From an uncultured Eubacteriales bacterium (lineage in GTDB: Bacteria; Bacillota; Clostridia; Saccharofermentanales; UBA5734): a stretch of 64,000 bases of DNA. Positions 1 to 64,000 of the stretch are shown here, piece after piece. The stretch is from assembly GCA_903835065.1 (NCBI GenBank), contig CAILLO010000063.1:1-64000 (forward strand), given 5' to 3'. Made by a program: the position numbers and the translations under genes. Position 1 is the first letter of the stretch, and each line of letters starts with the position of its first letter. The notes under the pieces are model-generated. The model worked only from the letters and a program-made list of their open reading frames with translations. It was not told where the DNA came from and ran no database searches.

Positions 1-966
1 TTCCTTCTCCTGGGAGTAGTTACCCAAGGGACTATGCTTCTCAACGAAGGGAGTTAAGTCTTCACTGAACAACCTCACATACTTCTCTGTCATAGGTAAG
101 GATTGGTGGCCCAGCATCTTCTGTAAAGGAAGACTGCCGCCTCCATCCTTTATCCATTCCTTGGCAAAGGTGTGACGGAATAGGTGAACCCCTGTCTTGT
201 TCACACCTCTACTCTTGTTGTACTTAGCTAACGAATGAGTAAGGGCGTTGGGGTCTAGCCAAGTTCCGAACTGGTTGGGGAAGAGAGGGTCACTTGGTTT
301 AGCATCCACTCTGAATGTCTCAATGTACTTCTTCATGATATTGACTAGCTGAGCTGGCATAGGAATGCGCTGTCCACGCTTGTTTTTGGTTTGGTTCATT
401 ACCAGGTAGCCATCTTCTACCTCAGCATCCTTCATTTCATACCCAACGATGGTCGCGCGCCGATTACCAACGGCAATCATGAGATTGATGATTACCCAAT
501 CTCTGTTCTCTACATAGTCAGCCTTATTCTTTGGCTTACGAAGTAGTTTCTCCATTTCTTCTTTTGTGTATGTCTCTGGAACTACCTCTTGTGGGTTCTT
601 AACCACAATCTGGAACTGGGGGATGTATCCCCTATCCATACACCAATAGAGGAAGATACGAAGGTGGCGTTTGTGATGGGCCACAGAGGACTCGGCGTTG
701 TGTCGCACTTCTCTCAGCCACATCATGTAGTTCTCGATGAAGTATGGGTCACGGACAATCTCAAGTTTGGTGTCCTTCCCCTGGTGTGCTTCATCCAGCC
801 AATAGCCAAAGATTCTCAAGGAGTTGCGGTAGCTGGTGGCTGTGACCATGCTGCGCGCGTTCGCTACCTGGTGACGGATGAAATCATCCATCACATTTCC
901 GATACTCAAGGTATCGTCTTGGGAGGGAATAGGCCATCTGGGTTGAATCTTCCTTCTGGTTTCCAT
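1..966 (-). CDS. Tyrosine recombinase (phage-type integrase), 3' end missing
   Basis: Site-specific recombinase that would cut and rejoin DNA at att sites. The frame is open for 322 residues from ATG at 966 to the window edge, so the C-terminus is cut off. An N-terminal SAM-like DNA-binding domain covers about residues 20-125 and the catalytic domain about 135-310. Visible active-site residues are the first Arg in GNRRATIV (about 169-170), a Lys near 195, HLFRH (His261, Arg264), LGHQ (His287) and the Tyr nucleophile in TEKYVR (Tyr296). The start is set by AAAGGA seven bases upstream. Base composition is clearly more AT-rich than all genes to the right, which fits a mobile element. It lies beside an interrupted tRNA-Ser, its likely integration site. 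The family is certain; the element's type is not known. Confidence 0.93.
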   Translation of the reverse strand, partial: METRRKIQPRWPIPSQDDTLSIGNVMDDFIRHQVANARSMVTATSYRNSLRIFGYWLDEAHQGKDTKLEIVRDPYFIENYMMWLREVRHNAESSVAHHKRHLRIFLYWCMDRGYIPQFQIVVKNPQEVVPETYTKEEMEKLLRKPKNKADYVENRDWVIINLMIAVGNRRATIVGYEMKDAEVEDGYLVMNQTKNKRGQRIPMPAQLVNIMKKYIETFRVDAKPSDPLFPNQFGTWLDPNALTHSLAKYNKSRGVNKTGVHLFRHTFAKEWIKDGGGSLPLQKMLGHQSLPMTEKYVRLFSEDLTPFVEKHSPLGNYSQEKE

Positions 967-1011
967 GCGAACATCCTTTCCACATGACTCTTTCGTCATG
1001 TCTACTCATTC

Positions 1012-1042
1012 TGGAACATACGTTCATTGTGGAACATATGTT
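1012..1042. promoter_or_regulatory. Tandem palindromic sites upstream of the integrase
   Basis: Two 13-base direct repeats (1012-1024 and 1030-1042) differ at one base. Each is built on a palindrome, AACATATGTT in the right copy. They lie 46-76 bases upstream of the integrase start. Known integrase promoters often carry repressor operators or recombinase arm-binding sites in such a position; which one applies here is inference. Confidence 0.45.
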
Positions 1043-1122
1043 TAATTAGCCTCCAAAATGAGTATGGCTGTGAGCCTTGAAACCCTTGGTATTACTGCAT
1101 TAGAGAGTTATTTTGAATGACA

Positions 1123-2494
<1,372 letters not shown>

Positions 2495-2520
2495 GGCGGA
2501 CCGGACGATTCCGATTCGAC

Positions 2521-2554
2521 AAGAAGCCCCCGGACCGCGGTCCGGGGGCTTCTT
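2521..2554 (+). terminator. Terminator after gap
   Basis: A perfect 34-base palindrome built on AGCCCCCGGACC followed by TTCTTCG. Very stable hairpin starting 26 bases after the gap stop codon. Confidence 0.85.
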
Positions 2555-2600
2555 CGCTTCCTGGAAGACGCTCGGTACCGGTTCCGGCGCGGCGGCGTTG

Positions 2601-2609
2601 TGATACGAT
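2601..2609 (+). promoter_or_regulatory. Extended -10 element upstream of cdd
   Basis: TGaTACGAT lies 24 bases before the cdd start. No good -35 is seen. The same TGn plus -10 design recurs before several genes in this window. Confidence 0.4.
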
Positions 2610-2632
2610 GAGGGGGCGAGGAGGGCGAACGC

Positions 2633-3040
2633 ATGGATCCCATGACCGAGAAGGAACTGGTCCGACGGGCGCTCGTCGCTCGCGACGCCGCCTATGCGCC
2701 TTATTCCGGATTCCGCGTGGGCGCCGCCCTGCTGGCGGAGGACGGGCGCGTCTTCACCGGCTGCAACGTCGAGAACGCCTCCTTCGGCGCCACGATCTGC
2801 GCCGAGAGGACCGCCGTCGCCAAGGGAGTCTCCGAAGGCGCCCGCAGGTTCACGGCCGTCGCGATCGCCTCCTACGACGACGCGCCGTGCGTGCCCTGCG
2901 GCATCTGCCGGCAGACGATCTACGAGTTCGCCGCGGAGGGGTTCCGGTATCTCTCCGTCGCCGCGGACGGCACGTTCGTGAGGTACGGGATGGACGAGAT
3001 CCTGCCCCACGGATTCAAGGGCCTCGACGACAGGAAGTAG
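2633..3040 (+). CDS. cdd: Cytidine deaminase
   Basis: Hydrolyses cytidine and deoxycytidine to uridine and deoxyuridine in pyrimidine salvage. At 135 residues it has the usual length of the homotetrameric, zinc-dependent class. Zinc and catalytic motifs are visible: GCNVENASFGATICAER (Cys ligand and catalytic Glu) and PCVPCGICRQ with the paired Cys ligands. The start is set by GAGGAGGG seven bases before ATG 2633; an internal Met four codons on is less likely. It stands alone between the gap terminator and the coaX promoter. Confidence 0.95.
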   Translation: MDPMTEKELVRRALVARDAAYAPYSGFRVGAALLAEDGRVFTGCNVENASFGATICAERTAVAKGVSEGARRFTAVAIASYDDAPCVPCGICRQTIYEFAAEGFRYLSVAADGTFVRYGMDEILPHGFKGLDDRK

Positions 3041-3072
3041 GCCGTCCCGGCTGGCGCGCCCGGCGGCGCGCA

Positions 3073-3081
3073 TGCTATAAT
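3073..3081 (+). promoter_or_regulatory. Extended -10 promoter of coaX
   Basis: TGcTATAAT, a perfect extended -10, ends 32 bases before the coaX start. No convincing -35 hexamer, as is usual for extended -10 promoters. Confidence 0.55.
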
Positions 3082-3113
3082 CCACGGATTCCGGACGGGA
3101 AGGGGGGACGACG

Positions 3114-3899
3114 ATGCTGCTGGCCTGCAATCTGGGCAATACGGATCTCCTGGTCGGCGTGTACGACGGCGATTCGCCGTGCTTCTCGACGCGACTCGCG
3201 ACCTCCCGGGAGCGCAGCGCGGACGAGACCGCGATCCTCCTCGGCTCGGTCTTCTCCTTGTACGGCATACCGGTCGCCGCAATCGACGCGGCGGTCGTGT
3301 CCTCGGTGGTCCGCCCCATGAACGGGACGCTCTCCGCCGCGATCGAAACCCTGACCGGCGTGAAGCCGCTGTTCGTGGGGCCCGGCGTCAGGACCGGCCT
3401 CGACATCCGGACCGACATCGCCTCCCAGCTCGGCGCCGACATCGTCGCCAACGCCGTCGCCGCCCTCTCGCTCGCACCGGCGCCCCTGGTCTTCGTGGAC
3501 TTCGGCACCGCCACGACGCTGACCGGCATCAACGCCGGAGGCGAGCTCTGCGGCGTCCTGATCTGCCCCGGCGTCCGGACCTCGCTCGACGCCCTGTCGG
3601 GCGCCGCGGCCGAGCTGCCGCGCATCGCGGTCGATGGCCCGAAACACCTGTTCGGCAAGAACACCGTCGATTCGATGACGAGCGGGGCGGTCTTCGGACA
3701 CGCGGCGATGGTCGACGGCCTGCTGGACCGGGTGGCCGCGGAATGGGGGCTGTCGGAGCTGACCGTGCTCGCGACCGGCTCCTGGGCCGACCGGATCGTG
3801 CCTTTCTGCAGCGGCCGGCATGGGATCCGATTCCAGCCGGACCTGACCCTGCGGGGCCTTCGGCGGATCGCGGAGATGAACGCGCGAGCGAAGAAATGA
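3114..3899 (+). CDS. coaX: Type III pantothenate kinase
   Basis: Phosphorylates pantothenate, the first step of coenzyme A synthesis. It has 261 residues and an ASKHA-fold nucleotide-binding site: N-terminal NLGNTDLLVG (about residues 6-15), the central DFGTATTLTG (about 130-139) and the ICPGVRTSLDALSG stretch that shapes the pantothenate pocket. The start is supported by a G-rich Shine-Dalgarno (AAGGGGGG). The next gene encodes an ECF S subunit resembling pantothenate transporters, which would join uptake and first use of the vitamin. Confidence 0.95.
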   Translation: MLLACNLGNTDLLVGVYDGDSPCFSTRLATSRERSADETAILLGSVFSLYGIPVAAIDAAVVSSVVRPMNGTLSAAIETLTGVKPLFVGPGVRTGLDIRTDIASQLGADIVANAVAALSLAPAPLVFVDFGTATTLTGINAGGELCGVLICPGVRTSLDALSGAAAELPRIAVDGPKHLFGKNTVDSMTSGAVFGHAAMVDGLLDRVAAEWGLSELTVLATGSWADRIVPFCSGRHGIRFQPDLTLRGLRRIAEMNARAKK

Positions 3900-3979
3900 T
3901 ATGAAGGCGAAGACGCCTTTGTAAATACACCGGAGCGTTGCACTCACGAATGTGAGGCGACAGCGAAAGGAGAACCCCC

Positions 3980-4600
3980 ATGGACACGAGGACCCAGACC
4001 CGTTCCAAGACCCTGTGGATGGTGCAGACGGCGATACTTTCCGCGATTCTCATCGTCCTGGCCTTCACGCCCCTCGGATACCTCAAGTACGGCACGATCT
4101 CCATCACGTTCATGACTCTGCCCGTCGTCGTCGGCGCCATCATCGTCGGACCGGGCTGCGGCGCGTTGCTCGGCGCCGTGTTCGGAATCACGAGCCTTGT
4201 CCAGTGCTTCGGCTTGGATGCCTTCGGGACGATGCTGATGAGCATCAATCCGTTCTACACCGTGGTGATGTGCCTGGTCCCGAGGATCCTGATGGGCTGG
4301 CTCGTCGGCTTGATCTTCCGGGCGCTGTCGAAGATCGACCGGACGCGGATCGCCTCCTTCGCCGTGGCGTCCGTGAGCGGCGCCCTGCTCAACACGGTCC
4401 TGTTCGTCGGCGCCCTCGTCCTGTTCTTCGGAAAGTCGGACGATCTGCGCCAATTCGGCGACACGGTCTGGAAGATCCTCGGCGTGCTCATCACCATCAA
4501 CGCCGCCATCGAGGCCGGCGTCGTGCTGGTCGTCGGCACCGCGATCACGAAGGCGCTCGGCGTCACGATGGGCCGGCGCAAGGGGGGGACTCCCGTCTGA
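3980..4600 (+). CDS. ECF transporter substrate-binding (S) subunit, probably for pantothenate
   Basis: Membrane protein of 206 residues with about six hydrophobic helices and short loops, the size of ECF S subunits. The segment LGYLKYGTISITFMTLPVVV followed by GAIIVGPGCGALLGAVFG matches the S-subunit pattern PxGxI.I.f...PVivGaillGP. No EcfA or EcfT gene is nearby, so it would use a shared energising module encoded elsewhere (group II ECF). Its place directly after coaX suggests pantothenate (PanT); folate or another vitamin cannot be excluded. RBS GAAAGGAG. Confidence 0.8.
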   Translation: MDTRTQTRSKTLWMVQTAILSAILIVLAFTPLGYLKYGTISITFMTLPVVVGAIIVGPGCGALLGAVFGITSLVQCFGLDAFGTMLMSINPFYTVVMCLVPRILMGWLVGLIFRALSKIDRTRIASFAVASVSGALLNTVLFVGALVLFFGKSDDLRQFGDTVWKILGVLITINAAIEAGVVLVVGTAITKALGVTMGRRKGGTPV

Positions 4601-4665
4601 CCTCCCTCACAGGAAGATCACGGGTTCGCGTAATCCATGAAACAAGGAATCCGGTGCCGAGGGGG

Positions 4666-4671
4666 TATAAT
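4666..4671 (+). promoter_or_regulatory. -10 box upstream of hpf
   Basis: Perfect TATAAT about 70 bases before the hpf start. The -35 is not clear. Confidence 0.4.
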
Positions 4672-4741
4672 CAAGGCAGGTGGAAGGCATGGACCTTCCC
4701 ATATGCGGCAGACCAACGATGGGTCAGGAAGGGGCGGTCTT

Positions 4742-5269
4742 ATGAAGGTCTCGTACAGCGGCAAGGACTTCAAGATCGGAGAGGGACTCCAGAACCGAAT
4801 CGCCGAGAAGCTCGGACGGTTCGACCGGTATTTCGGCGCGGATGCGACGGCGCACGTGACGGTCCGGACGGAAGGGGAATTGAAGCGGATCGACGTCACG
4901 ATCAAAGTGCAGCGCCACCTCTATCGGGCCGAATGCGAGGGCGAAGACGTGTTCAGCGCGCTCGACCTCGCGGTGGAAGTGATCGAAGGACAGATCCGAA
5001 AGAACAAGACGAAGTTCGAGAAGAAGATCCACGATTACGCCTACATGAAGGAGTTCCTCAAGTCGTCCCCCGATGTCGAGGAGACGCCCGAGGGCAGGAT
5101 CATCCGGCGCAAGTCTTTCGAACTCCAGCCGATGGACGCCGAGGAGGCGGTCCTCCAGATGGAGATGCTGGGGCACAGTTTCCTGCTCTTCACCGACCAG
5201 GAATCCGACAAGGTCTGCGTGGTCTACAAGCGCAAGGACGGCAACTACGGGCTGATCGTCCCCGCCTGA
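4742..5269 (+). CDS. hpf: Ribosome hibernation-promoting factor, long form
   Basis: Binds the small ribosomal subunit and drives formation of inactive 100S ribosome dimers when growth slows. It has 175 residues in two parts: an N-terminal S30AE/YfiA domain (about 1-100, MKVSYSGKDFKIGEGLQNRI) and the C-terminal dimerisation domain typical of long HPF (about 118-175, IIRRKSFELQPMDAEEAVLQ onward), joined by a charged linker. The frame extends upstream to 4637, but AGGAAGGGG seven bases before ATG 4742 and the family's MKVxxxGK start fix this start. Single-gene unit with a terminator behind it. Confidence 0.95.
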   Translation: MKVSYSGKDFKIGEGLQNRIAEKLGRFDRYFGADATAHVTVRTEGELKRIDVTIKVQRHLYRAECEGEDVFSALDLAVEVIEGQIRKNKTKFEKKIHDYAYMKEFLKSSPDVEETPEGRIIRRKSFELQPMDAEEAVLQMEMLGHSFLLFTDQESDKVCVVYKRKDGNYGLIVPA

Positions 5270-5298
5270 CGGGACGGCGTTCCGGGTTCTCCCGCACG

Positions 5299-5324
5299 GG
5301 CCGGTCCGAAAGGGCCGGCCTTTT
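5299..5324 (+). terminator. Terminator after hpf
   Basis: GGCCGGTCC, GAAA loop, GGGCCGGCC, then TTTT. Nine paired positions with one G-U. Confidence 0.9.
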
Positions 5325-5348
5325 GCGCGTCCTTCCGGCACCGGGGTG

Positions 5349-5357
5349 TGGTAAAGT
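5349..5357 (+). promoter_or_regulatory. Extended -10 upstream of pcrA
   Basis: TGgTAAAGT about 40 bases before the chosen pcrA start. It overlaps or abuts an in-frame GTG at 5364, which argues against that earlier start. Confidence 0.4.
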
Positions 5358-5396
5358 AGAAGGGTGGACAATCCTGTCCCCCATGGAAGGATAATG

Positions 5397-7877
<2,481 letters not shown>

Positions 7878-7909
7878 TCCGGAAGACAGACGCGAGGAGG
7901 AGAACCGCC

Positions 7910-8668
7910 ATGAACACGACCACGACGCGCGCGATCGCGCGCACCATCGACCACGCCGTCCTCAAGCCCGAAGCGACCCTCGACGACGTCCGCAAGGCGT
8001 GCGCGATGGCCCGCCGCCTCGGCATCATCACCGTCTGCGTGCGCCCATCCGATATCCCCGTCGCGGCGGAGGCCCTCGCGGGCAGCGAGACGCTGGTCTC
8101 CACGGTGATCGGCTTCCCTCACGGGACGACCTCGACCGCGGCCAAGGTGGCCGAGACGCGCCAGGCGTTCGCCGACGGCGCCAGGGAAGTCGACATGGTG
8201 CTCAACGTCGGCCGGTTGCTGTCCGGCGACGACGCCTACGTGGAGCGCGACATCCGCGCGGTCGCCGAGGAGGCGCACCGGAACGGCGGGCTGCTCAAGG
8301 TGATCTTCGAGACGTTCTTCCTGGACGATGCCCGCAAGAAGACGGCCTGCGTCCTGTCGACGCGCGCGGGGGCCGACTTCGTGAAGACCTCCACCGGCTT
8401 CGCCGGCGGCGGCGCGACGGTGCCGGACCTCGACCTGATGCGGCGCGAGAGCGGCGCGAAGCTGGGCGTGAAGGCGTCGGGCGGCGTGCGCGACCTCGAC
8501 GCGGCGCTGGCGGCGATTTCGGTCGGCGCGACCCGGATCGGGACCTCGTCGACCGAGGGGATCCTGAAGGAGGCCGCGGAGCGCGAGGCCGCCGGAACGC
8601 TCGTCGTGCCGACCCGCGAGGAGACGCTCGCGAAGCAGGAGGCGATCAAGGCCACAAAGGCTTACTAG
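7910..8668 (+). CDS. deoC: Deoxyribose-phosphate aldolase
   Basis: Class I aldolase splitting 2-deoxyribose 5-phosphate into acetaldehyde and glyceraldehyde 3-phosphate, the last step of deoxynucleoside breakdown. It has 252 residues with a TIM-barrel pattern. The Schiff-base lysine is Lys159 in FVKTSTGF, and the second active-site lysine is Lys188 in VKASGGVRD. RBS GAGGAGGAG. It starts 32 bases after pcrA, so cotranscription is possible; a thiT promoter and TPP riboswitch follow it. Together with cdd it supports nucleoside salvage. Confidence 0.95.
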   Translation: MNTTTTRAIARTIDHAVLKPEATLDDVRKACAMARRLGIITVCVRPSDIPVAAEALAGSETLVSTVIGFPHGTTSTAAKVAETRQAFADGAREVDMVLNVGRLLSGDDAYVERDIRAVAEEAHRNGGLLKVIFETFFLDDARKKTACVLSTRAGADFVKTSTGFAGGGATVPDLDLMRRESGAKLGVKASGGVRDLDAALAAISVGATRIGTSSTEGILKEAAEREAAGTLVVPTREETLAKQEAIKATKAY

Positions 8669-8708
8669 AGCGCAACTCGTCGCTGCCGCGCAAGCGGAAA
8701 ATCCGCGC

Positions 8709-8737
8709 TTGCACCGGAGCACTTCGGAGCGTATCAT
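8709..8737 (+). promoter_or_regulatory. Promoter of the TPP riboswitch-thiT unit
   Basis: -35 TTGCAC (8709-8714), 17-base spacer, -10 TATCAT (8732-8737). The predicted start falls directly ahead of the riboswitch. An imperfect GC-rich hairpin (8687-8711) overlaps the -35 and may end the deoC transcript. Confidence 0.6.
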
Positions 8738-8744
8738 CGGGACA

Positions 8745-8840
8745 AACGAGAGGGGAGCTGGCTGACCGGCCGGCTGAGAGGGCGCTTCGAAGGCGCCGAC
8801 CCTGGGACCTGATCCGGGTAATGCCGGCGGAGGGACGTCG
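8745..8840 (+). ncRNA. TPP (THI-box) riboswitch
   Basis: Conserved thiamine pyrophosphate aptamer parts appear in order: GGGGAGC, the P3 entry GGCTGAGAGGGC, CGACCCTGGGACCTGATCCGG, then GTAATGCCGGCGGAGGGA. It lies between its own promoter and thiT. The 65 bases between aptamer and thiT hold no obvious U-tailed terminator, so control of translation start is more likely; that is inference. Confidence 0.93.
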
Positions 8841-8904
8841 ATCATTCATCGCAGGATGGAACGCGTCCCCCGTCGGCACACCGGACGAGGAAAGGACGGC
8901 CACC

Positions 8905-9546
8905 ATGGCGAATGTAACTATCCAGCCCAACCCTATGAAGAACGCGTCCCGATCGCGGGAGATGACTCAGGCCATCGCCTATGGCGGAATGGCAATCGCC
9001 CTCTCCACTGTGCTATCGCTAATCAGCGTTTGGCCCATGCCACAAGGCGGCGGTGTCACCCCGGCATCCATGTTCCCGCTCATCCTGGTGGCCCTGATTT
9101 TCGGACCGCGCTGGGGGTTCATCACGGGCGCGACATACGGCATGGTCCAGCTTCTAATCAACCCCTTCGCCGTGCATCCCATCCAGGTGCTACTCGACTA
9201 TCCGGTCGCGTTTGCAATGGTAGGCCTCGCGGGACTCTTCACAATCGGATATCGGAGAAAGTTGACTGGGACAGAATTTTTGCAGAGAATTCCTGCAATC
9301 CCACTTTTCGCACCAATCTGCGGCACTCTTGTTGTGATGGTCGCTCGATTCGCCGCACATTACGTCTCCGGGGCTGTCTTTTTCGGGAGTTATGCTCAAG
9401 CTGGACAGAGTGTTTGGATCTACTCACTGATCTACAACGCATCCTATATGGTCCCCGAAGCCATCGTTCACACCTTTGCCGCCATCCTGCTGACATTGCT
9501 GATTGGTGCGCTACGACTCGCTGGTCGACCTGCTCGGCCGTCCTGA
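8905..9546 (+). CDS. thiT: Thiamine ECF transporter S subunit ThiT
   Basis: Membrane protein that captures thiamine and delivers it through a shared ECF module. It has 213 residues and about six hydrophobic helices. The ThiT signatures are seen: a Trp/Tyr-rich stretch SVWIYSLIYNASYMVPE near the C-terminal third, corresponding to the thiamine-binding region, and an early IAYGGMAIALSTVLS helix. ATG 8905 follows GAGGAAAGGA. The TPP riboswitch directly upstream confirms the substrate. Codon choice is visibly less GC-rich than in every neighbouring gene, for example frequent A/T third positions, which suggests later arrival by transfer while the upstream riboswitch looks GC-rich like the host. Confidence 0.93.
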   Translation: MANVTIQPNPMKNASRSREMTQAIAYGGMAIALSTVLSLISVWPMPQGGGVTPASMFPLILVALIFGPRWGFITGATYGMVQLLINPFAVHPIQVLLDYPVAFAMVGLAGLFTIGYRRKLTGTEFLQRIPAIPLFAPICGTLVVMVARFAAHYVSGAVFFGSYAQAGQSVWIYSLIYNASYMVPEAIVHTFAAILLTLLIGALRLAGRPARPS

Positions 9547-9549
9547 CGC

Positions 9550-9626
9550 GGACGCCCCCGGCCCTCCTCCGGACGCCCCCGGCCCTCCTCCGGACGCCCC
9601 CGGCCCTCCTCCGGACGCCCTCCTCC
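9550..9626 (+). repeat. Tandem 21-base repeat between thiT and the DUF362 gene
   Basis: Three identical copies (9550-9570, 9571-9591, 9592-9612) of a GACGCCCCCGGCCCTCCTCC-based unit and a 14-base partial fourth copy. It begins four bases after the thiT stop codon and ends just before the next promoter. The unit is a multiple of three, but no gene is expected to cross it. Confidence 0.95.
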
Positions 9627-9628
9627 TG

Positions 9629-9637
9629 TGCTATAAT
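9629..9637 (+). promoter_or_regulatory. Extended -10 promoter of the DUF362 gene
   Basis: TGcTATAAT, identical to the coaX element, 34 bases before the start codon. Its -35 region would fall inside the tandem repeat. Confidence 0.55.
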
Positions 9638-9670
9638 TTGACGGACAAAGCAATCCAAGGAGGGCTCCGG

Positions 9671-10876
9671 ATGCCCCGCGTCGCCATCGCCGCCTGCCCC
9701 GACTACCAGGACGAACACGTGGCGGCCGCCGTCGCGGCGCTCTTCGGGGCGTTGGGGGAGGACCTCCGCGCCGGTCCCGGCGAGCGCCTCCTGCTCAAGC
9801 CCAACCTCCTGTCCGCGGCAGCGCCCGAGCGCGCCGCCACCACCCACCCCGCCGTCTTCCGCGCCGTCGCGCAGGCCCTCGCGGCCCGCGGCGCCGTCCT
9901 GACCTACGGCGACTCGCCCGGCATCGAGAACACGGAGCGCGTCGCCCGCGTCAGCGGCATCGCCGCGGCGGCCGAGGCGCTCGGCATCCCGCTCGCCGAA
10001 TTCGACACCTCCGAGGAGGTCGCGTTCCCCGAAGGGCGCGTGCTGAAGCACATCTACGTCGCCAAGGGCGTGCTCGAGGCGGACGGGCTGGTCAACCTCC
10101 CCAAGTTCAAGACGCACGCCCTCATGACCTTCACAGGCGCCGTGAAGAACCTGTTCGGCTGCATTCCGGGCACCCTCAAGGCCAAGGAGCACGTCCGCCA
10201 CCCCAACGCCGACGATTTCGGCGAAATGTGCGTCGACCTCGCCGCCTACCTTCGGCCGCGCCTGTCCGTGATGGATGCCGTGGTCGGGATGGAGGGCAAC
10301 GGCCCCCGCAGCGGCGCGCCGCGCCGGATCGGCCTGCTGCTTGCGTCGGCCGACCCGGTCGCGCTCGACGCCGTCGCCGGCGCGATCGCCGGCCTTCCGC
10401 CCTCCGCGGTCCCGACGACCCGCATCGGCGGGGAAACGGGTCTCGGCACGAGCGACCTCGACCGCATCGAGGCGATCTACTTCCGCGACCCGTCGGACCC
10501 CGCCGCCGCACCCGAGACCGCGCCGGCCTCCCGGATCGCCCGCGGCCTCCTCGTCCCCGATTTCCGCCTGCCCGACGCGGTACACTCGACGGTCCGCTTC
10601 GTCACGACCACGGGCGTCCGGGCGCTGCGGGGCTTCGTCCTCAACCGGCCGACGATCGACCCGGCGCGCTGCTCGCGCTGCGGCGCCTGCGTGCGGGCGT
10701 GCCCGACCGAACCCAAGTCGCTCGCGGCGGACGGGCCGCGCGACGTGCCGCACTACGACTACCGCACCTGCATCCGATGCTTCTGCTGCCAGGAGATGTG
10801 CCCCGCCGGGGCGATCGACGTCCGGAAGGCGCCGTTCGGCTTCCTGCTCGGACTGAAGTCGCGCCCCCGGAAATAG
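9671..10876 (+). CDS. DUF362 protein with C-terminal 2x[4Fe-4S] ferredoxin domain
   Basis: Cytosolic protein of 401 residues. The DUF362 part (about 1-300) has the family's KPNLLSAAAPERAATTHP and GLVNLPKFKTHALMTFTGAVKNLFG motifs, here given in pieces of the conserved core. The end carries two clusters of four Cys (CSRCGACVRACP and CIRCFCCQEMCP, about 336-375), enough for two [4Fe-4S] centres. Family members are probably redox proteins, but no reaction is firmly known. ATG 9671 is set by AAGGAGGG six bases upstream; the frame runs upstream through the tandem repeat, but this should not be translated because the promoter lies after it. Confidence 0.88.
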   Translation: MPRVAIAACPDYQDEHVAAAVAALFGALGEDLRAGPGERLLLKPNLLSAAAPERAATTHPAVFRAVAQALAARGAVLTYGDSPGIENTERVARVSGIAAAAEALGIPLAEFDTSEEVAFPEGRVLKHIYVAKGVLEADGLVNLPKFKTHALMTFTGAVKNLFGCIPGTLKAKEHVRHPNADDFGEMCVDLAAYLRPRLSVMDAVVGMEGNGPRSGAPRRIGLLLASADPVALDAVAGAIAGLPPSAVPTTRIGGETGLGTSDLDRIEAIYFRDPSDPAAAPETAPASRIARGLLVPDFRLPDAVHSTVRFVTTTGVRALRGFVLNRPTIDPARCSRCGACVRACPTEPKSLAADGPRDVPHYDYRTCIRCFCCQEMCPAGAIDVRKAPFGFLLGLKSRPRK

Positions 10877-10892
10877 GGGAGGAGGGACGCCC

Positions 10893-12056
10893 ATGCTGCC
10901 CAGGGAGATCCGCGAGGGTCAGGAGAAGTCGCTGTCGCCGTTCGCCGCGCGCAGTTCCGCGTCGCGCGGGCGACTGACCCCGGAGACGAAGTGCGACGTG
11001 CGCACCGACTTCGAGCGCGACGCCGGCCGCATCCTCTATTCGCTCGACTTCCGCCGCCTCCGCCACAAGACCCAGGTCTTCTTCAACCCCCAGAACGACC
11101 ACATCTGCACCCGCATGGAGCACGTCCTCCACGTCGGCTACATCGCCAACACGATCGCCCGCTCCCTCGACCTCAATCCCGAGCTCGTCCAGGCGATCTC
11201 GCTCGGCCACGACCTCGGCCACGCCCCCTTCGGGCACAGCGGCGAGCGCCGCCTGAACGCCCTGCTCAAGGACGTCGACCCGACGCTGGCCTTCGAGCAC
11301 GAGACGCACAGCCTGCGCGTCGTGGACCACCTCGCGATCCGGTCGGGCAACGGCGGCGCCGACGGGGAGTCCGACGCGGAGTCGCGGGGCGGGATGAACC
11401 TGACGTTCGAGGTCCGCGACGGCATCGTGAGCCACTGCGGCGAGCACTACGGCGAGAACCTGCTGCGGCCCGACCGCGCGAAGACCGAGGCCGACCTCCA
11501 CCTGCCGCGCGCGAAGCGGGGCATGCCGTCGACCCTCGAGGCCTGCGTCGTGCGGATCTCCGACCGGATCGCCTATGTCGGCCGCGACATCGAGGACGCC
11601 GTGCGCGCCGGCATCATGGCCGCCGAGGATATCCCGCGCGACATCGCCTCGGCGCTGGGCCGCACGAACGGCGAGATCATCGACACGCTCGTGACCGACG
11701 TGATCCGGCACAGCCTCGGCAAGGACGAGATCGCGCTGGGCGACGAGGTCGGCGAGGCGATGGAGGCGCTCCTCAAGGAGAACCTCAAGCGCATCTACCT
11801 GTCCGAGAAGATCAAGCGCTACGAGAAGACCGCCGACAACATCGTCGAAGGGCTCTTCGCGTCGCTCCTGCCCATCGCGCTCGACCCGGAGCGCCCCGTG
11901 GACCCCGGAAGCCGCGTCCTGCGCGGGTTCGAGACCTACCTCCGCGAACGCCGCGGCGGCGCCGGCGCGCCGCCCGCCCAGCGCGTCGCCGACTACATCG
12001 CCGGGATGACCGACTCCTTCGCCGAGAAGTGCTACGAGGAGATCTACTGGTTCTAG
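10893..12056 (+). CDS. dgt: Deoxyguanosinetriphosphate triphosphohydrolase-like HD protein
   Basis: HD-domain enzyme of the dGTPase family, which releases triphosphate from dNTPs and balances the nucleotide pool. It has 387 residues. The N-terminal motif RTDFERDAGRILYSLDFRRL, the metal-binding GHDLGHAPFGHSGE (His106-Asp107) and HGPF-like ETHSLR match the family. The substrate in such shorter bacterial forms varies, so dGTP is an inference. It starts 16 bases after the DUF362 gene and is followed 20 bases later by a second HD nucleotidase gene, so these three probably share a transcript. Confidence 0.9.
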   Translation: MLPREIREGQEKSLSPFAARSSASRGRLTPETKCDVRTDFERDAGRILYSLDFRRLRHKTQVFFNPQNDHICTRMEHVLHVGYIANTIARSLDLNPELVQAISLGHDLGHAPFGHSGERRLNALLKDVDPTLAFEHETHSLRVVDHLAIRSGNGGADGESDAESRGGMNLTFEVRDGIVSHCGEHYGENLLRPDRAKTEADLHLPRAKRGMPSTLEACVVRISDRIAYVGRDIEDAVRAGIMAAEDIPRDIASALGRTNGEIIDTLVTDVIRHSLGKDEIALGDEVGEAMEALLKENLKRIYLSEKIKRYEKTADNIVEGLFASLLPIALDPERPVDPGSRVLRGFETYLRERRGGAGAPPAQRVADYIAGMTDSFAEKCYEEIYWF

Positions 12057-12076
12057 ACCGTGGAAGGAGGACGCCC

Positions 12077-12700
12077 ATGGACCGCAGACCCGTCCCGTTC
12101 TTCGCGATGATGCAGCGCATGCGCTTCATCCGCCGCTGGGCCCTCATGCGCAACACGCAGGGCGAGAACCTGCAGGAGCACAGCCTCCAGGTCGCGGTGA
12201 CCGCGCACGCCCTCGCCGTGCTGCGCCGCGAGCGCTTCCCCCGCCTCGCCGACGGCACCGCGCGCCTCCTCGTCGACCCCGACCGCGCGGCGGCGATGGC
12301 CCTCTTCCACGACGCCCCCGAGATCCTCGTCGGCGACCTGCCGACCCCGATCAAGTACTTCAACCCCGAAATCCAGACGGCCTACAAGCGCGTCGAGGTC
12401 GTGGCGGCCGAACGCCTGCTCGCGATGCTGCCCGACGACCTGCGGCCGACGTACGAGCGGCTGCTCGCCCCGGACAGGCGGGACCCCGAGGCGGCCGAGA
12501 CCGCGGCCCTCGTCAAGGCGGCCGACCGCATCTGCGCCTACACCAAGTGCGTCGAGGAGGACCGGGCGGGCAACACCGAGTTCCGCACCGCGGCGAGGAC
12601 GATTCTGGAAAGCGTCCGCGCGCTGGGGCTGCCGGAGGTCGACTGCTTCATGGAGGAATTCGTGCCGGCCTTCTCGCTGACGCTGGACGAACTCGAATAA
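12077..12700 (+). CDS. YfbR-type 5'-deoxynucleotidase (HD domain)
   Basis: HD hydrolase related to E. coli YfbR, which dephosphorylates deoxynucleoside 5'-monophosphates. It has 207 residues. FIRRWALMRNTQGENLQEHS is the typical start with the first His, and the HD motif is FHDAPEILVGDLPTPIKYF near 77. ATG 12077 follows AAGGAGG. Paired with the dGTPase-like gene just upstream, it could carry dNTP breakdown one step further; this link is inferred from neighbourhood only. Confidence 0.9.
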   Translation: MDRRPVPFFAMMQRMRFIRRWALMRNTQGENLQEHSLQVAVTAHALAVLRRERFPRLADGTARLLVDPDRAAAMALFHDAPEILVGDLPTPIKYFNPEIQTAYKRVEVVAAERLLAMLPDDLRPTYERLLAPDRRDPEAAETAALVKAADRICAYTKCVEEDRAGNTEFRTAARTILESVRALGLPEVDCFMEEFVPAFSLTLDELE

Positions 12701-12725
12701 GGGACGAATCGAAGGAGGACGCGAC

Positions 12726-14030
12726 ATGGACTGGAGCTTCGACTGGATCTTCTGGGTGTTCCTGGGCTTCTCTGTGCTGATGGTGGGCTTCTGGGCCTTC
12801 CAGTTCGCCTGGGTGCTGCGCCACCGCCTGTGGAGCGAACGCCCGGTCGGACGCCTCCCCGACGAGGAGAAGATCGCCCTCACCTGGACCCACCCGATCA
12901 AGGACCTCGACTACAAGCTCCGGCGCAGCATCTCCTCCTGGGTGCGCCAGGACTTCGACGGCACGATCGAGCACATCTTCAGCTTCCAGGACCCGAACGA
13001 CGAGGCGGTCCCCGTCGTCCGGGCGTTCCTCGCGAGCCGCGGACTGACCGAGACCGGGCGCGTTTCGGCGAAGATCATCGTGAACCCCGTCCTCCCGCGC
13101 ATGAACGGCAAGACGTCGAACATGGTCCACGCCGTGCGCATCGCCACCCACGACCTCTTCGTCTTCAACGACAGCGACCTGCGCGTGCGGCGCGACTTCC
13201 TGCGCAAGATGGCCGGCCCCGTCCGCTCCGACCCGAAGGTCGGCATCGTGACCTGCGGCCAGATCAACTTCGGCGGGCGCGACTTCTGGACGCGCTCCTT
13301 CACCTGCGTGCAGAACCACGAAACCGACCTCTACTGGGCGTTCTTCTGCTTCCTCGGCATCGACGTCGGCATGACCGGCGCGGCCTTCTCCATGCGGCGC
13401 GACACGCTCGAGGAGGTCGGCGGGCTGGAGGCGTTCGGCGAGTCGCTGCTCGAGGACATGCACATCGGCAACGAGCTCTACAAGCGCAAGTACAAGCTGG
13501 TCGTCGGCCCCTTCCTCGACTGCCACGTCAAGCGGATCAGCCGCGAGAAGACGTTCAACTACGCCAAGCGCATCGCCGTCGGCATCCGCGCGCACCTCGC
13601 GACCGACATGCCCTTCTTCCTTCTCGTGATCGGCTGGTACTGGTGGCTCCTGATCGCCGCGCTGATCCTCTTCCGGGCCGACCTGCTGCTCGTCGTCGCC
13701 GCCTGCTTCGTGATCCGGATCCTCCACGGCAACGTCATGCGCCTCGTCACCAAGAACGACATCGTCTGGTACGACCTGCTGAACGGCCTGTACTTCGACG
13801 TGATCGCGATCGGCGCCCTGTTCTACAGTGTCTTCGCCCGCCCGACCGTGTCCTGGCGCGGCATCCGCTACCGCGTGACCCCGAAGGGCTACATCGACTT
13901 CGACCACCCGCTCGACGTCCCCGCGGGCTCTCCCGCGCCCGACATCGAGAACGCCGACGTGTCCGACAACGTCGAGGCGGTGCCCGACCACGGCACCGAG
14001 ATCCTCACCGAAGACGAGAAGGAAGGGTAG
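12726..14030 (+). CDS. Membrane glycosyltransferase, ceramide-glucosyltransferase-like (GT21/GT2 type)
   Basis: GT-A-fold enzyme of 434 residues anchored by one N-terminal helix (about 7-32) and two or three C-terminal helices (about 300-380). It follows the ceramide glucosyltransferase layout: a TWTHPIKDLD start, QDPNDEAVPVV, the nucleotide-sugar Asp motif FNDSDLRV near 148-152, and LLEDMHIGNELYK near 242-254. The final (Q/R)xxRW motif is not clear; KRIAVGIRAH is in its place. The lipid acceptor and sugar are unknown; bacterial relatives glucosylate lipids such as hopanoids or diacylglycerol. RBS AAGGAGG. It ends just before the first glucosaminidase-like gene. Confidence 0.82.
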   Translation: MDWSFDWIFWVFLGFSVLMVGFWAFQFAWVLRHRLWSERPVGRLPDEEKIALTWTHPIKDLDYKLRRSISSWVRQDFDGTIEHIFSFQDPNDEAVPVVRAFLASRGLTETGRVSAKIIVNPVLPRMNGKTSNMVHAVRIATHDLFVFNDSDLRVRRDFLRKMAGPVRSDPKVGIVTCGQINFGGRDFWTRSFTCVQNHETDLYWAFFCFLGIDVGMTGAAFSMRRDTLEEVGGLEAFGESLLEDMHIGNELYKRKYKLVVGPFLDCHVKRISREKTFNYAKRIAVGIRAHLATDMPFFLLVIGWYWWLLIAALILFRADLLLVVAACFVIRILHGNVMRLVTKNDIVWYDLLNGLYFDVIAIGALFYSVFARPTVSWRGIRYRVTPKGYIDFDHPLDVPAGSPAPDIENADVSDNVEAVPDHGTEILTEDEKEG

Positions 14031-14035
14031 GGAAG

Positions 14036-16843
14036 ACGCGCGCGGACGACGCTTCTCGCGTCCCGGCACCGTCCGGAGGTCCCCGCGGGCCATCCCGCCG
14101 CACGGCGGCCGCCGCCGTCGCGGCGCGTCCTGCGCCGCGATACGCCCTCCCGGCGCTCCTGGGCCTCGCCGTCGCCCTCGCGGCCGTCCTCGTCCTGGTC
14201 CTGGTCCCGCTCCTCGCCCCGCCCGCGACCGTCTTCGCCGCGACCGGCGCCCCCGACGCCGCCGGCCTCCGGTCGCTCGTCTTCCGCACCCTGCTCGCGA
14301 GCGACGTCCCGACCGACCCTCAGTCCGGCGAGAACGGCGCTTCGACCGCGGCCGGCCTGTCCACCTGGACCGGCGCCCTCTCGCGCGGCGAGCTCGCCCT
14401 GTCCGATCTGCTGCTCCGCGCCTTCACCGGCACCCGCTACCTGCTCGCCGGCGAGGACGACGCGGCTTTCGCCGCGGCGCTCTTCGGGAGCGTGCTCGAC
14501 CGCGCGCCGACGCAGGAGGAAGCGGACGCCGCGGCGGCCGCGTTCGCGGGCGGCGGGACCCGCATCGCCTTCCTCGACGCCTTCCTTCGGTCCGACGAGG
14601 TCGCCGCCCGCTGCGCCGCGCTCGGCATCCGGGCGGGGAGCGTGCCGGCGGAAACCCTGGCCGCCGCGGCCGGGTCGGGCGGCAGGACGCCGGAGATCTC
14701 CGCGGTCCCGGAGAAGAAGCTGCCGCAGAGCGGAGGATACGCCTTCGGGACCCTGACCTCGAAGGGCACGGTGGACCTCGACGGCCTGTCCGGGCGGGTC
14801 GACTTCTTCGTCGACGGCGCGCTGGTCAACCAGACCTTTTCGACCGCCTCGAACGTGGCCGTCGGCGCCGGCTCCGGCACGGACGGCTCCGGTCCCTCCG
14901 CCTACGACGTCGTCTGGAACGCGGACCTCGAGGCGACCGGCCCGCACGGGGTCGCCGTGCTCGCGCGCCGCGCCGACGGCCGCGGGCTCCTGCTCGACGG
15001 AGGCGCCTACGTCGTCCCGGAGATCCGCGACCTCGCGCCCGGCACGCCGCTCGCGGGCGGCGTCTCCACCGGCGGCACGCCCGACTTCTACCGCATCTCC
15101 GCCGTGGGCGGCCTGCTGTCCTTCCACGCGGTCTACCCCGCGGCCCCCGAGACCCCGACCGCCTTCGCGCGGGCCGGCGAGCCGCTCGCCGCCGATGTCG
15201 CGACCGGAGCCTCCTTCGCGTCGATCGCGCTCCGCGCCGACCTCGGCACGACGGTCTACGTCGAGGTCGCACCCGGCGCGGCGACCGGAACTTCCGCCGC
15301 GACCGTCGCGCCCTACTATGCGCTGCTGGATTCGGACGCCGCCGTCGTCGACGCCTACGGCGCATCGATCACCCTGCGCGCGGCCCCGGGCGGCTCGTCC
15401 GCTTCGGCCGGCTCGCTCGGGAACGGCGCCGTGGCGGCTCTCGTCGGTGAAGGGACCGACTCCGACGGAGAGACCTGGTACCAGCTGCGGGCCAACGGCG
15501 TGGAAGGATACGCCTATTCCGGCTCGGTGCACGCACTGCGCTTCGACGGCCGCCTCGACACGCTGTCCGTGTCGCCGGACGACGGCACGTCCGCCCGTCT
15601 GTCCCCGCGCTTCGACGCGGAGACCGTGGACTACGGCCTTGTGCTCGACCCCTCCGCGCACGCCCTCGACCTGTCCTACGCTGCGCGCGAGGGCGGTCTC
15701 GCCGATGCTTCGGCCGCCGTGGTCGCGGCGGACGGCTCCGAGCAGGCCGTCACGGCCGGCTCGAAGGTCACCGTGCCGGCCGGCTCCAACGTCATCCGCC
15801 TGCGAGTCGTCTCCTCGGACCGCACGACGGTCCGGGAATACCGGATCCACGTCCTGCGGCCGCCCGCGTCGGACGGCTTCTCGTCCACCCTCGGCGCCTT
15901 CCCGGCGTCCTACGCCTCCGCGCTCTGGCTGGTCCACGTGCTGCGCCCGACCTGGGTCCTCGAACCCTACGACACCGGTCTCGACTTCGCCGCGGTCCTG
16001 GCCGGCGAGGAGACCAAGGCCCGCTGTCTCGTCCCGGAAGGGCAGGTGCCGGCCGCCTTCGTCGAGCCCGGCAGCCCCGTCTACGACGGCACCGTCTGGA
16101 AGGCGGCGTCGGACGCGGCCGTGGCCCATTTCTGCGACCCGCGCAACTTCCTGTCCGTCCGCGACCTGTTCCAGTTCGAGCGCCTCGGCTACACCGAGGG
16201 CGTCCAGACGGCCGAGGGCGTGGCGTCGATCCTCGCCGGAACCTTCTTCCTCGACCCCGTGGCGGACACGGACGGCGCGACGGTCGACTACCCTTCGCTC
16301 TTCCTCGCGGCCGGGAGGGAAAGCGGCGCGAGCCCCTATTTCCTGGCTTCGCGCGCGCTCCAGGAGATGGGGTCGGACGGGACTCCGCTCGCCTTCGGCA
16401 CGCTGCCGGGATACGAAGGCTACTTCAACCTCTTCGACATCGGGGCCAAGCCCGATCCGACGGTCGAGAACGGGGCGCAGGTCAACGGGGCGAAGTTCGC
16501 GGAGTTCGGGTGGACGCCCGACGGTTCGGCGCTGTCCGACGCCGAGAAGGCGATCCTCCTGCCGTGGACGTCCCGCAGTCTCGCCGTGCGGGGCGCCGCG
16601 CTCTACCTCGTCTCCGGCTACATCGGCGTCGGCCAGGACACGCTGTACCTCCAGAAGTTCGACCTGCTGCCCGCCGGCGGACTCTATCTCCACCAGTACA
16701 TGCAGAACCTGCTCGCCCCCGTGAACGAAGGGCGCCGGCAGTACCTCGCCTACCTGAGGACCGGCCTCCTCGACACGCCCTTCGTCTTCCGGATCCCCGT
16801 TTTCTCGAATCTGCCCGACATGCCCGCGGACGAGCCCCGGTGA
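14036..16843 (+). CDS. Secreted glucosaminidase-like cell-wall protein, no standard start codon
   Basis: About 935 residues. Signal-like start (RR-rich, then LPALLGLAVALAAVLVLVLV, then an AxA site), a DUF4214-like helical part (about 65-190), beta-rich region, an SH3b-like segment (about 430-500, VVDAYGASITLRAAPGG), a cadherin-like beta-sandwich (about 510-615), and a C-terminal glucosaminidase module (about 620-935) opening with FPASYASALWLVHVLRPTWV. That module keeps DPRNFLSVRDLFQFERL and the probable catalytic Glu in SRALQEMG. Likely cuts or binds peptidoglycan. No in-frame ATG, GTG or TTG exists between the previous gene and the signal peptide; ACG at 14036, eight bases after GGAAGGG, is the best-placed candidate. 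Confidence 0.72.
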   Translation, partial: TRADDASRVPAPSGGPRGPSRRTAAAAVAARPAPRYALPALLGLAVALAAVLVLVLVPLLAPPATVFAATGAPDAAGLRSLVFRTLLASDVPTDPQSGENGASTAAGLSTWTGALSRGELALSDLLLRAFTGTRYLLAGEDDAAFAAALFGSVLDRAPTQEEADAAAAAFAGGGTRIAFLDAFLRSDEVAARCAALGIRAGSVPAETLAAAAGSGGRTPEISAVPEKKLPQSGGYAFGTLTSKGTVDLDGLSGRVDFFVDGALVNQTFSTASNVAVGAGSGTDGSGPSAYDVVWNADLEATGPHGVAVLARRADGRGLLLDGGAYVVPEIRDLAPGTPLAGGVSTGGTPDFYRISAVGGLLSFHAVYPAAPETPTAFARAGEPLAADVATGASFASIALRADLGTTVYVEVAPGAATGTSAATVAPYYALLDSDAAVVDAYGASITLRAAPGGSSASAGSLGNGAVAALVGEGTDSDGETWYQLRANGVEGYAYSGSVHALRFDGRLDTLSVSPDDGTSARLSPRFDAETVDYGLVLDPSAHALDLSYAAREGGLADASAAVVAADGSEQAVTAGSKVTVPAGSNVIRLRVVSSDRTTVREYRIHVLRPPASDGFSSTLGAFPASYASALWLVHVLRPTWVLEPYDTGLDFAAVLAGEETKARCLVPEGQVPAAFVEPGSPVYDGTVWKAASDAAVAHFCDPRNFLSVRDLFQFERLGYTEGVQTAEGVASILAGTFFLDPVADTDGATVDYPSLFLAAGRESGASPYFLASRALQEMGSDGTPLAFGTLPGYEGYFNLFDIGAKPDPTVENGAQVNGAKFAEFGWTPDGSALSDAEKAILLPWTSRSLAVRGAALYLVSGYIGVGQDTLYLQKFDLLPAGGLYLHQYMQNLLAPVNEGRRQYLAYLRTGLLDTPFVFRIPVFSNLPDMPADEPR

Positions 16844-16917
16844 GCCTTCCGCGGACGTCGCGACCGGGACTCGGAACCGCATTGGCACCTCGCCGTAACG
16901 CAAGCCCCGGGGAAATG

Positions 16918-16926
16918 TGATACCAT
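16918..16926 (+). promoter_or_regulatory. Extended -10 before the second glucosaminidase gene
   Basis: TGaTACCAT, 47 bases before the TTG start. No convincing -35. Confidence 0.35.
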
Positions 16927-16973
16927 CGGAGCGGAAACCTCGCTCCGTTGTGTCGCAGACCAAGGTGGAATGA

Positions 16974-19900
16974 TTGAAGCGTCCTTCTAGATTCTTTGCT
17001 CTGACCCTTGTCCTGCTGCTGGGAATCGGCGGCGGACTCGGTACTCTCCGTTCGGACTCCCGCGTGTACGCTCAGGTCCCGACCGACTCGGACGCCGCGT
17101 CCATCGGCCTGTCCGGAACGTTCGCCGGCCTGGCCGACTACGCCACCGTATCCGGCGTCTTCGCCGTCACGGGCGTCGCCGCCGCGACGACGGGCAACGC
17201 CGTCTCCGTCGAGGTCTACCTCGACGGAAAGTACGCGCGGACCGTCCTGCAGGGCGCGGACACGCCGCAGCTCTCCTACTCGTGCACCCTGGACCCCGCG
17301 TTGCTCGACGCCGGCCTGCACCGGGTCGAGGCCGTCGCGTTCGGCGACGACGGCACGCGCCTGCGGATCGGCGGCGCCTGGTTCACCGCGGTGCCCCTCG
17401 TCGCCGCCGCGTCGCTCGACGGTCTTCCGGCCGGCGGCGTCCTGTCCGCCGACGCGCACCTCGTCGCGCACCTCGTCGCCGCCTCGACGCCGCTCGCCTC
17501 CGTCGAGGTCCGCCTCGACGGCGAGACCGCGTCGGCGCGGTCCGTCTCGCCCGCCACGCGCCGCCCCGAGGTCTCCTTCGACGTCCGCCGCGCCGGGCTC
17601 TCCACCGGCCGCCACGTCCTGACGCTCGTCGCCACGGACACCGCCGGCACCGACCGGGTCGTCCTGGAGACCGTCCTCCAGGTGCCACGCGGCGGTGGCG
17701 CGCTCGACCAGCGCCTCGACGTCGCCCTCTCCGGCCGCACCACGATTTCAGGCTTCGTGCTCCACGGCGCGGACTACCCGACCGTCGAGGCCTGGATGGA
17801 CCGGACCGACGCCGCCGGCACCGTGACCTCGACCAAGGTCTGGTCGGGCGCCGCCACCCGCGACCGCACCGAGGCGGCCCTCGGCGCCGACGTCCTCGCG
17901 GCGTCTCCCAGGGGCTTCGCCTTCTCGCTCGACACCGCGCCCTTCCCGGACGGCGCCTATACGCTGCGCGTCCAGGCCGTTCCGGCCTCCGGGAGCGCGG
18001 TCGTCGTCGAGCAGCGCGCGGTCTTCGTCGACAACGCGGACGGCGTCGTGAACGCCGACGGCGTCAACGTGCGCAACCTCCCGACCACCCTGTCTCCCTC
18101 CGCGATCCTGGTCAAGCTGCCGGTCGGCTCCGTCGTCGACGTCCTGGACGCCGAGAAGGGCAACGAGGCGATCTCCGGCAAGGGCACCACCTGGTACCGC
18201 GTCCGCTTCACCTACAACGGGGTCCTCTACGGAACCGACGCCGCTCCCTGCTACATCTACGGCTATTACGTCTCCTCGGATCCGACGATGCGCGCGAACA
18301 CCCTTTCGTCCGTCGAGTTCACCGGGATGGTCCCGTACAACGGATTCTCCTACAACAAGACGGACTTCTCGTCCGTCATCGCGCATGACACCGACCGCAT
18401 CTCCATCGCCCGCCTCTACCGCTATCCCGGCGCCGCCGCGCCGACGCTGACCGTCGACGACGTCGCCGTCTCCGACCTCTACGCCCCTGTCCTCCTGGCA
18501 CCCGGCAGCCACGTGATCGTCCTCACGGTCCCCGCGGACGCCACGAACCCCTCCCGCTCCTACACCTTCCGCGTGCTGCGCCTCGCCGAGCAGTCCGGCA
18601 CGGTCAACGGCAGCCCGACCAACCTGCGCCAGACCGCGACGTCCACCGGCACCCTGCTGAAGGCGCTGGCGAAGGGGACGGCCGTGATCGTCAAGGCGAC
18701 GGTCACGGGCGAGTACGTCGCCTCCTACAAGACCGACCAATGGTACCTCGTGCGCTATCCCTACACCGAGAACGGCGTGGACAAGGTCCTCGAAGGCTAC
18801 ATCATCTCCCCCCTCGTCACCCTGACGAAGTCCGAGAGCGACGACCCGTTCTACCTGAATCTCGCGGCCTTCCCGACCTCCTACCATGCGGCGCTCTGGG
18901 ACATCCACCTCCGCCACCCCGCCTGGACGATCGAACCCCTGATCACCGGCCTCTCCTGGAACACGGCCCTCGCCGCGGAGAGCCAGGCGGGCGCGCACCG
19001 GAACCTGACGCCCTGGTACTCGAACAAGTCCAACGACTTCTACAACATGGTCTCGCCGGACTACGTCGCCGGCGGCGCGCCGCCGACCTACATCGGCTCC
19101 GGCTTCTATATCTGGGATAGCACGAACTGGGTCGCCGCGTCGAAGAAGATGATCGCCTACTACCTCGACCCGCGCAACTTCCTGTCCGACGGCCACATCT
19201 TCCAGTTCGAGAAGCTGGCCTACAACGCGAGCAGCCAGACGCTGGCCGGCATCGACAACATCCTGTCGGGCAGCTACATGGGCAACGGGCGGACCTTCCC
19301 CTATAAGGCCGCCGACGGGTCGACCCAGACGATGAACTACGCCCAGGCCTTCCTCCAGGCCGCTTCGACGGCTGGCGTCAGCCCGTTCCACCTCGCCTCG
19401 AAGTCGCGCATGGAGGTGTCGACCAGCTCCGCGCAGACGGGAACCGTCCAGTCCGCCCCCGACTCGACCCACGTGGCCCTCCCGACGTCGGCGAACCCCA
19501 ACGACGACTTCTACAAAGGATTCACGATCCGGATCACGTCGGGCACCGGCAGCGGCCTGGTCCGGACCATCTCGGGCTACGCCGGGGCGACGCGCACGGC
19601 GACGGTCTCCGCCTGGAGCACGATTCCGGACGCGACGTCGACCTACAGCATCGCGGGCCCCTTCCTGATCTCCTCCGCGCTCGGGACGCTCGGACTCGGC
19701 TCCTCGGTCGCGCTCAACCAGTACTACCTCTGCAAGGTCCTGCCCCCGCACACGGATTTCCAAGTCCAGGACCCGGCCTACCCCGACGACCCGACCAAGG
19801 TCCTCTACGTGCACTACTACGCCGGCTACTTCAATTTCTACAACATCGGTGCCTATCCGAACCCGAGCGTCGAATACGGCGCCCAGAAGAACGCGGTCCT

Positions 19901-20252
19901 GTACGCGCAGTGGGGCGGCTCCTACGAAGGACCGGAGATCCTCACGTCCACTGAGACCGGGACGCTGACGCTCCCGTGGACGGACGCGCTCCGGGCCATC
20001 GTGGGCGGCGCCCAGTACATCCGCACGCAGTACATCGACGTCGGGCAGAACACCATGTACCTCGAGAAGTTCGACGTCGTGGGGCCTTCCTACTACGGCC
20101 ACCAGTACGTCCAGAACGTGCAGGCCGCGGACGACGAGGGCTTGAAGTACTACTACGCCTATCTCGCGTCGGGGACGCTCGACACCGCGATCACGTTCCG
20201 CATCCCGGTCTACGACGACATGCCGGACGCGCTGTCGCCGCAACCGAAGTAG
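16974..20252 (+). CDS. Secreted SH3b/glucosaminidase cell-wall protein with an inserted domain
   Basis: 1092 residues, start TTG with AAGGTGG five bases upstream. Signal peptide about 1-35 (FFALTLVLLLGIGGGLG). Three Ig-like beta-rich segments with the repeated phrase VEVYLDGKYA/VEVRLDGETA follow, then an SH3b domain (about 360-435, VVNADGVNVRNLPTTLSPSA), a beta-sandwich, a second SH3b (about 540-615) and a C-terminal glucosaminidase module (about 630-1092) with FPTSYHAALWDIHLRHPAWT and YYLDPRNFLSDGHIFQFEKL. The probable catalytic Glu is in SRMEV near 813. Directly after it an approximately 80-residue segment interrupts the module, then the family sequence resumes (YAGYFNFYNIGAY). Paralogue of the gene upstream; probably acts on peptidoglycan. 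Confidence 0.85.
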   Translation: MKRPSRFFALTLVLLLGIGGGLGTLRSDSRVYAQVPTDSDAASIGLSGTFAGLADYATVSGVFAVTGVAAATTGNAVSVEVYLDGKYARTVLQGADTPQLSYSCTLDPALLDAGLHRVEAVAFGDDGTRLRIGGAWFTAVPLVAAASLDGLPAGGVLSADAHLVAHLVAASTPLASVEVRLDGETASARSVSPATRRPEVSFDVRRAGLSTGRHVLTLVATDTAGTDRVVLETVLQVPRGGGALDQRLDVALSGRTTISGFVLHGADYPTVEAWMDRTDAAGTVTSTKVWSGAATRDRTEAALGADVLAASPRGFAFSLDTAPFPDGAYTLRVQAVPASGSAVVVEQRAVFVDNADGVVNADGVNVRNLPTTLSPSAILVKLPVGSVVDVLDAEKGNEAISGKGTTWYRVRFTYNGVLYGTDAAPCYIYGYYVSSDPTMRANTLSSVEFTGMVPYNGFSYNKTDFSSVIAHDTDRISIARLYRYPGAAAPTLTVDDVAVSDLYAPVLLAPGSHVIVLTVPADATNPSRSYTFRVLRLAEQSGTVNGSPTNLRQTATSTGTLLKALAKGTAVIVKATVTGEYVASYKTDQWYLVRYPYTENGVDKVLEGYIISPLVTLTKSESDDPFYLNLAAFPTSYHAALWDIHLRHPAWTIEPLITGLSWNTALAAESQAGAHRNLTPWYSNKSNDFYNMVSPDYVAGGAPPTYIGSGFYIWDSTNWVAASKKMIAYYLDPRNFLSDGHIFQFEKLAYNASSQTLAGIDNILSGSYMGNGRTFPYKAADGSTQTMNYAQAFLQAASTAGVSPFHLASKSRMEVSTSSAQTGTVQSAPDSTHVALPTSANPNDDFYKGFTIRITSGTGSGLVRTISGYAGATRTATVSAWSTIPDATSTYSIAGPFLISSALGTLGLGSSVALNQYYLCKVLPPHTDFQVQDPAYPDDPTKVLYVHYYAGYFNFYNIGAYPNPSVEYGAQKNAVLYAQWGGSYEGPEILTSTETGTLTLPWTDALRAIVGGAQYIRTQYIDVGQNTMYLEKFDVVGPSYYGHQYVQNVQAADDEGLKYYYAYLASGTLDTAITFRIPVYDDMPDALSPQPK

Positions 20253-20262
20253 GAGGCGCGCG

Positions 20263-23058
20263 ATGAAGAGAGCGCTCGCGCTCGTCCTCTGCCTCGTGCT
20301 CCTCGCCGTGGGCCTTCCCGCGGCGACGGGACTCTCCGCGCCCTCCGCCGCCGCCTTCACGCTGTCGACGCCCGTCCGCCCGTCCTCGTTCCCCCTCGCG
20401 ACGCCGTCGCGACCGACCTACGGGGGCACGCGGACCGGCTTCGTCGCGGTCTCCGCGGGCGACGCCCACACCGTCGCGCTGCGCGCCGACGGCACGGCGT
20501 CCGCCGCCGGCGACCCGCTCGACGGCCGCACCGCCGTCGACGCCTGGCGCAATCTCGTCGCGGTCTCGGCAGGAGGCCGACATACGGTCGGCCTGCAGGT
20601 CGTCGCCAGCGTCGCGACCGTCGTCGCGGTCGGTTCGGACGACTCCAAACAGTGCGACGTCTCCGGCTGGACCAACATCGTCGCGGTCGCCGCGGGAGGC
20701 CGCCATACGGTCGGACTGCGCAAGGACGGCACCGTCGTCGCCTGCGGCGACGATTCGGTCGGCCAGACCGACGTCTCCGGCTGGACCCAGATCGTCGCGG
20801 TCGCGGCGGGACCCTGGAACACCGTCGGCATCCGCCTGGACGGCACGGCCGTCCTCGCCGGGGCGACCGACCAGGGACAGGGGGCCGTCGACGGCTGGAC
20901 CGACCTGGTCGCGGTCTCCGTCGGCGACGGGCACATCCTGGGCCTGCGCTCGGACGGCACCGTCGTGGAGGCCGGCCGCGGCGAAGAAGGACAGGGGCTC
21001 GTGGCGAGCTGGGGCGGCATCGTGGCCATCTCGGCCGCCGGCCGCCACTCGGTCGCGCTCCGATGGGACGGCGTCGTCCTCGCCGCCGGGGAGAACGGAG
21101 ACGGAGAGCAGACGGCGTCCGCCTGGACGGGCGCGATCGCGATCGCGGCCGGCAGCCGGTTCACGGCCGCGGTGCAGGACGCGAAGGACGCCGCGGGCAA
21201 CGCCAACTACGGCGTGCTGCTCGGCGCCGGCGACGACGGGCACGGGCAGATCGACCTGACGCCGCTGACGTCCGTGACGATGCGCTCTTCGGCCTTCACC
21301 CTCGGCATCGGCCAGGGCTTCGACCTCTCCTGGTCCTCCGCGCCCGCCGACGCCTTCGCGGGCGACGTCGTCTTCACCTCGAACCACGCGAACTGCGTCT
21401 CCGTCGACGCCAGGGGCCGCGTCACGGCCGTCGCCGCGGGCACCGCGCGCATCACCCTGTCCAGCCCGACCTACGGGCTGTCCGCCTTCGTCGACGTGAC
21501 CGTCCCCGCCACGGCCCCGACGCTCGTGCAGCGCGCCCGTCCGACTTCCTTCCCGCTCGCCGCGCCGTCGTCGCTCGTCGCGGGCGTACCCGCCGGCCCC
21601 GCCCTCGTGTCCGCCGGCCGCGACCACGTCCTCGTCCTGGCCGGCGACGGCAAGCTGACCGCCACGGGTCCGGGCCGGTTCGAGGAGACCGACGTCGCGT
21701 CGCTGACGGCGGGCGGCGCGCTCGCCTCCGTATCCGCCGGATCTTGGCACTCGGCCGCGGTCCGCCTCGACGGCACGGTGGCCGACGTCTGCAACGGCTC
21801 GCTCTTCCGCTGCGACGCCGCGACCTGGACGAGCATCGTGGCCCTCTCCTCCGCGCCCGGCTTCCTCGTCGGACTCGAGGCCGACGGCACGGCCCGCGCG
21901 ACCCCGGACGGCCCCGACGTCTCCTCCTGGACCGACCTCACGGCCGTTGCGGCCGGCGGGCGCCACGCCCTCGGCCTGAAATCCGGCGGCACGGTCGTCT
22001 CGGCCGGCGCGAACGACGCCGGACAGACCGCCGTCGGCTCCTGGACCGGCATCGTTGCCGTCGCCGCGGGTGCCTCCCATTCGGTCGGCCTGCGCGCGAA
22101 CGGGACCGTCGTCGCGGTCGGCGACGACTCCTTCGGCCAGTGCCGCACGTCCTCCTGGACCCGCGTCGTCGGCGTCGTCGCCGGCGAATCCTTCACGGCC
22201 GCCCTGCGCGCCGACGGCACCGTCGTCTGGACCGGCCGCCCGTTCCGCGGCTCCGCCGACGTCTCCGGCTGGAGCGGCATCCTCTCGATCAAGGCGGGCC
22301 GCGACTTCCTCGTCGGCGTGGACGCCGCGGGCGACGTGCTCGTCTCCGGAAGCCGGGCCACCGCCTCCTCCGTCGACTCCCTCGCGTCCCTCGCCGTGTC
22401 CGCCGGCACCCTGTCGCCCGCCTTCGATCCCGCGTCGGACGGCCCCTATCGCGTCACGCTCGACGACCTGGTCGACGCCGTCGTCGTGCGGGCGGTCCCC
22501 TCCGACGACTATGCGGTCGCCACGGGCGACGGATACAAGGCGCTCGCGGTCGGCGAGAATCCGGTCGACCTGACCGTGACCGCCCAGGACGGTTCCTCCC
22601 GCACCTACCACCTGGTCGTCGAGCGCCGTCCGCCGCAGGCCGTCAGCGCCACCCTGTCGATCGACGCGTCGCTCTCGGTCCTTTCGGGCATCGCCCCCGG
22701 CACCTCCGTCGACGCGGTCGCCGCGGCCGTCACCGCGACGGGCGCCACGGTCTCGATCGTTACCGCCGCCGGCGACCCGGCGAGCGGAAGGGCCGGCACT
22801 GCCATGCGGCTCCGCGTCACGATCGGCGGAACGGTCTTCCAGGAACTGCACCTCATCGTGTACGGCGACCTGAACGGCGACGGCCTGGTCAGCGCCTCCG
22901 ACCTGCTCCTCCAGAAGCGCCTCATCCTGGGCCTCGCCACCCTCGGCGCCGATGCGACGCGGGCCGGCGACGTCGACTTCAGCGGCAGGATCTCCGCCTC
23001 CGACCTGCTCCTCCTCAAGCGCCACATCCTCGGCCTCTCCGTGCTCCGGACGAAGTGA
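20263..23058 (+). CDS. Secreted double RCC1-propeller protein with C-terminal dockerin
   Basis: 931 residues with a signal peptide (about 1-30). Two blocks of seven RCC1-type repeats each (about 60-310 and 447-698; pattern VaaGxxHtvgLrxDGTV) are each preceded by RPxSFPLAxPS, so a whole seven-bladed propeller unit appears duplicated. A Big2-like Ig domain (about 334-415) separates them. Then come a cadherin-like beta-sandwich (about 707-790), an X-module-like segment (about 795-865) and a type I dockerin (867-931) with two calcium-loop and helix repeats, GDLNGDGLVSASDLLLQKRL and GDVDFSGRISASDLLLLKRH. Dockerins bind cohesins, and the next gene encodes a cohesin-like protein. The propeller's ligand is unknown. 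RBS GGAGGCGCG; 10 bases after the previous stop. Confidence 0.88.
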   Translation: MKRALALVLCLVLLAVGLPAATGLSAPSAAAFTLSTPVRPSSFPLATPSRPTYGGTRTGFVAVSAGDAHTVALRADGTASAAGDPLDGRTAVDAWRNLVAVSAGGRHTVGLQVVASVATVVAVGSDDSKQCDVSGWTNIVAVAAGGRHTVGLRKDGTVVACGDDSVGQTDVSGWTQIVAVAAGPWNTVGIRLDGTAVLAGATDQGQGAVDGWTDLVAVSVGDGHILGLRSDGTVVEAGRGEEGQGLVASWGGIVAISAAGRHSVALRWDGVVLAAGENGDGEQTASAWTGAIAIAAGSRFTAAVQDAKDAAGNANYGVLLGAGDDGHGQIDLTPLTSVTMRSSAFTLGIGQGFDLSWSSAPADAFAGDVVFTSNHANCVSVDARGRVTAVAAGTARITLSSPTYGLSAFVDVTVPATAPTLVQRARPTSFPLAAPSSLVAGVPAGPALVSAGRDHVLVLAGDGKLTATGPGRFEETDVASLTAGGALASVSAGSWHSAAVRLDGTVADVCNGSLFRCDAATWTSIVALSSAPGFLVGLEADGTARATPDGPDVSSWTDLTAVAAGGRHALGLKSGGTVVSAGANDAGQTAVGSWTGIVAVAAGASHSVGLRANGTVVAVGDDSFGQCRTSSWTRVVGVVAGESFTAALRADGTVVWTGRPFRGSADVSGWSGILSIKAGRDFLVGVDAAGDVLVSGSRATASSVDSLASLAVSAGTLSPAFDPASDGPYRVTLDDLVDAVVVRAVPSDDYAVATGDGYKALAVGENPVDLTVTAQDGSSRTYHLVVERRPPQAVSATLSIDASLSVLSGIAPGTSVDAVAAAVTATGATVSIVTAAGDPASGRAGTAMRLRVTIGGTVFQELHLIVYGDLNGDGLVSASDLLLQKRLILGLATLGADATRAGDVDFSGRISASDLLLLKRHILGLSVLRTK

Positions 23059-23072
23059 AGGGAGTCCCTCCC

Positions 23073-23897
23073 ATGATCAGGACCATCCACGCGAACCCCC
23101 GCCCCGCCCGCCCGGGCTCCACGCGTGCCCGCCGCATCGCCGCGCCGCTGCTCGCCGCCGTCCTGCTGCTCCTCGCCCTGCCGGCGGGGCGCGCGCCCGT
23201 TTCCGCCGAGTCGGCCGTCCAGGTCAAGCTCCTGCCGAGCGCGACCGCGCTGCAGTCCGGACAGACCCTCGTCCTCGAGCTGCACCTGTACGATGGCCCG
23301 GACCTCCAGAAGCTCGGCCCCATCGCGATCCAGCTCGATTCCGCCCGCTTCGCGTACCCGGTCGTCACCCCGGGCCCGACGGTCCCCTCCGGCTTCTCGG
23401 CCAAGCTGCAGGACGGCCGGCTCCTGGTCTCGTTCCAGGAGGCGTCGGCGTCGAAGCCGCTTCCGCAGGGCGTCGACGTCCTGCTGTGCACGATTTCGCT
23501 GCAGGTGCTGGACGATCCGTCCGCCGGTGCCACCTCACTCGCCCTGGTCAGCGCCGCAGGGTTCCTGGATGCGGACGGACTGCAGGTCTCCGCCTACACC
23601 ACCGACATGACGCCCGTCGCCGTCCAGCTCGCGCCGTCCGCGACGCCGCTGCCGACCCCGTCGCCCACGCCCGACCCGTCCGCCTCGCCGGCCGCACCGA
23701 CCCAGGGCCTCACCCCGACGCCCGAGGCGACCCGGTCCCCCACTCCGACGCCCGGCTCGAACATCTTCGGTCCCGAGTCTCCGTCCTGGCTCTGGCTGGC
23801 CTTCCTGGTCGCCCTGGCGGCCGCCCTCTTCGAGTTCTTCCTGCTGGTCGGCCGGGCCGGCCGCCGCCCCGCCCGCCGTCCGACCCGCCGACGCTGA
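23073..23897 (+). CDS. Membrane-anchored cohesin-like protein
   Basis: 274 residues: signal peptide (Arg-rich, then PLLAAVLLLLALP, probable cut after VSA at 45), one beta-rich domain (about 47-185) with a cohesin-like strand pattern (TALQSGQTLVLELHLYDG, then GRLLVSFQE and LLCTISLQVLDD), a Pro/Thr/Ser-rich linker (about 186-245), a transmembrane helix (about 246-268) and an Arg-rich cytosolic tail. The layout is that of a surface anchor. ATG 23073 lies 15 bases after the upstream dockerin gene, with AAGGGAG overlapping that gene's stop. Cohesins are divergent, so the fold call is moderate; a plain Ig-like domain is the alternative. Confidence 0.68.
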   Translation: MIRTIHANPRPARPGSTRARRIAAPLLAAVLLLLALPAGRAPVSAESAVQVKLLPSATALQSGQTLVLELHLYDGPDLQKLGPIAIQLDSARFAYPVVTPGPTVPSGFSAKLQDGRLLVSFQEASASKPLPQGVDVLLCTISLQVLDDPSAGATSLALVSAAGFLDADGLQVSAYTTDMTPVAVQLAPSATPLPTPSPTPDPSASPAAPTQGLTPTPEATRSPTPTPGSNIFGPESPSWLWLAFLVALAAALFEFFLLVGRAGRRPARRPTRRR

Positions 23898-23927
23898 CGG
23901 CGCGCGCTTCCCTGCCTGCGGTGGTTC

Positions 23928-23936
23928 TGGTAAAAT
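23928..23936 (+). promoter_or_regulatory. Extended -10 upstream of gtrA
   Basis: TGgTAAAAT. A GCAGCC/GGCTGC pair (about 23945-23984) could form a leader stem between it and the gene. Confidence 0.4.
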
Positions 23937-24020
23937 GAACCGGTTGCAGCCCTCGTCCCGTCCGATGCACGGAATCCGGCTGCAGGGTCCCGCCGGGACT
24001 GTCCGGCAAGGAGTCCGCCC

Positions 24021-24551
24021 ATGGGTTCGTTCCTGAAGAAGATCCGCTCCGTCCTCACCCGGGAGGTCGTCCTCTATGTCGTCTTCGGCGTCCTCACGAC
24101 GCTGGTCAACTACGTCGTCTTCATCGGCCTCGACCTCCTGTTCGGCGAGCACACGGTCCTCTGGTCCGGCACCCTCGACCTGCTCGTGTGGCGCGGAACC
24201 GCCTCCGTCGAATTCTGGACGCTCGCCAACGTCGTCGCCTTCGTCGTCGCCGTCGCCTTCGCCTTCGTCACCAACCGGAACATCGTGTTCCAGGCCGGCG
24301 CGTCGACGGGGGACCGGAAGAAGGACCGCGCGAACCTCGCGCGGCAGACGGTCCTCTTCTGGGGCGCCCGCCTCGTCAGCCTCCTGATCGAATACGGCAT
24401 CCTGTACGTGCTGATGGACCGACTCGGGGTCCAGGACTTCTACAGCAAGATCGCGTCGAACGTCGTCGTCGTGGTCGTCAACTACTTCTTCAGCAAGTTC
24501 ATCATCTTCGCGACCCCCCGCAAGGACGCCGCGGACCCGGCGGGAGGCTGA
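24021..24551 (+). CDS. GtrA-family membrane protein
   Basis: 176 residues with four hydrophobic helices. The family pattern is present: an opening EVVLYVVFGVLTTLVNYVVF, the central FVTNRNIVFQ and the closing NVVVVVVNYFFSKFIIF. GtrA proteins are thought to help move lipid-linked sugars, such as polyprenyl-phosphate glucose, across the membrane. It is four bases upstream of a polyprenyl-phosphate sugar transferase gene, which supports a role in surface glycan assembly. Confidence 0.88.
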   Translation: MGSFLKKIRSVLTREVVLYVVFGVLTTLVNYVVFIGLDLLFGEHTVLWSGTLDLLVWRGTASVEFWTLANVVAFVVAVAFAFVTNRNIVFQAGASTGDRKKDRANLARQTVLFWGARLVSLLIEYGILYVLMDRLGVQDFYSKIASNVVVVVVNYFFSKFIIFATPRKDAADPAGG

Positions 24552-24555
24552 CGGG

Positions 24556-25989
24556 ATGGCGAAGGACAGCGGGTCCGCCCGGAGCCACCGCTTCTCGACG
24601 GCCGCCCACCTGTTCAAGATCTTCTTCGTCCTGCTGGAGCTGGCGCTCGTCGTCGGCTCCTTCATCCTCGCGTTCTTCCTCCTGTTCGGCCCGGACTTCC
24701 CGAACCTGCCGATGAACAACTTCATGGCCTTCGTGGATTCGGTTCCGCTTGTCCTCCTCGCCGCGCTGATCTTCCTCGACCTCTTCGGGATGACCCACTT
24801 CTTCCGCAAGACCAACGAGGACATCGTGGGCGCCGCGCTCCGGTTCTCGGCCCTGGAGGGGATCGCCGCGACGGCCGCCGCGTTCTTCGTGCGAGGGTTC
24901 TCGGTGCCGCGCAGCGTGATCCTGGTCGGCTCGCTGATCCTCTTCGTCGCGACCTCCCTGTGGGGCGCCGCCGGGCTGGCCCTGAGCCGGTGGATCTACG
25001 CCAAGGGACGCCTGATCGTCGTGGGCCACAGCGAACAGGAGCTGAAGAAGGTCGTCGCCAAGGTCTCCGGCAACCTGCATGCCCTGCATGTCGACCTCGT
25101 CGGGACCTGCCTGTGCGAAGACCTGGCGTGCGTGGAGCGTGCGATCGCCGGAGCCTCCGAGGTCCTCCTGTGCCCCGACGTCCCCGACGACGCCAAGTTC
25201 TCGCTCCTCCTGACCTGCACGGCCCTCAACAAGCCCGTGTATGTCGTCCCGCAGCTCGTCGAGGTGGCCTTCCTGAAGAACCGCCTCCTGCAGTTCTCGG
25301 ACATGCCCGCGATCATGATCGACCGGCTCGGCATGACCTTCGAGCAACGTCTCGTGAAGCGTCTCTTCGACCTCTCGCTGTCCGTCCTGATCCTCGTGGC
25401 CGCCTCGCCCGTGATGCTGCTGACCGCGGTCGCGGTGCGCCTCTCGTCGAAGGGGCCCGTGATCTACTCCCAGGAACGCGTGACGCGCGACAACCGGCAC
25501 TATCGGATCCACAAGTTCCGCTCGATGCGGACCGACGCCGAGTCGGCGACCGGCCCCGTGATCTCGGGCAGGGGGGATCCGCGCGTGACGCCCGTGGGGC
25601 GGCTGATCCGCCGGCTCAAGATCGACGAGCTGCCGCAGTTCTTCAACGTCCTGAAGGGCGAGATGAGCATCGTCGGGCCCCGTTCCGAGCGCCCCTTCTT
25701 CGTCGAGCAGTTCGAGAAGGACATCCCGGGCTATCACCAGCGCTTCCGCGTCAAGGCCGGGATCACGGGCTTCGCCCAGGTCGCGGGCAGCTACGACTCG
25801 CTGCCGGAGGACAAGCTCCGCTACGACCTGATCTACATCAAGAGCTACTCGATCCTCCTCGACCTCCGGCTGATCCTCGAGACGGTCCGCGTCGTCTTCT
25901 CGACGTCGCTGTACAACCGGACGTTCCACCGCAACCTCACCGAGTTCTCCACCAACGGCCGCAAAGAGGGGGGAGAGCCCCACCCGTGA
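24556..25989 (+). CDS. Polyprenyl-phosphate sugar phosphotransferase (exopolysaccharide initiation)
   Basis: 477 residues. The N-terminal half has about four membrane helices and a Rossmann-like segment ([16 protein letters not shown]). The C-terminal half (about 270-477) is a bacterial sugar transferase of the WcaJ/WbaP type: [59 protein letters not shown] and [14 protein letters not shown]. Such enzymes put the first sugar phosphate on undecaprenyl phosphate for exopolysaccharide or glycan chains. The specific sugar cannot be told. Its stop overlaps the GTG start of folC. Confidence 0.92.
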
Positions 25990-27449
25990 AGAATCTCGAT
26001 GCGGCCCTCCGGTTCTTCGCCTCGTCGGAGCGCTTCGGCATCCGGCTCGGGCTCGAGCGCATGCGCTCCCTGATGGCCCGCCTCGGCGGCACGCCGCAGG
26101 AGACCGTCTACCTCCACATTGCCGGTACCAACGGCAAGGGATCCGTGACCGCCTTCGCCGCCTCGGCGCTGGCCGCCGCCGGCTACCGCGTCGGCGTCTA
26201 CACGTCCCCGTTCCTCTTCCGCTTCTCGGAGCGGATCCGCGTCCTCGACGGCGTGGCCGGGCTCGAGGCCCTCGTCCGCGACGACGCGGCGGGGGAGATC
26301 CCGCCGGAGGCGGTCGTGCGCCTGGCCGCCCGCGTGGAGCAGGCGACCGAGGACATGCGCGCGGCAGGGGAGGAGCACCCGACCGAATTCGAGCTGATCA
26401 CGGCCGTCGCCTTCCTCCATTTCGCGGAATGCCGCTGCGACGCCGTCGTCCTCGAGACGGGCCTCGGCGGCCGACTCGATGCGACCAACACGATCGATGC
26501 GCCGGACGTCTGCGCGATCACCGCGCTCGGTTACGACCACTGCGACCGTCTCGGGAACACGATGGCGGAGATCGCCGCCGAGAAGGCCGCGATCATCAAG
26601 CGCGGGACCCGCGTGGTCCTGCAGGACCAGGGCTCCGCCGGCACGCCCGAGGACGCGGCCGTCGCCGAGGCCGTGGTGCGGGCGCGGTGCCGCGAGGTCG
26701 GCGCCGGACTCCGCATCGCGCACGCTTCCGAATGCACGACCCTCCGGCAGGGCCTTTACGCCCTCGACGGCCAACCCGGGCAGGTCCTCCGGTTCGACCC
26801 TCCCGGCGCCGTCCTCGAGACCGCCCTGCTGGGCTCCTACCAGCCGCTCAACGCGCTGACCGCCTACCGCGCCCTCGAGGCGCTCGCCGAGACCGGCCGG
26901 CTGCCCCGCCTCGACGCCGCCGCGATCGTGCGCGGCTTCCGCCTGACCCGATGGCCCTGCCGCTTCGAACTGCTCGCGAAGGACCCGCCGGTCCTTGCAG
27001 ACGGGGCGCACAACCCCCAGGGGGCCGAGTCGCTCCGCCGCAGCCTGTCCGCCGTGGTGCCCGGCCGCGCCGTGCATTTCGTCTGCGGCGTCTCGGCCGA
27101 CAAGGACTACCCCGCCATGCTGTCCGCCCTCCTCGCGGACCCCGACCCCGCCGCCGTTTCCGCCTTCCGGCCCGCCTCCTTCCGCGCTGTCGCCGCCGAC
27201 CACCCCCGCGCCCTTTCTGCTCCGGCCCTGGCCGAAGCGGCCCGCGTGGCGGGCGGCTCCTCGCTCCGTACCGGGTCCTGCGTCCGGATCGAGGACGCGC
27301 TCGCCGAGGCCGTGCGCGAGGCCCGGTCCGACGGAGGCGCGGTGTGCGCCTTCGGATCCCTGTTCCTCATGCGCGGGATCCGCTCCGCCCTGCCGCGGGC
27401 GCTCGCGATCGACCGGCCGAAGGAGGTACGACCCGGATGGACTGGCTGA
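25986..27449 (+). CDS. folC: Folylpolyglutamate synthase / dihydrofolate synthase
   Basis: Mur-ligase-family enzyme adding glutamates to folates and often joining glutamate to dihydropteroate. It has 487 residues from GTG 25986, which overlaps the upstream stop codon (GTGA). P-loop HIAGTNGKGSVTAF near 43-56, EYTSP-like VYTSPFLFRFSERIRV, ETGLGGRLDATN and the C-terminal DGAHNPQG motif are all present. The GTG is supported by AGAGGGGGGAGAG upstream and by lack of a better start. It overlaps the start of the next gene by 13 bases, so translation is likely coupled. Confidence 0.93.
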   Translation: MKNLDAALRFFASSERFGIRLGLERMRSLMARLGGTPQETVYLHIAGTNGKGSVTAFAASALAAAGYRVGVYTSPFLFRFSERIRVLDGVAGLEALVRDDAAGEIPPEAVVRLAARVEQATEDMRAAGEEHPTEFELITAVAFLHFAECRCDAVVLETGLGGRLDATNTIDAPDVCAITALGYDHCDRLGNTMAEIAAEKAAIIKRGTRVVLQDQGSAGTPEDAAVAEAVVRARCREVGAGLRIAHASECTTLRQGLYALDGQPGQVLRFDPPGAVLETALLGSYQPLNALTAYRALEALAETGRLPRLDAAAIVRGFRLTRWPCRFELLAKDPPVLADGAHNPQGAESLRRSLSAVVPGRAVHFVCGVSADKDYPAMLSALLADPDPAAVSAFRPASFRAVAADHPRALSAPALAEAARVAGGSSLRTGSCVRIEDALAEAVREARSDGGAVCAFGSLFLMRGIRSALPRALAIDRPKEVRPGWTG

Positions 27450-28870
27450 AGGAGATCGATTCGTATCCGCGACTCGACCCCCTGGAACTCGGGCTCCCGA
27501 TTCCGGAGCGCGAGGCGGCGGAAGCCGTGGCCCGCTACAACAAGGCGGTCGGGAACCTCCGGAACGACAGCGGCGACATCGCCATGATCGAGCTGAAGAA
27601 GCTCTGCGCCACGGTGCCGTCCTTCGGGCAGGCCTTCCTGCTCCTCGGCTGCTGCCTGATGGCGACCGGCAGCCCCGTGGCCGCCGAGCGGACGTTCCGT
27701 CGCGCGGAAGGCGTCCGGCTGCCCACCGAACTGTCGGCCCGCCTGGCCGCCTACTACGAGGCCGTTGCCGAACGCCTCTCGCAGACCGACTCCCGCGAGG
27801 AGCTCGAGGCGTCCCGGACCGCCGACGCGCGGGCCTCGATGCTCGAGGTGCGGTCGATGAACGGGCTCGTCCGCCCGTCCCGCGAGAAGCGCCGAAAGGT
27901 GAAGATGGCGAAGTCCCGCGAGCGGCGGCGGGTGCTGAAGGGCGCCCCGGGTTCGTCCGGCGTCGCGGAGGCGGACCTCCAGACCCTCGAGGTCCCGGGA
28001 TCCCGTCCGACTCTGAAGGCGTCCGACAAGGCGGTCTTCCGGGGTCGCCCGACCCCCCGCGTCTCCGATCGCGCATTCCTCCGCGCCCTGCTGGTCCTGC
28101 TGGCCGTCGCCGCCGTCGTCGCGGCCGCCGTGTTCGGCGTCCCCGCCGTGATCGCCGCCTGGCCGCCCGCCTCGGGCGCGACCTCGACGCCCGCGCCGTC
28201 CCAGGATGCTTCGGTGCAGCTTGCCTGGCTGCTCGCGCAGATCGACGCGATGCACGAGGCCGGCAAGCCGATTCCGGCCGATCTGCGCGCGCTGCTCGAG
28301 AAATTCAACGAGGAGTTCCCCGATTCCGCGATCGCGATTCCGCCCGACCCGACCGAACCGCCCGTCTCCGTAACGCCGTCCCCCACCGGAACCCCCGATT
28401 CCGCCGTCCTCCTGCAGGCGTCGCAGGACCTCTCGTCCGCCGAGGTCAAGATCGTGGACGGCGACTCCATCGGCGCCGTCGAACTGCTCCAGGCCGTCCG
28501 GGCCGCCCTCGCCCCGATTCCCGGCACGACGACGTCGGACGGGGTCGCGGGCACCGCGGCCGACGCGCTCGCACGGGCCGCGACCCTCTACGACGCGATC
28601 GAACGCAAGGCCTGCGACGCCTACCGGATCCAGGGCGAGAAGCTGTTCTCCGCCAAGGACTACGCCGGCGCCCTGGTGCCCTACCTCAAGGCCTACACGA
28701 TGATCCCGGGATTCTACAACGGCGGCGTGGCCTACTACACCGGGCGCTGCTACGAGGCCCTCGGCAGGAACGCCGAGGCGGCCGACTGCTACCGGTACGT
28801 GATCGACCACTTCCCCACCAGGGACATCGCGAACTACGCGAAGTCCCACCTCGACGGACTCGGCCAGTAA
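27437..28870 (+). CDS. Single-pass membrane protein with TPR-like ends
   Basis: 477 residues of unknown function. The cytosolic N-terminal part (about 1-140) has helical TPR-like repeats (FLLLGCCLMATGSPVAAERT), followed by a basic stretch (REKRRKVKMAKSRERRR), one membrane helix (about 214-240), a low-complexity Thr/Pro/Ser linker, and an outer C-terminal part (about 380-477) with two TPR-like units (LFSAKDYAGALVPYLKAY, CYEALGRNAEAADCYRYV). It starts inside the folC end. Such proteins often act as scaffolds; no partner is evident here. Confidence 0.75.
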   Translation: MDWLKEIDSYPRLDPLELGLPIPEREAAEAVARYNKAVGNLRNDSGDIAMIELKKLCATVPSFGQAFLLLGCCLMATGSPVAAERTFRRAEGVRLPTELSARLAAYYEAVAERLSQTDSREELEASRTADARASMLEVRSMNGLVRPSREKRRKVKMAKSRERRRVLKGAPGSSGVAEADLQTLEVPGSRPTLKASDKAVFRGRPTPRVSDRAFLRALLVLLAVAAVVAAAVFGVPAVIAAWPPASGATSTPAPSQDASVQLAWLLAQIDAMHEAGKPIPADLRALLEKFNEEFPDSAIAIPPDPTEPPVSVTPSPTGTPDSAVLLQASQDLSSAEVKIVDGDSIGAVELLQAVRAALAPIPGTTTSDGVAGTAADALARAATLYDAIERKACDAYRIQGEKLFSAKDYAGALVPYLKAYTMIPGFYNGGVAYYTGRCYEALGRNAEAADCYRYVIDHFPTRDIANYAKSHLDGLGQ

Positions 28871-28889
28871 GCCGGAAGGAGACCCGAAC

Positions 28890-30407
28890 ATGAACTACAT
28901 CAGCACCCGTGGCGCCTCGCCCTCCTGCTCCTCCGCGGAGGCGATCCGCCGCGGACTCGCGCCGGACGGCGGACTCTACGTCCCCGAGTCGATCCCCGTC
29001 CTCGAGCCCGAGGAGATCGAGGCCCTCGCCCGCGTGCCCTTCGCCGACCGCGTCGTCTCGATCCTGTCCCGCTTCCTGACGGACTACGGCCAGGCCGAAC
29101 TGCGCCGGATGGCCGAGGAGGCCTACGCCGAGGAGAAGTTCGTCCCGTCGCCGGCCCCGTTGGTCCCGCTCAACATCTACAGCGACCGCATGTACTTCCT
29201 CGAGCTGTGGCACGGCCCCACCGCGGCCTTCAAGGACTTGGCCCTGCAGATCCTCCCGCACCTCATGACCGCCGCGATGCACAAGAGCGGCACCGAGAAG
29301 GAGGTCCGCATCCTGGCCGCCACCTCCGGCGACACCGGCAAGGCGGCGCTCGAAGGTTTCCGCGACGTGCCCGGCACGTCGGTCGTCGTGTTCTATCCGG
29401 CGAAGGGCGTGAGCGACGCCCAGCGCCTGCAGATGGTCACGCAGGAGGGCGCGAACTGCCGCGTCGTGGCCGTCGAGGGCACCTTCGACGACACCCAGGC
29501 GGGCGTGAAGGAGATCTTCTCCGACCCTGAGGCCGCCGAAGCCCTCGACCGCTCCGGCGTGTTCCTCTCCTCCGCCAACTCGATCAACTGGGGCCGGCTC
29601 GCGCCGCAGATCGCCTACTACTTCTCCGCGTACGCCGACCTGCTCGCCGCGGCGCCGAAGCCACCGCTCGAGCCCATGCAGATGGGGGAGAAGGTCAACC
29701 TCGTCGTGCCGACGGGCAATTTCGGCAACATCCTCGCCGCCTGGTACGCGATGCGGATGGGCCTGCCCGTCAACAAGCTGATCTGCGCCTCGAATCGCAA
29801 CAAGGTCCTGGCCGATTTCCTGCGGACGGGCACGTACGACCGCCGCCGTGAATTCTACCGCACGAACTCCCCCTCCATGGACATCCTCGTCTCGAGCAAC
29901 CTCGAGCGCCTGCTGTTCGAGCTGGGGGGGCGCGACGCCGACAAGGTGGCGACCTGGATGAAGGACCTCGGGGACAAGGGCTCCTACGCGGTCGACCCGG
30001 CGACGTTCCGCGCGCTGTCCGAAGTCTTCGTGGGCGGGTTCGCCGACGAGCAGGGCACCGTCAAGACGATCCGCGAGGTCTACGACCGCTTCGACCACGT
30101 GATCGACACACATACCGCGGTCGGCTTCAACGTCTACGAGCGCTACGCGACCCGGACCGGCGACACGACGCGCACGATCTTCGTGTCGACGGCGAGCCCG
30201 TTCAAGTTCGCCGGCACCGCGTGCGACGCACTGTTCGGGAACGGCTATTCGCGCGGCCGCAGCGAGGCGGTCCTGCTCGACGAACTGGCCGCGGAGAGCG
30301 GCATGGAGATTCCGGCGGCGCTCGCGGGCCTCGCCGAGAAGCCCGTGCTGCACGTGACGGAGATCCGGCCCGTCGGCATGAAGGAAGAGGCCCTGAGGCC
30401 GTTCTAG
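28890..30407 (+). CDS. thrC: Threonine synthase
   Basis: PLP enzyme converting O-phosphohomoserine to threonine. It has 505 residues, the length of the class with an N-terminal extension (yeast-type). The Schiff-base lysine is Lys115 in HGPTAAFKD, and the phosphate loop is ATSGDTGKAALEGF. RBS GGAAGGAGA. It lies 19 bases after the TPR gene and ends at a bidirectional terminator. No T-box or threonine attenuator is seen in the short upstream gap. Confidence 0.95.
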   Translation: MNYISTRGASPSCSSAEAIRRGLAPDGGLYVPESIPVLEPEEIEALARVPFADRVVSILSRFLTDYGQAELRRMAEEAYAEEKFVPSPAPLVPLNIYSDRMYFLELWHGPTAAFKDLALQILPHLMTAAMHKSGTEKEVRILAATSGDTGKAALEGFRDVPGTSVVVFYPAKGVSDAQRLQMVTQEGANCRVVAVEGTFDDTQAGVKEIFSDPEAAEALDRSGVFLSSANSINWGRLAPQIAYYFSAYADLLAAAPKPPLEPMQMGEKVNLVVPTGNFGNILAAWYAMRMGLPVNKLICASNRNKVLADFLRTGTYDRRREFYRTNSPSMDILVSSNLERLLFELGGRDADKVATWMKDLGDKGSYAVDPATFRALSEVFVGGFADEQGTVKTIREVYDRFDHVIDTHTAVGFNVYERYATRTGDTTRTIFVSTASPFKFAGTACDALFGNGYSRGRSEAVLLDELAAESGMEIPAALAGLAEKPVLHVTEIRPVGMKEEALRPF

Positions 30408-30429
30408 CTGCGGTCCGTCCCCCGGACGC

Positions 30430-30462
30430 GAAAGGGCCGACGAAGCGATTGTCGGCCCTTTC
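30430..30462. terminator. Bidirectional terminator between thrC and prfC
   Basis: Perfect 12-base stem GAAAGGGCCGAC / GTCGGCCCTTTC around a nine-base loop, U-rich on both strands. It serves the two converging genes. Confidence 0.92.
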
Positions 30463-30490
30463 CATGCCCGAGGACGCCGGCGCGGCGGAC

Positions 30491-32125
30491 CTATTCGCTG
30501 CGGTCGTGGATCTCCTCGAGCACGAGGCCCTTGTTGCGGTCGGTGGCCCAGGTGATGGCCCACTCCGTCTCGAAAAGCAGCACGGGCATGCCGTCCTTGT
30601 CGAGGACGCGCATCGAGGTGCTGGTCAGGTTGAGTTTCGACGGGTCGGGGCGCTTGCCGTCCGCGTCCGGGCCGACCCAGCGCGCGTGCCGGTAATTCAG
30701 CTGTCCGAGGCGGACTTCGACGCCGTACTCGGCCTTCAGGCGGTACTCGAGGACTTCGAGCTGCAGCACGCCGACGACGCCGACGATGAAGGTCTCGGTG
30801 CCGATGTCGGGTTGCTTGAAGACCTGGATCGCGCCCTCCTCGGAGAGCTGGGCGATGCCCTTGAGGAACTGCTTGCGCTTCATCGAGTCGGCCGGGGAGA
30901 TGCGCGCGAAGTGCTCGGCGGGGAAGACCGGGATGCCTTCGAAGACGAGGTCGCGGGTGCCCTGCACGAGCGAGTCGCCGATGCGGAACATGCCCGGATC
31001 GAAGACGCCGATGATGTCGCCCGCGAACGCCTCCTCGACGATGCTGCGCTCCTGGGCCATGAACTGCTGCGGTTGCGACAGGCGGATATTGCGGCCCTCG
31101 CGGCAGTGGCGCACCTCGAGTCCCTTCTCGAAGCGCCCGGAGCAGATCCGGAGGAAGGCGATCCGGTCGCGGTGGTCGGGGTTCATGTTCGCCTGGATCT
31201 TGAAGACGAACCCGCTGAAGAAGGGCGCGTCGACGGGCACGGGTCCGTCGGGCGTGCGGCGGGCGACGGGGGGCGGGGCCATCTCGAGGAAGGCCGACAG
31301 GAACGTCTCGACGCCGAAGTTGTTGATCGCACTGCCGAAGAAGACCGGCGTGAGCTCCCCGGCCAGGACCTTCTCCATGTCGAGGTGGTCGCCGGCGATG
31401 TCGAGCAGCTCGATCTCTTGCATCAGGCGGCGGTGGTAGTCCTCGCCCAGGATGCGGCCGAGCTCCGGGTCGTCGACGGAATCGATCTTCACGGAGACCA
31501 TGCTGGCCCCGTGGTCGCCCTTGGCGTTGTCGAAGCGCTCGACGCGGCGCAGCGCGCGGTTGTAGACGCCCTGGAAGTCGCCGTCGGTGCCGATCGGCCA
31601 GTTCATGGGCGAAGAGGCGATGCCGAGCACCTTCTCGAGTTCGTCCATGAGGTCGAACGGGTTGCGGGAGGCGCGGTCCATCTTGTTGACGAACGTGAAG
31701 ATCGGGATGCCGCGCAGGCGGCAGACGTGGAACAGCTTGATCGTCTGGGCCTCGACGCCCTTGGCTCCGTCGATGAGCATCACGGCGCAGTCCGCGGCGC
31801 ACAGCGTGCGGTAGGTGTCCTCGGAGAAGTCCTGGTGGCCCGGCGTGTCGAGAATGTTGATGCAGAAGCCGCCGTATTCGAACTGCATGACCGAGGACGT
31901 GACCGAGATGCCGCGCTGGCGCTCGATCTCCATCCAGTCGGACGTCGCGTAGCGGGAGGCCTTGCGCGATTTGACGGTGCCGGCCATGTGGATCGCGCCG
32001 CCGTAGAGCAGCAGCTTTTCCGTCATGGTCGTCTTGCCGGCGTCGGGGTGCGAGATGATCGCGAAGGTGCGCCGGCGAGCGATTTCCTCGACCGTCCGGT
32101 CGACCGCGTTGGGGTTGGGTTCCAT
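30491..32125 (-). CDS. prfC: Peptide chain release factor 3
   Basis: Translational GTPase that removes RF1/RF2 from the ribosome after termination. It has 544 residues. G1 is SHPDAGKTTMTEKLLLYGG, switch I region KASRYATSDWMEIERQRGIS, G3 DTPGHQDF, G4 NKMDR. The frame stays open further upstream, but GGGAGGA before ATG 32125 and the family's AxRRTFAIISHPDAGKTT spacing set the start. Transcribed against its neighbours, with its own promoter. Confidence 0.96.
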   Translation of the reverse strand: MEPNPNAVDRTVEEIARRRTFAIISHPDAGKTTMTEKLLLYGGAIHMAGTVKSRKASRYATSDWMEIERQRGISVTSSVMQFEYGGFCINILDTPGHQDFSEDTYRTLCAADCAVMLIDGAKGVEAQTIKLFHVCRLRGIPIFTFVNKMDRASRNPFDLMDELEKVLGIASSPMNWPIGTDGDFQGVYNRALRRVERFDNAKGDHGASMVSVKIDSVDDPELGRILGEDYHRRLMQEIELLDIAGDHLDMEKVLAGELTPVFFGSAINNFGVETFLSAFLEMAPPPVARRTPDGPVPVDAPFFSGFVFKIQANMNPDHRDRIAFLRICSGRFEKGLEVRHCREGRNIRLSQPQQFMAQERSIVEEAFAGDIIGVFDPGMFRIGDSLVQGTRDLVFEGIPVFPAEHFARISPADSMKRKQFLKGIAQLSEEGAIQVFKQPDIGTETFIVGVVGVLQLEVLEYRLKAEYGVEVRLGQLNYRHARWVGPDADGKRPDPSKLNLTSTSMRVLDKDGMPVLLFETEWAITWATDRNKGLVLEEIHDRSE

Positions 32126-32182
32126 GGGGTCCTCCCTCGAGGGTCCGGGGCGCACGATCCGAATCCGCCCGGCCGGTATCCG

Positions 32183-32211
32183 ATTATACAGGGACGGCCG
32201 GGACGGCGCAA
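32183..32211 (-). promoter_or_regulatory. Promoter of prfC
   Basis: Leftward -35 TTGCGC (32206-32211), 17-base spacer, -10 TATAAT (32183-32188), about 55 bases before the prfC start. Confidence 0.65.
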
Positions 32212-32223
32212 ATCCACCCGGCG

Positions 32224-32232
32224 TGATATAAT
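32224..32232 (+). promoter_or_regulatory. Extended -10 of the nucleoside kinase gene
   Basis: TGaTATAAT, 29 bases before the start codon, divergent from the prfC promoter. Confidence 0.55.
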
Positions 32233-32261
32233 CTTGAAAATTCGGGGAGGAGGGGAAGAAC

Positions 32262-33260
32262 ATGGCGAAGCTGGACCACATGGTGCGCACGTCCGTCGAG
32301 GATCTCGAACTGAGCCTCGGCACGAAGCGGCTCGACCATTACGTGCACGAGTGCGAGGAGGCCTTCCTGGCCCGCGTCGACGCGATCGCCTCGCGCATCG
32401 CCGGCGACCCCCGCATCCAGGCCGTCTTCATCTCCGGCCCCACGGCGTCGGGAAAGACGACGTTCAACGACCGCCTGGCGGGCGCGCTGCAGCTCCACGG
32501 CCGCGCGACCGTGAAGATCTCCCTCGACGACTACTACCTCTACGGCCAGGAGGGCGTACCGACCGACGCCCAGGGCCGTCCGGACTACGAGAGCACGGCC
32601 ACGCTCGACCTGGAGCTGATGTCCCGCCAGATCGCGGAACTCCTCGCCGGCGGGGAGGCCGTCGTCCCGCTGTTCGACTTCACCCGCCGCGTCCGCGTCG
32701 AGGAGGGCGGCCGGACGGTCCGAATCCCCCCGAGCGGCGTGCTGCTGGTCGAAGGCCTCCACGGGATGAGCCGCACCGTCACGGGCGGCGTCCCGCGCGA
32801 ATCCCGCCTCGGCATCTTCATCATGCCGTACGGCTCCCTCGTCGGCGACCGCCAGCTGCTCGACCTGCGCGACATGAGGATGCTCCGACGCATCTGCCGC
32901 GACGTCCGCCACCGCTCCGCCTCCGCGATCGAGACGCTGGATTACTGGCCGATGATCGACGCGTCCGAGACGACGGTGTTCTCCCAGTACCTCGAGGACG
33001 CCGACGAGTACGTCAATTCCGCGATGCCCTACGAGTTCTGCGTCGTCGACCCGCTGGCGGCCGGCCACCTCCGGACCTCGCTGGACGACCTCGAGGCGGG
33101 CCGCCTGAAGGGCTCCTGGTTCCTCGGCCGCTCGACCTTCGCCGACCTGCCCCGCGCCCGGGCGGAAGCCCGCCGACTGGTCGAAGCGATCGCCCACGTG
33201 CCACGCGCGGACCCCCGCTTCGTGCCCGATTCCTCGATCCTGATCGAGTTCATCCGGTAG
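32262..33260 (+). CDS. Uridine kinase-like nucleoside kinase
   Basis: P-loop kinase of the phosphoribulokinase/uridine kinase family, 332 residues. Walker A is ISGPTASGKTTFNDRLAG (about 57-74), then KISLDDYYLYGQEG and the family's DYESTATLDLELM and LLVEGLHGM. The N-terminal 50 residues are an extra helical part. It would phosphorylate uridine or cytidine in salvage; the exact nucleoside is not certain. RBS GGGGAGGAGGGG. The metAA gene follows after 27 bases. Confidence 0.85.
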   Translation: MAKLDHMVRTSVEDLELSLGTKRLDHYVHECEEAFLARVDAIASRIAGDPRIQAVFISGPTASGKTTFNDRLAGALQLHGRATVKISLDDYYLYGQEGVPTDAQGRPDYESTATLDLELMSRQIAELLAGGEAVVPLFDFTRRVRVEEGGRTVRIPPSGVLLVEGLHGMSRTVTGGVPRESRLGIFIMPYGSLVGDRQLLDLRDMRMLRRICRDVRHRSASAIETLDYWPMIDASETTVFSQYLEDADEYVNSAMPYEFCVVDPLAAGHLRTSLDDLEAGRLKGSWFLGRSTFADLPRARAEARRLVEAIAHVPRADPRFVPDSSILIEFIR

Positions 33261-33287
33261 CCTCTGCCGGAGAAAGGAGAAGACGCC

Positions 33288-34211
33288 ATGCCCATCAAGA
33301 TTCCCGACCAGTTGCCCGCCGCCGACATCCTCGACAAGGAGAACGTCTTCTTCATGCGCGAGGACCGTGCCTACCACCAGGAGATCCGCCCGCTGCGCAT
33401 CCTGATCCTCAACCTCATGCCGACCAAGGTCTCGACGGAGACGCAGCTGCTGCGCCTGCTCGGCAATTCGCCGCTGCAGGTCGACGTCGACCTCGTGTAC
33501 ACGGCGTCCTACCAGCCGAAGAACACGCCCGAGGAGCACCTCCTCAAGTTCTACACGACCTTCGACGAGGTGAAGGACAACCGCTACGACGGCTGCATCA
33601 TCACGGGGGCCCCGGTCGAGCAGATGCCCTTCGAGGACGTCGCCTACTGGCCCGAGCTCGCGCGGATCCTCGAGTGGACCAAGCACAACGTCTTCTCCAC
33701 GCTCCACATCTGCTGGGGCGCGCAGGCCGGACTCCACTACCACTACGGCGTGCCCAAGCACGACCTCCCGGAGAAGATGTTCGGCGTCTTCCTCCACAAC
33801 CGCCCCGACACGCACGTGAAACTGTTCCGCGGGTTCGACGACATCTTCTACGTCCCGCACTCGCGTCACACGACCGTCCTCCGCAAGGACGTCCTCGCGG
33901 TGCCGGAACTGTCCCTCCTGTCCGAATCGGACGAGTCCGGCGTGTACCTCGTCAGCGCGCAGCACGGCCGCCAGATCTTCGTGACCGGGCACTCCGAATA
34001 CGACCCGTACACGCTGAAGTCGGAGTACGACCGCGACGTCGCGAAGGGCCTGCCGATCTCGGTGCCGAAGAACTACTACCCGGACGACGACCCGACGAAG
34101 GAGCCCGTCATCCGATGGAGGGCGCACGCGAACCTGCTGTTCGCGAACTGGCTGAACTACTACGTCTACCAGGAGACGCCGTACGACCTGTCCGGCCTCG
34201 GCGCGGAATAG
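33288..34211 (+). CDS. metAA: Homoserine O-acetyltransferase (MetA family)
   Basis: Activates homoserine for methionine synthesis. It has 307 residues with the class I glutamine-amidotransferase-like fold of MetA. The nucleophile is Cys142 in [15 protein letters not shown]. Glu111 in ITGAPVEQM matches the residue that in this family selects acetyl-CoA, where Gly at that position selects succinyl-CoA; acetyl transfer is therefore predicted. RBS AAAGGAGA before ATG 33288. No SAM riboswitch is seen in the 27-base gap upstream. Confidence 0.94.
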
Positions 34212-34267
34212 AGCGCGGTCCCCCCGATCCAGGGCGGACCCGGAAGCGGGCTCGCGACCGCCGTGCG

Positions 34268-36055
34268 CTAGCGCTTTCTCGTCGGTGGGTCGATCCCGGC
34301 CTCGAGCCGCTCGCCCCGGAGTTCGTACTCGACGAGCATGGAACCGTCCGGCTTCTCCGTGACCGCGTGCACGCGCTTGTCGTACAGACGGGTGCCGCGG
34401 CGCAGCACGACGTCGCGGAAGCGACCCAGCGCGGCGGAGGTATATCCCGAGACCGCGTCGGACGTGGACAGCAGCCCGCCGAAGAGCGTGCAGGCGAGGA
34501 AGAGCCGGCGTCCGTCGGTCTCGTCGGAAGGACGGCGCGGGCGGCGCAGCGTGAACGGCCCCGGGTCCGAGCGGAACGCGCGCCCATCGAGATGCCGGCG
34601 TCCGGCGAGCGTCCGGATCACCTCTTCGACGCCTCCCCGCTCGCGGAGCCGCGGCTGCAGGAGTCCGCCGTAGAGCGCGGGGCTCGCCGGAGGCGCGACG
34701 GAGGCATATCCCACGGCGTCGAAGACGGCTCCGAGGGGGACATCGGCTGCGACCATCGGCAGCGGACCGCAGAGGTCCTGGAGGAGGCGGATCGCGTCCT
34801 GCAGGGCCTGCGCGCGCGTGCGGCCGGTGCCCGCGCCACCGAGCAGGGTCGCGGCGTGCAGGTGCGAAAGACGGAGGATGCCGACGCCGGGCGCGGCCGA
34901 GAGGGCGCGGAAGACCTGCTCGAGGTGACGCCGGTAGGCCGGGCGATAGAAATCGAGGACATACAGGGGACCGTCGGGCGACCCGTAGGAGCCGACGCGA
35001 AGCAGACGGCCACGCGCGTCCTGCGCCAGGAATTCCTTGCGTTCGATGTAGAACGAGGAGCGCCTGGGACAGACGAAGGGCGACAGCGAAAGCCCGGGCA
35101 GCACCCCGGCGGCGCGGACGTCGGCGAACAGGGGGGCCAATGCCTTCAGGACCGGCCCGCCGGAACCGTCGCAGGAGATCTCGGCGCAGGGGGAATGGCC
35201 GCCGAGGACGAGGTAGTCGAGCGGGATCTCCAGCGTCCGGAAGGGCGCGAGGAGAGAGGCGACGTCTTCCGCGCCGCCGGGGAGCTCCGCGTCCGGTCCG
35301 CCGTCCCAGGCCAGCGCAGGGGCGCCCGGCGTCCGGTGCAGGGACTTCCGGCCTCCCGGCTCCCGCCGCGTCCTGCGGCGGAGGTCGAAATAGCCTGCGA
35401 CGCAGGGCTCCTCCTCACCGTAGATGAGGAAGACGTCGGCGAGGCGGCAGGGCGTCTGGGGGCTCGTGGAGGATTTCGGAAGCGGGGGGAGCACCAGGCC
35501 TTCGCAGTCGGCGTGGACGGACAGGGAAGCGGGACCGCGGGAAGAGACGGCCGCGAATTCGAAGCGGGTGAACGCGATCGATTCGTCGAGGGCGCCTGCA
35601 AACGAGAAACGGCCGCTCGACCGGAACCACGTGTAGGTCCAGCTGTGGACGCGTCCCGGGCCGTATCGGACGAGCGCGTAGTCCCCGCAGGCGAGGTCGG
35701 GCGCGCGGGCGAACCGGGGGGAGGGAAGACCGTCGGCGATGCGCACGAGGCCGGAGGCGCTGCGGGATTGCCAGCCGTTCGCGAAAACCCTGGCGGAGGA
35801 CGGAAGGAAGAGATTGGTCTCGAGCCGCGCGGAGAGGATCTCCACCGGGAGCCCGAGCAGGTTCTTCACGAGCAGCGTGGCCCGAAGTCCGCCGTTCTCG
35901 GCCGAAAGGGAGCACCAGGCGGTCAGGTCCGTGCCGTTGGAGCGCGGGGGACGGCCGATGCTCACGTCGACGTCTCCGCTCTCGCTGCCGCAGCGGTAGC
36001 GGACGGTGCCGGAACGGATCATGTATCCATAGATGCTCGTGGCTTCCGTCCGCAT
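34268..36055 (-). CDS. GH36-like (alpha-galactosidase-like) protein, probably catalytically altered
   Basis: 595 residues with the GH36 plan: N-terminal beta-sandwich (about 1-290), a barrel part (about 300-520) and a C-terminal beta domain. Recognisable barrel pieces are ADVRAAGVLPGLSLSPFVCP followed by SSFYIERKEFLAQDARGR, the family's 'go upstream, hP-W' region, and LYVLDFYRPAYRRHLEQVFR. The expected nucleophile motif (K-W/Y-D) is replaced by ILRLSHLH with no Asp, so normal glycosidase action is doubtful. No signal peptide. GAGGAGG precedes ATG 36055; an upstream in-frame extension lacks a ribosome site. The family call is moderate. Confidence 0.62.
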   Translation of the reverse strand: MRTEATSIYGYMIRSGTVRYRCGSESGDVDVSIGRPPRSNGTDLTAWCSLSAENGGLRATLLVKNLLGLPVEILSARLETNLFLPSSARVFANGWQSRSASGLVRIADGLPSPRFARAPDLACGDYALVRYGPGRVHSWTYTWFRSSGRFSFAGALDESIAFTRFEFAAVSSRGPASLSVHADCEGLVLPPLPKSSTSPQTPCRLADVFLIYGEEEPCVAGYFDLRRRTRREPGGRKSLHRTPGAPALAWDGGPDAELPGGAEDVASLLAPFRTLEIPLDYLVLGGHSPCAEISCDGSGGPVLKALAPLFADVRAAGVLPGLSLSPFVCPRRSSFYIERKEFLAQDARGRLLRVGSYGSPDGPLYVLDFYRPAYRRHLEQVFRALSAAPGVGILRLSHLHAATLLGGAGTGRTRAQALQDAIRLLQDLCGPLPMVAADVPLGAVFDAVGYASVAPPASPALYGGLLQPRLRERGGVEEVIRTLAGRRHLDGRAFRSDPGPFTLRRPRRPSDETDGRRLFLACTLFGGLLSTSDAVSGYTSAALGRFRDVVLRRGTRLYDKRVHAVTEKPDGSMLVEYELRGERLEAGIDPPTRKR

Positions 36056-36268
36056 GGGTGTGCCTCCTCGCTCGATTGTACCCATCGCGGGGAGGGGATG
36101 CAATCGATTTCGCCAAGGCGGCAGGCGCATTTCGGGGCCTTTCCGGACGCGCGCGCCGCTCCGGATTTCCCGTTTCCGATGCGTGTAACTCCAGTTACTG
36201 CCCTTGGAGAACATCAACGGCATGATGGGGGGGAATCAAAACTACCGATTTCAGGAGGAAAAGAGAAG

Positions 36269-36586
36269 ATGGCGTTGACAGTGACCGTTGCGAATTTCGA
36301 CGAGTTGGTGATGAAGAGCGACAAGCCCGTCCTGCTGGATTTCTGGGCGGTGTGGTGCGGCCCCTGCCGCATGGTGGCGCCGACCGTCGAGAAGCTCGCC
36401 TCCGCCTACGAAGGCAAGGCCGTGATCGGCAAGATCAACGTGGACGAGGAACTGGCCCTCGCCGAGAAGTTCAAGGTGATGAGCATCCCGACCCTGTTCG
36501 TCCTCAAGGGTGGCCAGGTCGTGGATCGCGTGATCGGCGCGCGTCCCTACGAGGACCTCGCCGCGATGCTGGACAAGGCGCTCTAG
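36269..36586 (+). CDS. trx: Thioredoxin
   Basis: Small disulfide reductase, 105 residues. Active site WCGPC with Cys30 and Cys33, preceded by LLDFWAVW; the cis-Pro is in SIPTLFVLKGG. AGGAGGAAAAGAGAAG precedes ATG 36269. A short palindrome GTAACTCCAGTTAC (36184-36197) lies 70 bases upstream. No thioredoxin reductase gene is nearby. Confidence 0.96.
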   Translation: MALTVTVANFDELVMKSDKPVLLDFWAVWCGPCRMVAPTVEKLASAYEGKAVIGKINVDEELALAEKFKVMSIPTLFVLKGGQVVDRVIGARPYEDLAAMLDKAL

Positions 36587-36612
36587 TCCGACCCGGGGTC
36601 CGACCCGGTGCG

Positions 36613-36646
36613 AAGGCCCGCTTCCCTACGGGGAGGCGGGCCTTTT
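36613..36646. terminator. Bidirectional terminator between trx and ttcA
   Basis: AAGGCCCGC...GCGGGCCTTTTC with an inner weak extension. The TAG stop of the leftward ttcA gene (36626-36628) lies at the tip of the hairpin. Confidence 0.85.
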
Positions 36647-37378
36647 CCAACCGTCGATGCCCGAGGAGCGGAGGGCGCCGAAGACCCGGTCGCTCACGTG
36701 CGGGTCGTCCTCCATGAGTCCGGCGAGCAGGTCCTCGACGCGGCGGCGCGACGTCGTCCCGGCCGCGGGGCAGGGGCTGGGAAGGACCGGCAGCCCGAGG
36801 TCGCCGACGAGCGCGAGGATCTCCTCCTCCTTCACCAGCAGCAGGGGACGGATCAGAGTCAGATTCGTCCGGGTCAGGTAGGAAACGGGCTCGAAACAGT
36901 GGATCCTTCCCTCGTAGAACATGGCCATCAGCAGCGTCTCGACGGCGTCGTCGCGCGTGTGCCCGAGGGCGACGCGGGTGCAGCCGAGCTCCTTCGCGGC
37001 GTGGTGCAGGACGCCGCGGCGAAGACGCGAGCAGAGGGCGCAGGGATTCGGCTCCTTGCGGGCGTCGAATACGATCGGGCCGATCTTCGAGGGCTCCAGG
37101 CGGAAGGGGACGCCGAGCGAGGCGACGTAGGCCTCGACGCGCGAGTAGTCCGTATCCGGGAAGCCGAGGTCGACCGTGACGGCGACGAGATCGAACGGGA
37201 CGGAGTGGTAGGCGCGCAGCTTCGATAGCGCGTACAGCAGGGCGAGGCTGTCCTTGCCGCCGGACAGGCCGACGGCGATGCGGTCGCCCGGCTCGATCAT
37301 CCGGTATTCCTCGACGGCGCTGCGGACGGCTCCGACGAGCCGTTGACGGTCCCTCTCCATGATGCCCATGGGTTGCAT
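36626..37378 (-). CDS. ttcA: TtcA-family tRNA thiolation ATPase
   Basis: PP-loop adenylating enzyme of the TtcA/TtuA group, which makes 2-thiolated bases in tRNA. About 250 residues. PP-loop VGLSGGKDSLALLYALSKLR; central CxxC (PCALCSRLRRG); TRVALGHTRDDAVETLLM; and a C-terminal LPSPCPAAGTTSR with the third Cys of the iron-sulfur site. Which tRNA position is modified is not certain. The start is unclear: ATGs at 37378, 37369 and 37360 are all possible and none has a good ribosome site. Divergent from nnr. Confidence 0.85.
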   Translation of the reverse strand: MQPMGIMERDRQRLVGAVRSAVEEYRMIEPGDRIAVGLSGGKDSLALLYALSKLRAYHSVPFDLVAVTVDLGFPDTDYSRVEAYVASLGVPFRLEPSKIGPIVFDARKEPNPCALCSRLRRGVLHHAAKELGCTRVALGHTRDDAVETLLMAMFYEGRIHCFEPVSYLTRTNLTLIRPLLLVKEEEILALVGDLGLPVLPSPCPAAGTTSRRRVEDLLAGLMEDDPHVSDRVFGALRSSGIDGWKRPASP

Positions 37379-37455
37379 TCTACTGCCGGAAGGTGGATAT
37401 TCCAAGTAGAGCATGGCTGCGCGGCCTCGGCAGGTCGCGCCCGGAGGGACGGGAA

Positions 37456-39051
37456 ATGAGAACGATCGGCGGCCTAGAGGCGGGACGGATCGACCAGGCC
37501 GCCATGGAGCGCCTGGGTCTTCCGCCCGCCGTCCTCATGGAGAACGCGGCGCGACGTGCGATGGAAGATGCGCTCGCCTTGTCGCTCGACCTGCCGGCTC
37601 CCGTCTCCTTCCTCGCCCTGTGCGGGAAGGGGAGCAACGGCGGCGACGCCTACGGTGCGGCCCGCCTTCTGCTCGCCGAGGACCTCGAGGTGCGAGTCTG
37701 CGAGGTCGAGCCCGCCGCGGACGGCACCGAGGCGGCGAGGGTCCGCGAGGCGGCCCGACGGCTCGGCATTCCCTTCCTCGCCCCCGAAGACCCCCGACTG
37801 CTCGACGCGAAGGGTTCGCTCGTCGTCCTCGACGGCGTCTACGGCACAGGGTTCCTGGGCGACCGCCTGCCGGAACGCGTCGTCGCCCTGTTCGACCGCG
37901 TCCGCGTCGTCCGCGGTCCCCGCTGCCGGGTCCTCGCGATCGACCTCCCCTCGGGCGTCGACGGCGACACCGGACATGTCGCCGCCGGCACGCTGGAGGC
38001 GGACCGGACGCTCGCGTTCGTCCTGCCGAAGACCGGCACCCTCGCGATGCCCGGACTCGACTTTTCAGGTCTCGTCCACGCGGAGACGATCGGCTTCCCG
38101 CAGTCCTATGCGCTCGCCGTCCTCGACGAGGCCGGCGGCGGCCCTGCCGTCGTCTGGGCCGACAGGGGGTGGGTCGCCGCCCGGGCGCCCCACCGCTCCC
38201 CGAACGCCCACAAGGGCGATTTCGGCCGCGTCGTCGTGTGCGGCGGGTCGCCCGGCATGCCCGGCGCGGCCTGCCTCGCCGCCGAGGCCGCCGGCCGGAG
38301 CGGCGCCGGTCGCGTCTGGGGCGTGGTACCTCAGTCCGTCCTGCCGGTCTGCGTCGCCGCCGTGCCCGAGACGATGTGGAACGGACTGGAGCCGGACGCC
38401 GCGCCCGCCGCGGACCGGTTCCGGCGCCTGCTCGAGGACAAGGAGGCCTGCGTCGTCGGCCCCGGGCTCGGGCGGTCCGACACCGCCGCGGCGCTGGTCG
38501 TCGCCGCCCTCGAGGCCCCCTGCGCCGTCGTGCTCGACGCGGACGCCCTGCGCTGCCTCGCGGCGGCGCCGGACCGTCTGCTTCCGCTGCTCGCCGCCCG
38601 CGCGACGAAGGGCTTTCCCCCGGCCGTCCTGACGCCGCACGCCGGCGAATTCGCCGCGCTGGCGCAGGCCGCCGGCCTCGCGCTCGACGGCGAACCGCCC
38701 CTGCCGGCCGCCCGCGCCCTCGCCGCACGCCTCGGCTGCGTCGTCATCCACAAGGGCCACGGCACCGTCGTCGCGACGGCGGACGGCCGCGCCTTCCTCA
38801 ACACCACCGGAGGGGACGGCCTCGCGAAGGGCGGCACCGGCGACGTGCTGGCCGGCCTCCTGGCCGGGTTCCTCGCCCAGCGCCTTCCGCCCGCGGAAGC
38901 GGCCGCGTGCGCCGTCCACCTCCACGGACGCGCCGGCGACCTCGCCGAAGACCGCCTCGGCGCCCGGGCGATGCTGCCGCGCGACGTGCTCGACGCCCTG
39001 CCCGAGGCCTACAGGGACTGCGAGTGGCAGAAGCGCCGCCGACGGACTTGA
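37456..39051 (+). CDS. nnr: Bifunctional NAD(P)H-hydrate epimerase / ADP-dependent dehydratase
   Basis: Repairs NADHX and NADPHX, damaged forms of the cofactors. It has 531 residues: N-terminal epimerase (about 1-215, ALCGKGSNGGDAYGAARLL and AIDLPSGVDGDTG) and C-terminal dehydratase (about 235-525, HKGDFGRVVVCGGSPGMPGA, LTPHAGEFAAL, GGTGDVLAGLLAGF). ATG 37456 follows GGAGGG by seven bases. It is followed 49 bases later by alr, a pairing common in bacteria. Confidence 0.95.
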   Translation: MRTIGGLEAGRIDQAAMERLGLPPAVLMENAARRAMEDALALSLDLPAPVSFLALCGKGSNGGDAYGAARLLLAEDLEVRVCEVEPAADGTEAARVREAARRLGIPFLAPEDPRLLDAKGSLVVLDGVYGTGFLGDRLPERVVALFDRVRVVRGPRCRVLAIDLPSGVDGDTGHVAAGTLEADRTLAFVLPKTGTLAMPGLDFSGLVHAETIGFPQSYALAVLDEAGGGPAVVWADRGWVAARAPHRSPNAHKGDFGRVVVCGGSPGMPGAACLAAEAAGRSGAGRVWGVVPQSVLPVCVAAVPETMWNGLEPDAAPAADRFRRLLEDKEACVVGPGLGRSDTAAALVVAALEAPCAVVLDADALRCLAAAPDRLLPLLAARATKGFPPAVLTPHAGEFAALAQAAGLALDGEPPLPAARALAARLGCVVIHKGHGTVVATADGRAFLNTTGGDGLAKGGTGDVLAGLLAGFLAQRLPPAEAAACAVHLHGRAGDLAEDRLGARAMLPRDVLDALPEAYRDCEWQKRRRRT

Positions 39052-39100
39052 CGCCGAAGCTTCACCCGTCGCCTTCCGCGACGCCAGAGAGGAGCCCTGC

Positions 39101-40279
39101 ATGCTCGATACCCTCCTGAACCGCTCCTGGGCCGAGGTCGACCTCGACGCGATCGCCGCAAACGCGCGCGCGATCCGCGCCCTCGTGCGCCGCGGCGCCG
39201 ACGTGATGGGCGTCGTCAAGGCCGACGCCTACGGGCACGGCGTGGACCAGGTCGTCCCCGTGCTGCTCGCGAACGGCGTCTCCCGGCTCGCCGTGTCGAT
39301 GCTCGACGAGGCGGTCCAGTTGCGCAATCAGGGTATCGAGGCCCCGATCCTCGTCCTCGGGTACACCGACCCGCGCCGCGCCGAGGAGATTCTTCGCCGT
39401 CGGGTCACCCAGACCGTCTTCAGCCTCGACCTCGCGCGGGCCCTGTCGGACGCCGCCGTCCGCCTCGGCACCGAGGTCCGCGTGCACGTCAAGGTCGACA
39501 CCGGCATGGGCCGCGTGGGCTTCCAGGCGGGCTTCGACGCGGTCAAGTCGGTGGTCGCGATCCATGCCCTGCCCAACGTGGTCGTCGAGGGCATGTACAC
39601 CCACTTCGCCACCGCCGACGAACCGGACCCCGCCTTCACGCTGCAGCAGTTCGAGCGCTTCACGGGTATCGCCTCCGAACTCGGGCGCATCGGCGTCCAC
39701 GTCCCGATCCTCCACGCATGCAACAGCGCCGCGCTGGCCCGCTTCCCGTCGATGCACCTCGACGTCGTCCGCCCCGGCCTCGCGCTGTACGGCATCGCCC
39801 CGAAGGACTGCCCGGGCTTCGGTCCCGGCGGCCTCGGGCTCCGGCCCGCCCTCTCCCTCAAGTCGAACCTGATCCTCGTGAAGGATATCGAACCCGGCGC
39901 GTCGGTCAGCTACGGCCGTCGCTTCGTCGCCGCCCGCCCCTCTCGCATCGGCACGATCCCGATCGGCTACGCCGACGGCTATTCGCGCTCGCTCGGCGGT
40001 CGCGCCGACGTCCTGGTCGGCGGCCGGCGCGCCCCGATCGTGGGCCGGATCTGCATGGACTCCTGCATGGCCGACCTGACCGACCTGCCGGGCAGTGCCG
40101 CGACGGGCGACGAGGTCGTCCTGGTCGGCCGCCAGGGCGGGGAGGAGATCACCGCCGACGAAATCGCCGACCGCATGGGCACGATCTCCTACGAAGTCGT
40201 CTGCCTCGCCGGGAAGCGCGTCCCGCGCGCCTACTTCGAGAAAGGGGAGCTCCGGAGCATCCGCAACCAGCTCGTCTGA
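39101..40279 (+). CDS. alr: Alanine racemase
   Basis: PLP enzyme making D-alanine for peptidoglycan. It has 392 residues. The PLP lysine is Lys40 in VVKADAYGHG, the catalytic tyrosine region is SYGRRFVA plus IPIGYADGYSRSL, and GRICMDSCMADLT matches the CMDxxM motif. RBS GAGAGGAG. Last gene before the FMN riboswitch. Confidence 0.96.
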   Translation: MLDTLLNRSWAEVDLDAIAANARAIRALVRRGADVMGVVKADAYGHGVDQVVPVLLANGVSRLAVSMLDEAVQLRNQGIEAPILVLGYTDPRRAEEILRRRVTQTVFSLDLARALSDAAVRLGTEVRVHVKVDTGMGRVGFQAGFDAVKSVVAIHALPNVVVEGMYTHFATADEPDPAFTLQQFERFTGIASELGRIGVHVPILHACNSAALARFPSMHLDVVRPGLALYGIAPKDCPGFGPGGLGLRPALSLKSNLILVKDIEPGASVSYGRRFVAARPSRIGTIPIGYADGYSRSLGGRADVLVGGRRAPIVGRICMDSCMADLTDLPGSAATGDEVVLVGRQGGEEITADEIADRMGTISYEVVCLAGKRVPRAYFEKGELRSIRNQLV

Positions 40280-40360
40280 AGGAAAGGTGAGCCGCCACGC
40301 TCCCGCCCGCAGCCGCCGTGATGCCCGACGCCCCCGGCTCTCCCTTTCCTTCCGGGTTTG

Positions 40361-40369
40361 TGCTATATT
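40361..40369 (+). promoter_or_regulatory. Extended -10 of the FMN riboswitch-ribU unit
   Basis: TGcTATATT about 40 bases before the aptamer. Confidence 0.5.
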
Positions 40370-40404
40370 CGAGCCAGACCATCGCACCTACCAATTGCAT
40401 AGGA

Positions 40405-40555
40405 CTCCGGGGCAGGGTGGAATTCCCGACCGGCGGTGAAGCGGACCTTCGGGTCCGACAAGCCCGCGAGCCGCAAGGCAGACAAGGTTAGAATCCTTGG
40501 CCGACTGTAGAGGGACCGTTTTCGACGGGACCGAAAGTCAGGATGGAAGGAGTGG
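40405..40555 (+). ncRNA. FMN (RFN) riboswitch
   Basis: Conserved flavin mononucleotide aptamer blocks in order: GGGGCAGGGTGGAATTCCCG, ACCGGCGGTGAAG, AAGCCCGCGAGCCGCAAGGC, and the closing AGTCAGGATGGAAGGAG. It precedes ribU and a strong terminator hairpin, so FMN likely causes early termination. Confidence 0.95.
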
Positions 40556-40613
40556 TTTCCGGTCCTCCGCGCGTTCCTGCGCGGCAGATCCGCCGGACCC
40601 CCACGCACCATCG

Positions 40614-40644
40614 AAGAGGCCGCCCCGGAACGGGCGGCCTCTTT
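40614..40644 (+). terminator. Riboswitch-associated terminator before ribU
   Basis: AAGAGGCCGCCC / GGGCGGCCTCTT, 12-base perfect stem with a six-base loop, followed by T. It lies about 60 bases after the aptamer and 65 bases before ribU, as expected for an FMN-controlled attenuator. Confidence 0.85.
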
Positions 40645-40708
40645 CCGTCCCCCCGGCATCGGCCGGAGGAGGGAAGGGGGGCGCCGGGACCGAAAGGATG
40701 GACCGGAC

Positions 40709-41335
40709 ATGGAGAAGAACCGGCAGAGTATCCAGAAGATCACGCGCGTGGGCGTGCTGGCCGCGATGGCCATCGTGCTCAGCTTCCTCGAGAGCAGCCT
40801 CGTGATCCCCGTGATCCCCCTCTTCCCGAATTTCCTCAAGCTCGATATCGGCGACATGCCCGCGCTGCTCGGCGCCTTCGCGTTCGGACCGCTCGTCGGC
40901 GTCTTCATCGAAGTCGTGAAGAACGCGGTGCACCTGATCGGGACGCAGACCGCCGGCGTCGGCGAACTCGCCAACGCGGTGATCGGATCCTCGTTCGTCG
41001 TCACGGCCGGACTGCTCTATCGGCTGCACAAGACCCGCGGCGCGGCATACCTGGGGATGGCCCTCGGCTCGGTCGTCATGACCGCCGTCGCCTGCGCGGC
41101 CAACTATTACGTCCTGCTGCCCCTCTACATCAACGTCCTGCACTTTCCGCTCGCAGCGATCGTCGGCCTCGCGAACGCAGCCGGCAACCTCCTCGTGAAG
41201 GACATGCCGACCCTGATCCTTTACGTCTTCGTGCCTTTCAATCTCGTCAAGGGTCTGCTAGTATCGGTGCTGACGGGACTCGTCTACAAGCGCGTCAGCC
41301 CCCTGCTGCACGGGGTCCGCGCCGGCGGCGGGTAG
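40709..41335 (+). CDS. ribU: Riboflavin ECF transporter S subunit RibU
   Basis: Riboflavin-binding membrane subunit, 208 residues with about six helices. The RibU pattern is clear: LKLDIGDMPALLGAFAFGPL, VEVVKN-like IEVVKNAVHLIGT, GELANAVIGSSFV and VPFNLVKGLLVS near the end. FMN riboswitch control confirms the substrate. Like the other two S subunits in this window, it has no EcfAT partner nearby. ATG 40709 follows GGAGGG and AAAGGA upstream. Confidence 0.94.
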   Translation: MEKNRQSIQKITRVGVLAAMAIVLSFLESSLVIPVIPLFPNFLKLDIGDMPALLGAFAFGPLVGVFIEVVKNAVHLIGTQTAGVGELANAVIGSSFVVTAGLLYRLHKTRGAAYLGMALGSVVMTAVACAANYYVLLPLYINVLHFPLAAIVGLANAAGNLLVKDMPTLILYVFVPFNLVKGLLVSVLTGLVYKRVSPLLHGVRAGGG

Positions 41336-41366
41336 GCCTCCGGCGATCCGGGGGCAAGGAGGAAGC

Positions 41367-41795
41367 ATGGACCGGGCGCCCGCGGCGATGTCGAAGGGAA
41401 GACGCTTCGCGGCGCTCGCGCTGCCGCTCTCGCTTCTCACGCTCCTCGTCGGATTCGAGCTCCTGAAGTCGCTTCCGACGGGAATCGGCTACGTCTGCCC
41501 TCTCTACGCCACGACCGGCCTCTACTGCGCGACGTGCGGCGCGACCCGCGCGACCTTCGCGCTGCTCCACGGCGACTTTCGCGCCGCCTTCGGATTCAAC
41601 CCCCTCTACGTCGTCTCGCTGCCCGCGCTCGCCTACGCCGCCGTCGCCGGCTGGCTGCGCCTCCTCCCGGTCCGCTTCCGCCTGCCCCTGCCCCGGTTCG
41701 GAATGCGGGCCCTGACGGTCCTGCTCGTCGTCCTGCTGGTCTACACCGTGCTGCGCAACCTGCCCTGGCCCGCCTTCTCCTGGCTCGCCCCCTGA
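41367..41795 (+). CDS. DUF2752 membrane protein (first copy)
   Basis: 142 residues, three to four hydrophobic helices. The DUF2752 signature CPLYATTGLYCATCGATRA is present (about 41-59) with a Cys-x-x-Cys-Gly core, then FNPLYVVSLPALAYA. The family's function is unknown. RBS CAAGGAGG. First of six small membrane protein genes in the same direction; a second DUF2752 gene lies two genes on. Confidence 0.85.
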   Translation: MDRAPAAMSKGRRFAALALPLSLLTLLVGFELLKSLPTGIGYVCPLYATTGLYCATCGATRATFALLHGDFRAAFGFNPLYVVSLPALAYAAVAGWLRLLPVRFRLPLPRFGMRALTVLLVVLLVYTVLRNLPWPAFSWLAP

Positions 41796-41808
41796 AAGGA
41801 GCCCCTCC

Positions 41809-42063
41809 ATGACCGACCGCATCGCGAACCGAATCGGCATCGGACTTTCCGTCCTGGTGATCGCCCTGATCCTGCTGGGCTCGGTCGCGAGCCTCCTCGG
41901 ATTCGTCTCGCTCGGAATCCTCGCCGTCTCCGCCGCCCGCCCCGACATCCTGCCGTCCGCCCTCGCCCGGAAGCGCACGCGCCTCGTGCTGATCGTCGCG
42001 GCCGCGATGTTCCTCGTCGAAGTGATCGCGACCGGCGTCCTCAAGGGGCAGGGAATCCTGTAG
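41809..42063 (+). CDS. Small two-helix membrane protein
   Basis: 84 residues, not recognised. Two hydrophobic segments (about 8-38 and 62-80) flank a basic loop (SALARKRTRL). AAAGGAG overlaps the end of the first DUF2752 gene, and the stop codon directly abuts the ATG of the second (TAGATG), so it is very likely a translated, coupled gene. It sits between two DUF2752 paralogues and may be a partner of them; this is inference. Confidence 0.7.
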   Translation: MTDRIANRIGIGLSVLVIALILLGSVASLLGFVSLGILAVSAARPDILPSALARKRTRLVLIVAAAMFLVEVIATGVLKGQGIL

Positions 42064-42504
42064 ATGCCCGCGACGCCCGCGCCGCGGCTCCGCGGACGCA
42101 GGTCCTTCCGCATCGCCTTCGGCGTCGCCGTCCCTGCGCTGGCAGCGGGCGCCCTCGCGCTCGTGTACGGCATCGACCCGGGTCGCCCGGGGCTGCCGAC
42201 GCTGTGCCCCACGCGCCTGCTGACCGGCCTGTACTGCCCGGGCTGCGGCTCGACGCGGATGATCCACAGCCTGCTCCACCTGCGGTTCTTCGAGGCCTTC
42301 GACTTCAACCCGCTGATGTTCCTGCTGCTCCCGTTCCTGCTGTACGCGCTGCTGTCCGGATATCTCCGCGTCGTCGCAGGCCGGACGGTCCTTCCCCTGC
42401 CGCGCACGCCGACCTGGGCCGCCGTCGTCCTGCTCGTGGTGGTCGTCGTCTTCACGGTGCTGCGCAATCTCCCTTACGCGCCCTTTTCCTTCCTTGCGCC
42501 CTAG
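42064..42504 (+). CDS. DUF2752 membrane protein (second copy)
   Basis: 146 residues, paralogue of the gene at 41367. Signature CPTRLLTGLYCPGCGSTRM (about 49-67), then FNPLMFLLLPFLLYALLSGY, and an end almost identical to the first copy (TVLRNLPYAPFSFLAP against TVLRNLPWPAFSWLAP). Its start directly follows the stop codon of the small protein gene. Function unknown. Confidence 0.85.
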   Translation: MPATPAPRLRGRRSFRIAFGVAVPALAAGALALVYGIDPGRPGLPTLCPTRLLTGLYCPGCGSTRMIHSLLHLRFFEAFDFNPLMFLLLPFLLYALLSGYLRVVAGRTVLPLPRTPTWAAVVLLVVVVVFTVLRNLPYAPFSFLAP

Positions 42505-42525
42505 GTGACGGAATCCCCGCGCCCC

Positions 42526-42554
42526 TTGACGCCGCGACCAAGGAGAAATAGACT
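42526..42554 (+). promoter_or_regulatory. Promoter of the first zinc-ribbon gene
   Basis: -35 TTGACG (42526-42531), 17-base spacer, -10 TAGACT (42549-42554). A short hairpin AAGGAACC...GGTTCCCTT follows at 42561-42580. Confidence 0.65.
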
Positions 42555-42620
42555 CTTTCCAAGGAACCAGCGGTTCCCTTGCACATAGAACCGGCGCGAG
42601 CAAAACAAGGAGGGAAAATC

Positions 42621-43058
42621 ATGAAATGCACTTCCTGTGGCAGTGAGATTCCGGATGGCGTGAAGTTCTGCCCCGCCTGCGGCGCGTCGCAGCCCGAAGC
42701 CCCCGCCGCCGCTCCGGTCGCACCTCCCGCGCAGCCCCAGTACTCCTACCAGGCTCCCGCCGCCGCCCCGGCGCCCGTCGTCGCGAAACCCAAGACGACC
42801 GGCATGATCGTCTTCTCGATCGTCAACATGCTCTGCTGTGGCGGACTCTTCGGCCTGATCGCCCTGATCTTCTCGATCCTGGCCGGCAGCGCCGCCACGT
42901 TCGAGGATGGCAGGCAGAAGCTCAAGGTCGCGAAGATCCTGAACATCATCGGTGTGGTTCTCGGCGTCGTGATGTGGATCGTGATTATCGCCATCTACGG
43001 CGTCGTGATCTTCACGGCGATCCGGACCGGCAACTGGAGCAACACCTCGGGATACTGA
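42621..43058 (+). CDS. Zinc-ribbon membrane protein, CD225/DUF4190-like (first copy)
   Basis: 145 residues. N-terminal zinc ribbon CTSCGSEIPDGVKFCPACG, an Ala/Pro-rich linker (about 25-55), then two membrane helices in the pattern IVFSIVNMLCCGGLFGLIAL, IFSILAGSAATFEDG and AKILNIIGVVLGVVMWIVII. The two-helix part resembles prokaryotic CD225/dispanin-type domains. ATG 42621 follows AAGGAGGG. Function unknown; a paralogue is at 43689. Confidence 0.8.
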   Translation: MKCTSCGSEIPDGVKFCPACGASQPEAPAAAPVAPPAQPQYSYQAPAAAPAPVVAKPKTTGMIVFSIVNMLCCGGLFGLIALIFSILAGSAATFEDGRQKLKVAKILNIIGVVLGVVMWIVIIAIYGVVIFTAIRTGNWSNTSGY

Positions 43059-43131
43059 ATCCGGACCTCCCATTTCCGACGAATCGACCTTGAAGCAGGC
43101 GGATCCGCAGGACACGAAAGGAGACTCCCCC

Positions 43132-43488
43132 ATGGAACTGAACAAGCCGGTCGAAGTAGGAAAATCCGAACTCGGTGGCCTCACGGGCGACGTCGTCGCT
43201 CTCCTTTGTTACCTGTTCGCCCCGATTGCAGGCCTGATCTTCTTCTTCACCGAGAAGGAGAACGACTTCGTCAGATTCGCCGCGATGCAGAGCATCATTT
43301 CCGGTGTCATCGCCATCATCCTCGGCAGCTTCACGTGCGGCATCGGCACACTCTTCATCTTCATCTTCGAAGTCATCGGCATCGTCAAGGCTCTCCAGAA
43401 GGAATACTACAAGATGCCCCTGATCGGCGGACTCGCCGAGCAGTGGTCCGCCAAGCCGGGCGCGACGCCTCCTCCGCCGGCCGCTTGA
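43132..43488 (+). CDS. DUF4870-like small membrane protein
   Basis: 118 residues with about three helices: GDVVALLCYLFAPIAGLIFF, then FVRFAAMQSIISGVIAIILG and GTLFIFIFEVIGIVKALQKE. The pattern Y-F-P-I-x-G-L-I-F-F followed by F-V-R-F-x-A-x-Q matches the DUF4870/Tic20-like family, whose function is not settled. RBS AAAGGAGA. Terminator follows. Confidence 0.75.
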   Translation: MELNKPVEVGKSELGGLTGDVVALLCYLFAPIAGLIFFFTEKENDFVRFAAMQSIISGVIAIILGSFTCGIGTLFIFIFEVIGIVKALQKEYYKMPLIGGLAEQWSAKPGATPPPPAA

Positions 43489-43513
43489 CCCTCCGATTCC
43501 CGAAGTACGACCA

Positions 43514-43541
43514 GGAAAGCCGGCCGAAGTGCCGGCTTTCC
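43514..43541 (+). terminator. Terminator after the DUF4870-like gene
   Basis: Perfect 11-base stem GGAAAGCCGGC / GCCGGCTTTCC with a six-base loop. Confidence 0.85.
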
Positions 43542-43582
43542 CCTGTTCCAGGCGACTCGCGCGCCAAAGGACCCGGCCCGTC

Positions 43583-43611
43583 TTGCGCGTCGGTCTCGCA
43601 TCCAATAGACT
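43583..43611 (+). promoter_or_regulatory. Promoter of the second zinc-ribbon gene
   Basis: -35 TTGCGC (43583-43588), 17-base spacer, -10 TAGACT (43606-43611). The -10 is the same hexamer as at the first zinc-ribbon gene. Confidence 0.6.
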
Positions 43612-43688
43612 CGAAGCGGAAGGCGTCGGAGATGCGCCGATGCCCGCGGGTTCCATGCCGGATCCTTGAAGACACTGGAGGATGAACG

Positions 43689-44072
43689 ATGTATTGCAGC
43701 CATTGTGCCGCCGAAGTGCTCGAGAACTCCAGTTTCTGCGTGGCCTGCGGGTCGCCGGTGCGGATCGGAATGTCGGCCCCCGTCGCGCAGCCAGGCCTGG
43801 CGCTGCCTTCCGCGACCGGCCAGATCGCCTTCTCGGTCATCAACATCGTGACGGGCGTCGGCGTCCTCTTCGGGGCCATCGCGCTCGTGTTCTCCATCCT
43901 GGGGAGCGAGGCGAAGAGCTGCGCCGATGCGGTCTCGAAACTGAAGACAGCGAAGATCCTCAACATCGTCGGCGTCAGCCTGACGGGGTTCTTCATCCTC
44001 TGCTACGTGGCCTTCTTCCTCGTCATGTTCGGGCTGATGGGATTCGGATTCCTGGCCGCGTCCGGAAGCTAG
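43689..44072 (+). CDS. Zinc-ribbon membrane protein, CD225/DUF4190-like (second copy)
   Basis: 127 residues. Zinc ribbon CSHCAAEVLENSSFCVACG, short linker, then two helices (IAFSVINIVTGVGVLFGAIA and AKILNIVGVSLTGFFILCYV). It keeps the ALVFSILGSEAKSCADAVSK stretch of its paralogue at 42621. RBS CTGGAGGATG. It ends just before the converging arginine operon. Confidence 0.8.
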   Translation: MYCSHCAAEVLENSSFCVACGSPVRIGMSAPVAQPGLALPSATGQIAFSVINIVTGVGVLFGAIALVFSILGSEAKSCADAVSKLKTAKILNIVGVSLTGFFILCYVAFFLVMFGLMGFGFLAASGS

Positions 44073-44075
44073 CCC

Positions 44076-44585
44076 TCACCCCGGGTAGCGCTTCTCCAGC
44101 CGGCCGCGCGGGTACCCCCGCGACGACTCCGACCCGGCGACCCGGAAGCCCCGGGCGCGATAGAAGCGGACCAGCGGGTCGTTCGACAGGGCGGTGTGAA
44201 GACGGATCCGACGCAGCCCCCGCTCCGCCGCATACAGGTCGACGGCGTGCATGAGCGCGCCGCCCACGCCGATGCGCTGGACGTCGGGGGCGACCGCGAA
44301 GCGGCTCAGGTAGGCGATGTCCTTCGCAGGAAGGGTGGAGAGCCGCACGGTCCCGACCGGCTCGTGCCGGCCCTCGTGCCGGTACTCGGCGACCAGGACG
44401 TCGTCCTCGCGGATGTGCCGCAGAACGTCGTCGACCGACTCCGACAGCGACTCGAGCGGGCCCGGGATCGCGGACGCCTCCGCATACAGGCGCATCGCGT
44501 CGCGGATCAGAGCGTGCAGCGCCGGGGCGTCTCCGGGGACCGCCCTGCGGACGAGGACGGGCGCCGCCGCGGGGAGGCCGCTCAT
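44076..44585 (-). CDS. GNAT-family N-acetyltransferase at the end of the arg operon
   Basis: 169 residues. GNAT acetyl-CoA site is seen as FAVAPDVQRIGVGGALMHAV, and the last strand as LVRFYRARGFRV. The start overlaps the argF stop by four bases, so it is part of the arginine operon. The operon has no argJ, and a stand-alone GNAT in this place could supply N-acetylglutamate (ArgA-like) or modify an arginine intermediate. That role is inference; the substrate is unknown. Confidence 0.82.
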   Translation of the reverse strand: MSGLPAAAPVLVRRAVPGDAPALHALIRDAMRLYAEASAIPGPLESLSESVDDVLRHIREDDVLVAEYRHEGRHEPVGTVRLSTLPAKDIAYLSRFAVAPDVQRIGVGGALMHAVDLYAAERGLRRIRLHTALSNDPLVRFYRARGFRVAGSESSRGYPRGRLEKRYPG

Positions 44586-45505
44586 GCGCCGGCGAGGAGG
44601 GCGACGAGCACGGCCTTCTGGGCGTGCAGCCGGTTCTCGGCTTCGTCGAACACGACCGACTGCGGGCCGTCGATCACGTCGGCGTCGACCTCGTAGCCGC
44701 GGTAGGCGGGCAGGCAGTGCAGGAAGAGCGCGTCCGGCGCGGCCATCGCCATGCGGCGCACGTCCACGCGGTACGGCTCGAACACGGCGAGGCGCTCGGC
44801 CTTCTCCTGTTCCTGTCCCATGCTGACCCAGGTGTCGGTGTAGACTACGTCCGCTCCGGCGACCGCCTCGTCCGGGTCGTCGGTCAGGACGACCCGCGAG
44901 CCGTGCTTCGCGGCGTCCGAGCGGGCCTCCTCGACGCAGCCGGGGTCGCAGGCGTAGCCGGCGGGTGTCGCGACGGCGATGTCCATTCCGACCTTCGCGC
45001 AGCCGTGCAGCAGCGAGTTCGCCATGTTGTTGCCGTCGCCGAGATAGGCGAGCCGGAGCCCCTCGAGGCGCCCCTTGCGCTCCGCGACCGTCTGCAGGTC
45101 GGCGAGCACCTGGCACGGGTGTTGCAGGTCGGTCAGGCCGTTGATCACGGGGATGCTCCCGTAGCGGGCGAGGTCGAGGACGTCCTCGTGCCGGTAGGTG
45201 CGGATCATGATCGCGTCGAGGTAGCGGGACAGCGTGCGCGCCGTGTCCGCGACGGTCTCGCCGCGTCCGAGCTGGATGTCGGCGGAGGAGAGGAACAGCG
45301 CGTGTCCGCCGAGCTGGTACATGCCGGTCTCGAACGAGACGCGGGTGCGCGTCGAGGACTTGGTGAAGATCATGCCGAGGCTCTTCCCGGCGAGAAGCGG
45401 GTGGACGACGCCCGCCCTGCGCTCCCGCTTGAGCCGGTCGGCCAGCGAGAGCAGGTCGAGGACCTCGTCCCGGGTGCAGTCGAACAGGCTGATGAAGTGC
45501 TTCAT
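44582..45505 (-). CDS. argF: Ornithine carbamoyltransferase
   Basis: Makes citrulline from ornithine and carbamoyl phosphate. It has 307 residues with carbamoyl phosphate motif SSTRTRVSFE, the DLQHPCQVLADLQT motif and the ornithine-binding HCLPAYRG. Its GGAGGT ribosome site overlaps the end of argD, so translation is coupled. Fourth gene of the leftward operon. Confidence 0.96.
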   Translation of the reverse strand: MKHFISLFDCTRDEVLDLLSLADRLKRERRAGVVHPLLAGKSLGMIFTKSSTRTRVSFETGMYQLGGHALFLSSADIQLGRGETVADTARTLSRYLDAIMIRTYRHEDVLDLARYGSIPVINGLTDLQHPCQVLADLQTVAERKGRLEGLRLAYLGDGNNMANSLLHGCAKVGMDIAVATPAGYACDPGCVEEARSDAAKHGSRVVLTDDPDEAVAGADVVYTDTWVSMGQEQEKAERLAVFEPYRVDVRRMAMAAPDALFLHCLPAYRGYEVDADVIDGPQSVVFDEAENRLHAQKAVLVALLAGA

Positions 45506-45507
45506 GG

Positions 45508-46734
45508 TCAGACCTCCGTCAGGGCCGCTTCGAGCGCATCGCAGAAGTCCCCGGCCTGGGCTTCCGACAGGATCAGGGGAGGGAGGATCCGGATCGTGGA
45601 GGTTCCGACCGAGTTGGCGAGCACGCCGCGCGCGAACAGCCGGTCGCGCACCGCGACGGCCTTCTCGCCGGCGATGCCGATACCGAGCATGAGGCCCGTC
45701 CCGCGGATCTCGTCGATCGCCCCGGTCGAGGCGGCGACGTGCTCGAGACGCTCCTTCAGGAACGCGCCGACAAAGGCGGCCTGGGCCACGAGCCCCCGCT
45801 CCTCGATCTCGTCGAGTACCGCGAGCGCCGCCGCGCAGACGAGCGGCCCGCCGCCGAAGGTACTGCCGTGGTCGCCGGGCGCGAAGCCCTTCGCGGCCTC
45901 TTCGCGCGCCAGGACGGCGCCGATCGGCACGCCGCCGCCGAGGCCCTTGGCGAGCGTGAAGACGTCGGGCTCGATGCCGTAGTGCTCGTAGGCGAACATC
46001 CGGCCGGTCCGGCCCATGCCGGTCTGCACCTCGTCGACTACCAGCAGCGCGCCGGTCCGCCGGCAGGCCGCGACGGCCGCGTCCACGAATGCCTGGGTCG
46101 CGGGCCGCACGCCGCTTTCGCCCTGGACCAGCTCGAGCAGGACGGCGCAGGTGTCGCCGTCGACCTCCGCCTCCAGCGCCGCGACGTCGTTGAATTCGAC
46201 GTGCACGAAGCCGGGCGGCAGCGGGCGGAACGGAGCGCTGTACTTCTCGGTCCCGGTCGCCGTCGCGGTCGCGAGCGTCCGGCCGTGGAACGAGTGCTTC
46301 ATCGAGACGATCTTCGCCCGCGGGGCGCCGAGCTTGTGGAAATAGCCCCGGGCGAGCTTGATCGCGCCCTCGTTGGCCTCGGCCCCGCTGTTGGCGAAGA
46401 AGACGCGGTCGGCGCAGGACATCTCCGTCAGGCGCTCCGCGAGCCGCGTCTGGCCGGGATTGTAGTACAGGTTCGAGCAGTGGATCACGCGGGCGGCCTG
46501 TTCCGCGATCGCGGCGACCAGGCGCGCGTTGCCGTGTCCCAGCACGTTGACCGCGATGCCCCCGACCATGTCGAGGTAGCGGCGCCCGTCCGTCCCGAAC
46601 ACGTAGACCCCCTCGCCGCGCTCGACGCACAAGGGGATGCGGGTTCCGAACGTCTTCAGGTAATGCTTCGCGTCGGAGGCGATCACGGCCTCGAGCTTCG
46701 CATCGGCCGCGGCTTCCTTGAAAATCCCTTCCAT
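45508..46734 (-). CDS. argD: Acetylornithine aminotransferase
   Basis: Class III PLP aminotransferase making N-acetylornithine. It has 408 residues. NSGAEANEGAIKLARGYFHK, SFHGRTLATATATGTEKY and the PLP lysine in FTLAKGLGGGVPIGA are seen. AAGGAGAG precedes ATG 46734. Ends two bases before the argF start. Confidence 0.95.
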   Translation of the reverse strand: MEGIFKEAAADAKLEAVIASDAKHYLKTFGTRIPLCVERGEGVYVFGTDGRRYLDMVGGIAVNVLGHGNARLVAAIAEQAARVIHCSNLYYNPGQTRLAERLTEMSCADRVFFANSGAEANEGAIKLARGYFHKLGAPRAKIVSMKHSFHGRTLATATATGTEKYSAPFRPLPPGFVHVEFNDVAALEAEVDGDTCAVLLELVQGESGVRPATQAFVDAAVAACRRTGALLVVDEVQTGMGRTGRMFAYEHYGIEPDVFTLAKGLGGGVPIGAVLAREEAAKGFAPGDHGSTFGGGPLVCAAALAVLDEIEERGLVAQAAFVGAFLKERLEHVAASTGAIDEIRGTGLMLGIGIAGEKAVAVRDRLFARGVLANSVGTSTIRILPPLILSEAQAGDFCDALEAALTEV

Positions 46735-46777
46735 CGGTCTCTCCTTCCGTCCTGTGGCGTCCCTAGGACGCCCGCTT

Positions 46778-47695
46778 CTAAAGGACCTCGCCCGTATGGT
46801 AGGGTCGTCGCTCCTTCATGATCATCGTGCCGATGCCCTTGTTCGTGAAGATCTCGAGCAGCAGGCAGTGGGGGATGCGGCCGTCGATGATGTGCGCCCG
46901 GCCGACGCCGCGCCGCACCGTGTCGAGGCAGCCGAGCACCTTCGGGATCATCCCGCCGGAGATCGCGCCGCTCGCGATCATCGCGCCGATCTCGTCCTCG
47001 GTCAGCACGGGGACGACGCGCTCGGAACCGTCCTCGGCCTTCGCCTTGACGCCCTCGACGTCGGTGAGGGTCATCAGCTTCTCGGCCTTCAGCGCCGCGG
47101 CGATCTCGCCCGCGACCGTGTCGGCGTTGATGTTGTAGCTCTCGCCGTCCGGCCCTACGCCGATCGGCGCGACGACGGGGATGTATTCGTCGTTCGCGAG
47201 CATCGTGAGCACCTTCGTGTTGATCCGGACGATCTTCCCGACGAACCCGAGGTCCGCCGGCTTGCCGTCGCTGCCCTCCGTCAGGCGTTCGCACTCGATC
47301 AGGTTGCCGTCGATGCCGCAGATGCCGACCGCGTGCGCGCCCTTCTGGTTGAGCAGCGAGACGATCTCCTTGTTGGTCTTGCCGACGAGGACCATCTGGG
47401 CGACCGACATCGTCTCGGCGTCGGTGACCCGCAAGCCGCCCCGGAACTCGCTCTTCACGCCCAGCCGGTCCAGCATCGCGTTGATGTCGGGGCCGCCGCC
47501 GTGCACGACGACCGGGTTGATGCCGATGAACTTGAGCAGCGTGATGTCCTCCATGACGGAGTTCTTGAGCTGCCCGTCGATCATCGCGTTGCCGCCGTAC
47601 TTGACCACGACGGTCTTGCCCGCGAGGCTCTGGATATAGGGGAGGGCCTCCACGAGGATGTTGGCCTTGCCGATCAGGGCCTGCATGTCGTCCAT
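46778..47695 (-). CDS. argB: Acetylglutamate kinase
   Basis: Phosphorylates N-acetylglutamate. It has 305 residues with [38 protein letters not shown] and the C-terminal [20 protein letters not shown]. Its N-terminal helix of about 20 residues before the kinase core fits the arginine-sensitive hexameric type, which would add feedback control; this is inferred. Confidence 0.95.
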
Positions 47696-47704
47696 GTCGT
47701 CCTC

Positions 47705-48754
47705 CTAGAGCGCGAGGGCGGGCAGGCGGAGCCCCGCCGCCTCGTCGAAGCCGGCCATCAGGTTGAGCGCCTGGAGCGCCTGCGCGGCGGCTCCCTTGCC
47801 GAGGTTGTCGATCGCGCTGAACACGGCGATGCGCCCGGTGCGGGCGTCGTAGTGCAGTCCGAGGTCGGCGAAGTTCGTGCCCGTCGTGCTGCGGGTCTCG
47901 GGGAAGGTCCCCGCGGGCAGCAGCCGGACGAAGTACTCGCCGGCGTAGGCTTCCTCGAAGATCCGCCGCAGCGCGGCGGCGTCGAATCCAGGGCGGACCT
48001 GGGCGTGGATTGTGGCGAGCATGCCGCGCTTCATCGGCGCGAGGTGGGGGACGAAGGTCACCGCCACGGGGACGCCCGCCGCGGCCGACAGTTCCTGCTC
48101 GATCTCCGGGCGGTGACGGTGGCCGGTCACGCCGTAGGCCTTGAAGCTCTCGGCCGCCTCCGTGAAGAGGTACGGGACGTCGGCCTTGCGGCCCGCGCCG
48201 GAGATGCCGGAGGCGGCGTCCACGACGAGCGAGGCGGGGTCGACGGCGCCCGCGCGGAGAAGGGGGACGAGCCCGAGCAGCGTGCAGGTCGGATAGCAGC
48301 CGGGGTTGGCGACGATCCGGGCGGTCCGGATCCGGTCGCGGTAGAGTTCGGGCAATCCGTACACCGCCTCCGCGAGGAGGTCGGGGCGGGGGTGCGTCAG
48401 GCCGTAGGCCGCCTCGTACACGGCGGCGTCCTTGAACCGGAAGTCTCCGCTGTGGTCGAGGACGCGGAGGCCCTTGTCCAGGAGTCCGGGGACGAGCGCC
48501 GAGGACACGCCGTGCGGCAGCGCCGTCACGACGAAGTCGCAGCGCTCGGCGAGGCGGTCGGCGGAGAGGTCGGAGCAGGCAAGGTCGACGATCGAGCGGA
48601 ATGCCGGGTGCACCTCCGAAAATGGCCTGCCGACGTGGCTCTGCGAGACGAGCTCCGCCAGCAGGAATCCGGAGTGCCCGGCGAGCAGGCGCACCAGCTC
48701 CAGCCCCACGTATCCGGTGGCTCCCACGATCCCGATCCTTGCCGTTCCCGCCAT
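47705..48754 (-). CDS. argC: N-acetyl-gamma-glutamyl-phosphate reductase
   Basis: NADPH-dependent reductase in arginine synthesis. It has 349 residues: nucleotide site GIVGATGYVGLELVRLL, catalytic Cys in ANPGCYPTCTLLGL and GYxHxxE-like GVTGHRHRPEIEQ. The frame extends upstream, but GGAGGT six bases before ATG 48754 fixes the start. First gene of the arg operon, followed by argB after nine bases. Confidence 0.95.
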   Translation of the reverse strand: MAGTARIGIVGATGYVGLELVRLLAGHSGFLLAELVSQSHVGRPFSEVHPAFRSIVDLACSDLSADRLAERCDFVVTALPHGVSSALVPGLLDKGLRVLDHSGDFRFKDAAVYEAAYGLTHPRPDLLAEAVYGLPELYRDRIRTARIVANPGCYPTCTLLGLVPLLRAGAVDPASLVVDAASGISGAGRKADVPYLFTEAAESFKAYGVTGHRHRPEIEQELSAAAGVPVAVTFVPHLAPMKRGMLATIHAQVRPGFDAAALRRIFEEAYAGEYFVRLLPAGTFPETRSTTGTNFADLGLHYDARTGRIAVFSAIDNLGKGAAAQALQALNLMAGFDEAAGLRLPALAL

Positions 48755-48820
48755 GTCCGCACCTCCGTTCCCCATCATTATACTATCGGGCTCCGCGAGC
48801 CCTCGGGATAATAAAAATAC

Positions 48821-48850
48821 ATTATATTGCATAGTTATGCACGAAGGCAA
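48821..48850 (-). promoter_or_regulatory. Promoter of the arg operon
   Basis: Leftward -35 TTGCCT (48845-48850), 18-base spacer, -10 TATAAT (48821-48826). The leader before argC is about 60 bases. Confidence 0.7.
48826..48843. promoter_or_regulatory. ARG-box-like operator (ArgR site)
   Basis: ATTGCATAGTTATGCACG centred on the perfect palindrome TGCATA-gt-TATGCA. It agrees with most fixed positions of the ArgR consensus TNTGNATWWWWATNCANA and fills the spacer between -35 and -10 of the arg promoter, an ideal place for repression. Confidence 0.68.
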
Positions 48851-49104
48851 GGAAAATCCGCTTCGTCCGGAGGTCCGTCGGATGATTCGTCCGGTTGTCC
48901 GTCGAAATGCACGGAAACTCCCGGCCGCTTTGGCGACTTCGTCCATAGGCCCGCCGGGCGCCTGTCGAATCGCCATAAAAGGCCGAAAAAGGTTTGGTGA
49001 GTTTCGCATATGGCAGGCGAGCCGGGCCGGTGCTATCCTGTTGATGCGACCGTTCTCTCAGCCATTGCGCCTTCCCAGGCGCGCATCAACCGGAGGTGGC
49101 CCCC

Positions 49105-50214
<1,110 letters not shown>

Positions 50215-50240
50215 GCTCCCTCCACCTGGAGAAGCCCCTC

Positions 50241-50269
50241 GGAAGGCACCCGGAAACGGGTGTCTTCTT
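50241..50269 (+). terminator. Terminator after the ABC ATPase gene
   Basis: GAAGGCACCCG, AAA-containing loop, CGGGTGTCTTC with one mismatch, then T-rich sequence. Confidence 0.7.
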
Positions 50270-50315
50270 CGATTGTTACAGGATGTCGGGGAATCTTCGG
50301 TCTCGCGTAACCGCC

Positions 50316-50344
50316 TTGAAACATGCGGAGTATATAGTTATGAT
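50316..50344 (+). promoter_or_regulatory. Promoter of the PucR-type regulator
   Basis: -35 TTGAAA (50316-50321), 17-base spacer, -10 TATGAT (50339-50344). One of the best matches to the sigma-A consensus in the window. Confidence 0.7.
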
Positions 50345-50397
50345 GAATTGCAGGCTCGTACCGGCGGCGAAGCCGTCCGATGAAAGTGTGGTTCAAA

Positions 50398-51510
50398 ATG
50401 GAAGAAATCAGGAAATGTATCCGCGAGGCCTCGAAGGTGATGGACCGCACGGCCGGCGTGACCGACGGCTCCGGATCCGTGATCGCGTGCACCGATGAAC
50501 GCCGGGAGGGCGTGGACGACATGTCCGCGCGCGCCTTCGGCTCGACCGACGACCGCATCGCGATCGCCTCGGGCAAGACCTATCTGCGCCTGACCGCCGC
50601 CGACCGCCAGGGCCTGATCGCCTTCATCGAGGGCACGGACCCCGTCTCGCGCACCTACCTCGAACTGCTCGGCAGCTGGATCCAGGCCGCGCTCAAGGAA
50701 CGCAACACCGACGCCGAGCGCGAGGCTTTCCTCAAGAACGTCCTGCTCGAGAACGAGCTGCCCGGCGATATCCCGCTGAAGGCCCGCGAATACCGGATCT
50801 CCTTCCATGCGCCCCGAATCGTCTTCCTGGTCCGCATCGAGAAGGGCGAGAGCGTCGGCACGCTCGAGATCCTCCAGGGCCTATTCCCTGAAGGGCGCCG
50901 GGAGCACGTGCTCGCGATGGACGAGGAGACCTTCGTGCTCGTCGCCGAACTCGACGGCGACCGCGGCGACTTCTCCGACCGCACCGCGAACACGATCCTC
51001 GACAACCTGAACGCGGAGTCGATGACCCGCGTCCATATCGGAATCGGCATGACCGCCGAGAACCTGAAGGACACGGCGAAGTCCTACCGCGAGGCTCTGA
51101 TGGCCCTCACCGTCGGCGGGATCTTCGAGAGCGAGCGCCACATCGTCCGCTACGACCAGCTCGGCCTCGGCCGCCTGATCTACCAGCTGCCCACGACCCT
51201 CTGCAACATGTTCCTCGACGAGGTCTTCCCGAAGGGAGCCTACGAAGCGCTCGACAGCGAGACGCTCCTCACGATCCAGAAGTTCTTCGAGAACAACCTG
51301 AACGGAAGCGAGACCTCCCGACAGCTCTTCGTGCACAGGAACACGCTCGTGTACAGGCTCGACAAGGTCCAGAAGATCACGTCGCTGGACCTGCGCCGCT
51401 TCGACGACGCCGTGCTCTTCAAGCTGGCTTCGATGGTCCGCAGGTATCTCGAACGGCAGGGCCAGGGCTCCGGGAACCGTTCTCCCGACGGCCGGGGCTG
51501 GCGTTCCTGA
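50398..51510 (+). CDS. PucR/CdaR-type helix-turn-helix regulator
   Basis: 370 residues. A divergent N-terminal sensor part (about 1-110), a middle GGDEF-like (CdaR) region (VHIGIGMTAENLKDTAKSYR EALMAL, about 215-240), and the C-terminal PucR-type HTH (about 300-355) with FFENNLNGSETSRQLFVHRN TLVYRLDKVQKITSLDLR in two pieces. Family members often respond to small metabolites and activate nearby genes. The neighbouring ABC ATPase is a possible target. ATG 50380 is an alternative start 6 codons upstream but lacks a ribosome site. Confidence 0.85.
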   Translation: MEEIRKCIREASKVMDRTAGVTDGSGSVIACTDERREGVDDMSARAFGSTDDRIAIASGKTYLRLTAADRQGLIAFIEGTDPVSRTYLELLGSWIQAALKERNTDAEREAFLKNVLLENELPGDIPLKAREYRISFHAPRIVFLVRIEKGESVGTLEILQGLFPEGRREHVLAMDEETFVLVAELDGDRGDFSDRTANTILDNLNAESMTRVHIGIGMTAENLKDTAKSYREALMALTVGGIFESERHIVRYDQLGLGRLIYQLPTTLCNMFLDEVFPKGAYEALDSETLLTIQKFFENNLNGSETSRQLFVHRNTLVYRLDKVQKITSLDLRRFDDAVLFKLASMVRRYLERQGQGSGNRSPDGRGWRS

Positions 51511-51528
51511 TCAGCAAGGAGGCACTAC

Positions 51529-52317
51529 TTGATTGAATTCCGCGGAGTAGGCATGACCTACCCCTCCGGGATCGAAGCGTTGAAGGAAATCGGCTTCGTC
51601 GTGGACCCTGGAGAATTCCTCTTCGTGATCGGTCGTAGCGGCTCGGGCAAATCCACGCTCGTGAAGCTTCTGACCTGCGAAGAGCGACCGAACCGGGGGA
51701 ACGTCCTGATCGACGGCTACGACATCTCCCGCATCGAGCGCCGCTACGTACCCTATCTGCGTCGGAACATCGGGATGATCTTCCAGGACTTCCGCTTGAT
51801 CGAGACCAAGTCCGTCTACGAGAACGTCGCCTTCGCGATGGAGATCGTGGGTGCGCCCGGCAAGCTGATCCGGCGCCGCGTGCCGATCGTCCTGTCCACC
51901 GTCGGACTCAAGGACAAGTCCGACATGCGGCCGTCCGAGCTCTCGGGCGGCGAGCAACAGCGCGTCGCGATCGCCCGCGCGATGGTCAACAACCCGATGC
52001 TGATCCTCGCCGACGAGCCGACGGGAAACCTCGACCCGGGCAACAGCGAGTCGATCATGGCCCTCCTCGATTCGATCAACCAGCGCGGCACGACCGTGAT
52101 CGTGTGCACGCACGACAGCTCCGTCGTCGACAAGATGCGCCGCCGCGTGATCGAGCTCGAAGCCGGACGAATCGTCCGCGACGACCGGCGGAGCGGCTAC
52201 GGGACCGCCCCGGAACTGCCCGGCGAGACGCCGGCCGAACAGCCGGAGGAGCCTCCCTTCGAGGAGATGGCCGAAGAGGCCGAGCGCAGGGCCGCGCAGG
52301 AAAAGGTGGACGCATGA
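51529..52317 (+). CDS. ftsE: Cell-division ABC ATPase FtsE
   Basis: ATPase of the FtsEX complex that controls peptidoglycan hydrolases at the septum or cell wall. It has 262 residues, start TTG 51529 after AAGGAGG. Walker A VIGRSGSGKSTLVKLL, Q-loop IFQDFRLIETKSVYENVAFA, signature LSGGEQQRVAIARA, Walker B LILADEPTGNLDP. The C-terminal 40 residues are a charged, Glu-rich tail beyond the usual FtsE end. Its stop overlaps the ftsX start (ATGA). Confidence 0.95.
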   Translation: MIEFRGVGMTYPSGIEALKEIGFVVDPGEFLFVIGRSGSGKSTLVKLLTCEERPNRGNVLIDGYDISRIERRYVPYLRRNIGMIFQDFRLIETKSVYENVAFAMEIVGAPGKLIRRRVPIVLSTVGLKDKSDMRPSELSGGEQQRVAIARAMVNNPMLILADEPTGNLDPGNSESIMALLDSINQRGTTVIVCTHDSSVVDKMRRRVIELEAGRIVRDDRRSGYGTAPELPGETPAEQPEEPPFEEMAEEAERRAAQEKVDA

Positions 52318-53204
52318 AGCCGACGACGTTCCGCCACGCGCTGCGCGAAAGCGGCCGCAACCTGGTCCGGCATCCCGTGATCACGCTCGCGTCGATGACC
52401 ACGATCGCCCTGATGCTGCTCCTCGTGGGCGTCTTCGTCGCCTTCACGATGAACGCGCTCACGATCGCCCAGAAGGCCGGACAGCAGGCGCCGGTCCAGG
52501 TCTGGTCCGACTACGCGGCGAGCGACGCCACCGTCGCGGGGGTCGAGACCGCGCTCCAGAAGGACGCGGGCGTGCTCTCCTACGTGAAGAAGTCGCCGGC
52601 CCAGAACCTCGAGGACTTCCGCAAGCAGCTCGGCGGCCGCTCGGGCGTGCTCGACGGCTTCGACGAGAGCCTCCTCTCCTGGTCCTTCACGGTGCACCTC
52701 AAGGATCCGGCGGAGGGACAGGCCTTCGTCGACCGCATCTCCGGCGTCCCGGGCGTCCGGAAGGTGGACCTCAGCCTGCCGGTGATGGACTTCCTCGAAT
52801 CGCTCATGAGGTGGGTCTACGCGGGCTCCGCGGTCGGCATCGCGATGCTCGGCGTGGTCGCCCTCTTCATCATCTCGAACATGGTCCGCGTCGCGGTCTA
52901 CTCCCGCGCGGAGGAAATCTCGATCATGAAGTACGTCGGCGCGACGAACCTCTACATCCGTGTGCCCTTTATCGTCGAAGGCGCGGTGGTCGGCGCGTTC
53001 GGCGCCATCACGGCGTGGGGAATCCTCTACGGGGCCTACTCCTCGCTCCTGGAGAGCCTCGCCCTGCCCGCGACCTCCACCTTCCTCGCCCTGCTCCCGC
53101 TCTCGAGCGTCTCGCTCGCCGTGCTCGCCGTCGACCTGGTCTTCGGACTGCTGGTCGGCTCGATCGGCAGCGTGCTGTCCGTCCGCCGCCACGTGCGGGT
53201 CTGA
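52314..53204 (+). CDS. ftsX: Cell-division protein FtsX
   Basis: Membrane partner of FtsE, 296 residues. First helix about 25-48, an outer domain (about 50-165), then three helices (about 175-296) of the FtsX/permease type. MKPTTFRHALRESGRNLVRH is a typical FtsX start, and ISIMKYVGATNLYIRVPFIV is the conserved cytosolic loop. The downstream gene encodes a coiled-coil LytM peptidase, the usual target of FtsX. Confidence 0.95.
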   Translation: MKPTTFRHALRESGRNLVRHPVITLASMTTIALMLLLVGVFVAFTMNALTIAQKAGQQAPVQVWSDYAASDATVAGVETALQKDAGVLSYVKKSPAQNLEDFRKQLGGRSGVLDGFDESLLSWSFTVHLKDPAEGQAFVDRISGVPGVRKVDLSLPVMDFLESLMRWVYAGSAVGIAMLGVVALFIISNMVRVAVYSRAEEISIMKYVGATNLYIRVPFIVEGAVVGAFGAITAWGILYGAYSSLLESLALPATSTFLALLPLSSVSLAVLAVDLVFGLLVGSIGSVLSVRRHVRV

Positions 53205-53216
53205 AAGGAGATGCCG

Positions 53217-54470
53217 ATGATGGCCGACCGCAAGAAGTCCCGGAGATCCCTGCTGGGCCGCGCGACCGCGCTGCTGCTCGTCGTCGCTTCGGTCCTCCTG
53301 CTCTCCCAGGCCGTCGTGCCGACCTACGCCACCACCTACTTCGACCTCCAGAAGGCCCTGAAGCAGGCGCAGGCCGACCAGCAGCGCATCCAGGACCAGC
53401 TCGACTCGATCGCGACCCAGAAGAAGCAGCTGGAGTCGCAGAACAAGTCGCTCACCGGCGACCTCTCCTGGCTGAACGGCCGGTCCGCCGACGCGCGCGC
53501 CAAGTACACGACGCTCCTCGGGGAGCTCGACGCGGCGGTCCAGCAACTGAACGACGCGATCCAAGCGTTCGAGGACTCCCAGAAGGACCTCGAGGACAAG
53601 CAGCTCCAATACACGGAGCGGCTCCGGGTCATGTTCGAGAGCCGGACGCGCGACCCGCTCGAGATCCTGCTCGATTCGCCCGATGCGGCCGGATTCTTCG
53701 CGAATCTGGAAGTGATCGCCGCGGTCGCGGAGAACGACACGCACATCCTCGACGAGCTCCAGACCGCCAAGGACGACGCCGTCCTGAAGATGCAGACGTG
53801 CCAGGAATACCAGAAGCAGATGACCCAGGTCGTCAACGACAAGCAGGCCGAGATCGACGCCCTGAAGAACCAGATCGACCAGACCGCCGCGCAGCTGGAC
53901 GCGACCAAGAAGAACCTGGACGCGATCGTCGCGAGCGAGAACCAGCTCCTCGAGGACTCGAAGAAGCTCGAATCGTCGATCAAGAACCTGCAGGAAAAGA
54001 TCGCCTACTACGGCGGCATCATGGTCTGGCCGTACGCCGACGAGACCACCGCGGCGTCGCAGATCGTCGTCTCTCCGTTCGGCATGCGCATGCACCCGAT
54101 CCTCCATGTCTACCGGATGCACACGGGGGTCGACATCGGCGGGAAGTACGGCGCGCCGATCGTGGCCGCCGCCAAGGGCAAGGTCATCGCCATCGGGACG
54201 ATCCCCGGGTACAATCCCGTCACCGGCAACAACACCGGCGGCTCCGGCTACGGCAACTACATCGTTATCGACCACGGCGGCGGGATCAGCACGCTGTACG
54301 GCCACACCAAGCTGATCAAGGTCAAGGTCGGCCAGCTCGTCGAAGCCGGCCAGCTGATCGCCCTGTGCGGGAGCACCGGGTCCTCGACCGGTCCGCACCT
54401 CCACTTCGAGGTCCGGGAGAACGGAACGCCCGTCAATCCGATGCAAGCGAAGTATCTCGGCGTCCGGTAG
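53217..54470 (+). CDS. Coiled-coil M23 (LytM) peptidase, EnvC/PcsB-like
   Basis: Secreted peptidoglycan endopeptidase or activator, 417 residues. Signal peptide about 1-38 (cut after TYA), long coiled coil about 40-265 (rich in Gln/Leu/Lys heptads), and LytM domain about 285-417 with GVDIGGKYGAPIVAAAKGKV and the zinc motif HLHFEV. The His of RMHTGVD and the HxH are both kept, so it is likely active. AAAGGAG sits six bases before ATG 53217, so the ATG at 53211 is too close to be used. FtsEX would control it through the coiled coil. Confidence 0.93.
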   Translation: MMADRKKSRRSLLGRATALLLVVASVLLLSQAVVPTYATTYFDLQKALKQAQADQQRIQDQLDSIATQKKQLESQNKSLTGDLSWLNGRSADARAKYTTLLGELDAAVQQLNDAIQAFEDSQKDLEDKQLQYTERLRVMFESRTRDPLEILLDSPDAAGFFANLEVIAAVAENDTHILDELQTAKDDAVLKMQTCQEYQKQMTQVVNDKQAEIDALKNQIDQTAAQLDATKKNLDAIVASENQLLEDSKKLESSIKNLQEKIAYYGGIMVWPYADETTAASQIVVSPFGMRMHPILHVYRMHTGVDIGGKYGAPIVAAAKGKVIAIGTIPGYNPVTGNNTGGSGYGNYIVIDHGGGISTLYGHTKLIKVKVGQLVEAGQLIALCGSTGSSTGPHLHFEVRENGTPVNPMQAKYLGVR

Positions 54471-54507
54471 ATGCCGGCCCGCCTGGAAACCAAGGAAGGA
54501 AGGCCCC

Positions 54508-55866
54508 ATGGACCAGCAGTCGACCCCCGAGGAGACGTTCGCGTTCGTCGAACCCGACGCCGCTCCCGCCCCCGGCTCCGAACCCGCCTCTCCGAAGCCC
54601 GCGGGCAGGCAGCCCCGGCAGAGCCGGGGCCGTCTTTTCACCGCGGTCCTGGTCTCGGTCGTCGTCACGTTCCTCGTGGCCGGCGGCCTCGGCGCCGGCG
54701 TCACGATCCTGGTCTACGAGAACGCCGCGAAGCCGGCCTCGACGACCCTCTCGTTCGACGACACGCAGGCCGTGCGCGACCGCCTTGCCAAGATCACCGA
54801 GATCCGCTCCTACCTCAAGGCCGATTTCCTCACGGAGCTGACCGACGAGCAGATCCTCGACGCGATGATCACCGGTATGGTCGACGACCTCGGCAACAAG
54901 TACACCTTCTACATGGGCTCCGAGGACTACGCGCAGTGGACCGAAAGCCTGAGCGGAAAGTACTCCGGCATCGGGGCCAGCGTGATCCTCAACAAGGACG
55001 GATACGTCCAGGTCACGGACGTCGTCGCGGGCGGACCGGCAGAGAAGGCCGGGATGCAGACGGGCGACCTGTTCCTGACCGTGGACGGTACGGACGTGAC
55101 CGGCCTGAAGGATTCGAGCACGCTCGCCTCGAAGGTCAAGGGCCTGGAGGGGACCGTCGTCGTGATCGGCATCGAGCGCCCTTCGACGGGCGAGAAGATC
55201 GACCTGTCCATCACCCGCGCGACGATCGTCAGCGACCCGATCCGCTCCCGCATGCTCACCGACACCGTCGGCTACATCCAGATCAAGGAGTTCTCCTCGG
55301 GTCTCGACGTCGAGTTCCGTTCGACGATCGCCGATCTGATCAAGCAGGGGGCGAAGAACTTCGTGTTCGACATGCGGTACAACCCCGGCGGTAGCGCCCA
55401 GGAAGTGATCGGCATGCTCGACTACCTGCTTCCGTACGGCACGATCGCCAGCATCAAGGGACGGCAGGACGGGAAGGTCCTCGACGACTCGTGGACGTCC
55501 GACAGCGCGATGGGCGTGCCGGCCGGCATGAAGTACGCCATCCTCGTGAACGGCTCCACGGCGAGCGCCGCCGAACTCTTCTCCGGCTGTCTCCGCGACT
55601 TCGGGAAGGCCTACCTGATCGGCACGACGACCTACGGCAAGGGCTCCGGCACCATCACGTACCCGCTGTCCGACGGCTCTGCCATCAACGTCACGACCTT
55701 CAAGTACTACCTGCCGTCCGGCATCTGCATCGAGGGAACGGGGCTCACGCCCGACAAGGTCGTCGAGCTGCCGTCCGACGTGGCGGACCAGTCTCCGGAG
55801 CACCTCGCGTTCGACAAGGACACGCAGCTGGCCGCCGCGCTCGACTATCTCGTCGCGCTGCCCTAG
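54508..55866 (+). CDS. C-terminal processing peptidase (S41, CtpA-like)
   Basis: 452 residues: cytosolic Pro-rich start, one membrane helix (about 47-70), PDZ domain (about 155-245, AGGPAEKAGMQTGDLFLTVD) and S41 catalytic domain with Ser353 in NGSTASAAE and Lys378 in TYGKGSGT. An outward-facing serine protease that trims secreted or cell-wall proteins; CtpA proteases are often encoded next to ftsEX and LytM peptidases and may control them. RBS AAGGAAGG. Confidence 0.93.
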   Translation: MDQQSTPEETFAFVEPDAAPAPGSEPASPKPAGRQPRQSRGRLFTAVLVSVVVTFLVAGGLGAGVTILVYENAAKPASTTLSFDDTQAVRDRLAKITEIRSYLKADFLTELTDEQILDAMITGMVDDLGNKYTFYMGSEDYAQWTESLSGKYSGIGASVILNKDGYVQVTDVVAGGPAEKAGMQTGDLFLTVDGTDVTGLKDSSTLASKVKGLEGTVVVIGIERPSTGEKIDLSITRATIVSDPIRSRMLTDTVGYIQIKEFSSGLDVEFRSTIADLIKQGAKNFVFDMRYNPGGSAQEVIGMLDYLLPYGTIASIKGRQDGKVLDDSWTSDSAMGVPAGMKYAILVNGSTASAAELFSGCLRDFGKAYLIGTTTYGKGSGTITYPLSDGSAINVTTFKYYLPSGICIEGTGLTPDKVVELPSDVADQSPEHLAFDKDTQLAAALDYLVALP

Positions 55867-55893
55867 CGGCGCCGCCGCGCGCTCGGCCGCAGG

Positions 55894-56679
55894 ATGAACG
55901 ACTACGACTCGCTGGCGAGGATCTATGACCGCCTGCAGGCTTCCGATGCCGCCGAACGGCTTGCCGCGCACGCGGCGGACCTCGTGGCGTCCTTCTGCCG
56001 GCCGGCGTCGGGGCGGGGGGACGGCCGCGACGGGCGTCTCCTCCTGCTGGACCTCGGGTGCGGGACCGGCTCGTTCTGCCGGCATATGGCCGCGACGGGC
56101 TTCGACGTCATCGGCATCGACGCCTCGGAGGGCATGCTCCACCAGGCCACGGAAACCGTGGCGGCCGACGGGCCCGACATCCTGTACCTCCGCCAGGACA
56201 TCACCCGCTTCGAGCTATTCGGGACCGTCGACGCGATCTGCTGCCTGACGGACACCGTCAACCACGTCACCGACCAGGCCTCGCTGCGACGCATGCTGCG
56301 CCTGTGCCGCCAGTACCTCAACCTGGGCGGGGTCCTCGTCTTCGACGTCGCGACGCGCCGCCACTTCGCGCGCCGGCTCGGCGACCGTCTCCTCTACGAG
56401 GTCAGCTACGACGCCGTGCTCCTGTGGAAGAACCGCTTCTCGGAGGCGACCGGCCGCAATGTCGCCGACATCGTCCTCTTCAGCCGCGAATCCGACGGGA
56501 CCTGGTCGCGAGGCGACGAGTGCATCCGGGAGCGCGCCTACGACCGCCGCACGCTCTCTGCCATGCTGAAGGAGGCGGGTTTCGACCGCACGCAGGTGCT
56601 CGACGCGTTCCGCCTCGGCCCGCCCGGCCCCGCGGCGGAGCGTCTGTTCTATGTCGCGACGCGGGACTCCGCGCCATGA
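55894..56679 (+). CDS. Class I SAM-dependent methyltransferase
   Basis: 261 residues. SAM site [20 protein letters not shown] (about 50-69), acidic [13 protein letters not shown], and the middle [20 protein letters not shown] typical of small methyltransferases of the Ubie/YqeM type. The methyl acceptor is unknown. Its ribosome site is weak (GCAGGATG). The stop overlaps the start of the deacetylase gene (ATGA). Confidence 0.82.
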
Positions 56680-57695
56680 AGACAAATTCGCTCGCCTCAC
56701 ACCGCCGCCGTCGCCGTCGCGGCCCGTCGCCTCTCGCCCTGATCGCGGTCGTCGTCGCCGCGGTCGCGCTGCTGGCGCTGGGCCACGCGCTGAAGCAGGC
56801 CGGCTGGACGCCGTTCCCGACGCCATCGCCCATGCCGAGCGCCACGCCCAGCCCGACGCCTTCGCCCGCGCCGAGCGCCACCCCCACTCCGACGCCCTCG
56901 CCCTCGCCCTCGCCGATCCCGGAGCCCAGCGCCACGCCGCGGCCCACGGTCGACCCCTCGTCGCTCGACGCGCTGCCGAACGTCGACATGAACTGGTCGT
57001 ACACCCTCCCGAGCCCGACCTTCCAGGACATCCCCTCGAAGGTCTCCACGCTGCGGCGCACCCTGGCCGTCAAGTACGGCGCAATCTGGCAGGTCCCCGG
57101 CGCTGGCGCGGGGAAGGTCGTCTACCTTTCCTTCGACGAAGGATACGAATACAAGGACAACACTTCGCACATCCTCGACACGCTCAAGGCGAAGGGCGTC
57201 AAGGCCACGTTCTTCGTGACCGGCACCTACGTCCGGGACAACCCGGCGCTCGTGCGGCGCATGGTGGCGGAGGGGCACGTCGTCGGCAACCATACCTGGA
57301 CGCATCCCGACCTGACCGTAGTGATCGGCGCCAAGGGGATCGACGGCCTGGCCTCGGAGCTTCAGCGGACGGCCGACGAGTTCCTGGCGGTCACCGGCGT
57401 GCCGATCGGCAGGTTCATGCGTCCGCCCGAAGGGCATTTCAGCGAGCGGACGCTCGCGATGGCCCGGTCGCTGGGGTACCGTACCGTGTTCTGGGCCTTC
57501 GCGTACCGCGACTGGATCACCACCGAGCAGCCCACGGCGGACGACGCGACCTCCATGGTCCTGGGCCAGCTGCACGACGGCTCGGTGATCCTGCTCCACG
57601 CCGAATCGCTGACGAACACGACGATGCTGGGAAGCTGGATCGACGCAATCCGGGCGCGCGGCTACACGATCCGGTCCATCGACGAAATTCCCTGA
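56676..57695 (+). CDS. pdaA: Polysaccharide deacetylase, PdaA-like
   Basis: Membrane-anchored or secreted NodB-domain enzyme, 339 residues. Arg-rich start, membrane helix (about 16-36), Thr/Pro/Ser linker (about 45-95), then NodB domain (about 145-335) with [20 protein letters not shown], the metal site [25 protein letters not shown] and VILLHAES. The FDEGYE motif and overall order match PdaA, which removes acetyl groups from muramic acid during cortex or cell-wall maturation. Spore role cannot be claimed from this alone. Starts inside the previous stop. Confidence 0.88.
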
Positions 57696-57704
57696 TCCCG
57701 GCGC

Positions 57705-57733
57705 TTGCAATTCCCAGGACCCTGTAATAGAAT
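57705..57733 (+). promoter_or_regulatory. Promoter of the S10 operon
   Basis: -35 TTGCAA (57705-57710), 17-base spacer, -10 TAGAAT (57728-57733). About 265 bases of leader follow. Confidence 0.7.
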
Positions 57734-57739
57734 ATGCGA

Positions 57740-58005
57740 TGCGCGTCGATTCGCGCACATCGTCGATTCCGGAGATTGCCGCAGCCGGCTGCTGCGCCGG
57801 CGAACGGGGAACTCCGGAGGAGAAGTCCGGTCAGAAGACCGGGCGAACAGGTCCTTGAACCCGGCAGCGCCGTGCTCGAGAGAGCATACTGCCCAGGACG
57901 CGACCTTCCAGCGGGAAGGCGGGCGTCGCTGGGTTTTATGACGGAAGAGTATGACACGCCCGGCACAGTTGAGGATAGAACGCAGCAACGAGGAGGTTTG
58001 ACCCC
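57740..58005 (+). ncRNA. Structured leader of the S10 ribosomal protein operon
   Basis: 265 bases without a gene. Several stems are visible by eye: CCGGTC/GACCGG at about 57827-57842, GACCTTCC/GGAAGG with outer GCG pairs at about 57899-57932, and a GC-rich stem near 57780-57830. No U-tailed terminator was found. Autoregulated leaders are common before ribosomal protein operons (L4 acts in E. coli), but no known class could be assigned. Confidence 0.45.
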
Positions 58006-58317
58006 ATGGCAGTGAACCAGAAGATCCGCATCCGTCTCAAGGCCTTCGACCACGAGGTCCTCGACGCCAGCACCGAGAGGATCGTCGAGACCGCGAAGCG
58101 TACCGGTGCCGTCATTTCCGGCCCGATTCCGCTTCCGACCGAGAAGGAGATCGTCACGATCCTCCGCGCCCCCCACAAGTACAAGGACGCCCGCGAGCAG
58201 TTCGAGCTCCGCACCCACAAGCGCCTGATCGACATCCTCGCGCCCAACCAGAAGACGGTCGAGGCCCTGATGAAGCTCGACATGCCGGCCGGAGTCAACA
58301 TCGAGATCAAGCTGTAG
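58006..58317 (+). CDS. rpsJ: Ribosomal protein S10
   Basis: Small-subunit protein, also NusE in antitermination. It has 103 residues. [20 protein letters not shown] is the classic start; [20 protein letters not shown] is near the end. RBS ACGAGGAGG. First gene of the S10-spc type cluster. Confidence 0.97.
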
Positions 58318-58408
58318 CCGGAGGCGGCCCCCGACGGGGCCGCGTTCCGCGAAGAAGGTCAAGTTCGCCGGAGACTTGAGGCGAACCAATAACCAAGGAG
58401 GTAGGACA

Positions 58409-59044
58409 GTGAAAGACAAGTTCATGCTGGGCAAGAAGGTCGGGATGTCCCAGTTCTTCGACGCGACCGGCCTGGCCGTTCCCGTGACCGTGATCGAGTG
58501 CGGGCCCGTGGTCGTCGTCCAGAAGAAGACCGTCGAGACCGACGGCTACACCGCCGTCAAGGTCGGCTACGGCGACGTCGCCGAGCGCAAGGTCAACCGT
58601 CCCGACAAGGGCCAGTACAAGAAGTTCGGCGTCGCGCCGAAGAAGTACCTCGGCGAATTCCGCACGGACAAGGTCCTCGAGCCCGGCCAGGAGATCCGCG
58701 TCTCCGAGATGTTCGCCGTCGGCGACGCCGTCGACGTCAGCGGCACCTCCAAGGGCAAGGGCTTCGCCGGCACCGTCAAGCGCTATGGCCAGAGCGGCGG
58801 TCCCGACACCCACGGTTCGATGTACCATCGCCGCGTCGGCTCGATGGGCGCCAACACCGACCCCGCCCGCGTCCTCCCCGGCAAGCGTCTCCCCGGCCAC
58901 ATGGGCTCGGAGAGCGTCACGGTCCAGAACCTCGACGTGGTGATGGTCGATGGAGAACGCAACATCCTCGTGCTCAAAGGCGCCGTGCCAGGTCCGAAAG
59001 GCGGCCTCCTCGAGATCACGGGATCCGTCAAGTCCGGCAAGTGA
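58409..59044 (+). CDS. rplC: Ribosomal protein L3
   Basis: Large-subunit assembly protein, 211 residues from GTG 58409 set by AAGGAGG seven bases upstream. LGKKVGMSQFFDATGLAVPV at the start and RRVGSMGANTDPARVLPGKR near the middle are typical. An ATG five codons on is a less likely start. Confidence 0.96.
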   Translation: MKDKFMLGKKVGMSQFFDATGLAVPVTVIECGPVVVVQKKTVETDGYTAVKVGYGDVAERKVNRPDKGQYKKFGVAPKKYLGEFRTDKVLEPGQEIRVSEMFAVGDAVDVSGTSKGKGFAGTVKRYGQSGGPDTHGSMYHRRVGSMGANTDPARVLPGKRLPGHMGSESVTVQNLDVVMVDGERNILVLKGAVPGPKGGLLEITGSVKSGK

Positions 59045-59068
59045 TCGGGCGAAAGGGAGGAGCTAGAC

Positions 59069-59692
59069 ATGGCAAAGGTTGATGTCTTCAACACCGAAGG
59101 TGCCGTGGTCGGTCAGATCGAACTGAGCGACAGCATCTTCGGGATCGAACCCAACGAGAACGTCGTCCACCAGGTCGTCATGAACCAGCTGGCGAACCGC
59201 AGGCAGGGCACGCACTCGACCAAGACCCGCCACGAAGTCAGCGGCGGCGGCAAGAAGCCGTACCGCCAGAAGGGCACCGGCCGCGCCCGCCAGGGTTCGA
59301 TCCGCTCCGCGCAGTGGATCAAGGGCGGCATCATCTTCGGGCCCAAGCCCCGCGACTATTCCTACACGCTGCCGAAGAAGGTCCGCCGCCTCGCGCTGAA
59401 GTCGGCCCTCTCCTCGAAGCTCGCGTCGCAGAAGCTGGTCGTCGTGGACGCCCTCGACTTCGACGAGATCAAGACCAAGACCATGATCCGCGTCCTCGGC
59501 AACCTGAAGGCCACCGGCTCCGCCCTGGTCGTCATGGAAACCAAGAATCCGAACGTCGAGAAGTCGGCCCGGAACATCCCGGGCATCAAGACCGCGCTCG
59601 TCAATACGATCAACGTGTTCGACATCCTCAAGTTCGACACCTTCATCGTGACGAAGGCCGCCGTCGAGAAGGTCCAGGAGGTGTATGTGTGA
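59069..59692 (+). CDS. rplD: Ribosomal protein L4
   Basis: 207 residues. HSTKTRHEVSGGGKKPYRQK, then GTGRARQGSIRSAQWIKGG is the L4 core that reaches the exit tunnel. RBS GGGAGGAG. L4 represses the S10 operon in some bacteria. It ends in TGATG with rplW. Confidence 0.97.
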   Translation: MAKVDVFNTEGAVVGQIELSDSIFGIEPNENVVHQVVMNQLANRRQGTHSTKTRHEVSGGGKKPYRQKGTGRARQGSIRSAQWIKGGIIFGPKPRDYSYTLPKKVRRLALKSALSSKLASQKLVVVDALDFDEIKTKTMIRVLGNLKATGSALVVMETKNPNVEKSARNIPGIKTALVNTINVFDILKFDTFIVTKAAVEKVQEVYV

Positions 59693-60045
59693 TGAGGGAT
59701 GCGCATGATGTCATCGTCCGCCCGTACGTGACCGAGCGGAGCACCGCGTCGGTCGCCGACGGCCGGTACACGTTCGTGGTCGCCACCGGCACCACGAAAT
59801 CCGAGATCCGTTCCGCCGTGGAGCAGCTGTTCAACGTCAAGGTCCTCCAGGTGAACACCGTGAACGTCGGTGGCAAGGAAAAGCGCCAGGGCGTGCACGT
59901 CGGGACCACTCCCGACTGGAAGAAGGCGATCGTGACGATCGACACCAACCCCAAGCCCAACTCGTATCTTGCGAAGGGCGGCAAGGCCGCCGCCTCCTCG
60001 AAGAAGTACAAGAATTCGATCGAAGAATTCGGCTACGGCCAGTGA
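59692..60045 (+). CDS. rplW: Ribosomal protein L23
   Basis: 117 residues, at the tunnel exit. VIVRPYVTERSTASVADGRY and YTFVVATGTTKSEIRSAVEQ match. The start overlaps the rplD stop by one base. The C-terminal tail after residue 95 is longer than usual and Lys/Ser-rich. Confidence 0.95.
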   Translation: MRDAHDVIVRPYVTERSTASVADGRYTFVVATGTTKSEIRSAVEQLFNVKVLQVNTVNVGGKEKRQGVHVGTTPDWKKAIVTIDTNPKPNSYLAKGGKAAASSKKYKNSIEEFGYGQ

Positions 60046-60074
60046 CCGCCGCCTGCGAGAAGGAGTGAAAAGAG

Positions 60075-60905
60075 ATGCCAGTCAAGAGTTTTAGGCCGAC
60101 CTCGCCTGCCCGACGGTACATGACGGTCGCCGATTTCAGCGAACTGACCGACAAGAAGCCGGAGAAATCCCTGCTCTCCCCGATCAAGAAGAGCGGCGGG
60201 CGCAACAGCTACGGTCGCATCACCGTCCGCCACATCGGCGGCGGCAACCGCCAGAAGTACCGCATCATCGACTGGAAGCGGTCGAAGGACGGCGTCAAGG
60301 CCAAGGTCGTCGCGCTCGAATACGACCCGAACCGCACCGCCAACATCGCCCTGCTCCAATATGAGGACGGCGAGAAGCGCTACATCCTGGCCCCCGAGGG
60401 CCTCGTCGTCGGCGCGTCGGTCGTGAGCGGCCCCGCCGTCGACATCGTCGCCGGCAACTGCCTCCCGATCACCGGCATCCCCGTCGGCACGATCATCCAC
60501 AACGTGGAGCTCAAGCCCGGCAAGGGAGCCCAGATGGTCCGCACGGCCGGCGTCGGCGCCCAGCTGATGGCCAAGGAGGGCGAGTACGCCCAGGTCCGAC
60601 TCCCGTCCGGCGAAGTCCGCAAGGTCTCGGTCCTCTGCCGCGCGACGATCGGTCTCGTCGGCAACCACGACCATGAGAACGTCAGCCTCGGCAAGGCCGG
60701 CCGCAAGCGCCACATGGGCGTGCGCCCGACCGTCCGCGGCGTCGCCATGAACCCGGTCGACCACCCCCACGGCGGTGGCGAAGGCAAGTCCCCCATCGGC
60801 CGTCCCGGTCCGGTCACGCCGTGGGGCGTCCCGACCCTGGGCAAGAAGACGCGAGCCCGCAAGAAGCCTTCCGACAAGATGATTGTCAAGAGAAGGTCCA
60901 AGTAA
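60075..60905 (+). CDS. rplB: Ribosomal protein L2
   Basis: Peptidyl-transferase-centre protein, 276 residues. [40 protein letters not shown] and the C-terminal [20 protein letters not shown] are standard. RBS AGAAGGAG. Confidence 0.97.
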
Positions 60906-60923
60906 AGGAAGGGAGGCTTCAAG

Positions 60924-61208
60924 ATGAGCAGATCGACGAAAAAGGGATTCTTCATTCAGGAAGCGCTGCTGAAGCGCATCGTCGCCATGAACGAAACCAA
61001 CGAGAAGAAGGTCGTCAAGACCTGGTCGCGTTCCTCCACCATCTTCCCGGAGATGGTCGGCCATACGATTGCCGTCTACGATGGCAAGAAGCACGTGCCG
61101 GTGTACATCACCGAGGAGATGGTCGGCCACAAGCTCGGCGAATTCGCTCCGACTCGTACCTTCCGCGGTCACTCGAAGTCGACCGAGAAGGCCACGGTCG
61201 TGAAGTGA
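60924..61208 (+). CDS. rpsS: Ribosomal protein S19
   Basis: 94 residues. [40 protein letters not shown] and [15 protein letters not shown] are the family hallmarks. RBS GGAAGGGAGG. Confidence 0.97.
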
Positions 61209-61237
61209 AGACGGCGTAGGAAGGGAGGAACTGCAAC

Positions 61238-61714
61238 GTGGAAAAGAAGGTCATGAGCAAGGAGTACATGCAGGAGAACCGCGAGGAGATCCTGAAGGCG
61301 TATTCCGCCCCGCACCGCCTCTATGCGAAGCCGGCCCTGCTCACCAAGAAGGAGCGCAAGGTCCTCGGGATCGGCAAGGACGAGGGGCGCGCGATCGCCC
61401 GCTATGTCCGCCTGTCGTCCCGCAAGGCCAACATCGTGATCGATCTGATCAAGGACAAGAGCCTCGACGAAGCCTTCGCGATTCTCAAGTACACTCCGAA
61501 GGCCGCCTCTCCGGTCCTCGAGAAGCTGCTCAAGTCCGCCGAAGCCAACGCCGTCAACAACAACGGACTTTCGCGCGACGCCCTCTACGTCTCCGACTGC
61601 TTCGCCAACCAGGGCCCCACGCTCAAGCGCATCATGCCCAGGGCCAGAGGTAGCGCGAGCAAGATCCACAAGAGGACCAGCCACATCACGCTGGTTCTCA
61701 AGGAAAGAAAGTAG
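61238..61714 (+). CDS. rplV: Ribosomal protein L22 with N-terminal extension
   Basis: 158 residues from GTG 61238 (GGGAGGA nine bases upstream). The usual L22 begins near residue 50 at [20 protein letters not shown]; about 48 extra residues precede it ([20 protein letters not shown] within). Otherwise the tunnel loop [20 protein letters not shown] is normal. The extension is unusual; an internal start is not supported by a ribosome site. Confidence 0.94.
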
Positions 61715-61725
61715 GAGGGCGCCAG

Positions 61726-62397
61726 ATGGGCCAGAAGGTCAATCCCCACGGTCTTCGGATCGGCATCATCAAGGACTGGGACACGAAGTGGTATGCCAGC
61801 AAGAAGGACTTCAGCGTGTTTCTGGTCGAAGACAAGCATATCCGCGACTTCCTGAAGAAGGAACTCTATGCCGCGGGCGTCTCCCGCATCGAAGTCGAGC
61901 GCAAGGGCGAGGAGAAGATCCTCGTCGCGATCCACGCCGCCAAGCCCGGCGTCGTGATCGGCCGCCAGGGCGCCGGCGTCGAGGAGATCAAGAAGAAGCT
62001 GCAGTCCCGCTTCAAGCGCACCTTCTTCATCAACATCACCGAAGTCAAGTCGCCCGACATGGAGGCGCAACTGGTGGCCGAGAACATCGCCGCCCAGCTC
62101 GAAAAGCGCATCTCCTTCCGTCGCGCGATGAAGCAGACGATGCAGCGCGCGATGAAGTCGGGCGCCAAGGGCATCAAGACCCAGGTCTGCGGACGCCTCG
62201 GCGGAGCCGAGATCGCCCGCACCGAGCACTATCATGAAGGCACGATTCCCCTGCAGACGCTCCGCGCCGACATCGACTACGGCTTCACCGAAGCCGCCAC
62301 CACCTACGGCCGCATCGGCGTCAAGGTCTGGATCTACAAGGGCGAGGTATTCCCGGCTCCGAAGAAGCCCGTCGTCGCGGAAGGAGGGGAGTCCTGA
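61726..62397 (+). CDS. rpsC: Ribosomal protein S3
   Basis: 223 residues. Start [22 protein letters not shown]-domain [20 protein letters not shown], and the C-terminal [20 protein letters not shown] are standard. The stop overlaps rplP (TGATG). Confidence 0.97.
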
Positions 62398-62831
62398 TGC
62401 TTCTCCCGAAGAGAGTCAAGTACAGAAGAGTGCACCGCGGCCGCATGACCGGAAAGGCCACCCGCGGCAACTTCGTCAGCTACGGCGAGTTCGGTCTCGC
62501 CGCCCTCGAACCCGGCTGGATCACCAGCAACCAGATCGAAGCCGCCCGTGTCGCGATCAACCGTTTCGTGAAGCGTGGCGGAAAGACCTGGATCAAGATC
62601 TTCCCGGACAAGCCCGTCACCAAGAAGCCGGCCGAGACCCGAATGGGCTCCGGCAAGGGCTCTCCGGAGTTCTGGGTCGCCGTCGTGAAGCCGGGACGCG
62701 TGATGTTCGAGATCGCAGGCGTTCCCGAGGCCGATGCCCGCGAGGCGATGCGTCTCGCCGGCCACAAGCTCCCGATCCAGACCCGGTTCGTGGCGCGCGA
62801 AAAGGAAGGTGAAGTGCATGAAGGCGAATGA
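62397..62831 (+). CDS. rplP: Ribosomal protein L16
   Basis: 144 residues. [20 protein letters not shown] and [20 protein letters not shown] are clear. It overlaps the start of rpmC by 14 bases. Confidence 0.97.
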
Positions 62832-63027
62832 GATCCGCGACATGCGTGACAAGACGGCCCCCGAGCTCGACGACGAGCTCAAGGCCCTGAAGACGGAACT
62901 CTTCAAGCTCCGCTTCCAGCACGCGACCAACCAGCTCGACAATCCGCTGAAGCTCCGCACCGTGAAGCGCGACATCGCCCGGGTCAAGACGATCCAGCGC
63001 GAAATCGAGCTCAAGGGCGCCAAGTGA
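62818..63027 (+). CDS. rpmC: Ribosomal protein L29
   Basis: 69 residues. [20 protein letters not shown] and [20 protein letters not shown] match. ATG 62818 lies inside the end of rplP, with GGAAGG eight bases upstream, so translation is coupled. Confidence 0.95.
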
Positions 63028-63047
63028 GCGGCGAGGAGGAAGCGAAG

Positions 63048-63305
63048 ATGGAAGAGAGAAACCTGAGGAAGACCCGAGTGGGCGTCGTCAAGAGCGACAA
63101 GATGGACAAGACGATCGTCGTCGCCGTCGAGGAGCACGTGCAGCACCCCCTCTACAAGAAGATCGTGAAGAGGACCTACAAGCTCAAGGCGCACGACGAG
63201 AACAACGAGTGCGGCGTCGGCGACAAGGTCAAGGTCATGGAGACCCGCCCCCTCAGCAAGGACAAGCGCTGGCGGCTGGTCGAGATCGTCGAGAAGGCGA
63301 AGTAG
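63048..63305 (+). CDS. rpsQ: Ribosomal protein S17
   Basis: 85 residues. [20 protein letters not shown] and [20 protein letters not shown] are typical. GAGGAGGA before ATG 63048 rules out the upstream in-frame GTG 63024. Confidence 0.96.
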
Positions 63306-63344
63306 CGGCCCCCGGGGGGAAGACCGGGAAGGAGGAGATTCTGC

Positions 63345-63713
63345 ATGATCCAGGTCCAGACCGTTCTCAAGTCCGCCGACAACACCGGTGCGCGGGAACT
63401 CATGTGCATCAAGGTCCTAGGCGGTTCCTGGAGGAAGTACGCCCACATCGGTGACGTCATCGTATGCTCCGTCCGCGAGGCGACGCCGGGTGGCGTCGTC
63501 AAGAAGGGCGAGGTCGTGCGCTGCGTGATCGTCCGCACCAAGAAGGGGACCCGTCGTCCGGACGGCTCCTACATCAAGTTCGACGAGAACGCCGCCGTCC
63601 TCATCAAGGAGGACAAGAATCCGCGCGGCACCCGCATCTTCGGGCCCGTTGCGCGTGAGCTCAGGGACAAGGACTACATGAAGATCCTCTCCCTTGCGCC
63701 CGAAGTACTGTAA
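63345..63713 (+). CDS. rplN: Ribosomal protein L14
   Basis: 122 residues. [40 protein letters not shown] and [13 protein letters not shown] are standard. RBS AAGGAGGAG. Confidence 0.97.
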
Positions 63714-63726
63714 GGAGGGGAGAGCG

Positions 63727-64000
63727 ATGGCGAACAAGATCCACGTCAAGGAAAAGGACACCGTGATCGTCCTCACCGGCAAGGATGCCGGCAAGAGCGG
63801 CAAGGTGCTGCAGGTCAACAAGGACGAAGGCCGCGTCCTCGTCGAGGGCGTCAACATGGCCACCAAGCACAAGAAGCCCAGGGGACGCTACCAGCAGGGC
63901 GGCATCATCCACCAGGAAGCGCCGATCCACGCCTCGAACGTCATGCTCGTGTGCGCCGAGTGCAAGCATCCGACCAAGGCCATCCACGAGATCCGGCCGG
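63727..64000 (+). CDS. rplX: Ribosomal protein L24, 3' end missing
   Basis: 91 residues up to the window edge. KOW-type start [20 protein letters not shown], then [20 protein letters not shown] and [26 protein letters not shown]. Only the last few residues should be missing. Confidence 0.96.

Follow-up and report, generated by a model that had tools for sequence, protein, structure and literature searches.

A likely membrane-anchored cohesin-dockerin tether in a putative cell wall remodeling operon of an uncultured Saccharofermentanales bacterium

The dockerin and cohesin genes and their neighbors

The window analyzed here is a stretch of 64 000 nucleotides from the genome of an uncultured bacterium of the order Saccharofermentanales (Clostridia), and all the genes of the window described below lie on the forward strand. 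At the center of the locus are two adjacent genes, one encoding a protein with two RCC1 propellers and a C-terminal dockerin (P0001, 20263–23058), and the other encoding a membrane protein with a single cohesin domain (P0002, 23073–23897, with orthologues in the related genomes G001 and G003); the stop codon of the first gene is followed by a gap of 14 bases. Upstream of this pair are two genes for glucosaminidases of the GH73 type, both without a dockerin. GH73a (14057–16843, the start codon being approximate), which was delineated by Pfam matches (DUF4214, SH3_3 and cadherin-like) and by its homologous operon position in relatives, consists of an N-terminal membrane helix followed by DUF4214, SH3, cadherin-like and GH73-type glucosaminidase domains. 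GH73b (16974–20252) contains a signal peptide, SH3 domains (Pfam SH3_3), a cadherin-like domain and a GH73-type glucosaminidase that matches Atl and AutE structures in the PDB; the family profile that includes this protein matches SagB (2.5e-17) as well as Autolysin E (AutE) and Atl (1e-15 to 1e-17). Glu814 of GH73b is invariant among 19 homologues and, as judged from the sequence, is the putative catalytic residue. Downstream of the pair are a GtrA-like membrane protein (24021–24551, Pfam GtrA, 8e-17), which synteny identifies as a conserved neighbor, a bacterial sugar transferase (24556–25989, Pfam Bac_transf, 1.3e-61), with an adjacency that is kept in the congener G001, and a folylpolyglutamate synthase-like gene (25986–27449), which from its sequence we take to be folC and which, in tblastn-based synteny, is the conserved end of the block.

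The domain order of P0001, established primarily with Pfam, is signal peptide, RCC1 propeller, Big_2, RCC1 propeller, cadherin-like, X-like module and type I dockerin. The initial annotation of this DNA had proposed a two-repeat type I dockerin at the C-terminus, and this assignment (residues 867–923, 22861–23031) is borne out by several lines of evidence. The region matches the Pfam Dockerin_1 model (PF00404) over 57 of the 57 positions, including both repeats, with an E-value of 1.5e-12; the AlphaFold2 (AF2) model of the dockerin tail (22615–23055 of the window) has a pLDDT of 93.7, and the dockerin in it superimposes on the C. thermocellum xylanase dockerins (1OHZ_B, 2CCL_B) within 0.6–0.7 Å, at 44–46% identity. 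The two calcium-loop repeats are identical at the recognition positions A10 S11, K17 R18 and G22. The X-like module that precedes the dockerin (22651–22854; pLDDT about 95–97) was delineated by alignment and is common to most of the dockerin tails of the order; its identification with a known X-module fold was rejected, structure comparison yielding just weak, Ig-like matches (Z about 4). A BLIP-II-like propeller, that is, a binder of penicillin-binding proteins, was considered as well, but BLIP-II was not among the matches listed by either the single-sequence or the profile search, so that this idea has no support. The RCC1 protein family includes paralogues.

The sequence of P0002 comprises a signal peptide, one cohesin (residues 44–190, 23202–23642), a Pro/Thr linker, a C-terminal membrane helix (23787–23846; WLWLAFLVALAAALFEFFLL) and a basic, Arg-rich tail that ends in GRAGRRPARRPTRRR. 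A Pfam search of this protein produced no family match, the cohesin model included, and the case for a cohesin comes from structure and from relatives. The AF2 model of the domain, built with the sequences of relatives, has a pLDDT of 86.7 and a pTM of 0.82. The best Foldseek matches in the PDB are all cohesins, mostly of type I (E-value of 4.9e-8), and the best VIA-align matches are type I cohesins as well (Z of 16.9, 137 residues, 1.9 Å). Among the best structural matches are the cohesins of OlpA and OlpC (3UL4, 4DH2), and the cohesin of NagJ is a match too. At the sequence level, the P0002 family profile retrieves cohesin chains, and P0002 itself is recognized by the profile of dockerin-linked cohesins from which its close orthologue was removed (E-value of 3.7e-7 at Z=1000, compared with 23 or worse for unrelated downstream genes); in a stricter test, with the mature domain alone and both orthologues left out of the profile, the E-value is only 0.0018, compared with 0.71 for the best shuffled sequence. 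This modest score, like the missing Pfam match, weighs against the tether model presented below.

The missing Pfam match could indicate an unrelated immunoglobulin-like or pilin-like sandwich. This is extremely improbable considering that ranks 1 to 43 of the VIA-align list are all cohesins (Z from 16.9 to 12.0), the first non-cohesin being CLIPPER (12.0), followed by pilins (11.4), and that the family profile also finds cohesins. The cohesin-like beta domain of the initial annotation thus has a cohesin fold and not a plain Ig or other fold. A Pfam cohesin match is the usual marker of cohesins and not their defining trait, and P0002 is best classified as a divergent cohesin because of its fold and its relatives. 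The strand in which the C. thermocellum cohesin employs Asn37 and Asp39 reads Leu-Gly-Pro in P0002, so that the contacts with a dockerin must differ from those in C. thermocellum. P0002 contains no SLH repeats and no LPXTG-type motif before the helix, and no copy of P0002 was found on plasmids.

Dockerins and cohesins in the genome and across the order

The genome that contains the window (2.5 Mb in 82 contigs, 98.5% complete) encodes only two dockerins detectable by Pfam, one on the RCC1 protein and the other on an S8 protease gene in contig C17, the only further dockerin tail in the genome-wide search. The only Pfam cohesin of the genome is encoded on C17 as well, directly downstream of this second dockerin, in a protein with the plan of P0002: a signal peptide and a cohesin come first, and a cadherin-like domain separates the cohesin from the Pro/Thr linker and the membrane helix. 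Thus, both dockerin genes are directly followed by a cohesin-membrane gene and, given that there are only two dockerins, this arrangement is not due to chance. The genome encodes sortases, and the cohesin proteins have no LPXTG-type signal; no SLH domains were found in the genome, in agreement with the earlier proposal that the anchor is a membrane helix rather than SLH or sortase. A cellulosome scaffoldin with multiple cohesins and a carbohydrate-binding module is absent, the two cohesin genes of the genome having one cohesin match each, and no dockerin-containing plant cell wall hydrolases were detected in the genome. The two dockerins are on non-cellulases, as the proposal of a cargo without cellulase would have it.

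The presence of two sets in one genome raises the possibility that the dockerin and the cohesin of the window pair with those of C17, or that all four are interchangeable. Both dockerins contain K17 R18 in both repeats, so that their specificities could overlap. Such cross-pairing nevertheless appears unlikely: every dockerin gene comes with a cohesin gene right beside it, sequence identity between the two cohesins is as low as 16%, and the frame of the C17 subtilase gene is broken by one frameshift ahead of the dockerin.

The survey of the order covered 57 relatives together with the window's own genome. Dockerins were identified in 38 of these genomes, and cohesins above the Pfam cut-off in 21 of the 38, compared with none of the 20 dockerin-less genomes, some of which are fragmentary, with the cohesin at a contig start in two, so that the dockerin gene may be missing. 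Detection with a leave-one-out HMM shows that a cohesin gene follows 38 of the 47 assessable dockerin genes, mostly at a distance of -4 to +88 bases and often with a 4-base overlap; the neighbor pair is, accordingly, kept in related genomes, as predicted from the adjacency in the window. The two dockerin repeats agree with each other at positions 10, 11, 17 and 18 in 82, 70, 77 and 59% of 44 cases, respectively, compared with 12–20% when repeats are shuffled between proteins. Such near two-fold symmetry is the pattern of dual-binding dockerins. Furthermore, the distances between dockerins correlate with those between cohesins after removal of the folC distance (partial r of 0.66, permutation p of 0.0005, n=23), the value falling to 0.47 (n=15) when the GH73 distance is removed as well. 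This covariation is no more than suggestive, given the lack of independence among related loci: relatedness and co-inheritance inflate these values. A Mantel value for 40 pairs was set aside, since two of them, G007 C138 and C50, turned out not to be cohesins.

The recurrent gene order across the relatives is GH73a – GH73b-dockerin – cohesin – GtrA – folC. The usual dockerin cargo in the order is the SH3-GH73-type glucosaminidase (at least 24 loci), the other cargoes being S8 subtilases and one LRR/Big_2 protein, which implies that the neighboring wall hydrolases belong to the system. The two wall hydrolase-like proteins that had been noticed next to the pair are indeed SH3-containing glucosaminidases of the GH73 type; they are not mere neighbors but part of the operon. 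GH73b lacks a dockerin in the window and carries one in orthologues from the order; in the window, as in G001 and G003, the dockerin-less GH73b is followed by the RCC1-dockerin gene and then by the cohesin gene. Over its C-terminal ~230 residues, the RCC1 protein can be aligned to the tails of the GH73-dockerin proteins (e.g. 30% identity over 233 amino acids, 1e-18), so that the tail was probably transferred between neighboring genes.

The same data bear on the possibility that the locus is a leftover of a degenerating cellulosome, a reading to which the type I modules and the presence of an RCC1-dockerin protein, Cthe_0258, in C. thermocellum lend some appeal (PMC6083626). This origin is highly improbable considering that cohesin searches of the relatives revealed no multi-cohesin scaffoldin, that the dockerins are borne by wall hydrolases, S8 proteases and LRR/Big_2 proteins, and that order-wide synteny shows conservation of one and the same operon.

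Cohesin-like genes beside GH73 enzymes without dockerins

Outside the order, a cohesin-like gene is located directly downstream of GH73 in 43 of the 69 named GH73 loci (all outside the training set), and the GH73 protein carries a dockerin in just 5 of these 43. Within the order, one dockerin-less genus keeps GH73, the cohesin-like gene and folC together, in some cases with GtrA. A divergent (head-to-head) arrangement in Ruminococcus loci was suggested by a longer profile, but a profile of the domain alone did not confirm it. Given that in many Clostridia GH73 is accompanied by a cohesin-like membrane gene in the absence of a dockerin, the combination of GH73 and cohesin looks like the older core, and dockerin binding cannot account for the whole family. 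In the dockerin-less loci, there is either an older partner, namely GH73 itself or the wall, or dockerins that are too divergent to be seen.

These loci are the principal argument for the alternative that the cohesin-fold domain mainly binds the GH73 enzyme, a wall polymer or some further non-dockerin partner, the dockerin having been added later, or as a reinforcement, in this order. We regard this alternative as possible, albeit somewhat unlikely. The cohesins score far better as cohesins where dockerins exist, and the recognition residues of those dockerins are symmetric, as expected under selected binding, so that dockerin binding may still be the role of the cohesin wherever dockerins are present, regardless of the dockerin-less loci. 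Moreover, binding of a non-dockerin partner is compatible with a cohesin-dockerin tether, as its older function. A broader scenario can be envisaged in which GH73 peptidoglycan glucosaminidases have long been partnered, throughout the Clostridia, by cohesin-fold membrane proteins, the cohesin-dockerin coupling best known from cellulosomes was used, perhaps first, to tether wall enzymes to the membrane, and the dockerin moved from the enzyme to the propeller protein in the lineage of the window; as a whole, this scenario is doubtful.

The proposed tether and known cohesin-dockerin systems

The locus is likely to encode a one-to-one, membrane-anchored, type I cohesin-dockerin surface tether embedded in a cell wall remodeling operon, and the best reading is that of a calcium-type tether for wall-remodeling proteins, not a cellulosome. 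Binding between P0001 and P0002 is expected from the fold, the repeat symmetry, the adjacency and the covariation, and calcium dependence, membrane location and a role in wall remodeling are presumed. Under this model, P0002 would be exported, retained in the membrane via the C-terminal helix, and would present one cohesin outside the cell on the Pro/Thr stalk, the receptor being positioned near the site of wall synthesis. The secreted RCC1 protein would dock on this cohesin through the calcium-loaded dockerin, so that the two propellers, along with their putative ligand, would be kept at the membrane-wall interface, beside the two GH73 glucosaminidases of the same operon. In most of the relatives, the docked protein would be the GH73 glucosaminidase itself, whereas in the lineage of the window, the dockerin tail (cadherin-like domain, X module and dockerin) would be borne by the propeller protein instead. 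The two-gene display device for propellers, as originally envisaged, thus holds with respect to the adjacent pair and the membrane helix but does not appear to stand alone, being a lineage version of a wall hydrolase operon. The conservation of this plug-and-socket operon across the whole order suggests that the coupling serves cell wall upkeep rather than cellulose digestion.

Several known systems resemble parts of this arrangement. The type I pair of C. thermocellum (1OHZ, 2CCL) is close in structure, for the cohesin (Z of 15.2) as well as for the dockerin, but there the cohesins are combined in a multi-cohesin scaffoldin, whereas here there is one cohesin on a membrane helix and no cellulase cargo, and the letters of the dockerin-contacting cohesin strand differ. 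Closer in layout are OlpA and OlpC of C. thermocellum, type I anchoring cohesins each of which holds single dockerin proteins. OlpA and OlpC are attached through SLH modules, as opposed to the membrane helix of P0002 and its operon with peptidoglycan glucosaminidases. Like P0001, Cthe_0258 combines RCC1 repeats, five of which are listed, with a dockerin; unlike P0001, it is a cellulosomal component (PMC6083626).

Pairing of cohesins and dockerins outside cellulosomes is already known, from the glycosidases of Clostridium perfringens (NagJ and others) and from mucinolysomes. In C. perfringens, the pairing is enzyme-to-enzyme, whereas here a dedicated membrane receptor is involved. For Cthe_0258, we know of no linked cohesin. 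The Limousia mucinolysome employs cohesin-dockerin pairs without cellulose, with five scaffoldins, tandem cohesins, a sortase anchor and mucin enzymes (PMC12997984), in contrast to the single membrane-helix cohesin described here. A functional parallel may be found in S. aureus, where, in a peptidoglycan release complex, SagB, a GH73-type enzyme that trims and releases new glycan strands, is held and governed by the membrane protein SpdC (PMC12272431). In both cases, a GH73-type glucosaminidase would have a membrane partner, and the GH73 proteins of the order match SagB, but SpdC is an integral membrane protein of the CAAX protease family and P0002 is a single-span cohesin protein. Searches of the open-access literature gave no account of a conserved operon that combines peptidoglycan glucosaminidases with a single cohesin on a membrane helix, and no on-target report in which a dockerin or a cohesin is linked to peptidoglycan hydrolases or GH73.

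Cohesins and dockerins are known mainly from plant fiber degradation, and the isolated dockerins of other bacteria usually have no explanation. An order-wide arrangement of one receptor and one cargo, together with peptidoglycan glucosaminidases, would provide a testable function for such isolated dockerins. It would amount to an analogue of SagB-SpdC made of other parts and may offer a view of how cohesins were used before, or beside, cellulosomes.

Modules of the RCC1-dockerin protein

Most dockerins in the order to which the genome belongs are preceded by a small module, and the copy in the RCC1-dockerin gene (window 22651-22854, N-terminal to the dockerin) yields a confident structure prediction, with only weak structural matches. 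Given such weak matches, it may represent an X-type module that is so far undescribed. Many genomes of the family also encode further RCC1-repeat proteins of ~600-800 amino acids in which no dockerin was detected, such as the one at 165841-166074 of contig C47 in the window's own genome (G000), with similar genes in the relatives, and it is possible that the propellers of the gene at 20263 derive from proteins of this kind.

GH73 genes and other features of the window

The upstream SH3-GH73-type glucosaminidase gene (window 14057-16843) contains a DUF4214 domain, located between the membrane helix and the SH3 domain, an unusual neighbor for a glucosaminidase. The tRNA-Ala (CGC) called by ARAGORN at window 26247-26331 lies in GC-rich sequence within the coding region of folC and is probably spurious.

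Outside the order, in Lachnospiraceae and other Clostridia, a cohesin-like membrane gene lies directly 3' of dockerin-less GH73 genes (L200, L217, L160, L193, L166 and L219, among other loci). From sequence profiles, Ruminococcus-type GH73-dockerin genes may be arranged head-to-head with cohesin-like genes (candidate loci L148, L153, L173, L195, L214 and L215); the longer profile recovers this placement but the domain-only profile does not.

Further dockerin-cohesin combinations

The second dockerin-cohesin pair of the window's genome (L004, 4353-6796 of contig C17) combines an S8 subtilase-dockerin with a cohesin. The subtilase gene is split by one frameshift, 5' of the X-like module, which is either an assembly error or a genuine break. 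In a relative (genome G007, contig C59; L098, 7687-14991), a single open frame of 2435 residues carries a dockerin close to the N-terminus and a cohesin close to the C-terminus, along with Listeria-Bacteroides repeats and a C-terminal membrane helix; as read from the sequence, this is a predicted single protein that holds both plug and socket.
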